From assembly GCA_029264355.1 (NCBI GenBank), contig JARIBW010000012.1:1-47549 (forward strand): a stretch of DNA of 47,549 nt. Direction: 5' to 3'. A program made the translations under genes and the position numbers. Source of the DNA: Collinsella sp. GTDB lineage: Bacteria > Actinomycetota > Coriobacteriia > Coriobacteriales > Coriobacteriaceae. Shown here piece by piece: positions 1 to 47,549 of this stretch (position 1 is the stretch's first letter; each line of letters opens with the position of its first letter). The notes below the pieces were generated by a model. The model saw nothing but the letters and a program-made list of their open reading frames with translations, had not been told where the DNA came from and made no database searches.

Positions 1-9
1 CATGATGTC

Positions 10-46
10 AAAACCCCTGCATGTGTTCAAAGCATGCAGGGGTTTT
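10..46. terminator. Perfect 14-bp hairpin, probable bidirectional terminator
   Basis: Arms 10-23 (AAAACCCCTGCATG) and 33-46 are exact reverse complements around a 9-nt loop. The A/T ends of the stem supply a short T-run on either strand, as in a bidirectional intrinsic terminator. The gene it serves to the left is outside the window. Confidence 0.7.
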
Positions 47-78
47 GCATATGATTCGCTTCCTCGTTTTTCAGTTGA

Positions 79-207
79 GGGACTTTTGGTAACTACTTTC
101 CGATCTCGCTCGGTAGACAGCCCCGACCGCAAAACAAAACCGCAGGTCGGACGCCGAACTCCCTATCCGCTACTCCCCGGTTTCGAGTTCTAGTTACCAA
201 AAGTCCC
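79..207. repeat. 129-bp foldback element with three internal hairpins
   Basis: A perfect 17-bp inverted repeat (79-95 and 191-207, outer end GGGACTTTTGGTAACTA) encloses 95 bp. Inside are three smaller pairings: CCGA/TCGG at 100-113, CCGACCGC at 123-130 with 142-150 (one bulged base), and GAACTC at 156-161 with GAGTTC at 185-190, which abuts the right outer arm. The whole could fold as a closed multibranch RNA or a cruciform. No direct flanking duplication is obvious. It may be a MITE-like element or a structured non-coding RNA; neither is proven. The remaining bases between here and the permease stop (208-290) show nothing clear. Confidence 0.6.
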
Positions 208-290
208 ATTCATGAACTTTCCGACGCGATGGCCATTCGCAACAATATGCCCATTTCCCTTGCGAGCGGCCCTCTGATCTGCGCACGTTT

Positions 291-1001
291 CTACAGATCG
301 CGCGCCTCGTACACCTTTATCGAAACACAGGCGCTCACACAATAGAGAAGGACGGAAATTGCCAGCGCAAGAACCCCGACCATGCCGAATCCACCGGTCT
401 CCCATAACGTCTCGATCGCTTTCACCGATAATTCAAGCGTCGAACCGCTTGTCATCCCGATCACAGCCCATGGAGCTACGCCCAGCAACAGCATGATGAA
501 TGGCAACCACTGCGTCGCCTTGGTCTGACCGAACTTAAAATAGGCGGGCAGGATCACGCCGCTCAGTATCGTTCCGATACACAAGCAAACCACCATTCCC
601 GCCGCGGCACTCACCGTTCTCTCCTCATTCCACACGAGCATGTCGGCAACAAATCCCGTTTCTGGAAGCACCTCTCCGATGGCCGTCAATCCAACGACCA
701 GGACAGCTGCCCCTAGTGCAGCGACAAGGGCTATGATCAGGTTGAACGCATAGCGACCCAACACAACATCCCGTCTTGAAATAGGCGTGATCAGCCGATA
801 TGCGCCCCAATCATTCTGCTCGTCATATGCGGAGCCGCTCGTCGACATGCTGAGCATCACCATGGTGAACGCGATGGATGGCAAGAGGGCCAGCGAGCCC
901 ATGCCCGCGCCCAGGCACGCCATAGTGATCAGCATCGTGAACAACATCTGTTTGAGATGCTGGGCAAACACGACCCATTCCATCCTCATCATCCTCAACA
1001 T
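291..1001 (-). CDS. ABC-2 type permease subunit (membrane protein)
   Basis: About 236 residues with roughly six hydrophobic segments, a charged N-terminus and a Gly/Ala-rich pattern typical of ABC-2 permeases. It has no ATPase motif, so it should be the membrane half of the transporter whose ATPase gene lies immediately upstream. The ATG at 1001 overlaps the ATPase stop by one base (TGATG), with a GGAAGG Shine-Dalgarno about nine bases away; an ATG at 1007 is an alternative with poorer spacing. Family-level function (export of a small molecule or peptide, or self-protection) comes from the GntR-ATPase-permease context only; the substrate is unknown. Confidence 0.8.
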   Translation of the reverse strand: MLRMMRMEWVVFAQHLKQMLFTMLITMACLGAGMGSLALLPSIAFTMVMLSMSTSGSAYDEQNDWGAYRLITPISRRDVVLGRYAFNLIIALVAALGAAVLVVGLTAIGEVLPETGFVADMLVWNEERTVSAAAGMVVCLCIGTILSGVILPAYFKFGQTKATQWLPFIMLLLGVAPWAVIGMTSGSTLELSVKAIETLWETGGFGMVGVLALAISVLLYCVSACVSIKVYEARDL

Positions 1002-1945
1002 CAACATCCACCTTCCCCTAATGCATCGGGCCCCGAGAGAAGCTCCTCTCCCCTTAACATCAAAATCATGTACTCATCAATCGTCACGCGGTCACATGGA
1101 ATGTGCGGGAAAGCGCGTGCAAACTCAAAGCGATTGGGGATCAGCACATCCACACCGTAATCGTTGCGCATCGCGCGCAGGCGGTCCGGCGTCCGTCGGT
1201 CCTCGACCAACATCTGCACCTCAGCGGCTCGACACCGGGCGACGCCCATGAAATCGGTGATCTCGTCTTTCGCACAGTCGAACACGATGCGGCCGCCGTC
1301 GATGCACACCACCTCATCGGCGATTTTCTCCAAATCGCTCGTGATATGGCTGCTCATGAGGATCGCGTTTCGAAGGCGGCCCTCATTGTCCTCAACCGCA
1401 ACGAACGTCCGAAGCATATCGAGTACCTCATCACGCGCCATCGGGTCGAGGCCAGCGGTCGCCTCGTCCAAAATCAAGACTCGAGGGCTGTGCGCGAGGG
1501 CACAGGCAAGACTGAGTTTCATCCCCATACCGCGCGAAAGATCTTTAATCGCCTTGGCGCCATCGAGCCCAAACGCTTTGATATACCGCATAAATCCAAC
1601 TGAATCCCATGAAGGGTATGCTCTTGCCATCAGTGCCTCGACTTCCGAGACCCTGAGATGAGAGGGCAGTGACACCGTGTCGAACACAACACCGACCTCC
1701 TGTCTTGCCAAAGGAGGCGCGCTGCACAAATCACGACCCAGGATGAGCGCCTCCCCGCCATCTATATGAATCAACCCAAGTAGCGCTTTAATCGTGGTCG
1801 ACTTGCCCGCCCCGTTCTTTCCGACGAATCCCACAACCTGACCGGGTTCCACCGTGAACGACACGTCCTCCACCGCGAAGTTACCGTAGCGCTTCGTGAT
1901 GCCGCGCGCTTCGATAAGCGGGGCATCTGCAAAGACACTCTCCAT
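1001..1945 (-). CDS. ABC transporter ATP-binding protein
   Basis: A 314-residue ATPase of the CcmA/YtrB type. Walker A is GKNGAGKST (about residues 42-50), the signature region is LSRGMGMKLSLA (about 137-148), and Walker B is VLILDEATAGLDP. The first 215 residues form the nucleotide-binding domain; the last 90 or so are a C-terminal extension without a recognisable motif, as often seen in this group. It starts two bases after the GntR gene stops and overlaps the permease gene, so the three are translationally coupled. It should power the permease encoded next to it. Substrate unknown. Confidence 0.9.
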   Translation of the reverse strand: MESVFADAPLIEARGITKRYGNFAVEDVSFTVEPGQVVGFVGKNGAGKSTTIKALLGLIHIDGGEALILGRDLCSAPPLARQEVGVVFDTVSLPSHLRVSEVEALMARAYPSWDSVGFMRYIKAFGLDGAKAIKDLSRGMGMKLSLACALAHSPRVLILDEATAGLDPMARDEVLDMLRTFVAVEDNEGRLRNAILMSSHITSDLEKIADEVVCIDGGRIVFDCAKDEITDFMGVARCRAAEVQMLVEDRRTPDRLRAMRNDYGVDVLIPNRFEFARAFPHIPCDRVTIDEYMILMLRGEELLSGPDALGEGGC

Positions 1946-1947
1946 GA

Positions 1948-2325
1948 TTATCTCTCACTCTCCAAAAGGGTCCTCATCATCTCAATGAGCTCCTCATCGC
2001 CCAAGTCGAGCGCCCTGCCCGCTTCGATGGCCTGGAGCAGGTACTCCTCGATTTCGAGAAGGCGCTCCTCGCGCAGTATCTCGGCGTTGCCACCGGCGAC
2101 GAAACTTCCCTTGCCCTGAACCGTCTCGATGAAGCCCTGCGCCTCCAAGTCCGCGTAGGCGCGCTTGGTGGTGATGGCGCTCACACGTAAGCTGTTGGCA
2201 AGCGCGCGGATCGAGGGGAGCTGCTCGCCCGCCGTCAGGTCACCGGCCATGATCTGGCTCTTGACCTGCCGGACGATCTGCTCGTAAATGGGCTGGTTGC
2301 TCGAATTCGAAATGATGATTTCCAC
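1948..2325 (-). CDS. GntR family regulator, YtrA subfamily
   Basis: A 125-residue protein with a winged-helix DNA-binding domain (PIYEQIVRQVKSQIMAGDL through GFIETVQGKGSFV, residues about 11-75) and a short helical tail instead of a large effector domain; this is the YtrA architecture. The start is GTG at 2325 preceded by AAAGGGA. It is the first gene of an operon with the ABC ATPase and permease. YtrA-type regulators usually repress their own transporter operon, and a palindrome lies over the promoter here, so autorepression is the likely mode. The inducer (in relatives, cell-wall antibiotics) cannot be read from sequence. Confidence 0.9.
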   Translation of the reverse strand: MEIIISNSSNQPIYEQIVRQVKSQIMAGDLTAGEQLPSIRALANSLRVSAITTKRAYADLEAQGFIETVQGKGSFVAGGNAEILREERLLEIEEYLLQAIEAGRALDLGDEELIEMMRTLLESER

Positions 2326-2435
2326 GAATCACTGTCCCTTTCCCGTCTGCGCCTTGGGCGTCCCCGCGGCGCCAAGGTCGCCCCAGACGTCATGGTGCGA
2401 CCATCTCGAGCATACTGCTTATACTCGATTAGTTC

Positions 2436-2463
2436 AGTATATACACACCTATACACAGTGCAA
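2436..2463 (-). promoter_or_regulatory. Promoter of the GntR-ABC operon with operator-like palindrome
   Basis: On the minus strand TTGCAC (2463-2458) and TATACT (2441-2436) are separated by 16 bp. The palindrome GTATATAC (2437-2444) overlaps the -10 box, and a wider inverted repeat ATACTG (2412-2417)/CAGTAT (2435-2440) lies just downstream. YtrA-type operators often have such spaced AT-rich inverted repeats, so this is a good candidate site for the GntR protein. Confidence 0.6.
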
Positions 2464-2506
2464 GTTTTTTCAGACGTTGATTTAGTCAAAGACCCTTGCT
2501 GAGGTT

Positions 2507-2576
2507 GCGCAATGGGGGACGCGCAATGGGGGACGCGCAATGGGGGACGCGCAATGGGGGACGCGCAATGGAGGAC
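2507..2576. repeat. 14-bp tandem array, five units
   Basis: Five head-to-tail copies of GCGCAATGGGGGAC; the first four are identical and the fifth has one A for G. The unit resembles the CAATTGGGGAC part of the dispersed intergenic repeat found elsewhere in the window, so the array looks like a local expansion of it. The unit is too short and has no spacers, so it is not a CRISPR. Confidence 0.9.
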
Positions 2577-2745
2577 GGGTACAAATTGCGCATACAGAGC
2601 AGCTGGGACCGCCACGAGAAAGGGGGCGGCAAGACGCCCGTCTTGCCGCCCCCCTGGACAGCACGGTGCGCAACTCGCACCGCCATGCGCAATTTGTACC
2701 CGTCCCCAATTGCCCGATCGCACATCCCCAGTTGGGCTCAGTCAG
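2577..2745. repeat. Dispersed repeat copy A: inverted pair around a strong hairpin
   Basis: Perfect 17-bp arms at 2577-2593 and 2685-2701 (GGGTACAAATTGCGCAT) enclose a second perfect 14-bp stem, 2622-2635 with 2640-2653, loop GCCC. The right arm continues into CCCCAATTG and CCCCAGTTGGGC units. It lies downstream of the yqeY-like gene and may also end its transcript, although no T-run follows. The layout is like REP/BIME-type elements mobilised in trans. Confidence 0.75.
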
Positions 2746-2746
2746 G

Positions 2747-3193
2747 CTAGGACAGGCGCGAGCCAACCTCCTTGGCGGCGGCGGGCTTGTCGAAGTTTCC
2801 GTTCGTCGCGGCGGTCAGAGCTCCCATCACACGGCCCATATCCTTCTTGGACGTGGCACCCAAATCGGCGATCGTCTTCTCAACCAGCGCCACGAGTTCA
2901 TCACCGGAAACCTGCTGCGGCAGCAGGCTCTCGAGCACCTCGACCTGAGCGCGCAAGTTCTCGGTACGCTCGGCGTTGTTGCCGGCCTTCTCGGACATCT
3001 CGAGCGTCTCGTTCGTCTGCTTGAGCGTGCGCTTGATCTGGGCGGTGACCTCCTCCTCCGTGATCTCGTGCGCGCCGCCGCGGGAGGCGGCGTTCTTCAG
3101 CTCGCCCAACACCAGGCGCGCAACGCCCAGGCGAACCTTGTCCTTCGCCTTCATGGCGGCGACCATCTCGGCGTGCAGCTCTTCGTATGTCAT
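2747..3193 (-). CDS. YqeY/GatB-domain protein
   Basis: A 148-residue all-helical protein matching the YqeY (GatB/Yqey) family in length and pattern: an N-terminal MTYEELHAEMVAAMKAKDK segment, a central E-rich helix (EITEEEVTAQIKRTLKQ), and a C-terminal GRVMGALTAATNG motif. The C-terminal part resembles the tail domain of the GatB amidotransferase subunit, suggesting tRNA binding, but the role of stand-alone YqeY proteins is not settled. The start has a GAGGAGG Shine-Dalgarno six bases upstream. It is 22 bp behind the foldase gene and is the last gene of the purF-to-yqeY run. Confidence 0.88.
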   Translation of the reverse strand: MTYEELHAEMVAAMKAKDKVRLGVARLVLGELKNAASRGGAHEITEEEVTAQIKRTLKQTNETLEMSEKAGNNAERTENLRAQVEVLESLLPQQVSGDELVALVEKTIADLGATSKKDMGRVMGALTAATNGNFDKPAAAKEVGSRLS

Positions 3194-3215
3194 GGATTAC
3201 CTCCTCATAGTCGGC

Positions 3216-4421
3216 TTATTCGGCGGCATCCGCCTTACCGCTGGATGCCTTGCTCATATCAACGTTGTAGGGCACGTCCTCGGGCATGGGATTGATCTTG
3301 ATGTCGGCCTTCTCGGTATACCCGTTCAGCCAATCACCGTACGCCGCGGAGACCGCCTGCGTCTCAATCATGTCAGAGACGTAATCGCGTATGCCCTCCG
3401 GCACCTCATCGATCGAATCCACGGTCTGAACATCGAAGACGCCCGTGCATTTGATGATGTGGTAACCGTAGTCGGTTTTAACCAGCCCGCTCACCTGTCC
3501 CTCGCTCAGGGCGGAAAGGGCGTCCTGGTATTCGGGGACGAACGTGGCGAGCTTGTCCCAACCAACGTCCCCGCCCTTTTCGGCAGAGGAATCTTCCGAG
3601 TAGTCCTTGGCGGCCTCCTCGAATTCAAGGTCGCCCGCGTTGATCTTGTCGAGCACCTTCTGAGCCTCTTCCTCGACTTTGGCACGCTGATCATCCGAGG
3701 CATCCTCGGGGACCTTGAACAGGATATGCGAAGAGCGACGCGCCCCGTTGTAGGAGGATAGATTCTCGTTGAGGTAAGAGACGATCTCCTCGTCCGTCGG
3801 CTCCTTGGCCGGGGCGACCTTCTCCTTGAGCTTCTGCTGGGCGAGCGAGCTCTTGATGCTCTCCAGATAGGCTTCCTTGGTGTAGCCGATCTGGCCGATC
3901 ATCTCGACGAACGCCTTCTCGTCACCACCGTAGTTCTTGACGGCGTCGTCCCATGCCTTGTCCAGATCCTTTTGATCGACGGTGGCCCCGTACTCCTTCT
4001 CCGCTTCAACGAGCAGGTACTGGCGGGCAATCGCATCGATCACGCTCTCGCGATAGCTCTCGGGGGTCAGGCCCTGCTGGGCTAGATAGGCGGCCCAGTC
4101 CTCGTCCTTCTCATACGAAGCCGAGCGAACCGCCATGATCTGCTTGGTAACCGTGTCCTCCTTGATGTTGACACCGTTCACGGTCGCCGCGACGCCGCCG
4201 GTCAAGGCGTAGTCCTCTTTGTTGTTGACCTCGTTGAGGACGCCGGAACAGGCCATCGCGGTCACAGAGAGCAGCATGGCGAGGATGCCGATCACCACGA
4301 GCACGATCTTGGCGGTCTTGGAGAGCTTCTCTCTCCGGTCCTGTTTGACCTGTCTGCGGTTCGGTGCCGGCTCGGGCGCCGCATCGCGTTTTACCTTGGC
4401 GGTCTTCCTGTTCACTGCCAT
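3216..4421 (-). CDS. Membrane-anchored peptidyl-prolyl isomerase (SurA_N + PpiC rotamase)
   Basis: A 401-residue protein. Residues 1-37 are strongly basic and cytoplasmic; about 38-60 form one transmembrane segment. A SurA-N-like helical region follows (about 75-220), then a parvulin domain (about 225-330) with RRSSHILFKVPEDASD, GGDVGWDKLATFVPEY and VKTDYGYHIIKC, the normal parvulin signatures. The C-terminal 70 residues resume the chaperone-like part. Ala-Cys follows the hydrophobic stretch, but the -3 position is Ala and the cytoplasmic head is long, so a type II anchor fits better than a lipoprotein. It probably assists folding of secreted proteins such as the large adhesin. It lies 63 bp behind purN with GAAGGAAG as Shine-Dalgarno. 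Confidence 0.9.
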   Translation of the reverse strand: MAVNRKTAKVKRDAAPEPAPNRRQVKQDRREKLSKTAKIVLVVIGILAMLLSVTAMACSGVLNEVNNKEDYALTGGVAATVNGVNIKEDTVTKQIMAVRSASYEKDEDWAAYLAQQGLTPESYRESVIDAIARQYLLVEAEKEYGATVDQKDLDKAWDDAVKNYGGDEKAFVEMIGQIGYTKEAYLESIKSSLAQQKLKEKVAPAKEPTDEEIVSYLNENLSSYNGARRSSHILFKVPEDASDDQRAKVEEEAQKVLDKINAGDLEFEEAAKDYSEDSSAEKGGDVGWDKLATFVPEYQDALSALSEGQVSGLVKTDYGYHIIKCTGVFDVQTVDSIDEVPEGIRDYVSDMIETQAVSAAYGDWLNGYTEKADIKINPMPEDVPYNVDMSKASSGKADAAE

Positions 4422-4484
4422 ATGGGGAATCTTCCTTCAATCGTCTTGTCTTTGCCGGGCGCGGGCGCGTCTCCACGCGCCGGG

Positions 4485-5240
4485 TCAGAGACCCGAGCCC
4501 TCCGGACGCACCTCAACCGTAAGATCATCGCGCACATGAACGCGACCATCCGCGAGCATCTGGATGACCTCGGGATACAGAACGTGCTCGATGGCGTGGA
4601 TGTGCTCCTCAAGCGTCTCGAGATCCCATCCCTCTTCGATCGCGAGGGCGCGCTGGGCGATGATGGGGCCCATATCGTACACCGCATTGGCGATGTGCAC
4701 CGTCACGCCGGTCACCTTCACCCCCCGGTCGAACGCATCCTGTATGCCGTGAGCTCCCTGGAAACTCGGAAGAAGCGCGGGATGGATATTGATCACGCGG
4801 TTGGGGAACGTCGCGAGCAGAGGCGCGTGCACCATGCGCATGTACCCGGCCATGATCACGTATTCGCAACCGGCGGCCAAGAGCTCGTGCGCGATGACCT
4901 CATCGGCCTGGATGGGGTCGGCGTAGACCTCTTTGGAGAGCGTCAGCGTTTGGATGCCCGCCGCCTCGGCGCGCTTGAGGCCGTAGGCGGACGGGCGGCT
5001 TCCCACCACGAGCCTGATCTCGGCATTCAGGTCGCCCGACGCGATCGCGTCGATAAGCGCCTGGAGGTTGGTCCCCGAACCGGAGAGCAACACGCCGATG
5101 GGAAGGGGGGCCCGATCGGTGCGGGCCAGTGCGGCGCGGGCTTTTTGCAGGACGTTGATGTCGGGGCGATCGGACGCGGCGCCCGCGACGGCGAGTTCGG
5201 CTAAGACAGCCTCCATGGAGGCCCGGTCCTTAGCGCCCAT
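4485..5240 (-). CDS. purN: Phosphoribosylglycinamide formyltransferase (GAR transformylase)
   Basis: Transfers a formyl group from 10-formyl-tetrahydrofolate to GAR in purine synthesis. The core starts at residue 47 with PIGVLLSGSGTNLQAL, the phosphate-binding loop. VINIHPALLPSFQGAHGIQDA carries the family's catalytic Asn-His pair, and GVTVHIANAVYDMGPII the catalytic-Asp region (VDEGxDxG in most members, here VYDMG). Length is 251 versus about 200 for most PurN, because of a 45-residue helical N-terminal extension of unknown role. The ATG lies 11 bp inside purM. A later ATG (residue 9) would still leave most of the extension. Confidence 0.93.
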   Translation of the reverse strand: MGAKDRASMEAVLAELAVAGAASDRPDINVLQKARAALARTDRAPLPIGVLLSGSGTNLQALIDAIASGDLNAEIRLVVGSRPSAYGLKRAEAAGIQTLTLSKEVYADPIQADEVIAHELLAAGCEYVIMAGYMRMVHAPLLATFPNRVINIHPALLPSFQGAHGIQDAFDRGVKVTGVTVHIANAVYDMGPIIAQRALAIEEGWDLETLEEHIHAIEHVLYPEVIQMLADGRVHVRDDLTVEVRPEGSGL

Positions 5241-6336
5241 CGGTGTACTTCACCTCTCCGGAACCGGCGATGCAGGTGCCCACGCGGAACGGCTTCTCCC
5301 CCATGGAAACGAGCGCCTCGGTGACGGCCGCCTCGTCCTCGGCAGAGACGATCAGCATCAAGCCGACGCCCATGTTGAAGGTCTTGCAGGCCTCATCCGG
5401 TGCGAGCTCGGCCTGCTCGGAGATATACGTGATCACGGCGGGGACATCCCAGCCCATCTGAGAGCCATCGCGTTGGACGAGCGCGTCGACGTTGGAGGGC
5501 AGGGCGCGGTTGAGATTCTCGGTGATGCCGCCGCCGGTGATATGGGCGATGGCGTGGACCTTGGACCCCGCCTCACCGCGCAGCAGCTCGAGGATCGGCT
5601 TCACGTAAATACGGGTCGGAGCCAGCAGGGCGTCGGCCAGGGACAGGCCGGGAGCCACCTCGAGACCCTCGAGCTCGGCCTTCTTGGCCTCGGCCTCGGG
5701 GGTGCCGGGGACGATGCCGTCAACGCCGATGACCTTGCGGACGAGCGAATATCCATTGGAATGGACGCCGGTGGAGGGCAGGCCGATGATGACGTCGCCC
5801 TCGCGCACGTTGACGGGATCGATCATCTTGGGACGGTCGACGACGCCCACGGTGAAACCGGCCAGATCGTAATCGTCCGGGCGCATAACCCCGGGATGCT
5901 CGGCCATCTCGCCGCCCACGAGCGCGCAGCCCGCGATCTTGCAGCCGTCGGCCACCCCCTTGACGATCTTCGCCATATGCTCGGCCTCGATGTGACCGAT
6001 GGCAACGTAATCGAGGAAGAACAGCGGCTCGGCGCCGGAGGCGAGGATGTCGTTCACGCACATGGCGACAAGATCCTGCCCCACCGTCTCGTGCCGATCG
6101 AGGATCTGGGCAAGCACGAGCTTGGTGCCCACGCCGTCGGTGCCGGAAATGAGGATCGGATCCTCCATGTCCTTGAGGGCGGCGGCGGAGAACAGACCGC
6201 CGAAGCCGCCGATGCCGCCGACGACCTCGGGGCGGTTGGTCTCCTTGACCATCTGCTTGATCGCGTCGACCGCGCGGCCGCCCTCGGCGGTGTCGACGCC
6301 GGCGTCCTCGTACGTTACGTGCTTGCTCTCGGCCAT
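5230..6336 (-). CDS. purM: Phosphoribosylformylglycinamidine cyclo-ligase (AIR synthetase)
   Basis: A 368-residue ATP-dependent cyclase making AIR from FGAM. Characteristic motifs are GVDTAEGGRAVDAIKQM near the N-terminus, DPILISGTDGVGTKL, CVNDILASGAEPLFFLDY, GCALVGGEMAEHPG, DVIIGLPSTGVHSNGYSL and HITGGGITENLNRALP. The open frame continues about 40 codons upstream, but ATG at 6336 is preceded by AAAGGAA at proper spacing and starts the conserved N-terminus. It overlaps purN downstream and lies about 270 bp behind purF, separated by a dispersed repeat. Confidence 0.97.
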   Translation of the reverse strand: MAESKHVTYEDAGVDTAEGGRAVDAIKQMVKETNRPEVVGGIGGFGGLFSAAALKDMEDPILISGTDGVGTKLVLAQILDRHETVGQDLVAMCVNDILASGAEPLFFLDYVAIGHIEAEHMAKIVKGVADGCKIAGCALVGGEMAEHPGVMRPDDYDLAGFTVGVVDRPKMIDPVNVREGDVIIGLPSTGVHSNGYSLVRKVIGVDGIVPGTPEAEAKKAELEGLEVAPGLSLADALLAPTRIYVKPILELLRGEAGSKVHAIAHITGGGITENLNRALPSNVDALVQRDGSQMGWDVPAVITYISEQAELAPDEACKTFNMGVGLMLIVSAEDEAAVTEALVSMGEKPFRVGTCIAGSGEVKYTDGR

Positions 6337-6394
6337 GTGGGGTTCCTTTCGACCCAGGGAATTCCTAGTACAGCATGATAGCAGGGCCAACGTC

Positions 6395-6571
6395 TCAAAT
6401 GGGGACAGGTGCAAATTGAGCCATGGCACATGCCCGCAACGGCGGCGGCGAAGCATCCCCGGGCGCCCCGGCTTGCACCTGCGCCGTTTGGGATGGTCCG
6501 CATTCGAAATGCAAAAGGGCGGGAGCGCCGAAACAGCGCCCGAAGGGCCCCATATTCGACGATCCCGCCCT
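6395..6571. repeat. Dispersed repeat copy B between purF and purM
   Basis: Contains the core CAAATGGGGACAGGTGCAA (6397-6415) with a degenerate opposite arm (AGGTGCAA 6407-6414 against TTGCACCT 6473-6480). Further on, AGGGCGGGA (6516-6524) pairs with TCCCGCCCT (6563-6571) around an inner GCGC/GCGC hairpin. This occupies nearly the whole 271-bp purF-purM gap. A transcript from purF to purM would carry this structure. Confidence 0.6.
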
Positions 6572-6607
6572 CGACGGCGACTCGATCACGCTCGACCTGC
6601 GGCGGCT

Positions 6608-8257
<1,650 letters not shown>

Positions 8258-8300
8258 GCGAGTTCCCCTCTTGGTTGCCATGCACGGCCATACGGTGGAA

Positions 8301-8306
8301 ATTATA
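8301..8306 (-). promoter_or_regulatory. Probable -10 box of purF
   Basis: A consensus TATAAT on the minus strand 44 bp upstream of the purF start, within the divergent region to the small membrane protein gene. The -35 is weak (TTTGGC at 16 bp). No purine riboswitch-like structure was recognised between it and the gene. Confidence 0.45.
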
Positions 8307-8531
8307 CGCGCGCAACGCGTGCGCCAAATGTACACGCTGAATCGACACGGCTTTGCAATGAAACGCACCCCGGTCGATCGGCGCGCTTTCAAAGGGGGCC
8401 GCACGGCGCTCCCATGTCGCCAGACATGGTGGACTGGTGAAGAGGCCGCGCTTTAGGGGAAATACCATGAGCGCGTGGCAGATGTTGACCATACAATTGC
8501 GTTATCGAACCCGCTATTTTACGAGGTGTTC

Positions 8532-8957
8532 ATGGACGAGCAGACATCCCGGCCGCGGCCTGACATCAGGGGCACGCGCAAGCACATGGGGGTCGCCACG
8601 AGCGATCCGACCTACCTGCCGCCCGTGGACAACCCCAACGCCCCCGCATCGGATCGCAAGGCGCGCATCCCCGTGCGCAAGGTTTCGTATGGCAGCGGGG
8701 GCTCCGCCCACAACAGCGCCCCTGCGAGTAAGTCGCCCTCGCACATCCCCGTCTCCAGCCCAACACTGCAAGTCCGCACGCACGAGGGCGCGGGCAACAT
8801 CTCGCCGAGGCGCAATTACATCTCCACACCCAAAAAGGGCCGCGCCATCTTCACCTCCCGCCAGGACCGCCAGCGCAGGCGAATCAAGATCGCCCTCGGG
8901 CTCATGGTCGTCGCCGCGATCGCGCTCGCCCTGTTCTGGTACTTCGTCCTGCGCTAA
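8532..8957 (+). CDS. Small basic tail-anchored membrane protein, function unknown
   Basis: A 141-residue protein: a Pro/Ser/Arg-rich, probably disordered N-terminal 110 residues, a basic stretch (SRQDRQRRRIK), then one transmembrane segment at the very C-terminus (IALGLMVVAAIALALFWYFVLR). This is a tail-anchored topology with the long part in the cytoplasm. I do not recognise the family. ATG at 8532 is preceded by GAGGTG; an in-frame GTG at 8475 would add 19 residues. It is divergent from purF and 18 bp ahead of the cysteine desulfurase, with which it is probably co-transcribed. Confidence 0.75.
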   Translation: MDEQTSRPRPDIRGTRKHMGVATSDPTYLPPVDNPNAPASDRKARIPVRKVSYGSGGSAHNSAPASKSPSHIPVSSPTLQVRTHEGAGNISPRRNYISTPKKGRAIFTSRQDRQRRRIKIALGLMVVAAIALALFWYFVLR

Positions 8958-8975
8958 GAGAATCCGTCATCGCCC

Positions 8976-10193
8976 ATGCCCGACGCCACGCCCTACATCT
9001 ATGCCGACAACGCGGCCACCACGCCGCTCTCGCCCCTCGCACTCGATGCCATGACCCCCTACCTCACCCGCTCGTTCGGAAACCCGAGCGGCATCCATCG
9101 CGTTGCGCGCAAAGCCGCCGCCGCGCTCGAGGAGGCGCGCGACGCCATGGCCCGCATGCTCGGCGCCGGGGATGCGGGCGAGATCTACTTCACCAGCGGG
9201 GGCTCGGAATCCGACAACTGGGTCTTACGCGGTGCCGTTCGCCGTTTCCGCGACACATACGGAGAACGCGCCACGCCCCACATCGTGACCAGCGCGATCG
9301 AGCACCATGCCGTCCTGCACTGCTGCCGGGCCCTCGAGGCCGAGGGCGTTCACGTGACATATCTGCCGGTCGACGCCCAGGGCCGCGTCGACCCCTCGGA
9401 ACTCGAGCGCGCGCTCGCGGAGCATGACGAGCGGGAGTCCGCCGCCGGCACGCGAGCCCCGGCGGCGCTCGTCTCGATCATGCTTGCCAACAATGAGGTC
9501 GGCACCATCGAGCCGATCAGGGAGCTCGCCGCCATCGCCCACGCGCACGAAGCGCCCTTCCACACCGATGCGGTGCAGGCCGTGGGCCACATCCCCGTAG
9601 ACGTCCGCGAACTCGGCGTCGACGCACTCTCGCTCTCCGGCCACAAATTTCACGGGCCGCGCGGCATCGGCGCCCTGTACCTGCGTGAGGGATTTTCCAT
9701 TCCGCCGCTTATCGCCGGCGGCGGCCAGGAACGGGGAGAACGGGCGGGCACCGAGAACCTCGCGGGCGTTGTCGGCATGGCGGCGGCGCTCGAGGAGGCG
9801 GGGCGCGACCTCACGGGCGATATGAGACGGATCGGCGCCCTGCGCGATGAGCTCGTTCGGGCCATCGTCGGCTCCGTCGATGGCGTGCGCCTCACGGGGT
9901 CGAGCCATCGCCTTCCCTCAATCGCCTCTTTCACCTGCCAGAACGTCGACGGCGAGCTACTCGTGGTCCTGCTTGACCGCGCCGGGGTCGCCGCGGCCAC
10001 CGGCTCGGCCTGCTCGACCGGCTCCACCGAGCCGTCGCACGTCCTCACCGCCATGGGCATCGATGCAGGCACCGCGCGCGGCGCCCTGCGCCTCTCCCTC
10101 GCGGGCGACGTGACTGCCGATGTCATCGCCCTGCTCGGCGCGCGCGTCCCCGCCTGCATCAAACGCGCCCGCCTCATCAGCGGGATACGGTAA
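8976..10193 (+). CDS. Cysteine desulfurase (NifS/IscS type, class I)
   Basis: A PLP enzyme that takes sulfur from cysteine as an enzyme-bound persulfide for Fe-S clusters or thiolated tRNA. The 405 residues show YADNAATTPLSP at the N-terminus, the PLP-lysine motif SLSGHKFHGPRGIGALY (Lys in HKFHG), RAGTENLAGVVGMAAAL, and the catalytic cysteine loop TGSACSTGSTEPSHVL in the class I position. No scaffold (iscU/sufU) or mnmA is adjacent, so the sulfur acceptor cannot be told. It follows the small tail-anchored gene at 18 bp and ends before a terminator shared with the convergent phosphohexomutase gene. Confidence 0.93.
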   Translation: MPDATPYIYADNAATTPLSPLALDAMTPYLTRSFGNPSGIHRVARKAAAALEEARDAMARMLGAGDAGEIYFTSGGSESDNWVLRGAVRRFRDTYGERATPHIVTSAIEHHAVLHCCRALEAEGVHVTYLPVDAQGRVDPSELERALAEHDERESAAGTRAPAALVSIMLANNEVGTIEPIRELAAIAHAHEAPFHTDAVQAVGHIPVDVRELGVDALSLSGHKFHGPRGIGALYLREGFSIPPLIAGGGQERGERAGTENLAGVVGMAAALEEAGRDLTGDMRRIGALRDELVRAIVGSVDGVRLTGSSHRLPSIASFTCQNVDGELLVVLLDRAGVAAATGSACSTGSTEPSHVLTAMGIDAGTARGALRLSLAGDVTADVIALLGARVPACIKRARLISGIR

Positions 10194-10239
10194 CGGCGCG
10201 ACCGGTCGCCCCCCACTCGCCCCGGATCCCGGCACCGCG

Positions 10240-10275
10240 AAATTTGCGCAATTTGTACCTGTCCCCAGTTGCACA
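10240..10275. repeat. Dispersed repeat copy C
   Basis: On the minus strand the sequence reads CAACTGGGGACAGGTACAAATTGCGCAAATT, matching the core seen in copies A, B and D. It lies between the convergent cysteine desulfurase and phosphohexomutase genes, next to a strong hairpin. Confidence 0.75.
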
Positions 10276-10280
10276 TGAAA

Positions 10281-10310
10281 ACGGGCCGCCCACGTGTGCG
10301 GGCGGCCCGT
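10281..10310. terminator. Hairpin terminator between convergent genes
   Basis: ACGGGCCGCC (10281-10290) pairs with 10301-10310 around a 10-base loop. AAAA directly left of the stem gives a short T-run on the minus strand, so it best serves the phosphohexomutase gene. Confidence 0.75.
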
Positions 10311-10353
10311 ATGCGTCAGACCCGTTCGGCGGTCGGCCCCATATCGGGACGCG

Positions 10354-12048
10354 CTACGAAAGCAGCTTGCGACCGTCCTCCTCGATGGCGGCGATCAGGG
10401 CATCGGCCGCGGCGGAGTCCTCGCCCTTGGCGAAGATGTACAGCTTGATCTTGGGCTCGGTGCCGGAGGGACGCACGATGGCTTTGTTGCCGCCCTCGAG
10501 GTCGAACTCGATGACGTCGGCCTTGGGCAGCCCATTGACGCAGGTGGCATAATCCACCACGGCCTCGACCTTGGCACCGGCGATCTCGACCGGGGCCTCG
10601 GCGCGCAGGCCGGCCATGATGCCGGCCATCTTGGCGGCTCCGTCGGCGCCGGGATAGCTCAGCGAGACGGTCTTGTTGTGGTAGAAACCGTGCTTCTCGT
10701 ACAGATCGCGCATGGCCTGGACCAGGTTCTTGCCCTGCAGCTTGTAGTACTGCGCCATCTGGCAGATGAGCATGGAGGCGTTGACGGCGTCCTTGTCGCG
10801 CACATGGTCACCGGAGAGGTAGCCGTAGCTCTCCTCAAAACCAAAGATGAAGCGATCGACCTCGCCTGCGTCGGAAAGGCCGGTGATGATGTCGCCGATA
10901 TACTTGAAGCCCGTGAGGCAGCGGCGCAGTTCGAACCCGTACTCCTCAGCCAGGGCGTCCACCATGGCGGAGGACACGATGGTGGTGACGGCGACTTTGT
11001 CGGACAGGTCCTCTCCGCGCTCGGCGCGCATCTTGCAGATATAGTCGAGCAACAGCACGCCCATCTCGTTGCCGGTCAACAGCGTGTAATCGTCGCCATC
11101 GGCGCAGGCAACGCCCACGCGGTCGGCGTCCGGGTCGGTCGCGAGCAAAAGATCGGGCTTGACCTCCTGGCACAGATCGATGCCCTTCTGCATGGCCTCG
11201 CGAATCTCGGGATTGGGATACGGGCAGGTCGGGAAGTTCCCATCCGGGTCGCGCTGCTCGGGGACCACGGTGATATCGGTCACGCCCACCTTGTTGAGGA
11301 CGGTGGTGACCGGGATCAGGCCGGTCCCGTTGAGCGGTGTGTAAACCAATTTGAGCGGCGCATTGGCGATCTGCTCGTCGGTGAGGTTGTTCACCGACTT
11401 GTCGGACACGGCGTCGTAGTAGGCGTCGAGAACCTCATCGCCGATCCACTTGACCAGCCCCTGCTCCACGGCGGCATCGAAGTCCATGGTCTTGACGTCG
11501 TGGAACGGATCGCAGGCGTTCATGGCCGCGGAGATCGCGTCTGCGGCCTCGCTCGTGATCTGGCAGCCATCCGGGCCGTACGCCTTGTAGCCGTTATAAG
11601 CGGCCGGATTGTGACTCGCGGTCATGCAAATGCCGCCGGAACACCCGAGGTAGCGCGTGGCCCACGAGAGCGTGGGCACGGGGGAGATCTTGGGGTACAC
11701 GTACGAGGTCACGCCGTTGGCGGCCAGGATCGCCGCGGTGGTCTTGACGAACAGCTCGCCGTTGTTGCGGCTGTCGCGCGCGATGGCGACGGTGGGATTT
11801 TCGAAGCTCTTCACCAGGTAGTCGGCGAAGCCCTGCGTTGCGCGGCCGACGGTGTAGATGTTCATGCGATTGGTGCCGGCGCCGAGCGTGCCACGCAGAC
11901 CGGCGGTGCCGAACGCGAGCTCCTGGAAGAACGCGTCGGTGATCGCCTCCTCGTCTCCCGCCTCCCTCATGGCCTTGAGCTCCGCGAGGAGCTCCTCATC
12001 TTCAACATTCTCGATCCAAACGGAGAGCAGCTCGTGCACATCTGCCAT
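10354..12048 (-). CDS. Phosphoglucomutase/phosphomannomutase (alpha-D-phosphohexomutase)
   Basis: A 564-residue enzyme interconverting hexose 1- and 6-phosphates. All four family signatures are present in order: the phosphoserine loop TASHNPAAYNGYKAYGPDG, the metal loop DPDADRVGVA, the sugar loop GFEESYGYLSGDHVRDKDA, and the phosphate loop RPSGTEPKIKLYI. The length and the N-terminal ITDAFFQELAFGTAGLRGTLGAG put it with the PgcA/Pgm2 group used by many Gram-positives for glycolipid and capsule precursors. The open frame extends 33 codons upstream, but ATG at 12048 with GGGAAGGG upstream fits the family N-terminus. Divergent from the pyridoxal kinase. Confidence 0.95.
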   Translation of the reverse strand: MADVHELLSVWIENVEDEELLAELKAMREAGDEEAITDAFFQELAFGTAGLRGTLGAGTNRMNIYTVGRATQGFADYLVKSFENPTVAIARDSRNNGELFVKTTAAILAANGVTSYVYPKISPVPTLSWATRYLGCSGGICMTASHNPAAYNGYKAYGPDGCQITSEAADAISAAMNACDPFHDVKTMDFDAAVEQGLVKWIGDEVLDAYYDAVSDKSVNNLTDEQIANAPLKLVYTPLNGTGLIPVTTVLNKVGVTDITVVPEQRDPDGNFPTCPYPNPEIREAMQKGIDLCQEVKPDLLLATDPDADRVGVACADGDDYTLLTGNEMGVLLLDYICKMRAERGEDLSDKVAVTTIVSSAMVDALAEEYGFELRRCLTGFKYIGDIITGLSDAGEVDRFIFGFEESYGYLSGDHVRDKDAVNASMLICQMAQYYKLQGKNLVQAMRDLYEKHGFYHNKTVSLSYPGADGAAKMAGIMAGLRAEAPVEIAGAKVEAVVDYATCVNGLPKADVIEFDLEGGNKAIVRPSGTEPKIKLYIFAKGEDSAAADALIAAIEEDGRKLLS

Positions 12049-12204
12049 GGTGAAACCCTTCCCGATGTTGGTTACGATGCGAAAGCACCGCCAGCGTACG
12101 AGCTCCCGCACCTGCATGATACGCCCTTGAGCGGCGCGGGCGGACAAATTCCCGCCCCACCGCCAGTATTATTCGGCGAGGGGCCGGAAAGTCCCAATTG
12201 GATC

Positions 12205-12256
12205 GATTTGAGCGATTTGTACCTGTCCCCAATTGACGTGCCCCCAATTGAGGGGC
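12205..12256. repeat. Dispersed repeat copy D
   Basis: ATTTGTACCTGTCCCCAATT is followed by a second CCCCCAATTG unit. It sits in the 279-bp divergent gap between the phosphohexomutase and pyridoxal kinase genes. Promoters for both genes must be in this gap but no convincing -35/-10 pair was found. Confidence 0.7.
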
Positions 12257-12327
12257 CCACATGTCGCAACCGGTGCTACCCTGTACCCGTACGCTGGTCC
12301 ATAAGTCCGCGGAAAGGAAACCGAATC

Positions 12328-13194
12328 ATGACCAAGCTCTATCAGCGCGAAGGCGCCTACATCCCGCGCGTCGCGGCCGTCCACGATATGTGCGGCTACG
12401 GCAAATGCTCCCTCGGCGTGGCGATCCCCGTCCTCAGCGCGGCCGGCGTGGATGTCTGCCCCGTCCCCACGGCCCTCTTCAGCGCCCACACCAAGTTCCC
12501 CGTCTTCCACATGCACGACACCACCTGCATGCTCGAGGCCTACCTCGATGCCTGGCGTGAGGAAAACGTCGATCTCGACGGCGTGTATTCGGGCTTCCTC
12601 GGTTCGGCCGAGCAGGTCGCCATCATCCAGCGCCTTTATCGCGAATACCCAAACGCCCTGCGCATCGTCGACCCCGTCATGGGCGACGGCGGCGTGAAGT
12701 ACCCCACCTACACCGATGAGCTGTGCGAGGCCATGGCGGCCCTCGTCGACGGCGCCGACGTGCTCACCCCCAACCTCACCGAGGCCTCCATCCTCACCGG
12801 CATCCCCTACGAGGGCCAGGACGTCTCCGTCGAATTCGTGCAGAAAAACGCCGACGCCCTGCTCGCCATGGGAGGCAAGACGGTCGTCATCAAGGGCATC
12901 GTCCACGGCGATGAGCCCATCATCCACAATTACCTCGCCACCGCGGCCGAGGGCGGGCAGGTCGAGGAGATCTCCAGCGAGCTGCTTCCCTACATGTTGC
13001 ATGGCACGGGCGACTTGTTCGCCAGCGCCCTCACCGCTGCGATTTACACCGGGCGCACAACACGCGAGGCCGTGGATTTCGCCGGAGAACTCGTGCGCGA
13101 TGCCATGCGCATCACCCGCGAGCAGCCCGATTTCGAGATGCGCGGAGTCTCCTTCGAGCCCACGCTCGGCAAGGTGGCCGCCCTGTTGGCTTAG
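12328..13194 (+). CDS. Pyridoxal/pyridoxamine kinase (PdxY/PdxK-like, ribokinase fold)
   Basis: A 288-residue kinase phosphorylating B6 vitamers to PLP or PMP precursors. Family features are VAAVHDMCGYGKCSLGVAIPVLSAAG at the N-terminus, VDPVMGDGGVKYPTY in the middle, DVLTPNLTEASILTG, and the anion-hole motif MLHGTGDLFASAL with the catalytic Asp (GTGD). The conserved VHDMxxxGKCSL start is the type found in Gram-positive pyridoxamine kinases. The open frame runs far upstream without meaning; ATG at 12328 has GGAAAGGA at good spacing. It may supply PLP to enzymes such as the cysteine desulfurase nearby. Single-gene unit ending at a terminator. Confidence 0.92.
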   Translation: MTKLYQREGAYIPRVAAVHDMCGYGKCSLGVAIPVLSAAGVDVCPVPTALFSAHTKFPVFHMHDTTCMLEAYLDAWREENVDLDGVYSGFLGSAEQVAIIQRLYREYPNALRIVDPVMGDGGVKYPTYTDELCEAMAALVDGADVLTPNLTEASILTGIPYEGQDVSVEFVQKNADALLAMGGKTVVIKGIVHGDEPIIHNYLATAAEGGQVEEISSELLPYMLHGTGDLFASALTAAIYTGRTTREAVDFAGELVRDAMRITREQPDFEMRGVSFEPTLGKVAALLA

Positions 13195-13229
13195 TCAAGC
13201 GGAGAACACCGCCCAATCACCCCGAACGA

Positions 13230-13260
13230 AAAGGGCATCGACCTTGAGTCGATGCCCTTT
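13230..13260. terminator. Bidirectional hairpin terminator
   Basis: AAAGGGCATCGAC (13230-13242) pairs perfectly with 13248-13260 around CTTGA. TTT and AAA at the ends serve both the pyridoxal kinase (+) and the membrane protein gene (-). Confidence 0.85.
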
Positions 13261-13284
13261 CCCATAATCCGCGCGGCCGTTCGG

Positions 13285-14166
13285 CTATTCCTCGAACAGG
13301 GTCGCCTCCTCTTCGCGCATGTGCAGATCCTCGTCGATCTCGGCCTGGGTGGCACCCGGGTCCTCGGCCAACGAGCTCACCGAATTGACCTGCTTTTGAA
13401 TCACCTCGGCCAGATCGTCGTCCATGCCGATGATCTTGAGCTCCCAATCGATGTTGGACGGCGTGGCGGACTGCGTCTTGGCCCATACGAAGGTGAGCAT
13501 CGCTCGGCGGGCGCCACGCGCCGGCAAGAAGCCGAACAGGCTGTCGTGCTGAAACGCGCCGTTGTCGTCCACAAGGGCGTAAACGTTGTAGACCACTCGG
13601 TTGATCTTCTCGTTGAGCAGGGCGTTCGTCGCCAAGGCGGAAGCTTGGATCTGTGAGTTGGACAGCAGTTCGAGCTCGTTGCGCGAATCGCTGTCAACCA
13701 CGGACACCTCGATCGTCCCCGTCTTCTCGCTCGCCTCGTTCACCGTGAACTCACGCGGAAACTGAGTGAAGCCGTTGCCCCACTCCACACCGGAATCCAT
13801 CGCATGCGACACCGTCTCGGCGTTCGCGCGGTCGGACAGGTTCGCGGTGTTGAGACGACGGCTCACGCCGTAGACGATCTGCATGCCGAGCACGAACACG
13901 AACACGCCCATGATCACCAGCACGGCCGTGCGGGAGATGGTCTTGCTCACCTGAGATCCCGAAGGGTCGTCTTCGGAAAGCGGGTCGATCGCGGTGCGCT
14001 GCGCGCCCTTCTTCGCCGTCCGCTTCTTCTCCCTCCGAGCGCCAAAGACGCCGCGACGCGATCGCTCGCACCCGGGCGCATCGTCAGGGTCGAGCACTCC
14101 CGATGCATCGAGCTCGGCGAACAGATCGCGCGCTTCCTCAGGTGTCATTTCGTGCTTTTTGCCCAT
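13285..14166 (-). CDS. Single-pass membrane protein, function unknown
   Basis: A 293-residue protein: a charged cytoplasmic N-terminus of about 75 residues with a basic patch (ARREKKRTAKKG), one membrane segment (about 78-98, VLVIMGVFVFVLGMQIVYGV), and about 195 extracytoplasmic residues. The outer part is mixed alpha/beta with a DSGVEWGNG segment and a C-terminal acidic tail. I do not recognise a domain. It starts three bases after the ABC exporter stop, so the two are co-translated and may work together. Confidence 0.8.
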   Translation of the reverse strand: MGKKHEMTPEEARDLFAELDASGVLDPDDAPGCERSRRGVFGARREKKRTAKKGAQRTAIDPLSEDDPSGSQVSKTISRTAVLVIMGVFVFVLGMQIVYGVSRRLNTANLSDRANAETVSHAMDSGVEWGNGFTQFPREFTVNEASEKTGTIEVSVVDSDSRNELELLSNSQIQASALATNALLNEKINRVVYNVYALVDDNGAFQHDSLFGFLPARGARRAMLTFVWAKTQSATPSNIDWELKIIGMDDDLAEVIQKQVNSVSSLAEDPGATQAEIDEDLHMREEEATLFEE

Positions 14167-14169
14167 CGT

Positions 14170-15942
14170 CTACCTCACGTCACGCGCTCGCGCGCCTTCG
14201 AACTGCATTCGATAGTACCGAGCATATGTGCCGCCACGGGCGAGAAGCTCCTCATGGGTACCGCGCTCCACAACGCGACCACGCTCCACCGTCGCGATCT
14301 CGTCCGCGTTTTTGATGGTCGAGAGCCTGTGGGCGATGATGATCGTGGTTCGGTCGGCGGCCAGGCGCTCGAGCGATTCCTGCACCGCCTCCTCGCTCTC
14401 GTTGTCCAATGCCGAGGTCGCCTCATCCAGGATGAGGATCGCCGGATCCTTGAGGAAGACGCGGGCGATCGCCACCCGCTGCTTTTGTCCGCCGGACAGG
14501 CGGCCGCCGCGCTCTCCGACCACGGTGTCGTAGCCCTCGGGCAGGCCGGCGATGAAATCATGGATGTTCGCCTTGCGAGCGGCGTCTTCGATCTCGGCAT
14601 CGGTCGCACCCGGCCGACCGTACGCGATGTTCTCACGCAAGGTGCCGTCGAACAGGTAGACGTCCTGTTGCACCAGGCCGATCGCACTGCGCAGGCTGTG
14701 CTGGGTGACATCACGGACATCCTGCCCGTCGATGGCAATCGATCCGCTCGCGACATCGTAGAAGCGCGGGAGCAGCGCACAGGTCGTCGACTTACCGCCA
14801 CCGGAGGGACCCACCAACGCGATCGTCTCGCCGGGTTTGATGGACAGGTTCATATGGTCGATCACCGGGCGCGATACGGCGTCCGCCCCGGCCACCTCGC
14901 CCTGCTCATAAGAGAAGCACACATCGCGGTACTCGATCGCGCCCTCAGAAACATCGAGGTCGAGCGCGCCGGGCCTATCCTGGATATCGGGGGCCGTGGC
15001 GAGCACTTCCTCCATACGCTGAAAGCCCGCGATGGCCTTTTGGAACATCTCCGTAGAGTTCACAAGCGTCTCGATGGGTCCGGTGAACAAGCTGATGTAC
15101 AGGGCGAACGTGGCCATATCGACGGCCGTCATCCGACCTTGCGCCACCAGGTAGCCGCCGAGCAGCACGATCGTGATGTAGTGCGCCGCCGTCATCACCG
15201 CGCTGGTCGCCTGATAGCCGCCCATCACCTTGTATTGCGCGACCTTCGAGTCGAGGTAACGGTCATTCGCCACACGGAACTTCGCGCGCTCGGCCTCCTC
15301 GTTCGCAAAGGACTTCACCACGCGCATGCCCGCCAAGGAGTCCTGGAGCTGCGAGTTCACCTCAGATATCTTGGTGCGGTTGTCGGCGAACACGCTGCGC
15401 ATATGCAGGTTCTGGCGAACCATGAGCGCCACGAACACGACCGTGACCAGCGACAGGGCTCCGGCGAGCTCGGGCGAGATGGTGAAGAGGATGGCGAGGG
15501 CCCCGATGATCTTGATCCCACAGATGATGATCCACTCAGGTAGGTGGTGAGCCCCCTCGCAGATGTCGAACAGGTCGTTGACCACGCGGCTCATCATGTC
15601 ACCCGAGTTATGGGCGTCGAAGTAGGCGAAGCTGAAGCGCTCGTACTGATCGAACAGGTCCTCGCGCATGCGCGATTCCATGCGAGCGCCCATGATGTGG
15701 CCCTGCGCGGAGACGAAGTACACGCAGGCCGTGCGGACGATATAAAGCCCCACGAGACCGAGCCCCAGGAATTGAAGGCCGCCCATTATGGCCGACGCCC
15801 CCTCGGCGAACAGCCCTCCTGTCAGCGCACGCAGGACGATCGGAAACGCCAAGTCGATCCCCGCATACGTCAACGCGCAGATCGTGTCGGCGATAAACAG
15901 CCCCTTCTCGGGTCCGTAATATGAAATGAAACGTTTGAACAT
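14170..15942 (-). CDS. ABC exporter half-transporter (fused permease-ATPase)
   Basis: A 590-residue type IV ABC half-transporter. The transmembrane domain (about 1-310) contains six segments; the ATPase has Walker A VGPSGGGKSTT, signature LSGGQKQRVAIARVFL, Walker B ILILDEATSALD and the H-loop IIAHRLSTI. It resembles MsbA/YheI-type exporters, which act as homo- or heterodimers for lipids, drugs or peptides. No partner half-transporter is in the window. ATG at 15942 has GGGAAG seven bases upstream; a TTG at 15969 is an alternative. It is followed at three bases by the single-pass membrane protein gene. Confidence 0.93.
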   Translation of the reverse strand: MFKRFISYYGPEKGLFIADTICALTYAGIDLAFPIVLRALTGGLFAEGASAIMGGLQFLGLGLVGLYIVRTACVYFVSAQGHIMGARMESRMREDLFDQYERFSFAYFDAHNSGDMMSRVVNDLFDICEGAHHLPEWIIICGIKIIGALAILFTISPELAGALSLVTVVFVALMVRQNLHMRSVFADNRTKISEVNSQLQDSLAGMRVVKSFANEEAERAKFRVANDRYLDSKVAQYKVMGGYQATSAVMTAAHYITIVLLGGYLVAQGRMTAVDMATFALYISLFTGPIETLVNSTEMFQKAIAGFQRMEEVLATAPDIQDRPGALDLDVSEGAIEYRDVCFSYEQGEVAGADAVSRPVIDHMNLSIKPGETIALVGPSGGGKSTTCALLPRFYDVASGSIAIDGQDVRDVTQHSLRSAIGLVQQDVYLFDGTLRENIAYGRPGATDAEIEDAARKANIHDFIAGLPEGYDTVVGERGGRLSGGQKQRVAIARVFLKDPAILILDEATSALDNESEEAVQESLERLAADRTTIIIAHRLSTIKNADEIATVERGRVVERGTHEELLARGGTYARYYRMQFEGARARDVR

Positions 15943-16089
15943 AGGAAACTTCCCTGCGGCAAAATACAATCACGGGCATATCGGCTTGCGCGAGGCGGAC
16001 CCCAAGAGGGGCCAAGGACCCGGGCCGACCCTCATTCCCATGGGGCCTCCCGAACCCTTGACCCCCCTCGTCGGAGCCGATGGGGCAAA

Positions 16090-16764
16090 TCAGAGCCTGT
16101 GCGAAATCGCGTCGCAGGCGAGCGCGCCCACAACGGTCTTGGCGTCCTCGATCTTGCCGTCGAGCACTGCATCGATCAACTCAGTCAGCGGAACCAGATC
16201 CACATTCACAAACTCATCGTCATCGGGGTTCGCACCGCTGAAAGTAAGGCCCGTGGCCATGTAGATGTGGATGACCTCGTCACAGAAGCCGGGCGTCGTG
16301 GCGATGGTGGTGAGGTGCTGGATGCGACCGGCGGAAAACCCGGTCTCCTCGAGCAGCTCGCGCTTGGCGCAATCGAGCGGGTCCTCACCCGGATCGAGCT
16401 TACCCGCGGGGATCTCCACGGTCACCCGACCGATCGCCGTGCGGTACTGCCGCACGAGCACGATTTTGCCCGTCTCCGTCAGCGCGACCACGGCGGCCGC
16501 CCCGGGGTGGCGCACCAGGTCGCGCCCAGTCACCCTCCCGTTCGGCAGTTCTACCTGGGCGCTGCGCACATCGAGGAACCTGCCATGCCACGCCTGCTCC
16601 TCCGAGATGATGCGCTCATGGAGGCCGGCGTCACGCGGGTCGTCGTCACCCAAGACGAGCGTCTGCCCGGCCTCCTCGGCAGGACGCTCCCCCTCAATGA
16701 CTTCGGCCTCCTCGACGGGTCGCCCGCTCTCGATGACCTCGGCCTCGAATTCCTCGTTATCCAT
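16090..16764 (-). CDS. Nudix hydrolase, ADP-ribose pyrophosphatase-like
   Basis: A 224-residue protein. The Nudix box is GEDPLDCAKRELLEETGF, matching GX5EX7REUXEEXGU. VALTETGKIVLVRQYRTAIGRVTVEIPAGKLD upstream of the box is typical of ADP-ribose pyrophosphatases, which split ADP-ribose to AMP and ribose 5-phosphate. The first 50 residues are an acidic extension containing a tandem 12-residue duplication (EVIESGRPVEEA/EVIEGERPAEEA) outside the catalytic domain. It is 58 bp behind purD on the same strand. Confidence 0.92.
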   Translation of the reverse strand: MDNEEFEAEVIESGRPVEEAEVIEGERPAEEAGQTLVLGDDDPRDAGLHERIISEEQAWHGRFLDVRSAQVELPNGRVTGRDLVRHPGAAAVVALTETGKIVLVRQYRTAIGRVTVEIPAGKLDPGEDPLDCAKRELLEETGFSAGRIQHLTTIATTPGFCDEVIHIYMATGLTFSGANPDDDEFVNVDLVPLTELIDAVLDGKIEDAKTVVGALACDAISHRL

Positions 16765-16822
16765 GGTTCTCTACCTGCCCTCGTTTCAACGCACTTTGAA
16801 AAGTCGAGCGATCGCCCGGATT

Positions 16823-18130
16823 TTACTCGCCCCAGGCGTCACGCCCGCGAAGGGCGCGCAGGCCGATGTCGCGGCGAAGGGTCTTGCCCTCGAAGGCGAT
16901 CTTCTCGCACGCTGCGTATGCCAGCTCGCGCGCGGCCTCGAAGGTCTCGCCGAGTGCGGTCACATCGAGCACGCGCCCACCGGACGTGACGAGCTCGCCA
17001 TCCTCATTCACGGCGGTTCCGGCGTGGTACACGGTCACGTCCTCCATGGCCGCGGCGTCATCGACACCGGTGATGACCTTCCCCTTCTCGTAGGAGCCAG
17101 GGTACCCGGCGCTCGTAAGGACCACGGACACGGCCCACTCATCGCGCCACTCAAGTTCGATCTCATCCAGGCGCTGTTCGGCGCAAGCGAGCATGACCTC
17201 GACCAAATCGCTCTTCAGACGGGGCATGAGCACCTCGGTCTCGGGATCGCCGAAGCGGGCGTTGTACTCGATGACCTTGGGGCCCTCGGGCGTGAGCATG
17301 AATCCGCCGTACAGGCAGCCACGGAAATCGATGCCCTCGCGATTGGCCGCGGCGATCGTCTCCTCCAAGATGCGGCACATCTCGGCATGCTCCTCATCCG
17401 TGACGATCGGCACCGGGCTGTACACACCCATGCCGCCCGTGTTGGGACCGAGGTCGCCCTCCAGGGCGCGTTTATGGTCCTGGGAGGTCGCCATGGGGCG
17501 AACGGTCTTGCCATCGGTGAAGGCGAGCAGCGTGCACTCGGGGCCGGTCAGCATCTCCTCGATCACGACGGTGCTGCCCGCGGCGCCGAACGCGCCGTCA
17601 AAGCACTCGTGCACGGCCTGCAGGGCCTCGTCGAGGGTGAGGGCGACCACGACGCCCTTGCCGGCCGCCAGACCGTCGGCCTTCACGACCACGGGGGCAC
17701 CCTGCTCACGCACGTAAGCGAGGGCGGCCGCCTCGTCGGTGAAAGAGCCGTAGGCGGCGGTGGGGATGCCGGCGCGGGCCATGAGCTCCTTGGAGAAGCG
17801 CTTGGATCCCTCGAGCCGCGCGCCTGCGGCCCCCGGTCCGAAACACGGGATGCCGGCGTCGCGAACCGCGTCGGCCACGCCTTTCACGAGCGGGGCCTCG
17901 GGGCCGATCACGACCAGGGCGCATCCGGTCTCACGGGCGAAATCCGCAACCGCAGCCGGATCCTCGGCGTCAAGGGCGACGTTCTCGCCCAGCTCGAGCG
18001 TGCCGCCGTTGCCGGGGGCGATATAGAGCGTGCCGCAGCGCGGGGACTCGGCGAGTTTGGCGGCCAGCGCGTGCTCGCGGCCACCGCTTCCCAGCAGCAG
18101 GATGTCGATGGTGTTCTCAGATGCGCTCAT
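16823..18130 (-). CDS. purD: Phosphoribosylamine-glycine ligase (GAR synthetase)
   Basis: A 435-residue ATP-grasp enzyme joining phosphoribosylamine and glycine. Motifs are [20 protein letters not shown] at the N-terminus, [48 protein letters not shown], and [25 protein letters not shown]. Full length for the family. It sits between purA and the Nudix gene in the same direction, 57 bp after purA, so purA-purD form a probable unit separate from purF-M-N. Confidence 0.97.
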
Positions 18131-18187
18131 GCGTCCTCCTCCAGAGCAAGGCGCCGCCCAACCGGACGGCGCTCTGACTTTGCTGAA

Positions 18188-19480
<1,293 letters not shown>

Positions 19481-19581
19481 GGCCACTCCTCAATTCAATC
19501 GCCCGGGCGCATCGACCCGGACAGGTCTTCGAACACATCGGACTCACGTCCGACCGCGGGGTCAAACGACCCAGCCTTCAT

Positions 19582-19587
19582 ATTATA
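19582..19587 (-). promoter_or_regulatory. Probable -10 box of purA
   Basis: Consensus TATAAT on the minus strand about 100 bp ahead of purA and just downstream of the dnaB stop. No good -35 box. The leader between it and purA holds GGGTC-GTTT-GACCC and CGGAC-GTGA-GTCCG hairpins. Confidence 0.45.
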
Positions 19588-19609
19588 GGCGCGCGGCACC
19601 TACCTCGCA

Positions 19610-21007
19610 TTACTCAACCGCGTGTTCGTCAATCTCATAGAACTTGGTCGAGGCGGGCAGGAACATCAGGTCCACATCGCCAACCGGGCCCGAACGGTTC
19701 TTGGCGAGGATGACGCGCGTGATGCCGAAGTCGGGACGGTCGTCGCGTTCGGCCTCCGCCTCGGTGCTCGAACGATCGAGCAGCATGATGATGTCGGCGT
19801 CCTGCTCGATGGAGCCCGATTCTCGCAGGTCGCTCATCTGCGGGCGCTTGCCGGTACGGCCCTCGAGCGAACGATTCAACTGGGAGAGCATGATAACCGG
19901 CACGCCGAGCTCCTTGGCCATGATCTTGAGGCCACGGCTCATCTCCGAAACCTCGACGGCGCGGTTCCCGTTGTAATTCTTGCCCGCCGGCGGATTCACC
20001 AGCTGCAGGTAGTCGAGGATGATGACGGCCTTCTCCTTGTTGTGCAGCATGCGCCGCGCCTTGGCGCGGATCTCGGTGACCGTCGTGCCCGGGGTGTCGT
20101 CGATCAGGATGTCCAGGCGTCCGAGCTCGTTGATGGCCTCGTTGATGTTGGCCCACTCCTCAGGCGATATGCGGCCCGTGCGGAAATTGGACATGTTCAC
20201 CATGGCCTGTGCGCAAATGAAGCGCTGCGCGATTTCCTTGCCGGACATCTCCAGGGAGAAGAAGCCCACCGTGTACCCGTCGGCGGCGGCGTTGAGGGCC
20301 AGGTTCAAAGCGAACGAGGTCTTACCGACGGCCGGACGGGCGCCGATGACGACGAGCTGTCCCTCGCGCAGACCCATGAGCATGCGGTCGAGCGTCGGGT
20401 AGCCCGTGGGGGCGCCGTGGACGTCGCCGCCGGCGCGAGCCACCTCCTCGGCCTCCTGATACGCCTCGGCCATAAAGTCACCGAGCTCGCGATAGGAACT
20501 CTTCACCTCGCGCGCCGTGACGGACAACAGCATGGACTCGGCGCGCTCGATGACTTCCTTCGTGTCGATCGGCGCGTCGTAGGCCAGGGCGCTGATCTGA
20601 TTGGTCGCCCCGATGATCTCACGCAACATGGCGTCGCGACGGACGATACCGGCATGGTGCTGCCAATTGGCGAGCGCGAGCGTATTCCCCATGAGCTCGA
20701 GGACATACGCTTCCCCACCCACGGACTCGAGCTTGTCGATGGAGTTCAGATAGTCGATGAGGGAGATGGAGTCGATCGGAATCGAGCTCTCATACATCGC
20801 ACCCATGGCGACGAAGATCGTCTTGTGAGATGGGCGGTAGAAATCGTCGGGCATGAGCTCGACGAGAGCCTCCTCAACGACCTCGCCCGAAAGCAACATG
20901 GCGGACAGCACCTTCGCCTCAGCGTCGATGTTGTTGGGCAGCCCCTTCAAGGCGCCACGGTCGATCGAGGTGGAGGGCCCCCATCCAAAATCGTCAGATC
21001 CGCTCAT
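19610..21007 (-). CDS. dnaB: Replicative DNA helicase DnaB
   Basis: A 465-residue hexameric helicase that unwinds DNA at the fork and is loaded at oriC. The N-terminal primase-interacting domain starts at LPNNIDAEAKVLSAMLLSGE; the RecA-like ATPase has Walker A GARPAVGKTSFALNLALNAA, FFSLEMSGKEIAQRFI, Walker B IILDYLQLV and LSQLNRSLEGR. Full length, with no intein. It follows rplI in the same direction, separated by 577 bp holding a terminator and candidate DnaA boxes, so it probably has its own promoter. Confidence 0.97.
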   Translation of the reverse strand: MSGSDDFGWGPSTSIDRGALKGLPNNIDAEAKVLSAMLLSGEVVEEALVELMPDDFYRPSHKTIFVAMGAMYESSIPIDSISLIDYLNSIDKLESVGGEAYVLELMGNTLALANWQHHAGIVRRDAMLREIIGATNQISALAYDAPIDTKEVIERAESMLLSVTAREVKSSYRELGDFMAEAYQEAEEVARAGGDVHGAPTGYPTLDRMLMGLREGQLVVIGARPAVGKTSFALNLALNAAADGYTVGFFSLEMSGKEIAQRFICAQAMVNMSNFRTGRISPEEWANINEAINELGRLDILIDDTPGTTVTEIRAKARRMLHNKEKAVIILDYLQLVNPPAGKNYNGNRAVEVSEMSRGLKIMAKELGVPVIMLSQLNRSLEGRTGKRPQMSDLRESGSIEQDADIIMLLDRSSTEAEAERDDRPDFGITRVILAKNRSGPVGDVDLMFLPASTKFYEIDEHAVE

Positions 21008-21198
21008 CGCACTCCTTTCCTAACCTCATGGCGCGCTCACGTCCCACGGCGAGCGCGTCGGGTCTTGGGACACACAATGGTAGGGCATCTGGGACCGAGT
21101 TCCCAGCATCGCGATCTCGGATAGACCGTTTTATCGATGGGAGGCCCGACTCATCCCCACTGTTGACAACTCACCATCTTGAGCTGGGAACAATGCGG

Positions 21199-21250
21199 TT
21201 ATCAACGTTTTCAACAATGTGAATGCCTCGTGAGGTCCGAGTTATCCACA
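21199..21250. promoter_or_regulatory. Cluster of DnaA-box-like 9-mers upstream of dnaB
   Basis: TTATCCACA (21242-21250) is a perfect consensus DnaA box. TTATCAACG (21199-21207) and TTTTCAACA (21208-21216) directly abut each other and each differ at two positions. All are in the same orientation. The surrounding 21008-21524 gap has no convincing gene; it also has small hairpins such as CTGACC/GGTCAG near 21431-21452. Confidence 0.5.
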
Positions 21251-21524
21251 GAGACCGACATGACCTGCAGATTTGTCAAAGACTCCCAGAACACGCTTTC
21301 CCTCAGTGCAGCATCCAACTGCGTTTTTAATATCTTCGCAGGTAAATACCCGTATGAACATGGGAATTCGTAGCTTGGGAGGAGGTGCCGCAAGGCCGTG
21401 GGCTTCCGCCTCCCGACCCATGAGACCCCACTGACCTGGCATTTCGGTCAGCATCGCAGCCCTGGCCTGTGGATTTCTCGGGATTTGCCAACATGCGTTC
21501 AGGCGACATGACGCGGCTTCACAC

Positions 21525-21555
21525 AAAAAAGCCCCGCACCAGGCGGTGCGGGGCT
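21525..21555 (-). terminator. Intrinsic terminator of the rpsF-rplI operon
   Basis: AGCCCCGCACC (21530-21540) pairs with 21545-21555 around a 4-base loop; on the minus strand the stem is followed by TTTTTT (21530-21525). It lies 30 bp after the rplI stop. Confidence 0.92.
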
Positions 21556-21584
21556 CGTGAGTCGCACAACTCTAAGCGAGCAGA

Positions 21585-22112
21585 CTACTCGGCAGCAGCC
21601 TCGGTCTCGACCTCGGCGGTCTCCTCAGCGGCGACCTCCTCAGCCTCGACGGTCTCCTCGGCCTGCTCCTCGACGCCCACCAGGACGACGATGGAGGCCT
21701 TGATCTCACGGTAGATGGAGATCTCCACCTCGTGGGAACCGGCGACCTTGATCGGCTTGCCAAGCTCAACACGCTTGCGGTCGACCTCGACGTCGAGCTC
21801 GGCCTTGATCGCGTCGGCGATCATGGCAGCGGTGACGGAGCCGAAGAGGATGCCCTCCTCGCCGACCTTAGCGTCGACGGCGACCTTCTGGCCATCGAGC
21901 TTGGCCTTGAGAGCGTTGGCGTCGGCCAGGCGGACAGCCTCACGCTTCTCGATATTGTTGCGACGCTCCTCGAGCTGCTTCAGGTTGCCCTTGGTGGCAG
22001 CGACGGCGAGCTTCTGCGGAATCAGGTAGTTCTCGGCGTAACCCTGAGCGACGTCGATGACGTCACCCTCGCCGCCCTTGCCCTTGATCTCACCAAGCAG
22101 AACAACTTTCAT
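21585..22112 (-). CDS. rplI: 50S ribosomal protein bL9
   Basis: A 175-residue protein. The N-terminal domain MKVVLLGEIKGKGGEGDVID-VAQGYAENYLIPQKLA is the diagnostic L9 rRNA-binding part, followed by the long connecting helix and the C-terminal domain (LFGSVTAAMIADAIKAEL). The last 28 residues are almost only Glu, Ala, Thr and Val, an acidic tail beyond the usual 148-150 residues. It closes the rpsF-ssb-rpsR-rplI operon, 11 bp after rpsR. Confidence 0.97.
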   Translation of the reverse strand: MKVVLLGEIKGKGGEGDVIDVAQGYAENYLIPQKLAVAATKGNLKQLEERRNNIEKREAVRLADANALKAKLDGQKVAVDAKVGEEGILFGSVTAAMIADAIKAELDVEVDRKRVELGKPIKVAGSHEVEISIYREIKASIVVLVGVEEQAEETVEAEEVAAEETAEVETEAAAE

Positions 22113-22123
22113 GGGTACCCTCC

Positions 22124-22390
22124 CTACTTCTTCTCGCGAGGACCGCGGGTGGACACCACGGGCACGGCGTACGGCAGAAGAGCCATCTCGCGAGCACGCT
22201 TGATGGCGTTCGCGATGTCGTGCTGATGCTGCGTGCAGGCGCCAGTGACGCGGCGCGGCTTGATCTTGCCGCGATCGGTCATGTACTTGCGAAGGAGCTG
22301 AGTATCCTTGTAGTCGATGAACTCAGTGTTCTCCTTGCAGAACTGGCAGTACTTGCGACGCGGCTGACGGGCAGAATAATCATTAGCCAT
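22124..22390 (-). CDS. rpsR: 30S ribosomal protein bS18
   Basis: An 88-residue protein with [23 protein letters not shown] and the helix [34 protein letters not shown]. CxxC plus a later Cys suggest a zinc-binding (C+) form. It pairs with bS6 in the 30S platform. It lies between ssb and rplI. Confidence 0.97.
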
Positions 22391-22449
22391 GTCTCAATAC
22401 CTTTCGTGACGACGGCTCGAGCGAACTCTCACCGTCAATTACACATCCC

Positions 22450-22929
22450 CTAGAACGGGATGTCCTCATCGTAGACGTCGACCGCAGGGGGAACCGGGGC
22501 CGCCATGGGCGCCGGAGCCTGCTGCGGAGCGGGCGCGGGGGCGTAGCCGCCCTGCTGACCGTAAGACGGGGCGGGCGAGTAGCCGCCTGCCTCACCCTGC
22601 TGGCCGCGGGACATGAACTCGATCTCATCGACGATGACCTCGAGCTTGCTGCGGCGCTGGCCGTCACGCTCCCAGGAGCTGTAACGGAGCTTGCCCTCGA
22701 TGGCGACCTTCGACCCCTTCGAGAGATAGCGGCTCACGGCCTCCGCACGGGTGCCGAACATCGTGCAGTCCACGAAGTTCGGGTAGTCCTCCCACTCGCC
22801 CGTCTGGGGGTTGCGGCGACGGTCGTTGACCGCCACGCCGAAGCTCAGAACCTGCGTGCCGCTCGCAGTGGCGCGCAGCTCGGGATCGCGGGTGAGATTA
22901 CCGGAAATGTTGACTCGATTGATGCTCAT
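22450..22929 (-). CDS. ssb: Single-stranded DNA-binding protein
   Basis: A 159-residue protein: OB fold in the first 110 residues (MSINRVNISGNLTRDPELRA, SFGVAVNDRRRNPQTGEWED, WERDGQRRSKLEVIVDEIEFM), a Gly/Pro/Ala/Gln-rich linker, and the acidic tip DVYDEDIPF that recruits partner proteins. Located between rpsF and rpsR as in many bacteria. Confidence 0.97.
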   Translation of the reverse strand: MSINRVNISGNLTRDPELRATASGTQVLSFGVAVNDRRRNPQTGEWEDYPNFVDCTMFGTRAEAVSRYLSKGSKVAIEGKLRYSSWERDGQRRSKLEVIVDEIEFMSRGQQGEAGGYSPAPSYGQQGGYAPAPAPQQAPAPMAAPVPPAVDVYDEDIPF

Positions 22930-22982
22930 ACGTGTTCACTACCTCTCACGCGGCGTTAATGGGCCGCATCCATACCAATGAC

Positions 22983-23276
22983 CTACTCCTGGTCGTCGCG
23001 ACGGACGATCATGTGGCGGATCACGGCGTCGGTAATACGAAGCACGCGATCGAGCTCCGCGATGGAAGCCGGGTCTGCATGGAAGTTGATGAGGGTGTAG
23101 TCACCTTCGGTGAGCTTGTCGATCTCGTAAGCGAGCTTGCGCTTGCCCCACTCATCGACGTTGTCGACCTTGCCATTGCCCTCGGCGATCGTGTTGTCGA
23201 TGCGCTTCATCACGGCGAGACGAGTCTCGGGATCGAGGTTGGGGTCAACGAAGAACAGCAGTTCATAAGCCTTCAT
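22983..23276 (-). CDS. rpsF: 30S ribosomal protein bS6
   Basis: A 97-residue protein starting MKAYELLFFVDPNLDPETR and containing VDNVDEWGKRKLAYEIDKLTEGDYTL, the standard bS6 pattern. ATG at 23276 has a strong GAGGAGGTG; an upstream start would include this site. First gene of the rpsF-ssb-rpsR-rplI operon. Confidence 0.97.
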   Translation of the reverse strand: MKAYELLFFVDPNLDPETRLAVMKRIDNTIAEGNGKVDNVDEWGKRKLAYEIDKLTEGDYTLINFHADPASIAELDRVLRITDAVIRHMIVRRDDQE

Positions 23277-23301
23277 GTGGTCACCTCCTCTGGACAAACG
23301 G

Positions 23302-23328
23302 CTCCGGGTCGTGAAGGTGCGCCCGAAG
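23302..23328 (-). promoter_or_regulatory. Leader hairpin of rpsF
   Basis: In the 5' leader, CTTCGGG (23328-23322) can pair with CCCGGAG (23308-23302), with CCG directly following the stem. bS6:bS18 autoregulatory leader motifs contain a hairpin with a conserved CCG, so this may be that element, but the match was judged by eye only. Confidence 0.3.
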
Positions 23329-23345
23329 CAGGAAAAGACGTGCTA

Positions 23346-23373
23346 ACTATAGCCGAGTCCGCACATCTTGCAA
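23346..23373 (-). promoter_or_regulatory. Promoter of the rpsF operon
   Basis: TTGCAA (23373-23368) and TATAGT (23351-23346) with a 16-bp spacer on the minus strand, about 70 bp ahead of the rpsF start codon. Farther left, 23380-23567, nothing recognisable is seen up to the next terminator. Confidence 0.65.
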
Positions 23374-23572
23374 GGTGTCCGCCATCGCACCCCATGACCT
23401 CCACATTTTCGGGCACTTCTGCCAAATGCCCGCGCACGTGATCCGCCACAGGACAAGCATGCCATGCCGTGCAGACACAAAACCGATCTCCTTTGCGCCC
23501 CATCTCACCCGATATCCCAGTTTCATCCGCCCATATCTGAAATGCGCAGCATGCAGGCAACGCCGTCAAAAC

Positions 23573-23623
23573 AAAAAACCGCCCCAATCGCGTTTTCCAC
23601 AGACAAGAAACGCAATTGGGGCG
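23573..23623 (-). terminator. Intrinsic terminator of the DUF4013-like gene
   Basis: CGCCCCAATCGCGTTT (23580-23595) pairs with 23608-23623 over 16 positions with one G-T wobble. On the minus strand the stem is followed by GG then TTTTTT (23578-23573). Confidence 0.9.
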
Positions 23624-23650
23624 TTGCGAGAGCCAGGCGCCATCCCGGTC

Positions 23651-24868
23651 TTATTCCGCGATGGGCTCGTCATCCTTGCCATCGCGAACATCGTCGGCGC
23701 TGATCGGCCCAAGAGGGATGGGGCTCTTCTCCGCAACCGGGGCCGCTTCGACTCGAGCTTCCCCGACAGCCTCGGCTTGAGCCGCTTCGGGAATCTCGTC
23801 CTTCGCAGAACCGGACTCCCGCGTGGAATCAACGCCGTCGGCACGGAAAGGCACAACCGGCTCGGCATACACGGTGGGGACGGGGCCGGCAGCGGCATCG
23901 ACGGGCGAGGTCGACGTCGGACCGGGGATATCGGAGGGCGAGGCCATCGGGTCCGCAGGTGCGGCGGTCGGGGCCGTGCGAGCGCCGTTGTGGGGGACAT
24001 CATCGGGCAGAGGAGCCGAGGAGACTCCCCAGCGATTCACGTCAAAGCGGGCGAACCATTGGCCCATCGCATTCACGCCGACCAGGTTCATCGCCGTTGA
24101 GATCACCTTGCCCACGAACAGAAGGGCGATCAGGAGCAAAACGAACAGCAAGACCGGACCGGCACCCATATGCAAAAGCTGATCGGCCAGGAAGTGCCAG
24201 CCGGACATATGGCCATCCGAAAGCCCGATTACCGCAGTGGCGCTCAGCAGGCTGCCCATCAACACGAGCATGGCTATCATCGCCACGACGAACGCGTAGG
24301 CCGAAGAGACCGCGGCCCCGATGAGCGTCACGAGCAGAACCTTGCAAAAGCCGCCGAAGTCGCGAACGACCATTTGGAAAAGCCGGTCAAGGCGCCATCC
24401 GGCGGAAAAGCTGTCATACAGCACGCCGCGCAAAGCCGCGGCCTGCAAAAACGTACCGGCAAACACCATGATGACGAGGTCGAGCAGGAAGAACGTCGCC
24501 CCAGAAGCCAAGATGACCGAGTTCGCGAACCCGTTACCGCCCGCAGTCATCGCCATCAGCGCGGCGAGCGAGCCGGGAAACAGGATCTGCAGGACCAAGC
24601 CGCAGACGAAGGCCAGCGAAACCGTGATGAAGAAGGCGCGGGCACCCGTTGAGATAACCTTGCCATAATCGACGCCGCGCTGCTTGGGGGCGGAATCGAC
24701 GCCCCAGGCGGTGAGTCGCGCCCATTCGAAACCATAGCCGAGCACGGCGATCTGGCCCAAAATGGGAATCCAGCTGACCACCGTCAGGACGAGCAGCGGT
24801 TTGACCCATCCCTTGTCACGCGTGAGCATACGCCACGACGACATAAAACCAACTTCACCAGTTTGCAT
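23651..24868 (-). CDS. Multi-pass membrane protein, DUF4013-like
   Basis: A 405-residue protein. The N-terminal 250 residues carry about six membrane segments with the pattern GWVKPLLVLTVVSWIPILGQ-IAVLGYGFEWARL, which resembles the DUF4013 family of unknown function. The C-terminal 150 residues are Pro/Ala/Glu-rich and probably disordered. A second ATG at 24844 is nearly as good a start. It stands alone between the rpsF operon and the tRNA-Ser pair and has its own terminator. Confidence 0.75.
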   Translation of the reverse strand: MQTGEVGFMSSWRMLTRDKGWVKPLLVLTVVSWIPILGQIAVLGYGFEWARLTAWGVDSAPKQRGVDYGKVISTGARAFFITVSLAFVCGLVLQILFPGSLAALMAMTAGGNGFANSVILASGATFFLLDLVIMVFAGTFLQAAALRGVLYDSFSAGWRLDRLFQMVVRDFGGFCKVLLVTLIGAAVSSAYAFVVAMIAMLVLMGSLLSATAVIGLSDGHMSGWHFLADQLLHMGAGPVLLFVLLLIALLFVGKVISTAMNLVGVNAMGQWFARFDVNRWGVSSAPLPDDVPHNGARTAPTAAPADPMASPSDIPGPTSTSPVDAAAGPVPTVYAEPVVPFRADGVDSTRESGSAKDEIPEAAQAEAVGEARVEAAPVAEKSPIPLGPISADDVRDGKDDEPIAE

Positions 24869-25098
24869 GCGTGCCCCAATTCCTCAGTCCTCGCTATGTG
24901 CATGACTGAAGTGTATCCCGACAGGCGCGGGATTTTCACCCGCGGCATCATCATTAAGCACAGTTTAAGCCACTCGGAAGAGCCGCCGAGTCGCACGCGC
25001 GCACACTGGGGCGGCATGAGGGTCACGGGGTAAAAGGCACGTCCCATAAAAGGAACGCCATAGACCTCGACATCGCGAACCACGGTCGAGTCCGATAT

Positions 25099-25123
25099 GA
25101 AAAACGAGCCCATCGGGCTCGTT
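25099..25123 (-). terminator. Terminator after the tRNA-Ser pair
   Basis: AACGAGCCC (25103-25111) pairs perfectly with 25115-25123 around ATC, followed by Ts on the minus strand. It ends 15 bp from the tRNA CCA end. The rest of 24869-25098 holds nothing recognised. Confidence 0.8.
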
Positions 25124-25137
25124 GACGCGAAAAATAA

Positions 25138-25228
25138 TGGCGGAGGAGGAGGGATTCGAACCCTCGTACGGGTATTACCCGTAAACGGTTTTCGAGACCG
25201 CCGCATTCAACCACTCTGCCACTCCTCC
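25138..25228 (-). tRNA. tRNA-Ser (anticodon CGA)
   Basis: A class II tRNA: acceptor GGAGGAG pairs with CTCCTCC, the D arm is followed by the anticodon loop CTCGAAA (anticodon CGA), then a long variable arm (TTACGGGTAATACCCGTA), the T loop GGTTCGAATCC, and a genome-encoded CCA (25140-25138). It decodes UCG and is downstream of tRNA-Ser(GGA). Confidence 0.97.
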
Positions 25229-25281
25229 GTAGGATGTGAAAACGGCACGCGATCCAATTGGATGCGTGCCGCTGAAAGTTC

Positions 25282-25372
25282 TGGCGGAGAGTCAGGGATT
25301 TGAACCCTGGAGACGCTTTTGGCGCCTACACGATTTCCAATCGTGCTCCTTCGGCCACTCGGACAACTCTCC
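25282..25372 (-). tRNA. tRNA-Ser (anticodon GGA)
   Basis: A class II tRNA: acceptor GGAGAGT, anticodon stem CACGA/TCGTG with loop TTGGAAA (anticodon GGA), a long variable arm, T loop GGTTCAAATCC, CCA encoded. It decodes UCC/UCU. It is 53 bp ahead of tRNA-Ser(CGA) and probably shares its transcript. Confidence 0.97.
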
Positions 25373-25387
25373 GTGAATGCAGGGGCT

Positions 25388-25415
25388 ATTGTACCGTAAG
25401 TTGGATGGGTTGCAA
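25388..25415 (-). promoter_or_regulatory. Promoter of the tRNA-Ser pair
   Basis: TTGCAA (25415-25410) and TACAAT (25393-25388), 16-bp spacer, on the minus strand, 15 bp ahead of the tRNA 5' end. Confidence 0.7.
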
Positions 25416-25511
25416 CAGCAATTCTTGGAAAGGGAGCAAAAATTGCCCTATTCCCTCCACAACCTCCTCCGCTAAGATGGTTGGGCCAGTTCATTTTCCC
25501 AGGGAGGCACC

Positions 25512-26366
25512 GTGTTTCCGGCCGTACTCGCAGCCACGCAAAGCGCCGTCTCGGCTTCCGTCATCGCATCCGAAAGCGTCGCGATCCCGCTCGCCTTCGA
25601 GCTGTTCGCCGTCGTCGTCGCGGCTGCGACGGGTGCACTCACGGCACGCGAGAACAAGCTCGATCTCGTCGGCGCCATCGGCCTGGCGGTGCTCGTCTCA
25701 CTCGGGGGCGGCCTCATCCGCGACGTGATCTTGCAGGAGGGCAACGTCTACATTCTCAGGCAGCCGCTCGCCCTGCCCGTCGCCATCGCAACGGCCGCCG
25801 CGGTGTTCACGTTCCCCGTCATGGTCGAAAAACCCGATCGCCTCGTGGCGGTGCTCGACATCTTCTCCGTCGGCCTGTTCGCCGTCATGGGAGCCGACAA
25901 GACGATGCTCTACGGCTATCCCGCCATCACCTGCGTGATGATGGGCTTTTTCACCGCCGTCGGCGGCGGCCTGCTGCGCGACGTCTGCCTCGCCCGGGTC
26001 CCCTACATCTTCCAGCGCAGCAACCTGTACGCCATCGCCGCGTGCGCGGGCGCGTTCGCCTACATCGTTCTCGTGCAGTACCTGGACATCTGGAACATCG
26101 CAGCGGCCGTGGTGAGCGTCACCGTAACCATGACCACCCGCTGGTGGTCCATCCGCTATGGCATCATGAGCCCCACCGAGATCGATCTGCACAAGCTCCC
26201 AGAACCGGTCAAGAAGGTCGCCCGCCCGGTTGTGCGCCCCATGCGCAAGGCCGCCCAGCATGTGAGCACCAAGACGAATCAGGCCGCCGAGCATGCGCGG
26301 TTGCGCAAGATCGAGCGCCGTCGCGAGCGCGATCGCCAGCGGGAAACCAGGCGCCATCGGCGGTAA
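25512..26366 (+). CDS. TRIC/UPF0126-type membrane channel protein
   Basis: A 284-residue protein with two repeated UPF0126 halves: LDLVGAIGLAVLVSLGGGLI-RDVILQ and GYPAITCVMMGFFTAVGGGL-LRDVCLARVP, each ending in GGGLxRD. About seven membrane segments fill residues 20-215; the C-terminal 60 residues are highly basic. Prokaryotic relatives are cation (K+) channels of the TRIC family, and one branch was proposed to move glycine; which applies here cannot be told. The start is GTG preceded by GGGAGG. Single gene between the tRNA-Ser pair and purB. Confidence 0.88.
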   Translation: MFPAVLAATQSAVSASVIASESVAIPLAFELFAVVVAAATGALTARENKLDLVGAIGLAVLVSLGGGLIRDVILQEGNVYILRQPLALPVAIATAAAVFTFPVMVEKPDRLVAVLDIFSVGLFAVMGADKTMLYGYPAITCVMMGFFTAVGGGLLRDVCLARVPYIFQRSNLYAIAACAGAFAYIVLVQYLDIWNIAAAVVSVTVTMTTRWWSIRYGIMSPTEIDLHKLPEPVKKVARPVVRPMRKAAQHVSTKTNQAAEHARLRKIERRRERDRQRETRRHRR

Positions 26367-26451
26367 TTCCCGTCGGGGGCTTTCTCAACCGTCGCAATTA
26401 TGAACCCGCGATCCGCGAAACGGCATGCGCGGAACGCCGGGCCAAAACGAC

Positions 26452-26481
26452 CGCGGCCCTCCCGTCGAAGAGAGGGCCGCG
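26452..26481. terminator. Hairpin terminator between convergent TRIC gene and purB
   Basis: CGCGGCCCTC (26452-26461) pairs perfectly with 26472-26481 around a 10-base loop. On the minus strand it is followed by a TTTT run three bases on, so it serves purB. Confidence 0.75.
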
Positions 26482-26495
26482 CGAATCTGCGTCTC

Positions 26496-27839
26496 CTAGA
26501 AACTAAGCTGTTCGAGGCGATTGAACAGAGCATCGCGCCGCGTGAGGAAGTCCCACGGGTCGAATATCTCGTCGAGCGTCTCGGCCGGGACGATGCACTC
26601 GGGATCGGCCTCCAGGCGCTCGCGCAGATCGGGTCCATCCTCGGCGGCATGGACGTCGTCCCATACGGCCATGGAGTTGCGCTGCACGATCTTGTAGGCG
26701 TCCTCTCGCGAGATACCCGTGTCGACCAACGCCAGCAAAACCTTGGAGGAATAGATCAGGCCACGCGTGAGGTCGAGGTTGGCCTTCATGCGCGCGGGGT
26801 ACAGGATGAGACCATCGACGATGCGGATCAGACAGGTGAGCATATGGTCGAGCGCCATGAAGCTGTCCGCCTGGGCGACGCGCTCGGCGGAACTGTGGGA
26901 GATGTCGCGCTCATGCCATAGGGCGACGTTCTCAAACGCCACCTGCGCGTTGGATTTCACCAGGCGGGAGAGGCCGCACACCTTCTCGAGCGTGATGGGG
27001 TTGCGCTTGTGCGGCATGGCCGAGCTGCCCTTCTGCCCCTTGCGGAACGGCTCCTCCACCTCAAGGGTATCGGTCTTCTGAAGGCTGCGGATCTCGGTCG
27101 CGATACGATCGCAAGTCGCGGCGGTGGTGGCCAGGACGCCGGCCAGATACGCATGGTGATCGCGCGAGATGACCTGGGTGGACAGCGGGTCGTGAGCCAA
27201 CCCGAGACGCTCGCAGACATACTCCTCGACAAACGGGTCGATGGAGCTGTAGGTGCCCACCGCGCCGGAGATGGCACCGACGGCCATGTTCGCGCGCGCA
27301 TCGACAAGACGATCGAGATCGCGCTTGAGCTCCCAAGCCCAACTGCCGAACTTCATGCCGAAGGTCATGGGTTCGGCATGCACGCCATGGGTGCGGCCGA
27401 CGCAAAGGGTGTCGCGCTCCTCGAGGGCACGGCGGCGACAGATCTCGCCCAACTTGCGCACATCCTCGATGATGAGGTCGCAAGCCTGCGTGAGCATGTA
27501 GCACAGCGCGGTGTCACCCAGATCGGAGCTGGTCATGCCGTAATGGACCCAGCGACTGGGCTTGGGCTCCCCCTCGGGAACCTCGGCATCCACGTGCTCG
27601 CCCATGTTGGTGAGGAACGCGATGACGTCATGATGGGTGACCGCCTCGATAGCGTCGACCTCGTCCTTGTCGAACCCGGCGTGCTCGCGGATCCAGGCGG
27701 CGTCCTCCTTGGTGATGCCGCACTGGCCGAGCTCGGCCTGGGCCTCGCAGGCGAGCACCTCGATCTCCTGCCAAACGGCGTACTTGTTCTCGAGCGAGAA
27801 GATATGGGCCATCTCAGGACGGGTATAGCGATCGATCAT
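26496..27839 (-). CDS. purB: Adenylosuccinate lyase
   Basis: A 447-residue fumarase/aspartase-superfamily lyase acting twice in purine synthesis (SAICAR to AICAR, and adenylosuccinate to AMP). Motifs are YTRPEMAHIFSLENKYAVW at the start, HHDVIAFL, YGMTSSDLGDTA, RTHGVHAEPMTFG, and the signature loop GQKGSSAMPHKRNPI with the catalytic serine. ATG at 27839 has AAGGAG upstream; the open frame beyond it crosses the tRNA-Gly gene and is not coding. Only 68 bp separate it from tRNA-Gly, and 33 of those form a terminator hairpin. Confidence 0.97.
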   Translation of the reverse strand: MIDRYTRPEMAHIFSLENKYAVWQEIEVLACEAQAELGQCGITKEDAAWIREHAGFDKDEVDAIEAVTHHDVIAFLTNMGEHVDAEVPEGEPKPSRWVHYGMTSSDLGDTALCYMLTQACDLIIEDVRKLGEICRRRALEERDTLCVGRTHGVHAEPMTFGMKFGSWAWELKRDLDRLVDARANMAVGAISGAVGTYSSIDPFVEEYVCERLGLAHDPLSTQVISRDHHAYLAGVLATTAATCDRIATEIRSLQKTDTLEVEEPFRKGQKGSSAMPHKRNPITLEKVCGLSRLVKSNAQVAFENVALWHERDISHSSAERVAQADSFMALDHMLTCLIRIVDGLILYPARMKANLDLTRGLIYSSKVLLALVDTGISREDAYKIVQRNSMAVWDDVHAAEDGPDLRERLEADPECIVPAETLDEIFDPWDFLTRRDALFNRLEQLSF

Positions 27840-27860
27840 GACGAGGGCTCCTTTCATGAA

Positions 27861-27893
27861 AAGAGCCCGACACCTCCAGGGTACCGGGCTCTT
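27861..27893 (-). terminator. Terminator-like hairpin between tRNA-Gly and purB
   Basis: AAGAGCCCG (27861-27869) pairs with 27885-27893 and is followed on the minus strand by TTTTCA. It ends directly ahead of the purB ribosome-binding site, so it either stops the tRNA transcript or acts as an attenuator for purB. Confidence 0.8.
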
Positions 27894-27904
27894 ATGGCTC
27901 TCAA

Positions 27905-27979
27905 TGGAGCGGGTAACGGGACTCGAACCCGCGAATGTCAGCTTGGGAAGCTGATGCCTTACCACTTGGCGATACCCGC
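27905..27979 (-). tRNA. tRNA-Gly (anticodon CCC)
   Basis: Acceptor GCGGGTA pairs with TACCCGC; anticodon stem CAGCT/AGCTG with loop TCCCAA context gives anticodon CCC; T loop GGTTCGAGTCC; CCA encoded (27907-27905). It decodes GGG. It lies upstream of purB on the same strand. Confidence 0.96.
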
Positions 27980-27988
27980 GTGTCGTTA

Positions 27989-28018
27989 ATCCTACCACGC
28001 GCACTCCCGTGCAGGCAA
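27989..28018 (-). promoter_or_regulatory. Promoter of tRNA-Gly
   Basis: TTGCCT (28018-28013) and TAGGAT (27994-27989), 18-bp spacer, ten bases ahead of the tRNA 5' end. The rest of the gap up to 28264 must hold the adhesin promoter; no clear one was seen. Confidence 0.55.
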
Positions 28019-28264
28019 CTGACGTCTTTGCGCTCTTTCTCTGAACGGGGGCGGTCAAAAACGAAGAACCCGTGAACCACGCCCCGCTTGGCACCGCCGT
28101 GAGCTGGCCAGTCGATCAGCTGGGCAGATTCCCTCATTTTTTCGACAACTCGGCCACAGACGGATCGGGACGGTCTTGGGATCGCACGTCGTAGCATCGC
28201 CCCACGGGCAACGCAGCACAAACACAGCCGCCCGCGTTCAGCCACGAGACCACGGGAGGGCACG

Positions 28265-31200
28265 ATGATCGACAAGAGGAAGAAACCGACACGCGAGTTG
28301 ATCGGAGGTGGAGGCGCCGAAAGGGGACGGTCGACGGTCGGCGGCACCGAGGCGCGGCCTGTGCGCGGACGGTGGACTCACCCCAGGCCGGACGCCATGC
28401 TCAACGGCAAAGCTCGCATCCTTCTTATATTCATCCTCGTTTCCGCGGCCTTTTGCGCACTCTCGGGTCTCGTGGGGCCCTGGTCGCACAACGCGTTCGC
28501 CGCAGATGGGTACACGCACACATTTCCCAACGGGAACACGGTCGAGGTTCATCCCGACGGGACGGTCACGGGCACGTGCGTGATGTCCGACAACGCCGTC
28601 GTGGGTGGTAAATTCAGCGGAAATGTCACCATGCCGGACGGCAAGACATATCCCGCGCTCTGTTACGAGGTGGTCATCGGTGTGCCAAATCACGGTTTGT
28701 ACCCGGGCCCCTGCGACGGAACCTATCCCTTTGAGGCGAAGCGAAATCCCAACGGCACGTACTTCGTGCTGATCAAAAGTCAAAACGCGGAGGCGGGTGC
28801 GCCGGGCACCGTACCGAGCACCTATCCCTACCAACGCTGTTGCACCAAAGAGTGGAAACTTGTGCTCGACGTGGACGTCGCGTTCGACAAACGCTCCAAG
28901 TCGCCCGACCTGACCGACGGAAACCCAGCGTATGCACTGGGCGGGGCCTCATTCGACATATACGATGCCGCGGGCGAACAAAAAGTGACTTCCATCACCA
29001 TGGATGACGACGGCAAGGCCCGATGCAGGCTCTCGCCCAACAAAAACTATTACGCCGTGGAGACCAAGGCGCCACGGGGTTACAAACTGAACCAAGACCG
29101 CATCCCGTTTCACGTGAACCCACAGGGAACGGAGATCGCATTCGAGGATGCGCCGGGGACCGTCTCCCTTGCCGTTCACAAGCGGGATGCCGCCACGGGA
29201 AGCGGAGCGCAGGAGGGCCTCTCCCTGAAGGGCGCCCAATACGAAGTGACCTCCCTATCTACCCAGGGATGGAAGACCCAGATGACCACGGATGAGCGCG
29301 GTGACGCCTCGGTGACGGGCATTCCCCTGGGCCGGATCTCCGTGGTCGAGACAAAGGCCCCTGAAGGTTATCGGCTCGATTCGACCGTACACACATACGA
29401 GGTGAACGCCGACCAGCTCGGAGCATCCGGCACGTTCGAACTCTCACCCGAGGAGGGTTTTGGTGAAGCGCCGCAAGCGTTCGACATCGAAATCGTGAAA
29501 TACCTCGACAGCGGCGACGATGGTTCCGGTTTGCAAAAACCGGGCGCTGGCGTTCGCTTTGACATCGTCTCCAACTCAACCGGAAAGACCGTCGGATCCA
29601 TCACGACCGACGGGAGCGGGCGGGCGTCGAGCGCGGGCGCTTGGTTCGGCGCGGGCGCGCGTGTCGACGACATCAAGGGTGCCATCCCCTACGATCGAAA
29701 GGGGTATACCGTCCACGAGGACCCCGACAGCACACCCGAAGGCTATCAACCGTGCCCCGATTGGACCATCGGAACAGGTCAAATGACAGATGGAAGCACA
29801 TTGCACTACATCGTCGACAATGATTTTGTCGGATCTCGCGTGCAAATCGTGAAATGCGACGCCACCGACGGTCTGCCCGTCCCACTCGAAGGATTCACGT
29901 TTCAGGTACTCGACAAGGGCAAAAAACCGATATCCCAGGAGATCTGGCATCCAAATCATGCAGTGATGGATACGTTCACCACCGACGCCACGGGATGCGT
30001 CACGCTACCCGAGCCGCTAGAGCCGGGAGCCTATTACATCCGGGAGACGCAAGCCGTGAAACCCTATCTGACCAACGGAGACGAGATCGCATTCGAGATT
30101 TCCGATGACGCCGAGACGCCACCGCTGACCGTTGTGCGCGTCTCGGACGAACGGGCGACTGGATCGGCGTCGATCGTCAAGCGCTGCGCCGACGACGCTT
30201 GCCCGTGGTGTGAAAAGGGAAACGCGATCAAGGGCGCGGGCTTTGCCGTGGTTGCGATGGAAGACATCGTGGGCCCAGACGGCTCCGTCGATATGCCCGA
30301 GGGTGCAGCACTCGAACTCGATCCAACCGACGAGAACGGTGTTTCCAAAATCGATGGACTGCCCCTCGGCAACGGGCGTGCTCAATATGCGTTCATCGAG
30401 GTAAAACCCGCGCCAGGCCATGTTCTCGACCCCACCCCCATTCCATTCACCCTGAGTTGGGTCGACGCGGAAACGCCCGTCGTCGACATCGAGGTGACGC
30501 ACCAGAACGCTCCCAGCAAAACCGTCGTTCACAAGACCGATGTATCCACGGGAGACCCCTTGGCCGGGGCGTTGTTCGACGTTTGGCCGCGGGAGCTTGA
30601 ATTAGAGCCCGACGACACCGCCGGACGGGCGACGAACAGTGGAAGTGCCGGCTCTTTGCTGATCACGAGCTGCGTCGGTGAGCGCGATTGGAATGACGTC
30701 CAGATTCGGCTGGATCAGAGGGTCGACTACGCGCTTGCCAGGGCATCGATTCCCACCGGATACTCCCTGCGCCTCACGCGCACCCCCGGAAAGGATGACG
30801 GGCAAGCGCAGGTTGCCGAGAACGGGGGCGCATGGCGCACCGATAGCGTCACGCTCGGCGGCGATGATGACATGTTGGCACCGGGCACATACCGGATCGA
30901 GCTGCTTGACGCAGACGGTAAGGACGTACAGGCCGACTATGAAAAGGAAATCGAGGTGAAAGCGGGCAACTCGCACCTCATCACATACTCGCCGGGCGTG
31001 TTTGGCATGAAAGGCAGGGTATCCATCGAAACAAAGGAAATCGAACTCGCATCGTACGACACCGATGACTTCGATCTTGACGGCGATCTTGCCATCATCT
31101 CGAATGTCAAACCGGGCTCGTACCGACTGAGCGCGACGTCTGCCACCGACGAGAAGCTGGGCGCGAACACGGATGTTGAGGTTCGCTTCGGCGAGTCGAC

Positions 31201-32965
31201 GCATGTGCAATGGCGTAAATCGGAACTCTATTGCACGGATCACACCCTCGTACCGCTCGGTAAAAAGTTCCTGGACGATGCACTTTCCCATGCGGGCATA
31301 TCAACGGTGACGGACGAGCGCGGAGATATGATCCTGACCCATCTCCCGGCACTTCCGGGCGAGCTCGACGCCCTCTTCAGGCTGGTTGCGCCCGACCAGA
31401 AGCGGCCCGAACTGGGCCAGCCAGACGGGGCGGGCGTGACGGACCGCGCCGACGAACCGCTGACCTGGTGCGTTCAGGAGATGCACGCGCCCGCGGGATA
31501 CATCGCCGATAGGGAGATTCGAACATATGCCACCCAAATCATGCCGGATGAGGAGGGCAACTCCGCTCAACGCATCGACATCGCAAATGATCACACCAAG
31601 GTCGAGATCACGAAGCGCGCGTCAGAGACCGAGGAACCCCTTGCTGGGGCGACGCTCGAACTCACGGACGAGGAGGGCAACGTAATAGAAAGCTGGACAA
31701 GTGCGTCGGAGGCCCATCGCATTGAACGGCTCGAACCGGGCACCTACACGCTGACGGAACTAAAATCCCCCCATACGCACGAGCCCGCGGCGGCACTCAC
31801 GTTCAATGTGAAGCCGACGGCAAGCGTCCAAGCCGTCTCGCTCCATGACAAGCAGATCGTCGTGGCAGGCGACATCGATAAGCGACAGGAGATCGCGAAG
31901 CCCATGGCACCTCACGCTAAGGCCGATGGGGACGGACTCAACCGGGCGGACGCCCGTGATAGCGAAGACGGTTCGTTCTCTTACTCCATCGATTATCGCA
32001 ACAACAGCTCAACCTGGGTTGATGAGTTCACCGTTGAGGACAGCCTCGATGCAGCCGCGAGCGGAATGGCCGAACTGACGGGGATCACCACCGGACAGGC
32101 GGAAGGAGATTACGACGGGAAGCTCAACGTCTGGTATCGCACGAATCTCGATCATGAAGGCGGTGCGGGAGAGGCCGTCGCAAATGCGACGCTCGCGGAC
32201 GGGCATGTGAACCCCTGGCTCCACGATCAGACGGTTGCGGATGGCATCGGCGAGGACGGACGAGCGAGCAGCTACGAGGAATGGAGGCTGTGGAAGAAAG
32301 ACGTATCGACCACCGAATGTACATTCCTGCCCGTCTCCGAGCTCCCGCTCGAATCAGATGAGGTCATCACCGGCATCCGTCTCGAATACGGCTGCGTGAG
32401 CAAGGACTTCACATCGAGACCCGACCAATGGGACGGCGTGAACGTCAAGCAGCAGCATGACGATTGGAATCCCGTTCCACCCACCCACGGACAGATGCCA
32501 GGCGCTGAAGAAGGGACAGCGACTGCATATGCACCGACGTTAATCCACATGCACGCATTGCCTTCATACGCCGGGGGATGCTCGGTCGACAACCGTGCGC
32601 ATGTTTCGCTCTATCGCAACGGAGGTGGCGAAGGACTTGAAGCTCATGACGAAGACGCCGTTCATCAAGAGGCGGGAACCGTTCCGGCGAGCCCCATCAC
32701 CAGCCTCGATCAAACCGGAGCCGCCACTCTGCTCAGAACCTCAATCGCCCTCTCCATCGCGGGCATCGTCGCCGGGGGTTATCTGCGGCGGCGGAGACGC
32801 CGGCAGCATGTTCGAACGCCGAGCTCTTCTGGCTTGCGCCCTGAGTGCGATAGCGGGAGCCGGATTCTCCGCAATCCAATCGGCGCCGTTGAGCGAAGGC
32901 AGGTTGAGGGGCCTGCGGGAGCGCACCCTGGTCCGTTCGGACGCCGGAAATGGGAATGCCGATGA
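28265..32965 (+). CDS. Giant LPXTG-like surface adhesin with SpaA/Cna-B isopeptide domains
   Basis: A 1566-residue surface protein. Residues 1-48 form an unusually long basic head before the signal segment (51-79, ending HNAFA). Cna-B/SpaA-type beta domains follow, with paired Lys/Glu isopeptide candidates: K209/E266, K306/E362, K412/E485, K530/E594, K639/E712, K757/E1072 and K1117/E1165. The sixth domain is split by about 290 residues containing two PEGA-like units (about 861-985). Residues 1236-1455 resemble the C-terminal domain of clostridial SpaA-like pilins. LDQTG (1481-1485), a hydrophobic segment and six arginines (1508-1513) form a sorting signal. The frame continues 53 residues past the arginines, through the start of the sortase gene. 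GGGAGGG precedes the ATG. Role as adhesin or pilin-like protein is inferred. Confidence 0.88.
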   Translation: MIDKRKKPTRELIGGGGAERGRSTVGGTEARPVRGRWTHPRPDAMLNGKARILLIFILVSAAFCALSGLVGPWSHNAFAADGYTHTFPNGNTVEVHPDGTVTGTCVMSDNAVVGGKFSGNVTMPDGKTYPALCYEVVIGVPNHGLYPGPCDGTYPFEAKRNPNGTYFVLIKSQNAEAGAPGTVPSTYPYQRCCTKEWKLVLDVDVAFDKRSKSPDLTDGNPAYALGGASFDIYDAAGEQKVTSITMDDDGKARCRLSPNKNYYAVETKAPRGYKLNQDRIPFHVNPQGTEIAFEDAPGTVSLAVHKRDAATGSGAQEGLSLKGAQYEVTSLSTQGWKTQMTTDERGDASVTGIPLGRISVVETKAPEGYRLDSTVHTYEVNADQLGASGTFELSPEEGFGEAPQAFDIEIVKYLDSGDDGSGLQKPGAGVRFDIVSNSTGKTVGSITTDGSGRASSAGAWFGAGARVDDIKGAIPYDRKGYTVHEDPDSTPEGYQPCPDWTIGTGQMTDGSTLHYIVDNDFVGSRVQIVKCDATDGLPVPLEGFTFQVLDKGKKPISQEIWHPNHAVMDTFTTDATGCVTLPEPLEPGAYYIRETQAVKPYLTNGDEIAFEISDDAETPPLTVVRVSDERATGSASIVKRCADDACPWCEKGNAIKGAGFAVVAMEDIVGPDGSVDMPEGAALELDPTDENGVSKIDGLPLGNGRAQYAFIEVKPAPGHVLDPTPIPFTLSWVDAETPVVDIEVTHQNAPSKTVVHKTDVSTGDPLAGALFDVWPRELELEPDDTAGRATNSGSAGSLLITSCVGERDWNDVQIRLDQRVDYALARASIPTGYSLRLTRTPGKDDGQAQVAENGGAWRTDSVTLGGDDDMLAPGTYRIELLDADGKDVQADYEKEIEVKAGNSHLITYSPGVFGMKGRVSIETKEIELASYDTDDFDLDGDLAIISNVKPGSYRLSATSATDEKLGANTDVEVRFGESTHVQWRKSELYCTDHTLVPLGKKFLDDALSHAGISTVTDERGDMILTHLPALPGELDALFRLVAPDQKRPELGQPDGAGVTDRADEPLTWCVQEMHAPAGYIADREIRTYATQIMPDEEGNSAQRIDIANDHTKVEITKRASETEEPLAGATLELTDEEGNVIESWTSASEAHRIERLEPGTYTLTELKSPHTHEPAAALTFNVKPTASVQAVSLHDKQIVVAGDIDKRQEIAKPMAPHAKADGDGLNRADARDSEDGSFSYSIDYRNNSSTWVDEFTVEDSLDAAASGMAELTGITTGQAEGDYDGKLNVWYRTNLDHEGGAGEAVANATLADGHVNPWLHDQTVADGIGEDGRASSYEEWRLWKKDVSTTECTFLPVSELPLESDEVITGIRLEYGCVSKDFTSRPDQWDGVNVKQQHDDWNPVPPTHGQMPGAEEGTATAYAPTLIHMHALPSYAGGCSVDNRAHVSLYRNGGGEGLEAHDEDAVHQEAGTVPASPITSLDQTGAATLLRTSIALSIAGIVAGGYLRRRRRRQHVRTPSSSGLRPECDSGSRILRNPIGAVERRQVEGPAGAHPGPFGRRKWECR

Positions 32966-33536
32966 TTTCGACTGGAAGATGCTCGCGCAAATCAATCCCG
33001 ACATCGTGGGATGGATCCGGGTTTCCGGGACGAGCATCGACTTGCCCGTCGCCCTCCCGCCGCAGGACAAGCCACGTGATTGGTACTTGCACCACGATGC
33101 TTGGAGAAGGTACAGCGATCTGGGTTGCCCCTATCTCGATGTGAGATGCGAAGAACAGGGAGAGCATTTACTTATATTCGGCCACAGGCTGGGTCGCTCG
33201 AACCACATGTTCACCGAGATGGCAGACGCTCACGAGCAACCTGTTTTCGATGCGCTGGGAAGCGCGATTTGGTATAGCCGATGGGGCAACGCGGTATTCG
33301 AGCCGATGCTCTCCCTTGCCGTCGACAAGGACGACGCGCTCATACAGCGGTTTGCATTCGATTCGCCCTCCGACCTGAAAGGCTGGTTGTCCACACTGCT
33401 CGAACGATCCTCCGCACGCGCAGGGTCGGCAAACGAGATCGCACTACAGGCGCGCCGGGTGCTCACACTCGTCACATGCTCGGAAACGCAACGAGGGGGA
33501 AGGCGCAGGACGCTCGCCGTGTTCGCCGCACGATAA
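32808..33536 (+). CDS. Sortase, class B-like
   Basis: A 242-residue transpeptidase. An N-terminal signal-anchor (about 7-25) is followed by NPDIVGWIRVSGTSIDLPV, YLHHDAWRRYSDLGCPYLD, the catalytic His126 in LIFGHRL, HMFTEMAD, and Cys224 in LTLVTC with basic residues 231-234 supplying the Arg. This pattern is closest to SrtB-type enzymes. It should anchor the adhesin encoded directly upstream to the cell wall or join pilin subunits. ATG at 32808 lies inside the adhesin frame (+1), giving a 158-bp overlap; the ribosome site is weak (GGAGA), so it is probably translationally coupled. Confidence 0.88.
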   Translation: MFERRALLACALSAIAGAGFSAIQSAPLSEGRLRGLRERTLVRSDAGNGNADDFDWKMLAQINPDIVGWIRVSGTSIDLPVALPPQDKPRDWYLHHDAWRRYSDLGCPYLDVRCEEQGEHLLIFGHRLGRSNHMFTEMADAHEQPVFDALGSAIWYSRWGNAVFEPMLSLAVDKDDALIQRFAFDSPSDLKGWLSTLLERSSARAGSANEIALQARRVLTLVTCSETQRGGRRRTLAVFAAR

Positions 33537-33560
33537 GGGTCTGGAGATGGCGCACCCATA

Positions 33561-33598
33561 GCAATGCACCCCGGGGTGGCTCCCCCGGGGCGCATTGC
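33561..33598. terminator. Long hairpin between sortase and convergent small gene
   Basis: GCAATGCACCCCGGGG (33561-33576) pairs with 33583-33598 over 16 positions with one A-C mismatch. No clear T-run follows on either strand. Confidence 0.6.
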
Positions 33599-33606
33599 TC
33601 GATGAC

Positions 33607-33819
33607 TTAGCGATCGTCCTCGGATGCATCCCGCATCTCAAACTCGATTTCGCCCAGCTCCTCGTCCTTCTGCTGCTCGGCCTCGGCACGCTCGGCACGA
33701 ACGCTCTCGGGTGTCGACCATATGCTGCCCAAAAAGAACGAAAGGCCAAGACCGAGCAGAGCGGCGACGGTGGCCCCGACGAGATATTGGACCCAATGTT
33801 CCCTGATGAACTGAATCAC
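33607..33819 (-). CDS. Small single-pass membrane protein, function unknown
   Basis: A 70-residue protein: one membrane segment (about 10-32, VQYLVGATVAALLGLGLSFFLG) and a charged Glu/Arg-rich helical tail. GTG start with GAGGGGG close upstream. It begins 23 bp after the M28-like gene ends, in the same direction, so the two are probably co-expressed. The family is not recognised. Confidence 0.7.
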   Translation of the reverse strand: MIQFIREHWVQYLVGATVAALLGLGLSFFLGSIWSTPESVRAERAEAEQQKDEELGEIEFEMRDASEDDR

Positions 33820-33842
33820 GCGTCCCCCTCAGCCACAAAGCG

Positions 33843-36764
33843 CTACGAACGACGGATGACCTCGGTCACCACGTCAGACACGACGGCGACATTCTCAAGG
33901 TCGACGTTATAGGGCTGATCTTCCTCAGTGCGAGCAAGCGCGAAGCCTGAACCTTCCACACCGCCGATGGTCAGCGAGCGGAGGCTCATGTTCATCGCAA
34001 CCTGAGCGTCGGTGGTGACATACGGCATGTCAACCGTTGGATACTCGTGATGGAAATCGGAGCTGACGTGCCGGACGAGCTTGGTGATGCGTTTATCTCC
34101 CTTGAGCACCCGCTCCTCACCCTCGGTAGAGAGCATCGCGACCTGACCGGCGCCGACGCTCTCGAGGTTGATGAGGAACACGCCGCGGAGCTTATCTCGG
34201 TGCTCGTCGAGGAAGGCCTGCATGCCCGCGTTCCCGTTCTCGGACGCGCCGGTCGCAACGAACCAGATGTCATGGCCGAGGAGCTCGTCATCACCCATAT
34301 CGGCGATGGCCTCGCGCAGCTCGTCCTCGGACGCATCGCCGAACGGGGCGGCTCCGCCCTTCCAATCATCGTCGTCGAAATTATCCCAAGAGCCGATATC
34401 ATGGCCGCTGCGCTGGGCATCGAAGGAATCGTCCACGCCGAGCCAGTCGCTCATGCTGTCCTCTTCCTTCTTTTTGCGACCGAAAAGACGAGACAGGCCG
34501 CGACGAGGCTTCTCCGGCTCGGGGGCAGGGGCGCTGATGGTCTCGAACGCACCTTCGGGGGCATAGCCCTGCTCGAGCGGATCGGAAGAACTGATGACCG
34601 TGAAGGCGCTGCGCGCCTCGGCGGCCTGCTCATCGAGAACGGGGGCCGTCGAGGGAGGGGTGGCGGGGACGGACGGGGCCATGGGGGCGGCGAAGGGGTC
34701 GACCGGAGTCGACGACGGATCGGGAAGATCGAACAGGGATGCGCGATTGGCGGTCTCGGGCGTGTGGGGCCTGGGCGCCGACGCGGTGCTGGGAACGTTG
34801 ATCACGCGCTGGGGACGGGCAGGGACGGCACGGTTGACCTCGGCCATAAGGGAGTCGACCGTCTCGACCGGCTGAGCGGGCATGGCCACGGTGCCGGACA
34901 GGTCTATCGAGCCGTCATCGGCGGGCATGACAAACATCTGCGTCGCCCCATCGGTGGAAGTCTCCTCGTTCGATCCGTTCGTGAAGGGCTCGGTGGCATC
35001 CTCGATTCCGGCGGCGTCGTCCTGCGCGGCGGGGGCATCCTCGGAATCAGCGACATCGGCGATGTCGATCTTGAAGTCGATGGAGTCGTCCTGGAAATCA
35101 TCGACCACGGGCTGCTCCACCTCACCATCGGGCTCGGGATCGGCTCCATCACTCTCCGCGACGGGCTCTTCCTCTATGACCTCGTATTCAGCCTCGAGGA
35201 TGTAATCATCATCCTCAACGGGCGCGAACGCCTCGACGAAAGCGACGTCGTCCTCCACCTCGTCGGCGGGCTCGAGAACGTCCTGCTCGACAAAAGCCTC
35301 CTCGGCATCGTCGACGTGCTCGTCCGAAGCTTCCCCATCTGCGACGGGCACGGGCTCGTCGACCGGGGCGGGCTCGTCGGTGACGAGTTCAGCAGCCGGA
35401 ACCACGACGGAAGCAGCCGGTGCGTCGCTCTCATACACGAAGGAACAGGACTCGGGCATCATTCCCAAAGCGCGAATGACATCCGCGCCAAAGCGGATAT
35501 TGCCCTCGGAGTTCACCCGGAACGGAAGCTCCTCCTCAGCGGTGTCCAGGTCGAGCTCGGCCTGAGCGGCCCCGTCCTCGGAAGGCTCGTTCGCCACGGC
35601 CCGCTCCTCGATGGAGCGACCGGCGGAATCTTCCTCATCATGTTCGACATCCGCGACGGGAACGGGATCCACGGCCTCAAAGACCGCCGTGCCCTGCTCG
35701 ACGGGCTCGTCTTCGGCGACGATCTCCTCGACATCCGAGTCCTCGTCGGCAAGGTCGGTCTCAACCAAATTAACCGCCGTCATGCCGGCCTCGATCTCCG
35801 CGGCGTCCATCGCGGACGTGGAGCCGAAATCGATGACCTCGACCACATCATCGGCCTCGGGCTGATCATTCTCGTCTCCGCCGATGATCAGATCGCCCTC
35901 GGCGCCCTCCTCCATCTCGTGCGGATAGAAAGCCTGGGCGGCGGCTGCAGTCTCGGCCGCGGCGATGGCCTCTTCGAGGATGCGCTGCTGCTCTGCGAAG
36001 TACTCGTCGGCCGGCTGGTCGGAAGGGAACTCCTCGCCCATCTCATACGGGGCGACGGCGTCCATGACGCCGAGCATGGCGGCCACGGAGGACTTGTTGC
36101 ACACGGCGCCCGTGGTGTAGGGGAGGAAGAAACGGTTGGCGATGATGGCGATACCGTTCGCAAGCGGGACGAGGGCGGCCACGATGGCGAGCATCCACAG
36201 AACGACCTTGGCCGAATCCGGCAGCGGAAGCATGCGCACGATGGCAAAGACAGCCGGGACGACCATGCAGATCGGAAGGAGTTTCACGATAAGCGGGCGA
36301 TAGGCGGCAAATGGCTCGGAGCTCAACAGGTCGACACGTGGGGAGTCGTAGTGAGCCACGACGACGACCGGGCGGTTGCGGGGAGACGCGAGTGGACCCG
36401 TTGCCTTGTGGTAGGCGATGACGTTCTGGCTCAGACCGCCGGAACCGAGGGTGGAGAGCACGGGGCGGCCGGAACGCTCGAGGACGAAGAGGACCGCGGC
36501 GGCGATGGCGAGCAGCAGGCCCAAAATGCCGGCGGGGCCGGCGATGCCGGTTAGCACGGCGCCAATGAACGCCGCGATGCCGAGGGCCGCCTGGACGACC
36601 TTGGCCGAACCGCTCGCGCTGAACTCCTGCACTTCGGGTGCGAAGCCATGGTCGGAAAAGACCCTCGCGATCACATCCGCGGCGGCGCGCTCCTCCTCAC
36701 TGCAAGCAGGGGTGATACCGGTGTTCTGAAGCAGGTGGCTCAGGTATTTCTTCGTATTCGCCAT
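33843..36764 (-). CDS. M28-like membrane protein with large acidic insertion, possibly inactive
   Basis: A 973-residue protein. Residues 1-50 and 110-240 resemble the first half of an M28 metallopeptidase (VVVVAHYDSPR with His138 and Asp140), with four membrane segments at about 55-95 and 157-212. Residues 242-831 are an insertion dominated by Asp, Glu, Ala and Pro. The fold resumes at 832 (DIWFVATGASENGNAGMQAF, VFLINLESVGAG, YVTTDAQVAMNMSLRSLTI). Where M28 enzymes have the bridging Asp (xDNASG) this has CNKSS (222-226), and where they have Glu-Glu it has Ser841-Glu842; the terminal SDH is TDA. It may therefore be a pseudo-enzyme or use altered metal binding. ATG at 36764 has GTGGAG. Confidence 0.75.
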   Translation of the reverse strand: MANTKKYLSHLLQNTGITPACSEEERAAADVIARVFSDHGFAPEVQEFSASGSAKVVQAALGIAAFIGAVLTGIAGPAGILGLLLAIAAAVLFVLERSGRPVLSTLGSGGLSQNVIAYHKATGPLASPRNRPVVVVAHYDSPRVDLLSSEPFAAYRPLIVKLLPICMVVPAVFAIVRMLPLPDSAKVVLWMLAIVAALVPLANGIAIIANRFFLPYTTGAVCNKSSVAAMLGVMDAVAPYEMGEEFPSDQPADEYFAEQQRILEEAIAAAETAAAAQAFYPHEMEEGAEGDLIIGGDENDQPEADDVVEVIDFGSTSAMDAAEIEAGMTAVNLVETDLADEDSDVEEIVAEDEPVEQGTAVFEAVDPVPVADVEHDEEDSAGRSIEERAVANEPSEDGAAQAELDLDTAEEELPFRVNSEGNIRFGADVIRALGMMPESCSFVYESDAPAASVVVPAAELVTDEPAPVDEPVPVADGEASDEHVDDAEEAFVEQDVLEPADEVEDDVAFVEAFAPVEDDDYILEAEYEVIEEEPVAESDGADPEPDGEVEQPVVDDFQDDSIDFKIDIADVADSEDAPAAQDDAAGIEDATEPFTNGSNEETSTDGATQMFVMPADDGSIDLSGTVAMPAQPVETVDSLMAEVNRAVPARPQRVINVPSTASAPRPHTPETANRASLFDLPDPSSTPVDPFAAPMAPSVPATPPSTAPVLDEQAAEARSAFTVISSSDPLEQGYAPEGAFETISAPAPEPEKPRRGLSRLFGRKKKEEDSMSDWLGVDDSFDAQRSGHDIGSWDNFDDDDWKGGAAPFGDASEDELREAIADMGDDELLGHDIWFVATGASENGNAGMQAFLDEHRDKLRGVFLINLESVGAGQVAMLSTEGEERVLKGDKRITKLVRHVSSDFHHEYPTVDMPYVTTDAQVAMNMSLRSLTIGGVEGSGFALARTEEDQPYNVDLENVAVVSDVVTEVIRRS

Positions 36765-36831
36765 GTGGACTCCACATCGAACTCGTATGCGTGCAAACAC
36801 GTTGCAAAGACAACGCGCATGTATAGTCGCC

Positions 36832-36837
36832 AGTATA
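36832..36837 (-). promoter_or_regulatory. Possible -10 of the M28-like gene
   Basis: TATACT on the minus strand about 70 bp ahead of the gene; TTGGCA lies 19 bp upstream. On the plus strand in the same divergent gap, TTGCAC and CATAAT (19-bp spacer, around 36934-36964) may serve the WYL genes. Confidence 0.35.
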
Positions 36838-37003
36838 CCCTTACTTGCGCCCTACCTGCCAAATTTTGACTCCTCGGGACCGCTCGGGCAGACGTCCCGC
36901 GCGCTCCCCACACCCACTTCCGCCCATTCGTCTTGCACTAAAATGGATGAGCGGGCACATAATCGTGTCCAAAGCGGCATCAAGCTGAAAGGGAAGTACC
37001 GCC

Positions 37004-38059
37004 GTGCACAGCACCACCGCACTCACAAGCGAAACACATCGTGACGCGCCGAAGCCGCCCAGGAGGGTCGAGGGTGCGCGCAGGATGCTCAACCTCCTAT
37101 TCTCCCTGCACGTTTCACCTCGACCGCTCACAACGAGCGAGATCGTCGACGACCCCGAGATCGGATACGCGGGCAAAAAATCGGCGGCGCGCGACAGCCG
37201 TTGCAGGGCATTTAGACGCGACCGCGAAACACTCGCCGAACACGGGGTTCACATCCAAGAAGTCCCCCCGCGATTCGCGGGGGGCATTGCGGTGACCGAG
37301 GAGGGCGCCTGGGCCATCGACCGCGAGCGGACGCACGCCACCCAGGGGGTCCTCTCACCATATGACGCCGAGGAGGTCGTTTGCGCCATCGACCAGGTTT
37401 TCGAGCTACACGCCGACGACCCGACCCTCTGGCCGCTGCAAACGGCCCGGACCAAGCTATGCGAGCTCGCGGGCAGAGATCCGTCAAAACCCGAGCAGAC
37501 AGGCGAAAGAAGGGCGGATCTGAAATCGATCTGGAACGCGTTCGGCCGACTCAAACCCATCGAATTCGACTATCGCGACGCGCGAGGGACCGAGAAGAAG
37601 CACATGGTGGACACCTACGGCATGTTCACGCGCGGAACGCATTCCTATCTTGTCGGATTCGACCACGACGCCGGGGGCTTGCGCACGTTCCGCACCGACC
37701 GCATCCTCTCCGCCAAACACGCTCCCGACACGCGCCCTTCCTATACGATCCCCGCCGAATTTGACGTTGCGGGCCATCAGTTCCTGCCGTTCGACTTCTC
37801 CCGTGCGGACGCGACACACTGCACGTTCTCGTTCCCCGCGGGAGTCGCAGTCGAGGAGCTTTCACTCATCACCCAGGGCAGGGGCGAGCTGACCGGCGAC
37901 AACGATGCCTGGACGTGGGATATCGCAGTGCGAGACCTCGATGCCGCGGCGTCCTTCACCCTCGAACGCGCCGGCATGGGCATGCGGGCGTTGGCCCCCC
38001 ACGAGCTCGTGGCGCGCGTTCGCAACCATATCGAAAGGGCGGTGGCCGCACATGAGTAG
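37004..38059 (+). CDS. WYL-domain transcriptional regulator (PafB-like, first of pair)
   Basis: A 351-residue protein. Residues about 25-110 form a winged-helix DNA-binding part (RRMLNLLFSLHVSPRPLTTSEIV). The WYL domain (about 180-265) contains IEFDYRDARGTEKKHMVDTYGMFTRGTHSYLVGFDHDAG and FRTDRI; the C-terminal WCX extension follows. GTG start at 37004 after GGGAAG. It overlaps the second WYL gene by eight bases (ATGAGTAG). Such tandem WYL genes in Actinobacteria (PafB/PafC) activate DNA-damage genes, with the WYL domain proposed to sense single-stranded DNA; that role is inferred here. Confidence 0.85.
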   Translation: MHSTTALTSETHRDAPKPPRRVEGARRMLNLLFSLHVSPRPLTTSEIVDDPEIGYAGKKSAARDSRCRAFRRDRETLAEHGVHIQEVPPRFAGGIAVTEEGAWAIDRERTHATQGVLSPYDAEEVVCAIDQVFELHADDPTLWPLQTARTKLCELAGRDPSKPEQTGERRADLKSIWNAFGRLKPIEFDYRDARGTEKKHMVDTYGMFTRGTHSYLVGFDHDAGGLRTFRTDRILSAKHAPDTRPSYTIPAEFDVAGHQFLPFDFSRADATHCTFSFPAGVAVEELSLITQGRGELTGDNDAWTWDIAVRDLDAAASFTLERAGMGMRALAPHELVARVRNHIERAVAAHE

Positions 38060-38993
38060 CACCGACAAGCGCGCCTTGTCATCCGAAGACCTGCTGCAAA
38101 TCGCACTCAACCTCATGGAGCGCCTGACAACCGCCCCGAACGCCAGCGTCGACGCGGCGTCGTTCGCGCGGGACGCATCCATATCCCCCCGCCAGATGGA
38201 TGAGGTGATCGAGTTGTTGCAGGGAGTCGCCGATGAACGCAGCGGCGCGCACATTGCCCTCGACTACCAGGATGGCGCCATCACCCTCTCCGGCGACGCG
38301 GGTCGTCTGGATCCCGTGCGTCTCAGTCCCGCGGAATCTCTGGCCCTTAGGCGCACGCTCACGGCCTGCAACATCTCCGACGACGTGCGCGAGCGCGTGG
38401 AGGCGGCGCTATGCACCGGCCCCGATGCGGGAGATTTGGGCGAGGCTGGCAAAACCATGGGAGGCGATCGACTGCTCGGCGGGTTCTACCCCGTCATATC
38501 GGAGGCCATCGCCATCGGCGCTCGACTCTCCATCGACTACCGCGCCGGCGAGGAACCCGGACCGAGTGCGCGCCTGGTCGACCCAAAACTCATCGAGGTT
38601 TCCGGCGATGCGGCATATCTCGTGGCCTGGAACGTCGAGAAAGATGCCCAACGCAGCTACCGCCTCGATCGCATCGCGAGAGCCGAGATCACCGACGATT
38701 CCGTTGAGCGCCATGATTTCTCCCCGTATTCCGCCGCCGAGAGCCTGCGCGCGCACGGCGAGGATGCAGCCTTGCGCTTCGCGAGCCGCGAGGATCTTGC
38801 GATGCGCGACTGGGAGGGCATCCATTGGGACACCGCATGCGAGCGGGATGGGCGCGGTGTGGCGATCCATGTCAGCTACACGTCCGAGTCCTGGCTCTTC
38901 TCCCAGATCGTGGCCGCGGCGGGATCCATCACCATCGAGGGGCCCGAAAGTCTGAAACAGCGCTTCTCAGCGTGGGCGAGGTCCCTACTTTAA
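38052..38993 (+). CDS. WYL-domain transcriptional regulator (PafC-like, second of pair)
   Basis: A 313-residue protein with a helical N-terminus (SSEDLLQIALNLMERLTTAP, SISPRQMDEVIELLQG), a linker (LSPAESLALRRTL), and a WYL domain (LSIDYRAGEEPGPSARLVDPKLIEVSGDAAYLVAWN, YRLDRIARAEI). The central motif reads AYLVAW rather than WYL. A WCX-like domain ends the protein. It is translationally coupled to the first WYL gene and probably forms a heterodimer with it. It ends at a terminator convergent with the helicase gene. Confidence 0.85.
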   Translation: MSSTDKRALSSEDLLQIALNLMERLTTAPNASVDAASFARDASISPRQMDEVIELLQGVADERSGAHIALDYQDGAITLSGDAGRLDPVRLSPAESLALRRTLTACNISDDVRERVEAALCTGPDAGDLGEAGKTMGGDRLLGGFYPVISEAIAIGARLSIDYRAGEEPGPSARLVDPKLIEVSGDAAYLVAWNVEKDAQRSYRLDRIARAEITDDSVERHDFSPYSAAESLRAHGEDAALRFASREDLAMRDWEGIHWDTACERDGRGVAIHVSYTSESWLFSQIVAAAGSITIEGPESLKQRFSAWARSLL

Positions 38994-38997
38994 GCAA

Positions 38998-39021
38998 AAG
39001 GGGCGCTCGAGGGCGCCCCTT
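38998..39021. terminator. Hairpin terminator between WYL pair and helicase gene
   Basis: AAGGGGCGC (38998-39006) pairs with 39013-39021; CCTTT follows on the plus strand and TTGC on the minus, so it may work both ways. Confidence 0.75.
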
Positions 39022-39051
39022 CCTTTATGCAATGCGCAGCGCAGAGCGCTT

Positions 39052-41985
39052 TCAGCGACGCTCGTGACCGGCGCGCCACATCTCCAAATACCTGCCGACC
39101 TGGCATACCTCGATCCGTTGATGGGGGGCGGGCAGGGAGTTCAGGAACTTCTTGCCATAACCCTTGCTCACGAGGCGAGAGTCGGCCAGCACCAGGACAC
39201 CCGCATCTGTCGATGTGCGGATAAGGCGCCCTGCGGCCTGTTTCACCTCCAGCACCGCCTCGGGTAGGGAGTAGCGAGCCCAGGCACGATCCTCTCGGGC
39301 GCCACGCTCACAGGAAAGCGGATCGCTCGGACTGGCGAACGGGAGCTTGGGGATGACAACGCAACGCAACGTGTCGCCGGCCGCATCAAACCCCTCCCAA
39401 AACGCCTTCAACGCAAACAACGAGCCCTTCTCATTCGAGAGGAAACGATCCCGCAGCATCTTCGCGGAGGCCGTGCGACGCTGGCAATCGAGCGCGAGGC
39501 CGTGCTGCGCGAGCCGGGGCTCCACGCGCTCATACAACTCCTCCATGTCACGGCGGTTGGTGAACAGCGTGAGCGTGCTGCCGCCCATGGCGACGTGGAC
39601 ATCGACGAGCAAGGTTTCGAGCGCGGAGAGATATGCATCGCGGTTGCGCGGGTCGGGCATATCCGAGGCCACCACAACCGCCATGTTGCGTTCGAAGTCA
39701 TAACTCGAATCAAGGTGAACGGAACGCGAGCTCGAAGACGAGAGACGATCCAGACCCACGGCATGTCGAAAGTGATCGAAGCTGTCCGAAACCGTCATGG
39801 TCGCGGAGGCGAAGATGGCCGTATGGACCTCCGGCAACCACTCTTCCGCAAGGGCCTCTCCCACATCGAGGCGCTCGGCCGACAAGCACTCACCTCCCGC
39901 CTTGAGACGGCGATTGACCTGGCAGGAATACACGTAACGCTCATCCGTCCCATCGAGGATGAGCTTGAGGCCGCCATGGAGCTCTCGCATGCGGCGCAGG
40001 CCATCCGCAACGTCGGCCACCAGGTCGGGTTTCTCCTCGGCCACGGTCTCCACAAGCGATGCCAAGTTCTTAACCGCCTCGTCCAAGGCGTCGAGCGCGC
40101 TTCGGCCAACTTCCTCAAACCCGCCCCACATCATGGAGTCTCTCAACTCGCGACCGATCCACATGTTCGCGTTGTCGTAGCCGCCCTCGGATCGGGCGGC
40201 GCGGGCGAGCTCGCGCACCGCGTCGAACAGCTCGGCCAGGGCAAGCGATGCGCGCTGCGTGCTGGAAGACGCCTTCACGGTAAGACCCATGAACAGCGTG
40301 GCGGCATCGCTCAGCGCCAAATCGCGGGCGATCTTGCCGAGGGCGCCCGTGCGATCGCCGCCCAAGCGCTCAAATACCGCACGGCTCTCATCGGCCGACA
40401 CCCTGACGGCCCACTGACGCCGCGCTTCGGACTCGATGGAATGAGCCTCGTCCACCACCCAATGGCGAATAGGGGGCAGTATCTTGCCCTCGGCGGCAAC
40501 ATTGCGGAAGAGAAGAGAGTGGTTCGTCACGACCACGTCGACCCGCGAAGCGCGGCGGCGCGAGCCGTGGACCATGCATTTATCCGGGTAAAACGGGCAC
40601 AGGCGGCGAGCACACTCACGGGAAGACGTGGTGAGATCGGCCTTGTTCACACTGCGCCAGCGAATGCCCAGCCCATCAAGGTCGCCGGCGGGCGACTGAC
40701 AGGCAAACGCATGCAGCACGGCGATGGCGGTAAGGGTATCGGCCGGGTCGCGGTTGGTCTTGATCTCCCGGGATCGGGCGAGGCGATCGAGTTTGCGCAG
40801 GCAGGGATAGTGATCGTACCCCTTGAGGGCGCAATAGGTAAGACCACCGTCCATCTCGCGTGCCAAGCGCGGGAGCTCATGATAAATCAGCTGGTCGGCA
40901 AGGTTGTTCGACTTCGTGGCAATTCCAACGGTCACCTTGTTCCCGCGGGCGAACTCCGCCATGGGCACGAGGTATGCGATCGATTTGCCAACGCCCGTCC
41001 CCGCCTCGATCACGCGATGCGTGGAAGTGGCGAGGGCGTCGCGCACCTCGACGGCCATCTGCACCTGCTCCGCCCGCGGCTCGTACCCGGGGTACATCCT
41101 GTTGACCAAGCCGCCGGGCGCGAAGAGCTCCTCAATTCTCTCGCGCGAGGGGATCGAGACGCCGGCGAGCTCATCTGCATCCACACGGGCCGCAGAGCCG
41201 GCTTCCACCCCCTCGCAACCCTTGAGAAGCTCGTATCGAGATTCGGACAGGGAGAACACCGCGTCCGGCTCCTCGGCGGCCAGGAAGCTGAAGATCGGGC
41301 GGTACGACCACGGAACATCCGGGTGCATATCCGCCAAGCGCCGCGTCAGGCCGGCGGGGAGGTCGGACAGGCCGCACAGCAGGATACGCCACACGCCGCA
41401 CAGGGCCTCGACGTCGGCATTCGCGCGATGGGATACGCCCTCGCAGCCAAAAAGCTCGGCCATGACGGATAATTTATGCGAGGCCAGGCGCGGCAGCGCG
41501 ATGCGGGATAGGGCGAGGGAGTCGATCCAGATGTCGGAGACGTCCCCTCCGCCCGGGACCTGTTCAATGAACCCACGGTCGAACGATGCATTGTGCGCGA
41601 CCACAGGACACCCGCCAACGAACTCCGCCAGGGAGGCAACGGCCTCAACGGCCGACGGAGCGTGCGCCACATCGGCATTCGTGATACTCGTAAGCTTGGT
41701 GATCTCCTCGGGAATCAGCCCACTTGGCTTGACGAAGGTATCGAAACGCTCCACGACCTCGCGTCCGCGCAGACGGGCAGCGGCGATTTCTATCAATTCG
41801 CTCTCACGGTGCGATAATCCCGTGGTCTCCGTATCGAGTACGATGATATCGTCCTCTATCAGGCCAAACGAGCGTTCTTCGGCGCGCTGGGCGAGCGTTG
41901 CGTAGCGATCGACGATCGCCGCGGGCGTGCCGGGAAGCACCGCGGCGGCCATCTCGAGCGGCGAAGCCGCCGCGGCGGCGCTCAT
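39052..41985 (-). CDS. DinG-type DNA helicase fused to DEDD 3'-5' exonuclease domain
   Basis: A 977-residue protein. Residues about 45-205 form a DnaQ-like exonuclease: IVLDTETTGLSHRESELIEI (Exo I), VAHNASFDRGFIE (Exo II), and SHRANADVEAL (Exo III). The helicase follows: Walker A VIEAGTGVGKSIAYLVP, an Fe-S cluster region with Cys in TYCALKGYDHYPCLRK and RECARRLCPFYPDKC, the DEAH motif VVDEAHSIE, and motif VI KQAAGRLIRTSTDAGVLVLAD. This fusion (YoaA/DinG with exonuclease) occurs in Gram-positives, probably for repair of structured or damaged DNA. ATG at 41985 overlaps the ddl stop by four bases (ATGA), so the two are coupled. Confidence 0.93.
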   Translation of the reverse strand: MSAAAAASPLEMAAAVLPGTPAAIVDRYATLAQRAEERSFGLIEDDIIVLDTETTGLSHRESELIEIAAARLRGREVVERFDTFVKPSGLIPEEITKLTSITNADVAHAPSAVEAVASLAEFVGGCPVVAHNASFDRGFIEQVPGGGDVSDIWIDSLALSRIALPRLASHKLSVMAELFGCEGVSHRANADVEALCGVWRILLCGLSDLPAGLTRRLADMHPDVPWSYRPIFSFLAAEEPDAVFSLSESRYELLKGCEGVEAGSAARVDADELAGVSIPSRERIEELFAPGGLVNRMYPGYEPRAEQVQMAVEVRDALATSTHRVIEAGTGVGKSIAYLVPMAEFARGNKVTVGIATKSNNLADQLIYHELPRLAREMDGGLTYCALKGYDHYPCLRKLDRLARSREIKTNRDPADTLTAIAVLHAFACQSPAGDLDGLGIRWRSVNKADLTTSSRECARRLCPFYPDKCMVHGSRRRASRVDVVVTNHSLLFRNVAAEGKILPPIRHWVVDEAHSIESEARRQWAVRVSADESRAVFERLGGDRTGALGKIARDLALSDAATLFMGLTVKASSSTQRASLALAELFDAVRELARAARSEGGYDNANMWIGRELRDSMMWGGFEEVGRSALDALDEAVKNLASLVETVAEEKPDLVADVADGLRRMRELHGGLKLILDGTDERYVYSCQVNRRLKAGGECLSAERLDVGEALAEEWLPEVHTAIFASATMTVSDSFDHFRHAVGLDRLSSSSSRSVHLDSSYDFERNMAVVVASDMPDPRNRDAYLSALETLLVDVHVAMGGSTLTLFTNRRDMEELYERVEPRLAQHGLALDCQRRTASAKMLRDRFLSNEKGSLFALKAFWEGFDAAGDTLRCVVIPKLPFASPSDPLSCERGAREDRAWARYSLPEAVLEVKQAAGRLIRTSTDAGVLVLADSRLVSKGYGKKFLNSLPAPHQRIEVCQVGRYLEMWRAGHERR

Positions 41986-42941
41986 CGAGCGGCTCGCTCG
42001 AGGGCCAAATCGACCAGCTCCGCGCATAGGTCGCTGAAGGCGATGCCGGCATGACGCGCTTCGTCGGGGACGAGGGACTCGGAGGTCATGCCGGGTATGT
42101 TGTTCGTCTCGAGGATGATCGGCCCATCCTCGGTCACGATGACGTCGGTGCGGGAGATACCGAACAGTCCGAGGGCCTCATGTGCGCGACACGCGATGTC
42201 TTGGACCTGGGCATACACGTCCGCAGGCAGCTGCGCCGGAATGCGGTGAATATCGGCGGGATCGGCGTATTTGACCTCCAGGTCGTAGAACTCCGACTGC
42301 TTCGGCATCATGATCTCGACCACCGGGAGGGCACGCAGGGTCTCGCCGTCGCCCAAAGCGGCAACGGAGCATTCAATGCCAAAGACGCGATGCTCAACCA
42401 TGACCTTATCGCCGTGCTCAAAGGCGAGCTCGATGGCGGCCTTCAATTCCGAAGGGTCTTTCACCAGGGATATGCCATAACTAGAACCGTTCACGACCGG
42501 CTTTACAAAGCTCTGAGGACCAACTATTTCGACGATCTCCTCGATTGAGGGCATGTCGGACCGGGTGAAGGTGACGCTTGGCGCCACGGGCAAACCGGCG
42601 CGTCGATACAGCAATTTAGACAAGTCCTTGTCCATCGCGATGCCACTGGCCAGCGCGTTTGACCCGGTGTAGGGAATACCGAGGAACTCCAAGATATGCT
42701 GCGTCATACCATCCTCGCCGCCAAAGCCGTGCAGCGCGATGAAAGCGACGTCAAAGTCGCCGTTTTCCAAACGCGAGAGAAACCCCTTCTCACCGGGGTC
42801 GACCAACTCGACCGTCCCATAACCGGCCTCGCTGAGGGCCGTGGCGGCGTTCTTGCCCGAGGCGAGCGAAATCTCCCGCTCATCCGAGATACCGCCCGCC
42901 AGAACCGCCACCTTCATCTCATGACGCTCTTTGCCAGCCAT
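41982..42941 (-). CDS. ddl: D-alanine-D-alanine ligase
   Basis: A 319-residue ATP-grasp enzyme making the D-Ala-D-Ala dipeptide of peptidoglycan. Motifs are VAVLAGGISDEREISLASG, FIALHGFGGEDGMTQHILEFLGIPYTGSNALASGIAMDKD, PQSFVKPVVNGSSYGISLV, EHRVFGIECSVAALG, ISRTDVIVTEDGPIILETNNIPGMT. ATG at 42941 has AAAGGCGG upstream; an ATG at 42917 is the alternative. It overlaps the helicase gene. Divergent from rlmN. Confidence 0.95.
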   Translation of the reverse strand: MAGKERHEMKVAVLAGGISDEREISLASGKNAATALSEAGYGTVELVDPGEKGFLSRLENGDFDVAFIALHGFGGEDGMTQHILEFLGIPYTGSNALASGIAMDKDLSKLLYRRAGLPVAPSVTFTRSDMPSIEEIVEIVGPQSFVKPVVNGSSYGISLVKDPSELKAAIELAFEHGDKVMVEHRVFGIECSVAALGDGETLRALPVVEIMMPKQSEFYDLEVKYADPADIHRIPAQLPADVYAQVQDIACRAHEALGLFGISRTDVIVTEDGPIILETNNIPGMTSESLVPDEARHAGIAFSDLCAELVDLALERAAR

Positions 42942-43035
42942 GTCGCCGCCTTTCACCGTTTTCCCCACGCGACCTGCGGCGCAAGGTGTCTATTTCACGC
43001 AATAACCGTGCACCTCACGATAGAGCGCACGACTA

Positions 43036-43054
43036 TACCCTATTGTATAGGGTA
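43036..43054. promoter_or_regulatory. Perfect palindromic site in the ddl-rlmN divergent region
   Basis: TACCCTAT, TGT, ATAGGGTA: 8-bp arms with a 3-bp centre. The minus-strand TATAGT (43037-43032) overlaps its left arm, suggesting an operator on the ddl promoter. The binding protein is unknown. Confidence 0.55.
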
Positions 43055-43099
43055 ACTATGCACCGAGGGCCGATCACCCCACCATCCGAAAGGCGACAA

Positions 43100-44146
43100 A
43101 TGGAACGCACCAACCGTTCACGCGATATTCGTCAACTCGATCTCGAAGATCTCAAGGAGCTTATGAAGGAGCTTGGGCAGCCGGCATTTCGCGCCAAGCA
43201 ACTGCATGAATGGCTTCATGATAAGAACGTATGTTCGTTCGAAGAGATGACCAACCTACCTGCGGGACTGCGTCAATCCCTGACGGAGACTTTCTCCTTC
43301 AAGGTCCCCACCGAGCTCGTGAAGCAGGTTTCCAAAGATGGCTCACGTAAGTACCTGCTTGAATTCTCGGACGGCGTGTCCGTGGAAACGGTCGGTATGC
43401 CCAACCGCAACAAACTTGCCGTCTGCATCTCCTCGCAAGCGGGATGTGCGACGGGATGCGCTTTCTGCGCCACGGGCCTTGCCGGACTCTCTCGCTCGCT
43501 CAGCGCGCAGGAAATGGTCGACCAGGTCCTCCATGTCTCCCGTGACTTTGGTGAGCGCGTGACGAGCGTGGTCTTCATGGGCCAAGGTGAGCCGTTCGCC
43601 AACTTCGACAACACCGTCGAAGCGCTCCGCATGTTGAACGATCCCGAAGGCCTCGCCATCGGCGCACGTCACCTCACGGTCTCGACCTGCGGCGTTATTC
43701 CCGGTATCCGTCGCTTTGCCGAACTTCCCGAGCAGTTCACCCTCGCCATCTCGCTCCACTCCGCGATTCAGTCCACGCGCAACCAACTCATGCCCGGCGT
43801 CAAAAAATTCACGCTCTTGCGGCTGCACGAGGCCATCCAGGAATACGTCGAGAAAACCGGGCGTCGCCCGACATACGAATTCGCGATGATCGATGGAGTC
43901 AACGACACCAACCCCGAGATGCAGGCTCTCGTCGATTTCTGCGCTGGTACGCTGTGCCATGTGAACCTCATTCAGCTGAACGACATTCCCGACAGCCCGT
44001 TCCGCCCTTCTCCGATCGAGAAGGTCGAGGCACTGCAGCGCCGCCTTTCCATGCACGGGGTCGAAACAACCATCCGCAATTCACGCGGTAGCGACATTGA
44101 TGCAGCTTGCGGACAGCTCAAGCAGCGCCGGTTCCGTGCTCGCTAG
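43100..44146 (+). CDS. rlmN: 23S rRNA (adenine-2503-C2)-methyltransferase, dual-specificity RlmN
   Basis: A 348-residue radical SAM enzyme methylating A2503 of 23S rRNA and A37 of some tRNAs. Conserved parts are LGQPAFRAKQLHEWLH, SQAGCATGCAFCATG (Cys-X3-Cys-X2-Cys cluster), VVFMGQGEPFANFDN, STCGVIPGIRRFA, AISLHSAIQSTRNQLMP, and the catalytic cysteine near the end in RGSDIDAACGQL. ATG at 43100 has AAAGG; farther upstream starts lie before the palindromic site. It ends before a parS-like site and a terminator. Confidence 0.96.
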   Translation: MERTNRSRDIRQLDLEDLKELMKELGQPAFRAKQLHEWLHDKNVCSFEEMTNLPAGLRQSLTETFSFKVPTELVKQVSKDGSRKYLLEFSDGVSVETVGMPNRNKLAVCISSQAGCATGCAFCATGLAGLSRSLSAQEMVDQVLHVSRDFGERVTSVVFMGQGEPFANFDNTVEALRMLNDPEGLAIGARHLTVSTCGVIPGIRRFAELPEQFTLAISLHSAIQSTRNQLMPGVKKFTLLRLHEAIQEYVEKTGRRPTYEFAMIDGVNDTNPEMQALVDFCAGTLCHVNLIQLNDIPDSPFRPSPIEKVEALQRRLSMHGVETTIRNSRGSDIDAACGQLKQRRFRAR

Positions 44147-44169
44147 GGAAGGGCGACAAGACTCGAAAC

Positions 44170-44185
44170 TGTTTCATGTGAAACC
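44170..44185. promoter_or_regulatory. parS-like site 1
   Basis: TGTTTCATGTGAAACC differs from the parS consensus TGTTTCACGTGAAACA at the centre (T for C) and last base. It lies between rlmN and the terminator, 0.4 kb from parB. Confidence 0.7.
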
Positions 44186-44216
44186 GTCTCAATCATCTCT
44201 TCCCAATCATCAGATT

Positions 44217-44265
44217 CCGGCATGAAAAAAGACCACCCAAATTGGGTGGTCTTTTTTCATGCCGG
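44217..44265. terminator. 22-bp perfect bidirectional terminator
   Basis: Arms 44217-44238 and 44244-44265 are exact complements around AAATT; the inner stem GACCACCC is flanked by A6 and T6, giving U-tracts in both directions. It separates rlmN (+) from the parAB-linked genes (-). Confidence 0.93.
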
Positions 44266-44320
44266 TGATTTGTCAATTTCCGAATCCCAGACACATGGCG
44301 GAATATTCTATTTAGGTACC

Positions 44321-44572
44321 TTAGTAACCTACTTCTTCCCATTGCTTTTCTATCCAGGCTTGATTGATCCTCGGATTGTGCGTCGCCTGCGCTGCTCGCA
44401 TAGCAACCTCTTCACTCATCGTCTGCACTGCTTCCCGAGGGATCGGGCTAAGGTGACCAAGCTTCGACTTGATAGACGATCCAAACTCAGTCTCTTTAAT
44501 AACATATAGACCGATTCCCACACCGCCAACCATCGCGGCGGTAAGAATCAAGGCATACTGGTAGCGTTTCAT
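44321..44572 (-). CDS. Small membrane protein linked to parAB, function unknown
   Basis: An 83-residue protein with one N-terminal membrane segment (about 6-25, YALILTAAMVGGVGIGLYVI) and a cytoplasmic or surface helical tail. It starts 15 bp after parB stops, so it is the third gene of the parA-parB operon. I do not recognise a family. Confidence 0.75.
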   Translation of the reverse strand: MKRYQYALILTAAMVGGVGIGLYVIKETEFGSSIKSKLGHLSPIPREAVQTMSEEVAMRAAQATHNPRINQAWIEKQWEEVGY

Positions 44573-44587
44573 AACACTCTCCTCGCC

Positions 44588-45451
44588 TTACTCCGTCTCG
44601 ACCATCGAAGATAGAATGCGCTGCAGGTCTTCTTCGTCTTTAAACTCAATCTCAATTTTGTTCTTGCCCCGAGTCGAACGAACTTTAACGTTCGTGTTAA
44701 AGACCTGACGTAAGACGCGAGCGGCCTTCTTATATGACTGAGGAGCCACGGGGCGAGGTGCTCGAGGCGCATCTCCGACAGAAAACAATGGAGCAAGATT
44801 CTCAGTCGCGCGGACCGACAAACCTTCCGAGACGACCTTCTGGGCCAACTTGATTCGCGCCTCTTCGAACGGAACTGCAAGAATTGCGCGGGCATGTCCG
44901 GCAGTCAATTTTCCTTCATACATCATCTGCTGAACAGCTTCAGGCAGATCAAGAAGTCTCAAGGAATTTGTAATGGCCGATCGAGATTTGGAAACGGCCT
45001 TCGATAGGGCCTCTTGTGTCATACCGCTTGCTTTGATTAGCTGACGATACCCCTTTGCCTCCTCAATGGGATTCAAATCAGAACGTTGAAGATTTTCGAT
45101 AAGCGCGATCTCCAACATCTTCTGGTCATCGACATCCTTGACGATAACTGGAACCTTATCAAGGCCAGCGATTTTAGATGCCTGATAACGACGCTCACCG
45201 GCAATAATCTCGTACTTACTACCATTCTTTCGAACAAGTAGAGGCTGCAGGACGCCATTCTCGCGGATAGACTCACTGAGCTCATCAAGCTCCGACTCAT
45301 TGAAGTGTGTGCGGGGCTGATTTGGATTCGGAAATATATCCTCAATCGACATTTGCGTCTCAGAGGCGGCAAACCCGGTCTCAGACTGAGCTTCACCCAT
45401 CAAAGAGCCAAGACCACGGCCAAGAGCGGGCTTTTTCTTTGGGCTAGGCAC
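44588..45451 (-). CDS. parB: Chromosome partitioning protein ParB
   Basis: A 287-residue CTPase and DNA clamp that loads at parS. The N-terminal part has IRENGVLQPLLVRKNGSKYEIIAGERRYQASKIAGL with the GERR motif and ALIENLQRSDLNPIEEA; the HTH that reads parS is MTQEALSKAVSKSRSAITNSLRLL; the C-terminal dimer domain follows. It overlaps parA by eight bases. Four parS-like sites lie within 1.5 kb on either side. Confidence 0.96.
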   Translation of the reverse strand: MPSPKKKPALGRGLGSLMGEAQSETGFAASETQMSIEDIFPNPNQPRTHFNESELDELSESIRENGVLQPLLVRKNGSKYEIIAGERRYQASKIAGLDKVPVIVKDVDDQKMLEIALIENLQRSDLNPIEEAKGYRQLIKASGMTQEALSKAVSKSRSAITNSLRLLDLPEAVQQMMYEGKLTAGHARAILAVPFEEARIKLAQKVVSEGLSVRATENLAPLFSVGDAPRAPRPVAPQSYKKAARVLRQVFNTNVKVRSTRGKNKIEIEFKDEEDLQRILSSMVETE

Positions 45452-46244
45452 GACGAATCACTTCCTTTGCCAGATCCATATAGGCACGGGCCCCCTTATT
45501 TGAAGGAGCATACTCGATTACAGGCATTCCGTATGATGGTGCCTCCGAGACTTTCACAGAGCGAGGTATGCAGGTTTTAAATGCAATATCACCAAAATAA
45601 TTCTGGACCTCTTCGACGACCTGATTTGAAAGCGATGTTCGCGAATCGTACATCGTCATAAGGACACCGTACGTATCCAAATCCTTGTTAATTCGGCCTT
45701 TGACCATACGCATAGACTCCAGAAGCTTGGTAACACCTTCAAGAGCATAATATTCGCACTGAATTGGAATCAACACGCTATCGGCTGCAGCAAGTGCATT
45801 GATTGTAAGCAGTCCAAGAGATGGCGGGCAGTCGATAAAAATGAAATCGAACTCATCCTTAACTGGTTCAAGCAGATCTTTAAGACGCGTCTCGCGCGCC
45901 ATTGCAGATACAAGCTCGATTTCCGCTCCAGCTAACTGAATGGTAGCCGGGATAATGAACACGCGCTCACTGACGGTATCGTGAATCAAATTCTCGGCAG
46001 GAACGTCATGTAGCAACGCGTCGTAAATACACTGAGTCAATCCCTCTTTATCGACTCCAATACCGCTTGTACTATTGCCCTGTGGATCAAAGTCAACGAT
46101 CAGCACCTTACGTCCCTGCTTACCCAAAGCAGCCGCCAGATTTACGGTAGTGGTCGATTTACCCACTCCGCCCTTCTGATTGATGATTGCAATGGTGTGA
46201 AGCGGCTTTGTACTTTTAGAGCGCTTTACCTCGCGAAATCCCAC
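45444..46244 (-). CDS. parA: Chromosome partitioning ATPase ParA (Soj)
   Basis: A 266-residue deviant-Walker ATPase that moves ParB-parS complexes. Motifs are IAIINQKGGVGKSTTTVNLA, VLIVDFDPQGNSTSGIG and FIFIDCPPSLGLLTINALAAAD. GTG at 46244 has AGGAGG four bases upstream; an ATG at 46277 would add 11 residues across that ribosome site and is less likely. First gene of parA-parB and the small membrane gene. Confidence 0.95.
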   Translation of the reverse strand: MGFREVKRSKSTKPLHTIAIINQKGGVGKSTTTVNLAAALGKQGRKVLIVDFDPQGNSTSGIGVDKEGLTQCIYDALLHDVPAENLIHDTVSERVFIIPATIQLAGAEIELVSAMARETRLKDLLEPVKDEFDFIFIDCPPSLGLLTINALAAADSVLIPIQCEYYALEGVTKLLESMRMVKGRINKDLDTYGVLMTMYDSRTSLSNQVVEEVQNYFGDIAFKTCIPRSVKVSEAPSYGMPVIEYAPSNKGARAYMDLAKEVIRRA

Positions 46245-46255
46245 ATTACCTCCTG

Positions 46256-46264
46256 TTATCCACT
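46256..46264. promoter_or_regulatory. DnaA-box-like 9-mer ahead of parA
   Basis: TTATCCACT, one base from consensus, right behind the parA ribosome site. A single such match in AT-rich DNA may be chance. Confidence 0.3.
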
Positions 46265-46297
46265 GTTTAATCTGCATTTCAGGTCTCTTGTAGGTGA

Positions 46298-46313
46298 AGT
46301 TTCACGTGAAACC
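46298..46313. promoter_or_regulatory. parS site 2
   Basis: AGTTTCACGTGAAACC carries the full 14-bp palindromic core GTTTCACGTGAAAC, 54 bp ahead of parA. Confidence 0.9.
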
Positions 46314-46331
46314 TAACGTCGTATTCCATTA

Positions 46332-46347
46332 TGTTTCACGTGAAACT
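46332..46347. promoter_or_regulatory. parS site 3
   Basis: TGTTTCACGTGAAACT differs from consensus only at the last base. It is 18 bp from parS site 2. The AT-rich stretch 46350-46830 beyond it shows no convincing gene. Confidence 0.92.
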
Positions 46348-46832
46348 AGTATTCAAGGTCAACTTTTCCAGAAGGCAACAATTACAGCATTGGTTCGTTT
46401 GGGGCAGGACCTTTACTCGAAATACTCAATTTAGCAAAGGGTCAATCAACTAGTAAGGGACAACCAAGAATTCGGATGAAAAGCATGCTTATAGTTAGCT
46501 TACGTTTCACTCAGGCTTATTCATAACTTGAATTAGAAAATGGAGCTAAGTAATGTACCGAATACATCGTGATTAACCAACTAGATAGCCAGTGCATGCA
46601 CAGTGTCTTCGACTCGCAGACAAGTCTCAAATGGAAACAAGGCTATACCGTCTAATGCAGAAGCCCTTAGAATGGGGAATACAACCCACCAGTGTTAAAG
46701 ATCACCTGAACGAAATTGAATATCACTGCCACTCATCAACTCACCGCAGAATGCATTCAGAACAGATTACGCTAATGTTCCCATATCGCTGTCTACAGCA
46801 GGATGCAAAAACTCGTTTAGAAATTTATATAG

Positions 46833-46874
46833 ATATACGGCCCGACGTTTCACGTGAAACCTCGGGCCGTATAT
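46833..46874. repeat. 42-bp palindrome with parS at its centre
   Basis: Arms ATATACGGCCCGA (46833-46845) and 46862-46874 are exact complements flanking parS site 4. It is 22 bp after the rsmG stop and could act as a hairpin terminator, though no T-run follows on the minus strand. Confidence 0.85.
46846..46861. promoter_or_regulatory. parS site 4
   Basis: CGTTTCACGTGAAACC with the full 14-bp core, 35 bp after rsmG and enclosed in a larger perfect palindrome. Confidence 0.9.
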
Positions 46875-46895
46875 GAATGAAAGGAAATATGCGCA

Positions 46896-47549
46896 TTACA
46901 ACCCAAGCGGCTGTCTTTTAGCGAGACCTATCGCGCGGGGCAGCCTTACAGCAGGTTCGGAAACCTTCTGATAGAGGAATACAGAGCGATGCCCGAGTCC
47001 TCGCGGCAAATCAAACTCATCGCAACCAATGAGTTCAAGACCACAGATATCTGCGCACTTTTCAGCTTGCTTCAATTCAGAAGGCTCGGGGTTTGCCTTC
47101 GCCACAACAAGATAGCCATCATCCTCAAGGAACGGAGCTCCATACTCAATGATCATAGACATCTGACCTACCGCGCGGGCGAAAACAGTGTCAAACTTCC
47201 CACGCATTTTGATTGCATATGACTCACAACGATCGTGAATGCCTTCGACACCCTCGATGCCCAATGCAGAGATGAAGGCATTCACAGCATCAATCTTTTT
47301 TCCGACTGAATCGAGTAAAACGCCGGAGCAACTAGTATAGAGCGCAAAGGGTATACCAGGGAAACCAGCGCCCGTACCCATATCGAGAAAGTGCTCAGGC
47401 TCAATAGGAAGATCACGATACAAAGCAAGTGAATCAACGATGTGCAGTATCAGAGCATCGTGAATATCCTTGATACGGGTAAGGTTCATAACCTGATTAA
47501 CCTGATTTACATAGAGAAGATGATGCACACAACGCTCAGCAGTCTCAGC
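46896..47549 (-). CDS. rsmG: 16S rRNA (guanine-527-N7)-methyltransferase, 5' end beyond window
   Basis: 218 residues are visible; the start codon lies beyond the right edge. Motifs are NLTRIKDIHDALILHIVDSLAL, the SAM site FLDMGTGAGFPGIPFAL, LLDSVGKKIDAVN, FARAVGQMSMIIEYGAPFL and LGHRSVFLYQK. It methylates G527 of 16S rRNA with SAM. Its place ahead of parA-parB matches the usual origin-proximal order, so yidC, rnpA, rpmH and dnaA are expected just outside. Confidence 0.95.
   Translation of the reverse strand, partial: AETAERCVHHLLYVNQVNQVMNLTRIKDIHDALILHIVDSLALYRDLPIEPEHFLDMGTGAGFPGIPFALYTSCSGVLLDSVGKKIDAVNAFISALGIEGVEGIHDRCESYAIKMRGKFDTVFARAVGQMSMIIEYGAPFLEDDGYLVVAKANPEPSELKQAEKCADICGLELIGCDEFDLPRGLGHRSVFLYQKVSEPAVRLPRAIGLAKRQPLGL

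Follow-up and report, generated by a model that had tools for sequence, protein, structure and literature searches.

M28 aminopeptidases such as the Vibrio/Aeromonas proteolytica enzyme (1amp), YwaD/BSAP of B. subtilis (6hc6) and LapA/LapB of Legionella have intact active sites, are soluble and, in most cases, are secreted. In nicastrin, nicalin and the transferrin receptor, an inactive, membrane-anchored domain of the same fold serves in binding or assembly; these domains are lumenal or extracellular and lack a long disordered insert between the catalytic strands. The pseudopeptidases described so far are mostly animal proteins. M28 is not mentioned in the text of a review from 2024 that treats inactive homologs of metallopeptidases (PMC11266112), and no description of the protein analyzed below, or of M28 pseudopeptidases of Coriobacteriia, was found in the literature that we covered, from which subscription journals are mostly absent.

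The DNA analyzed here (hereinafter, the window) is a stretch of 47,549 nt from Collinsella sp. (contig JARIBW010000012.1), to which all coordinates refer. On its minus strand, it contains a gene (33843..36764) for a 973-aa protein that, judging from the open frame, the homologs and the dN/dS values, appears to be a membrane pseudopeptidase of the M28 fold with a disordered insert. The gene is intact, with an ATG at 36764, a stop codon at 33843 and a GGAG sequence ~8 nt upstream of the start, and the closest named relative of the protein is found in Collinsella intestinalis DSM 13280 (82–83%). The Pfam profile Peptidase_M28 (PF04389) covers only residues 830–966, with 31 bits against a cut-off of 21.3, compared with 63–71 bits for the intact relatives, so that the profile evidence for membership in peptidase family M28 comes from the C-terminal half; this is the sole protein of the genome above the M28 cut-off. 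The N-terminal half is recognized via homologs. No NCBIfam model matches the protein, a sequence search of the full-length protein against solved structures gave nothing significant, and the solved structure of YwaD was reached by sequence only from a compact relative (L128). That Pfam detects the C-terminal half alone might suggest an assembly or gene-calling artefact in which two genes were fused around a low-complexity stretch. The data already contradict this reading, and we put its probability close to nil: both halves align with homologs across the whole class Coriobacteriia and lie in one frame throughout the class, one-contig genomes included, and the N-terminal half completes the M28 fold.

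The two halves of the fold (both minus strand) correspond to residues 1–237 (36054..36764), which include both transmembrane hairpins and are delineated by the class-wide alignment, and to residues 828–973 (33846..34283), to which the Pfam match belongs. The pLDDT of the AlphaFold core is mostly 70–89, with ~80 for most of the C-terminal half. With VIA-align, the core gave Z 22.5 against LapB (242 residues, rmsd 2.9 Å) and Z 21.9 against the prototype 1amp; the structure matches listed are M28 aminopeptidases and, also with the M28 fold, glutaminyl cyclases and further zinc exopeptidases. Thus, the M28 alpha/beta fold is present, as seen in a model of moderate confidence. A second model, with a distant homolog as the query, gave the same picture, both models being built from alignments of only seven sequences. 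The first hairpin (36480..36599, minus strand) consists of TM1 (residues 56–74) and TM2 (77–95), with hydropathy values of 2.1 and 2.6 and model helices at 53–71 and 77–97, and precedes the central strands. The second hairpin (36138..36293, minus strand), with TM3 (158–176) and TM4 (191–209), is also seen in hydropathy, with model helices at 156–176 and 183–212, and is inserted between the strand of H138 and the equivalent of the DNASG sequence. These four hydrophobic segments agree with the description of the protein as membrane-embedded in the original prediction, which was made from the sequence alone. The two hairpins, the insert that follows the DNASG helix and precedes the next strand, and the WLGVD..IGSWDNF motif together characterize a class-wide orthologous group of membrane M28 proteins of Coriobacteriia, to which the window protein belongs. 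Given that there are two hairpins, all large parts lie on the same side of the membrane. No signal peptide is evident, and Lys+Arg average 1.9–2.3 beside TM2 and TM3, compared with 0.06 and 0.9 for the loops connecting the arms of the hairpins. In view of the lack of a signal peptide and the positive charge on the side of the dome, the M28 dome and the insert are predicted to face the cytoplasm.

The active site positions were mapped onto the Vibrio/Aeromonas enzyme, in which they are H97, D117, E151, E152, D179 and H256. In the alignment with intact relatives, H138 (36351..36353; this and the following positions on the minus strand), the first metal ligand, is kept, as are D140 and E842. The bridging Asp of DNASG is replaced by C222 (36099..36101), a Cys found in 48 of 50 Coriobacteriaceae loci. 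The catalytic Glu and the adjacent ligand Glu are represented by S841-E842 (34239..34244), the Glu-Glu pair being present in none of 62 Coriobacteriales. The ligand Asp is conservatively replaced by E868 (34161..34163), and the last ligand His by R945 (33930..33932). The set of five metal ligands (His, Asp, Glu, Asp/Glu, His) is therefore broken at C222 and R945, and the catalytic Glu is lost at S841. The changes read in the original prediction as CNKSS, Ser-Glu and a missing final His are precisely those found in the alignment, and its outline of a split M28-like protein with an altered site holds for the intact 973-aa product, whose fold (Z ~22) is divided by the insert. The window protein is homologous to M28 and is not, in the Collinsella lineage, an M28 enzyme of known mechanism.

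The pattern of replacement differs among the relatives. The last His is lost in three of nine complete Coriobacteriaceae proteins (those of the window genome, of C. intestinalis and of L183), and most Coriobacteriaceae retain His, the conserved Cys, Glu, Glu and His, so that residual metal binding by Coriobacteriaceae proteins is possible, as judged from these residues. We rejected the possibility that the catalytic Glu is lost in all Coriobacteriales because, in the census, most Eggerthellaceae retain the first Glu, the second being lost. In one other family (f5), most members retain the Asp and have lost the Glu, and in another (f6), the Glu is mostly replaced by His. Overall, in Coriobacteriales, the Asp is replaced by C, N, S or Y, the Glu by S, H, G, D or Q, and the last His by G, R, A, K and others, and the H138 position is lost in 18 of 62 sequences. 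An Atopobiaceae-like protein (L174) has all the metal ligands and is missing the catalytic Glu alone; accordingly, weak or altered activity might be possible in this protein.

Homologs were sought at the phylum level across 150 genomes, and a residue census of 103 sequences at seven positions indicates where the site was lost. All seven positions are retained in 0/62 Coriobacteriales, 0/6 members of three families (f11, f13 and f14), 16/19 sequences from other orders of the class and 3/16 sequences from outside it. A rooted tree of 90 sequences, computed with the seven ligand columns excluded, has at its root (support 99) compact relatives from beyond the class in which the site is intact and the insert absent; the intact members of the class branch next, basal to the sequences with a lost site, and Coriobacteriales form a single clade (100), sister to the above three families (99). 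The distribution of intact and lost sites over this tree requires at least three changes, and the alignment and the tree reveal separate losses in two further families (f12 and f19). The main loss, a matter of one or two events, is placed in the common ancestor of Coriobacteriales and the sister families. The tree order and the presence of the insert together with an intact site in other orders imply that the insert predates site loss. The insert length is 119–267 residues in the other orders, 94–375 in the three sister families and 240–1270 in Coriobacteriales; thus, strong growth of the insert is specific to Coriobacteriales and is not tied to the loss itself. The possibility that the insert causes or accompanies inactivity was likewise rejected, given the 16 of 19 homologs from other orders in which the insert coexists with an intact site.

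The insert of the window protein spans 590 residues (~238–827; 34284..36053, minus strand), is absent in the compact relatives and is acidic in composition, with 153 Asp+Glu and only 24 Lys+Arg among the 575 residues from 246 to 820 (net charge of about −129). The pLDDT is below 50 over residues 279–777, and the model built from the other query agrees on disorder. The description of a 590-residue acidic low-complexity insertion is accurate with respect to size and charge and falls short at the end of the insert, which is a highly conserved motif. This class-conserved motif, DWLGVDDSFDAQRSGHDIGSWDNFDDDDWKGG (residues 773–804; 34353..34448, minus strand), is supported by pattern, profile and dN/dS; its 32 residues conform to the consensus WLGVD..FDA...G..IGSWDNF..D..WKGG, which is detected by pattern in 69 of 87 class members, from Collinsella to the orders with intact enzymes, and its Gly, Trp and Phe positions are conserved like much of the M28 core. 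When a profile of the motif was run against ten genomes, the M28-like gene was the sole strong match in nine, and no strong match was found in the tenth; one further, weak match is present in the window genome (E = 0.018). The motif is mostly lost in some homologs from Atopobiaceae and from another family (f7) and hence is not the only conserved role of the protein. Neither model placed the motif on the core with confidence (motif pLDDT ~40–48).

Further elements are found along the insert, all on the minus strand. The element RFGADVIRALGMMPESCSFVY (residues 424–444; 35433..35495) is related to G(V/M)(V/M)PEG..L.Y, which was detected by pattern in 37 of 87 class members; RASLFDLPDPSSTPVDPF (residues 674–691; 34692..34745) is confined to Coriobacteriales, with 17 of 62 matching by pattern; the earlier elements PE(G/S)..Y and LFDLPDPS are conserved in subsets; and, near the end of the otherwise acidic insert, there is a basic patch, RRGLSRLFGRKKK (residues 754–766; 34467..34505). 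The insert, as read from its sequence, is organized as motifs rather than filler, and conserved islands in a disordered acidic chain, as we infer here, are the usual mark of partner-binding motifs.

The repeated loss of functional residues, including the separate cases in f12 and f19, could be taken as a sign that the gene is decaying or non-functional. The observed selection and retention contradict this reading, which we consider highly improbable. Homologs are present in 200 of 201 good genomes of the order Coriobacteriales and in 266 of 268 of the class, and none of the matches listed in the order and class searches contains an internal stop. In comparisons with three Collinsella relatives, dN/dS is 0.03–0.13 for the core halves, 0.14–0.29 for the insert outside the motif and, where calculable, 0.01–0.09 for the motif (0.01 against C. 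intestinalis), all these being rough values, with one motif comparison saturated and several dS above 1.

The gene neighborhood is variable. A 70-aa single-span membrane protein is encoded 23 nt downstream of the M28-like gene (33607..33819, minus strand), possibly in the same transcript, and its relatives adjoin the M28-like gene in Coriobacteriaceae only. Upstream, a DinG helicase and two divergent WYL regulators are frequent. In the window, two tandem WYL-domain regulators (37004-38993, plus strand) are divergent from the M28-like gene and located beside a DinG-type exonuclease-helicase; roughly half of the loci have such a regulator pair close to the M28-like gene. In 16 loci from many families (e.g., L097 5490-6365 and L112 3431-5074), the gene directly upstream encodes a membrane protein that contains an extended helical region; this protein has no significant Pfam match and is absent from the Coriobacteriaceae and Atopobiaceae-like loci examined. 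Genes for GGDEF, Lit-like and TrkA-like proteins are found downstream in other orders. No neighbor accompanies the gene everywhere, so we claim no functional link from the neighborhood. Also encoded on the plus strand of the window (28265-33536) is a 1566-aa protein that contains SpaA (prealbumin-like) repeats; the protein after it matches class B sortases, and the two resemble a surface adhesin accompanied by a dedicated sortase.

We hypothesize that the protein is a membrane-anchored, cytoplasm-facing M28 pseudopeptidase that functions as a docking platform, with a disordered arm presenting putative partner-binding motifs, and assign this reading a probability of roughly 0.6. In the evolutionary order computed here, the outgroup form is a compact membrane aminopeptidase of ~380–440 aa with four transmembrane segments and intact ligands; a motif-bearing disordered insert is already present at the base of Coriobacteriia; the site was then eroded, in one or two events, in the ancestor of Coriobacteriales and the sister families, with selection persisting on the fold, on the membrane hairpins and on the motif of the insert; and the growth of the insert in Coriobacteriales came after the erosion. 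For the present-day protein, we infer a dome placed on the inner face of the membrane that would no longer hydrolyze peptides and a long negative arm that would extend into the cytoplasm and hold at least one partner via the conserved motif; binding of an N-terminus or a metal in the former substrate groove may persist as part of the docking role. The proposal that the protein is a pseudoprotease, made in the original prediction, is strengthened on three counts: three of the six functional residues are lost, the full set is lacking in all 62 Coriobacteriales, and the protein is under purifying selection in its altered form. The additional suggestion of a scaffold or sensor acting through the acidic loop, with a putative partner or signal, is plausible and better founded now that class-conserved motifs are found in the loop. 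More tentatively, and with less than even odds, the protein could be a class-defining membrane hub in which a hypervariable acidic arm of the cytoplasmic pseudopeptidase presents a conserved docking motif to a putative core partner; in this view, the arm was acquired by a still active enzyme and later became the selected function.

Two readings compete with the docking platform. The site might bind one or two metals through H138, C222, E842, E868 and, where it is kept, the last His, with changed or weak catalysis, for example, on a special N-terminus. The prevalence of Cys222 and of the last His in Coriobacteriaceae fits such an altered enzyme, as does the retention of all ligands in L174, and the title of PDB entry 2anp calls a Glu151-to-His mutant of the prototype aminopeptidase functional. 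However, the window protein itself lacks the bridging Asp, the catalytic Glu and the last His, and the differing substitutions across Coriobacteriales suggest that constraint was relaxed and not that a new catalytic set arose, which makes this reading unlikely. Still less probable, in our view, is a sensor, in which the pseudo-active groove would bind peptide N-termini or a small molecule and signal via the disordered arm. The retained fold is compatible with it, and pseudopeptidases frequently act by binding according to the 2024 review (PMC11266112), but several groove positions, including H138, vary, and the protein has neither an output domain nor a conserved signaling neighbor.

Within a single bacterial class, these proteins form a natural, well-sampled series in which a membrane peptidase first carried a disordered, motif-bearing insert and one large branch then lost the active site, the protein still being almost universally retained, so that the change from an enzyme to another role can be studied. 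The series also draws attention to a protein that is unstudied although nearly universal in bacteria common in the human gut, such as Collinsella, Eggerthella and their relatives.

Compared with the M28 aminopeptidases 1amp, YwaD/BSAP and LapA/LapB, the window protein shares the fold over 240–250 residues and has its altered site at the equivalent position; unlike them, it combines a broken site with two added membrane hairpins, a long disordered insert and a dome that is probably cytoplasmic. Other actinobacterial classes have compact membrane M28 proteins (L128, L130 and L133) that form the tree outgroup; these share the core and have equally placed transmembrane segments but are only 381–437 aa long, with intact ligands and no insert. 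Other compact paralogs from these classes (L127, L129, L132, L135, L139 and L140) have the membrane M28 fold with the ligands lost, the pattern N-D-D-G-x-D-R/K and no insert; some share a genome with an intact copy (G407 and G438), and, by their sequences, they seem to have been inactivated separately, as a second case within this type of membrane M28 protein. The likeness to nicastrin is only broad, an inactive fold used for binding. In pseudopeptidases of the nicastrin/nicalin type, the lumenal or extracellular domain belongs to a membrane complex of several subunits; the predicted topology of the window protein is cytoplasmic, and we do not claim membership in that group.
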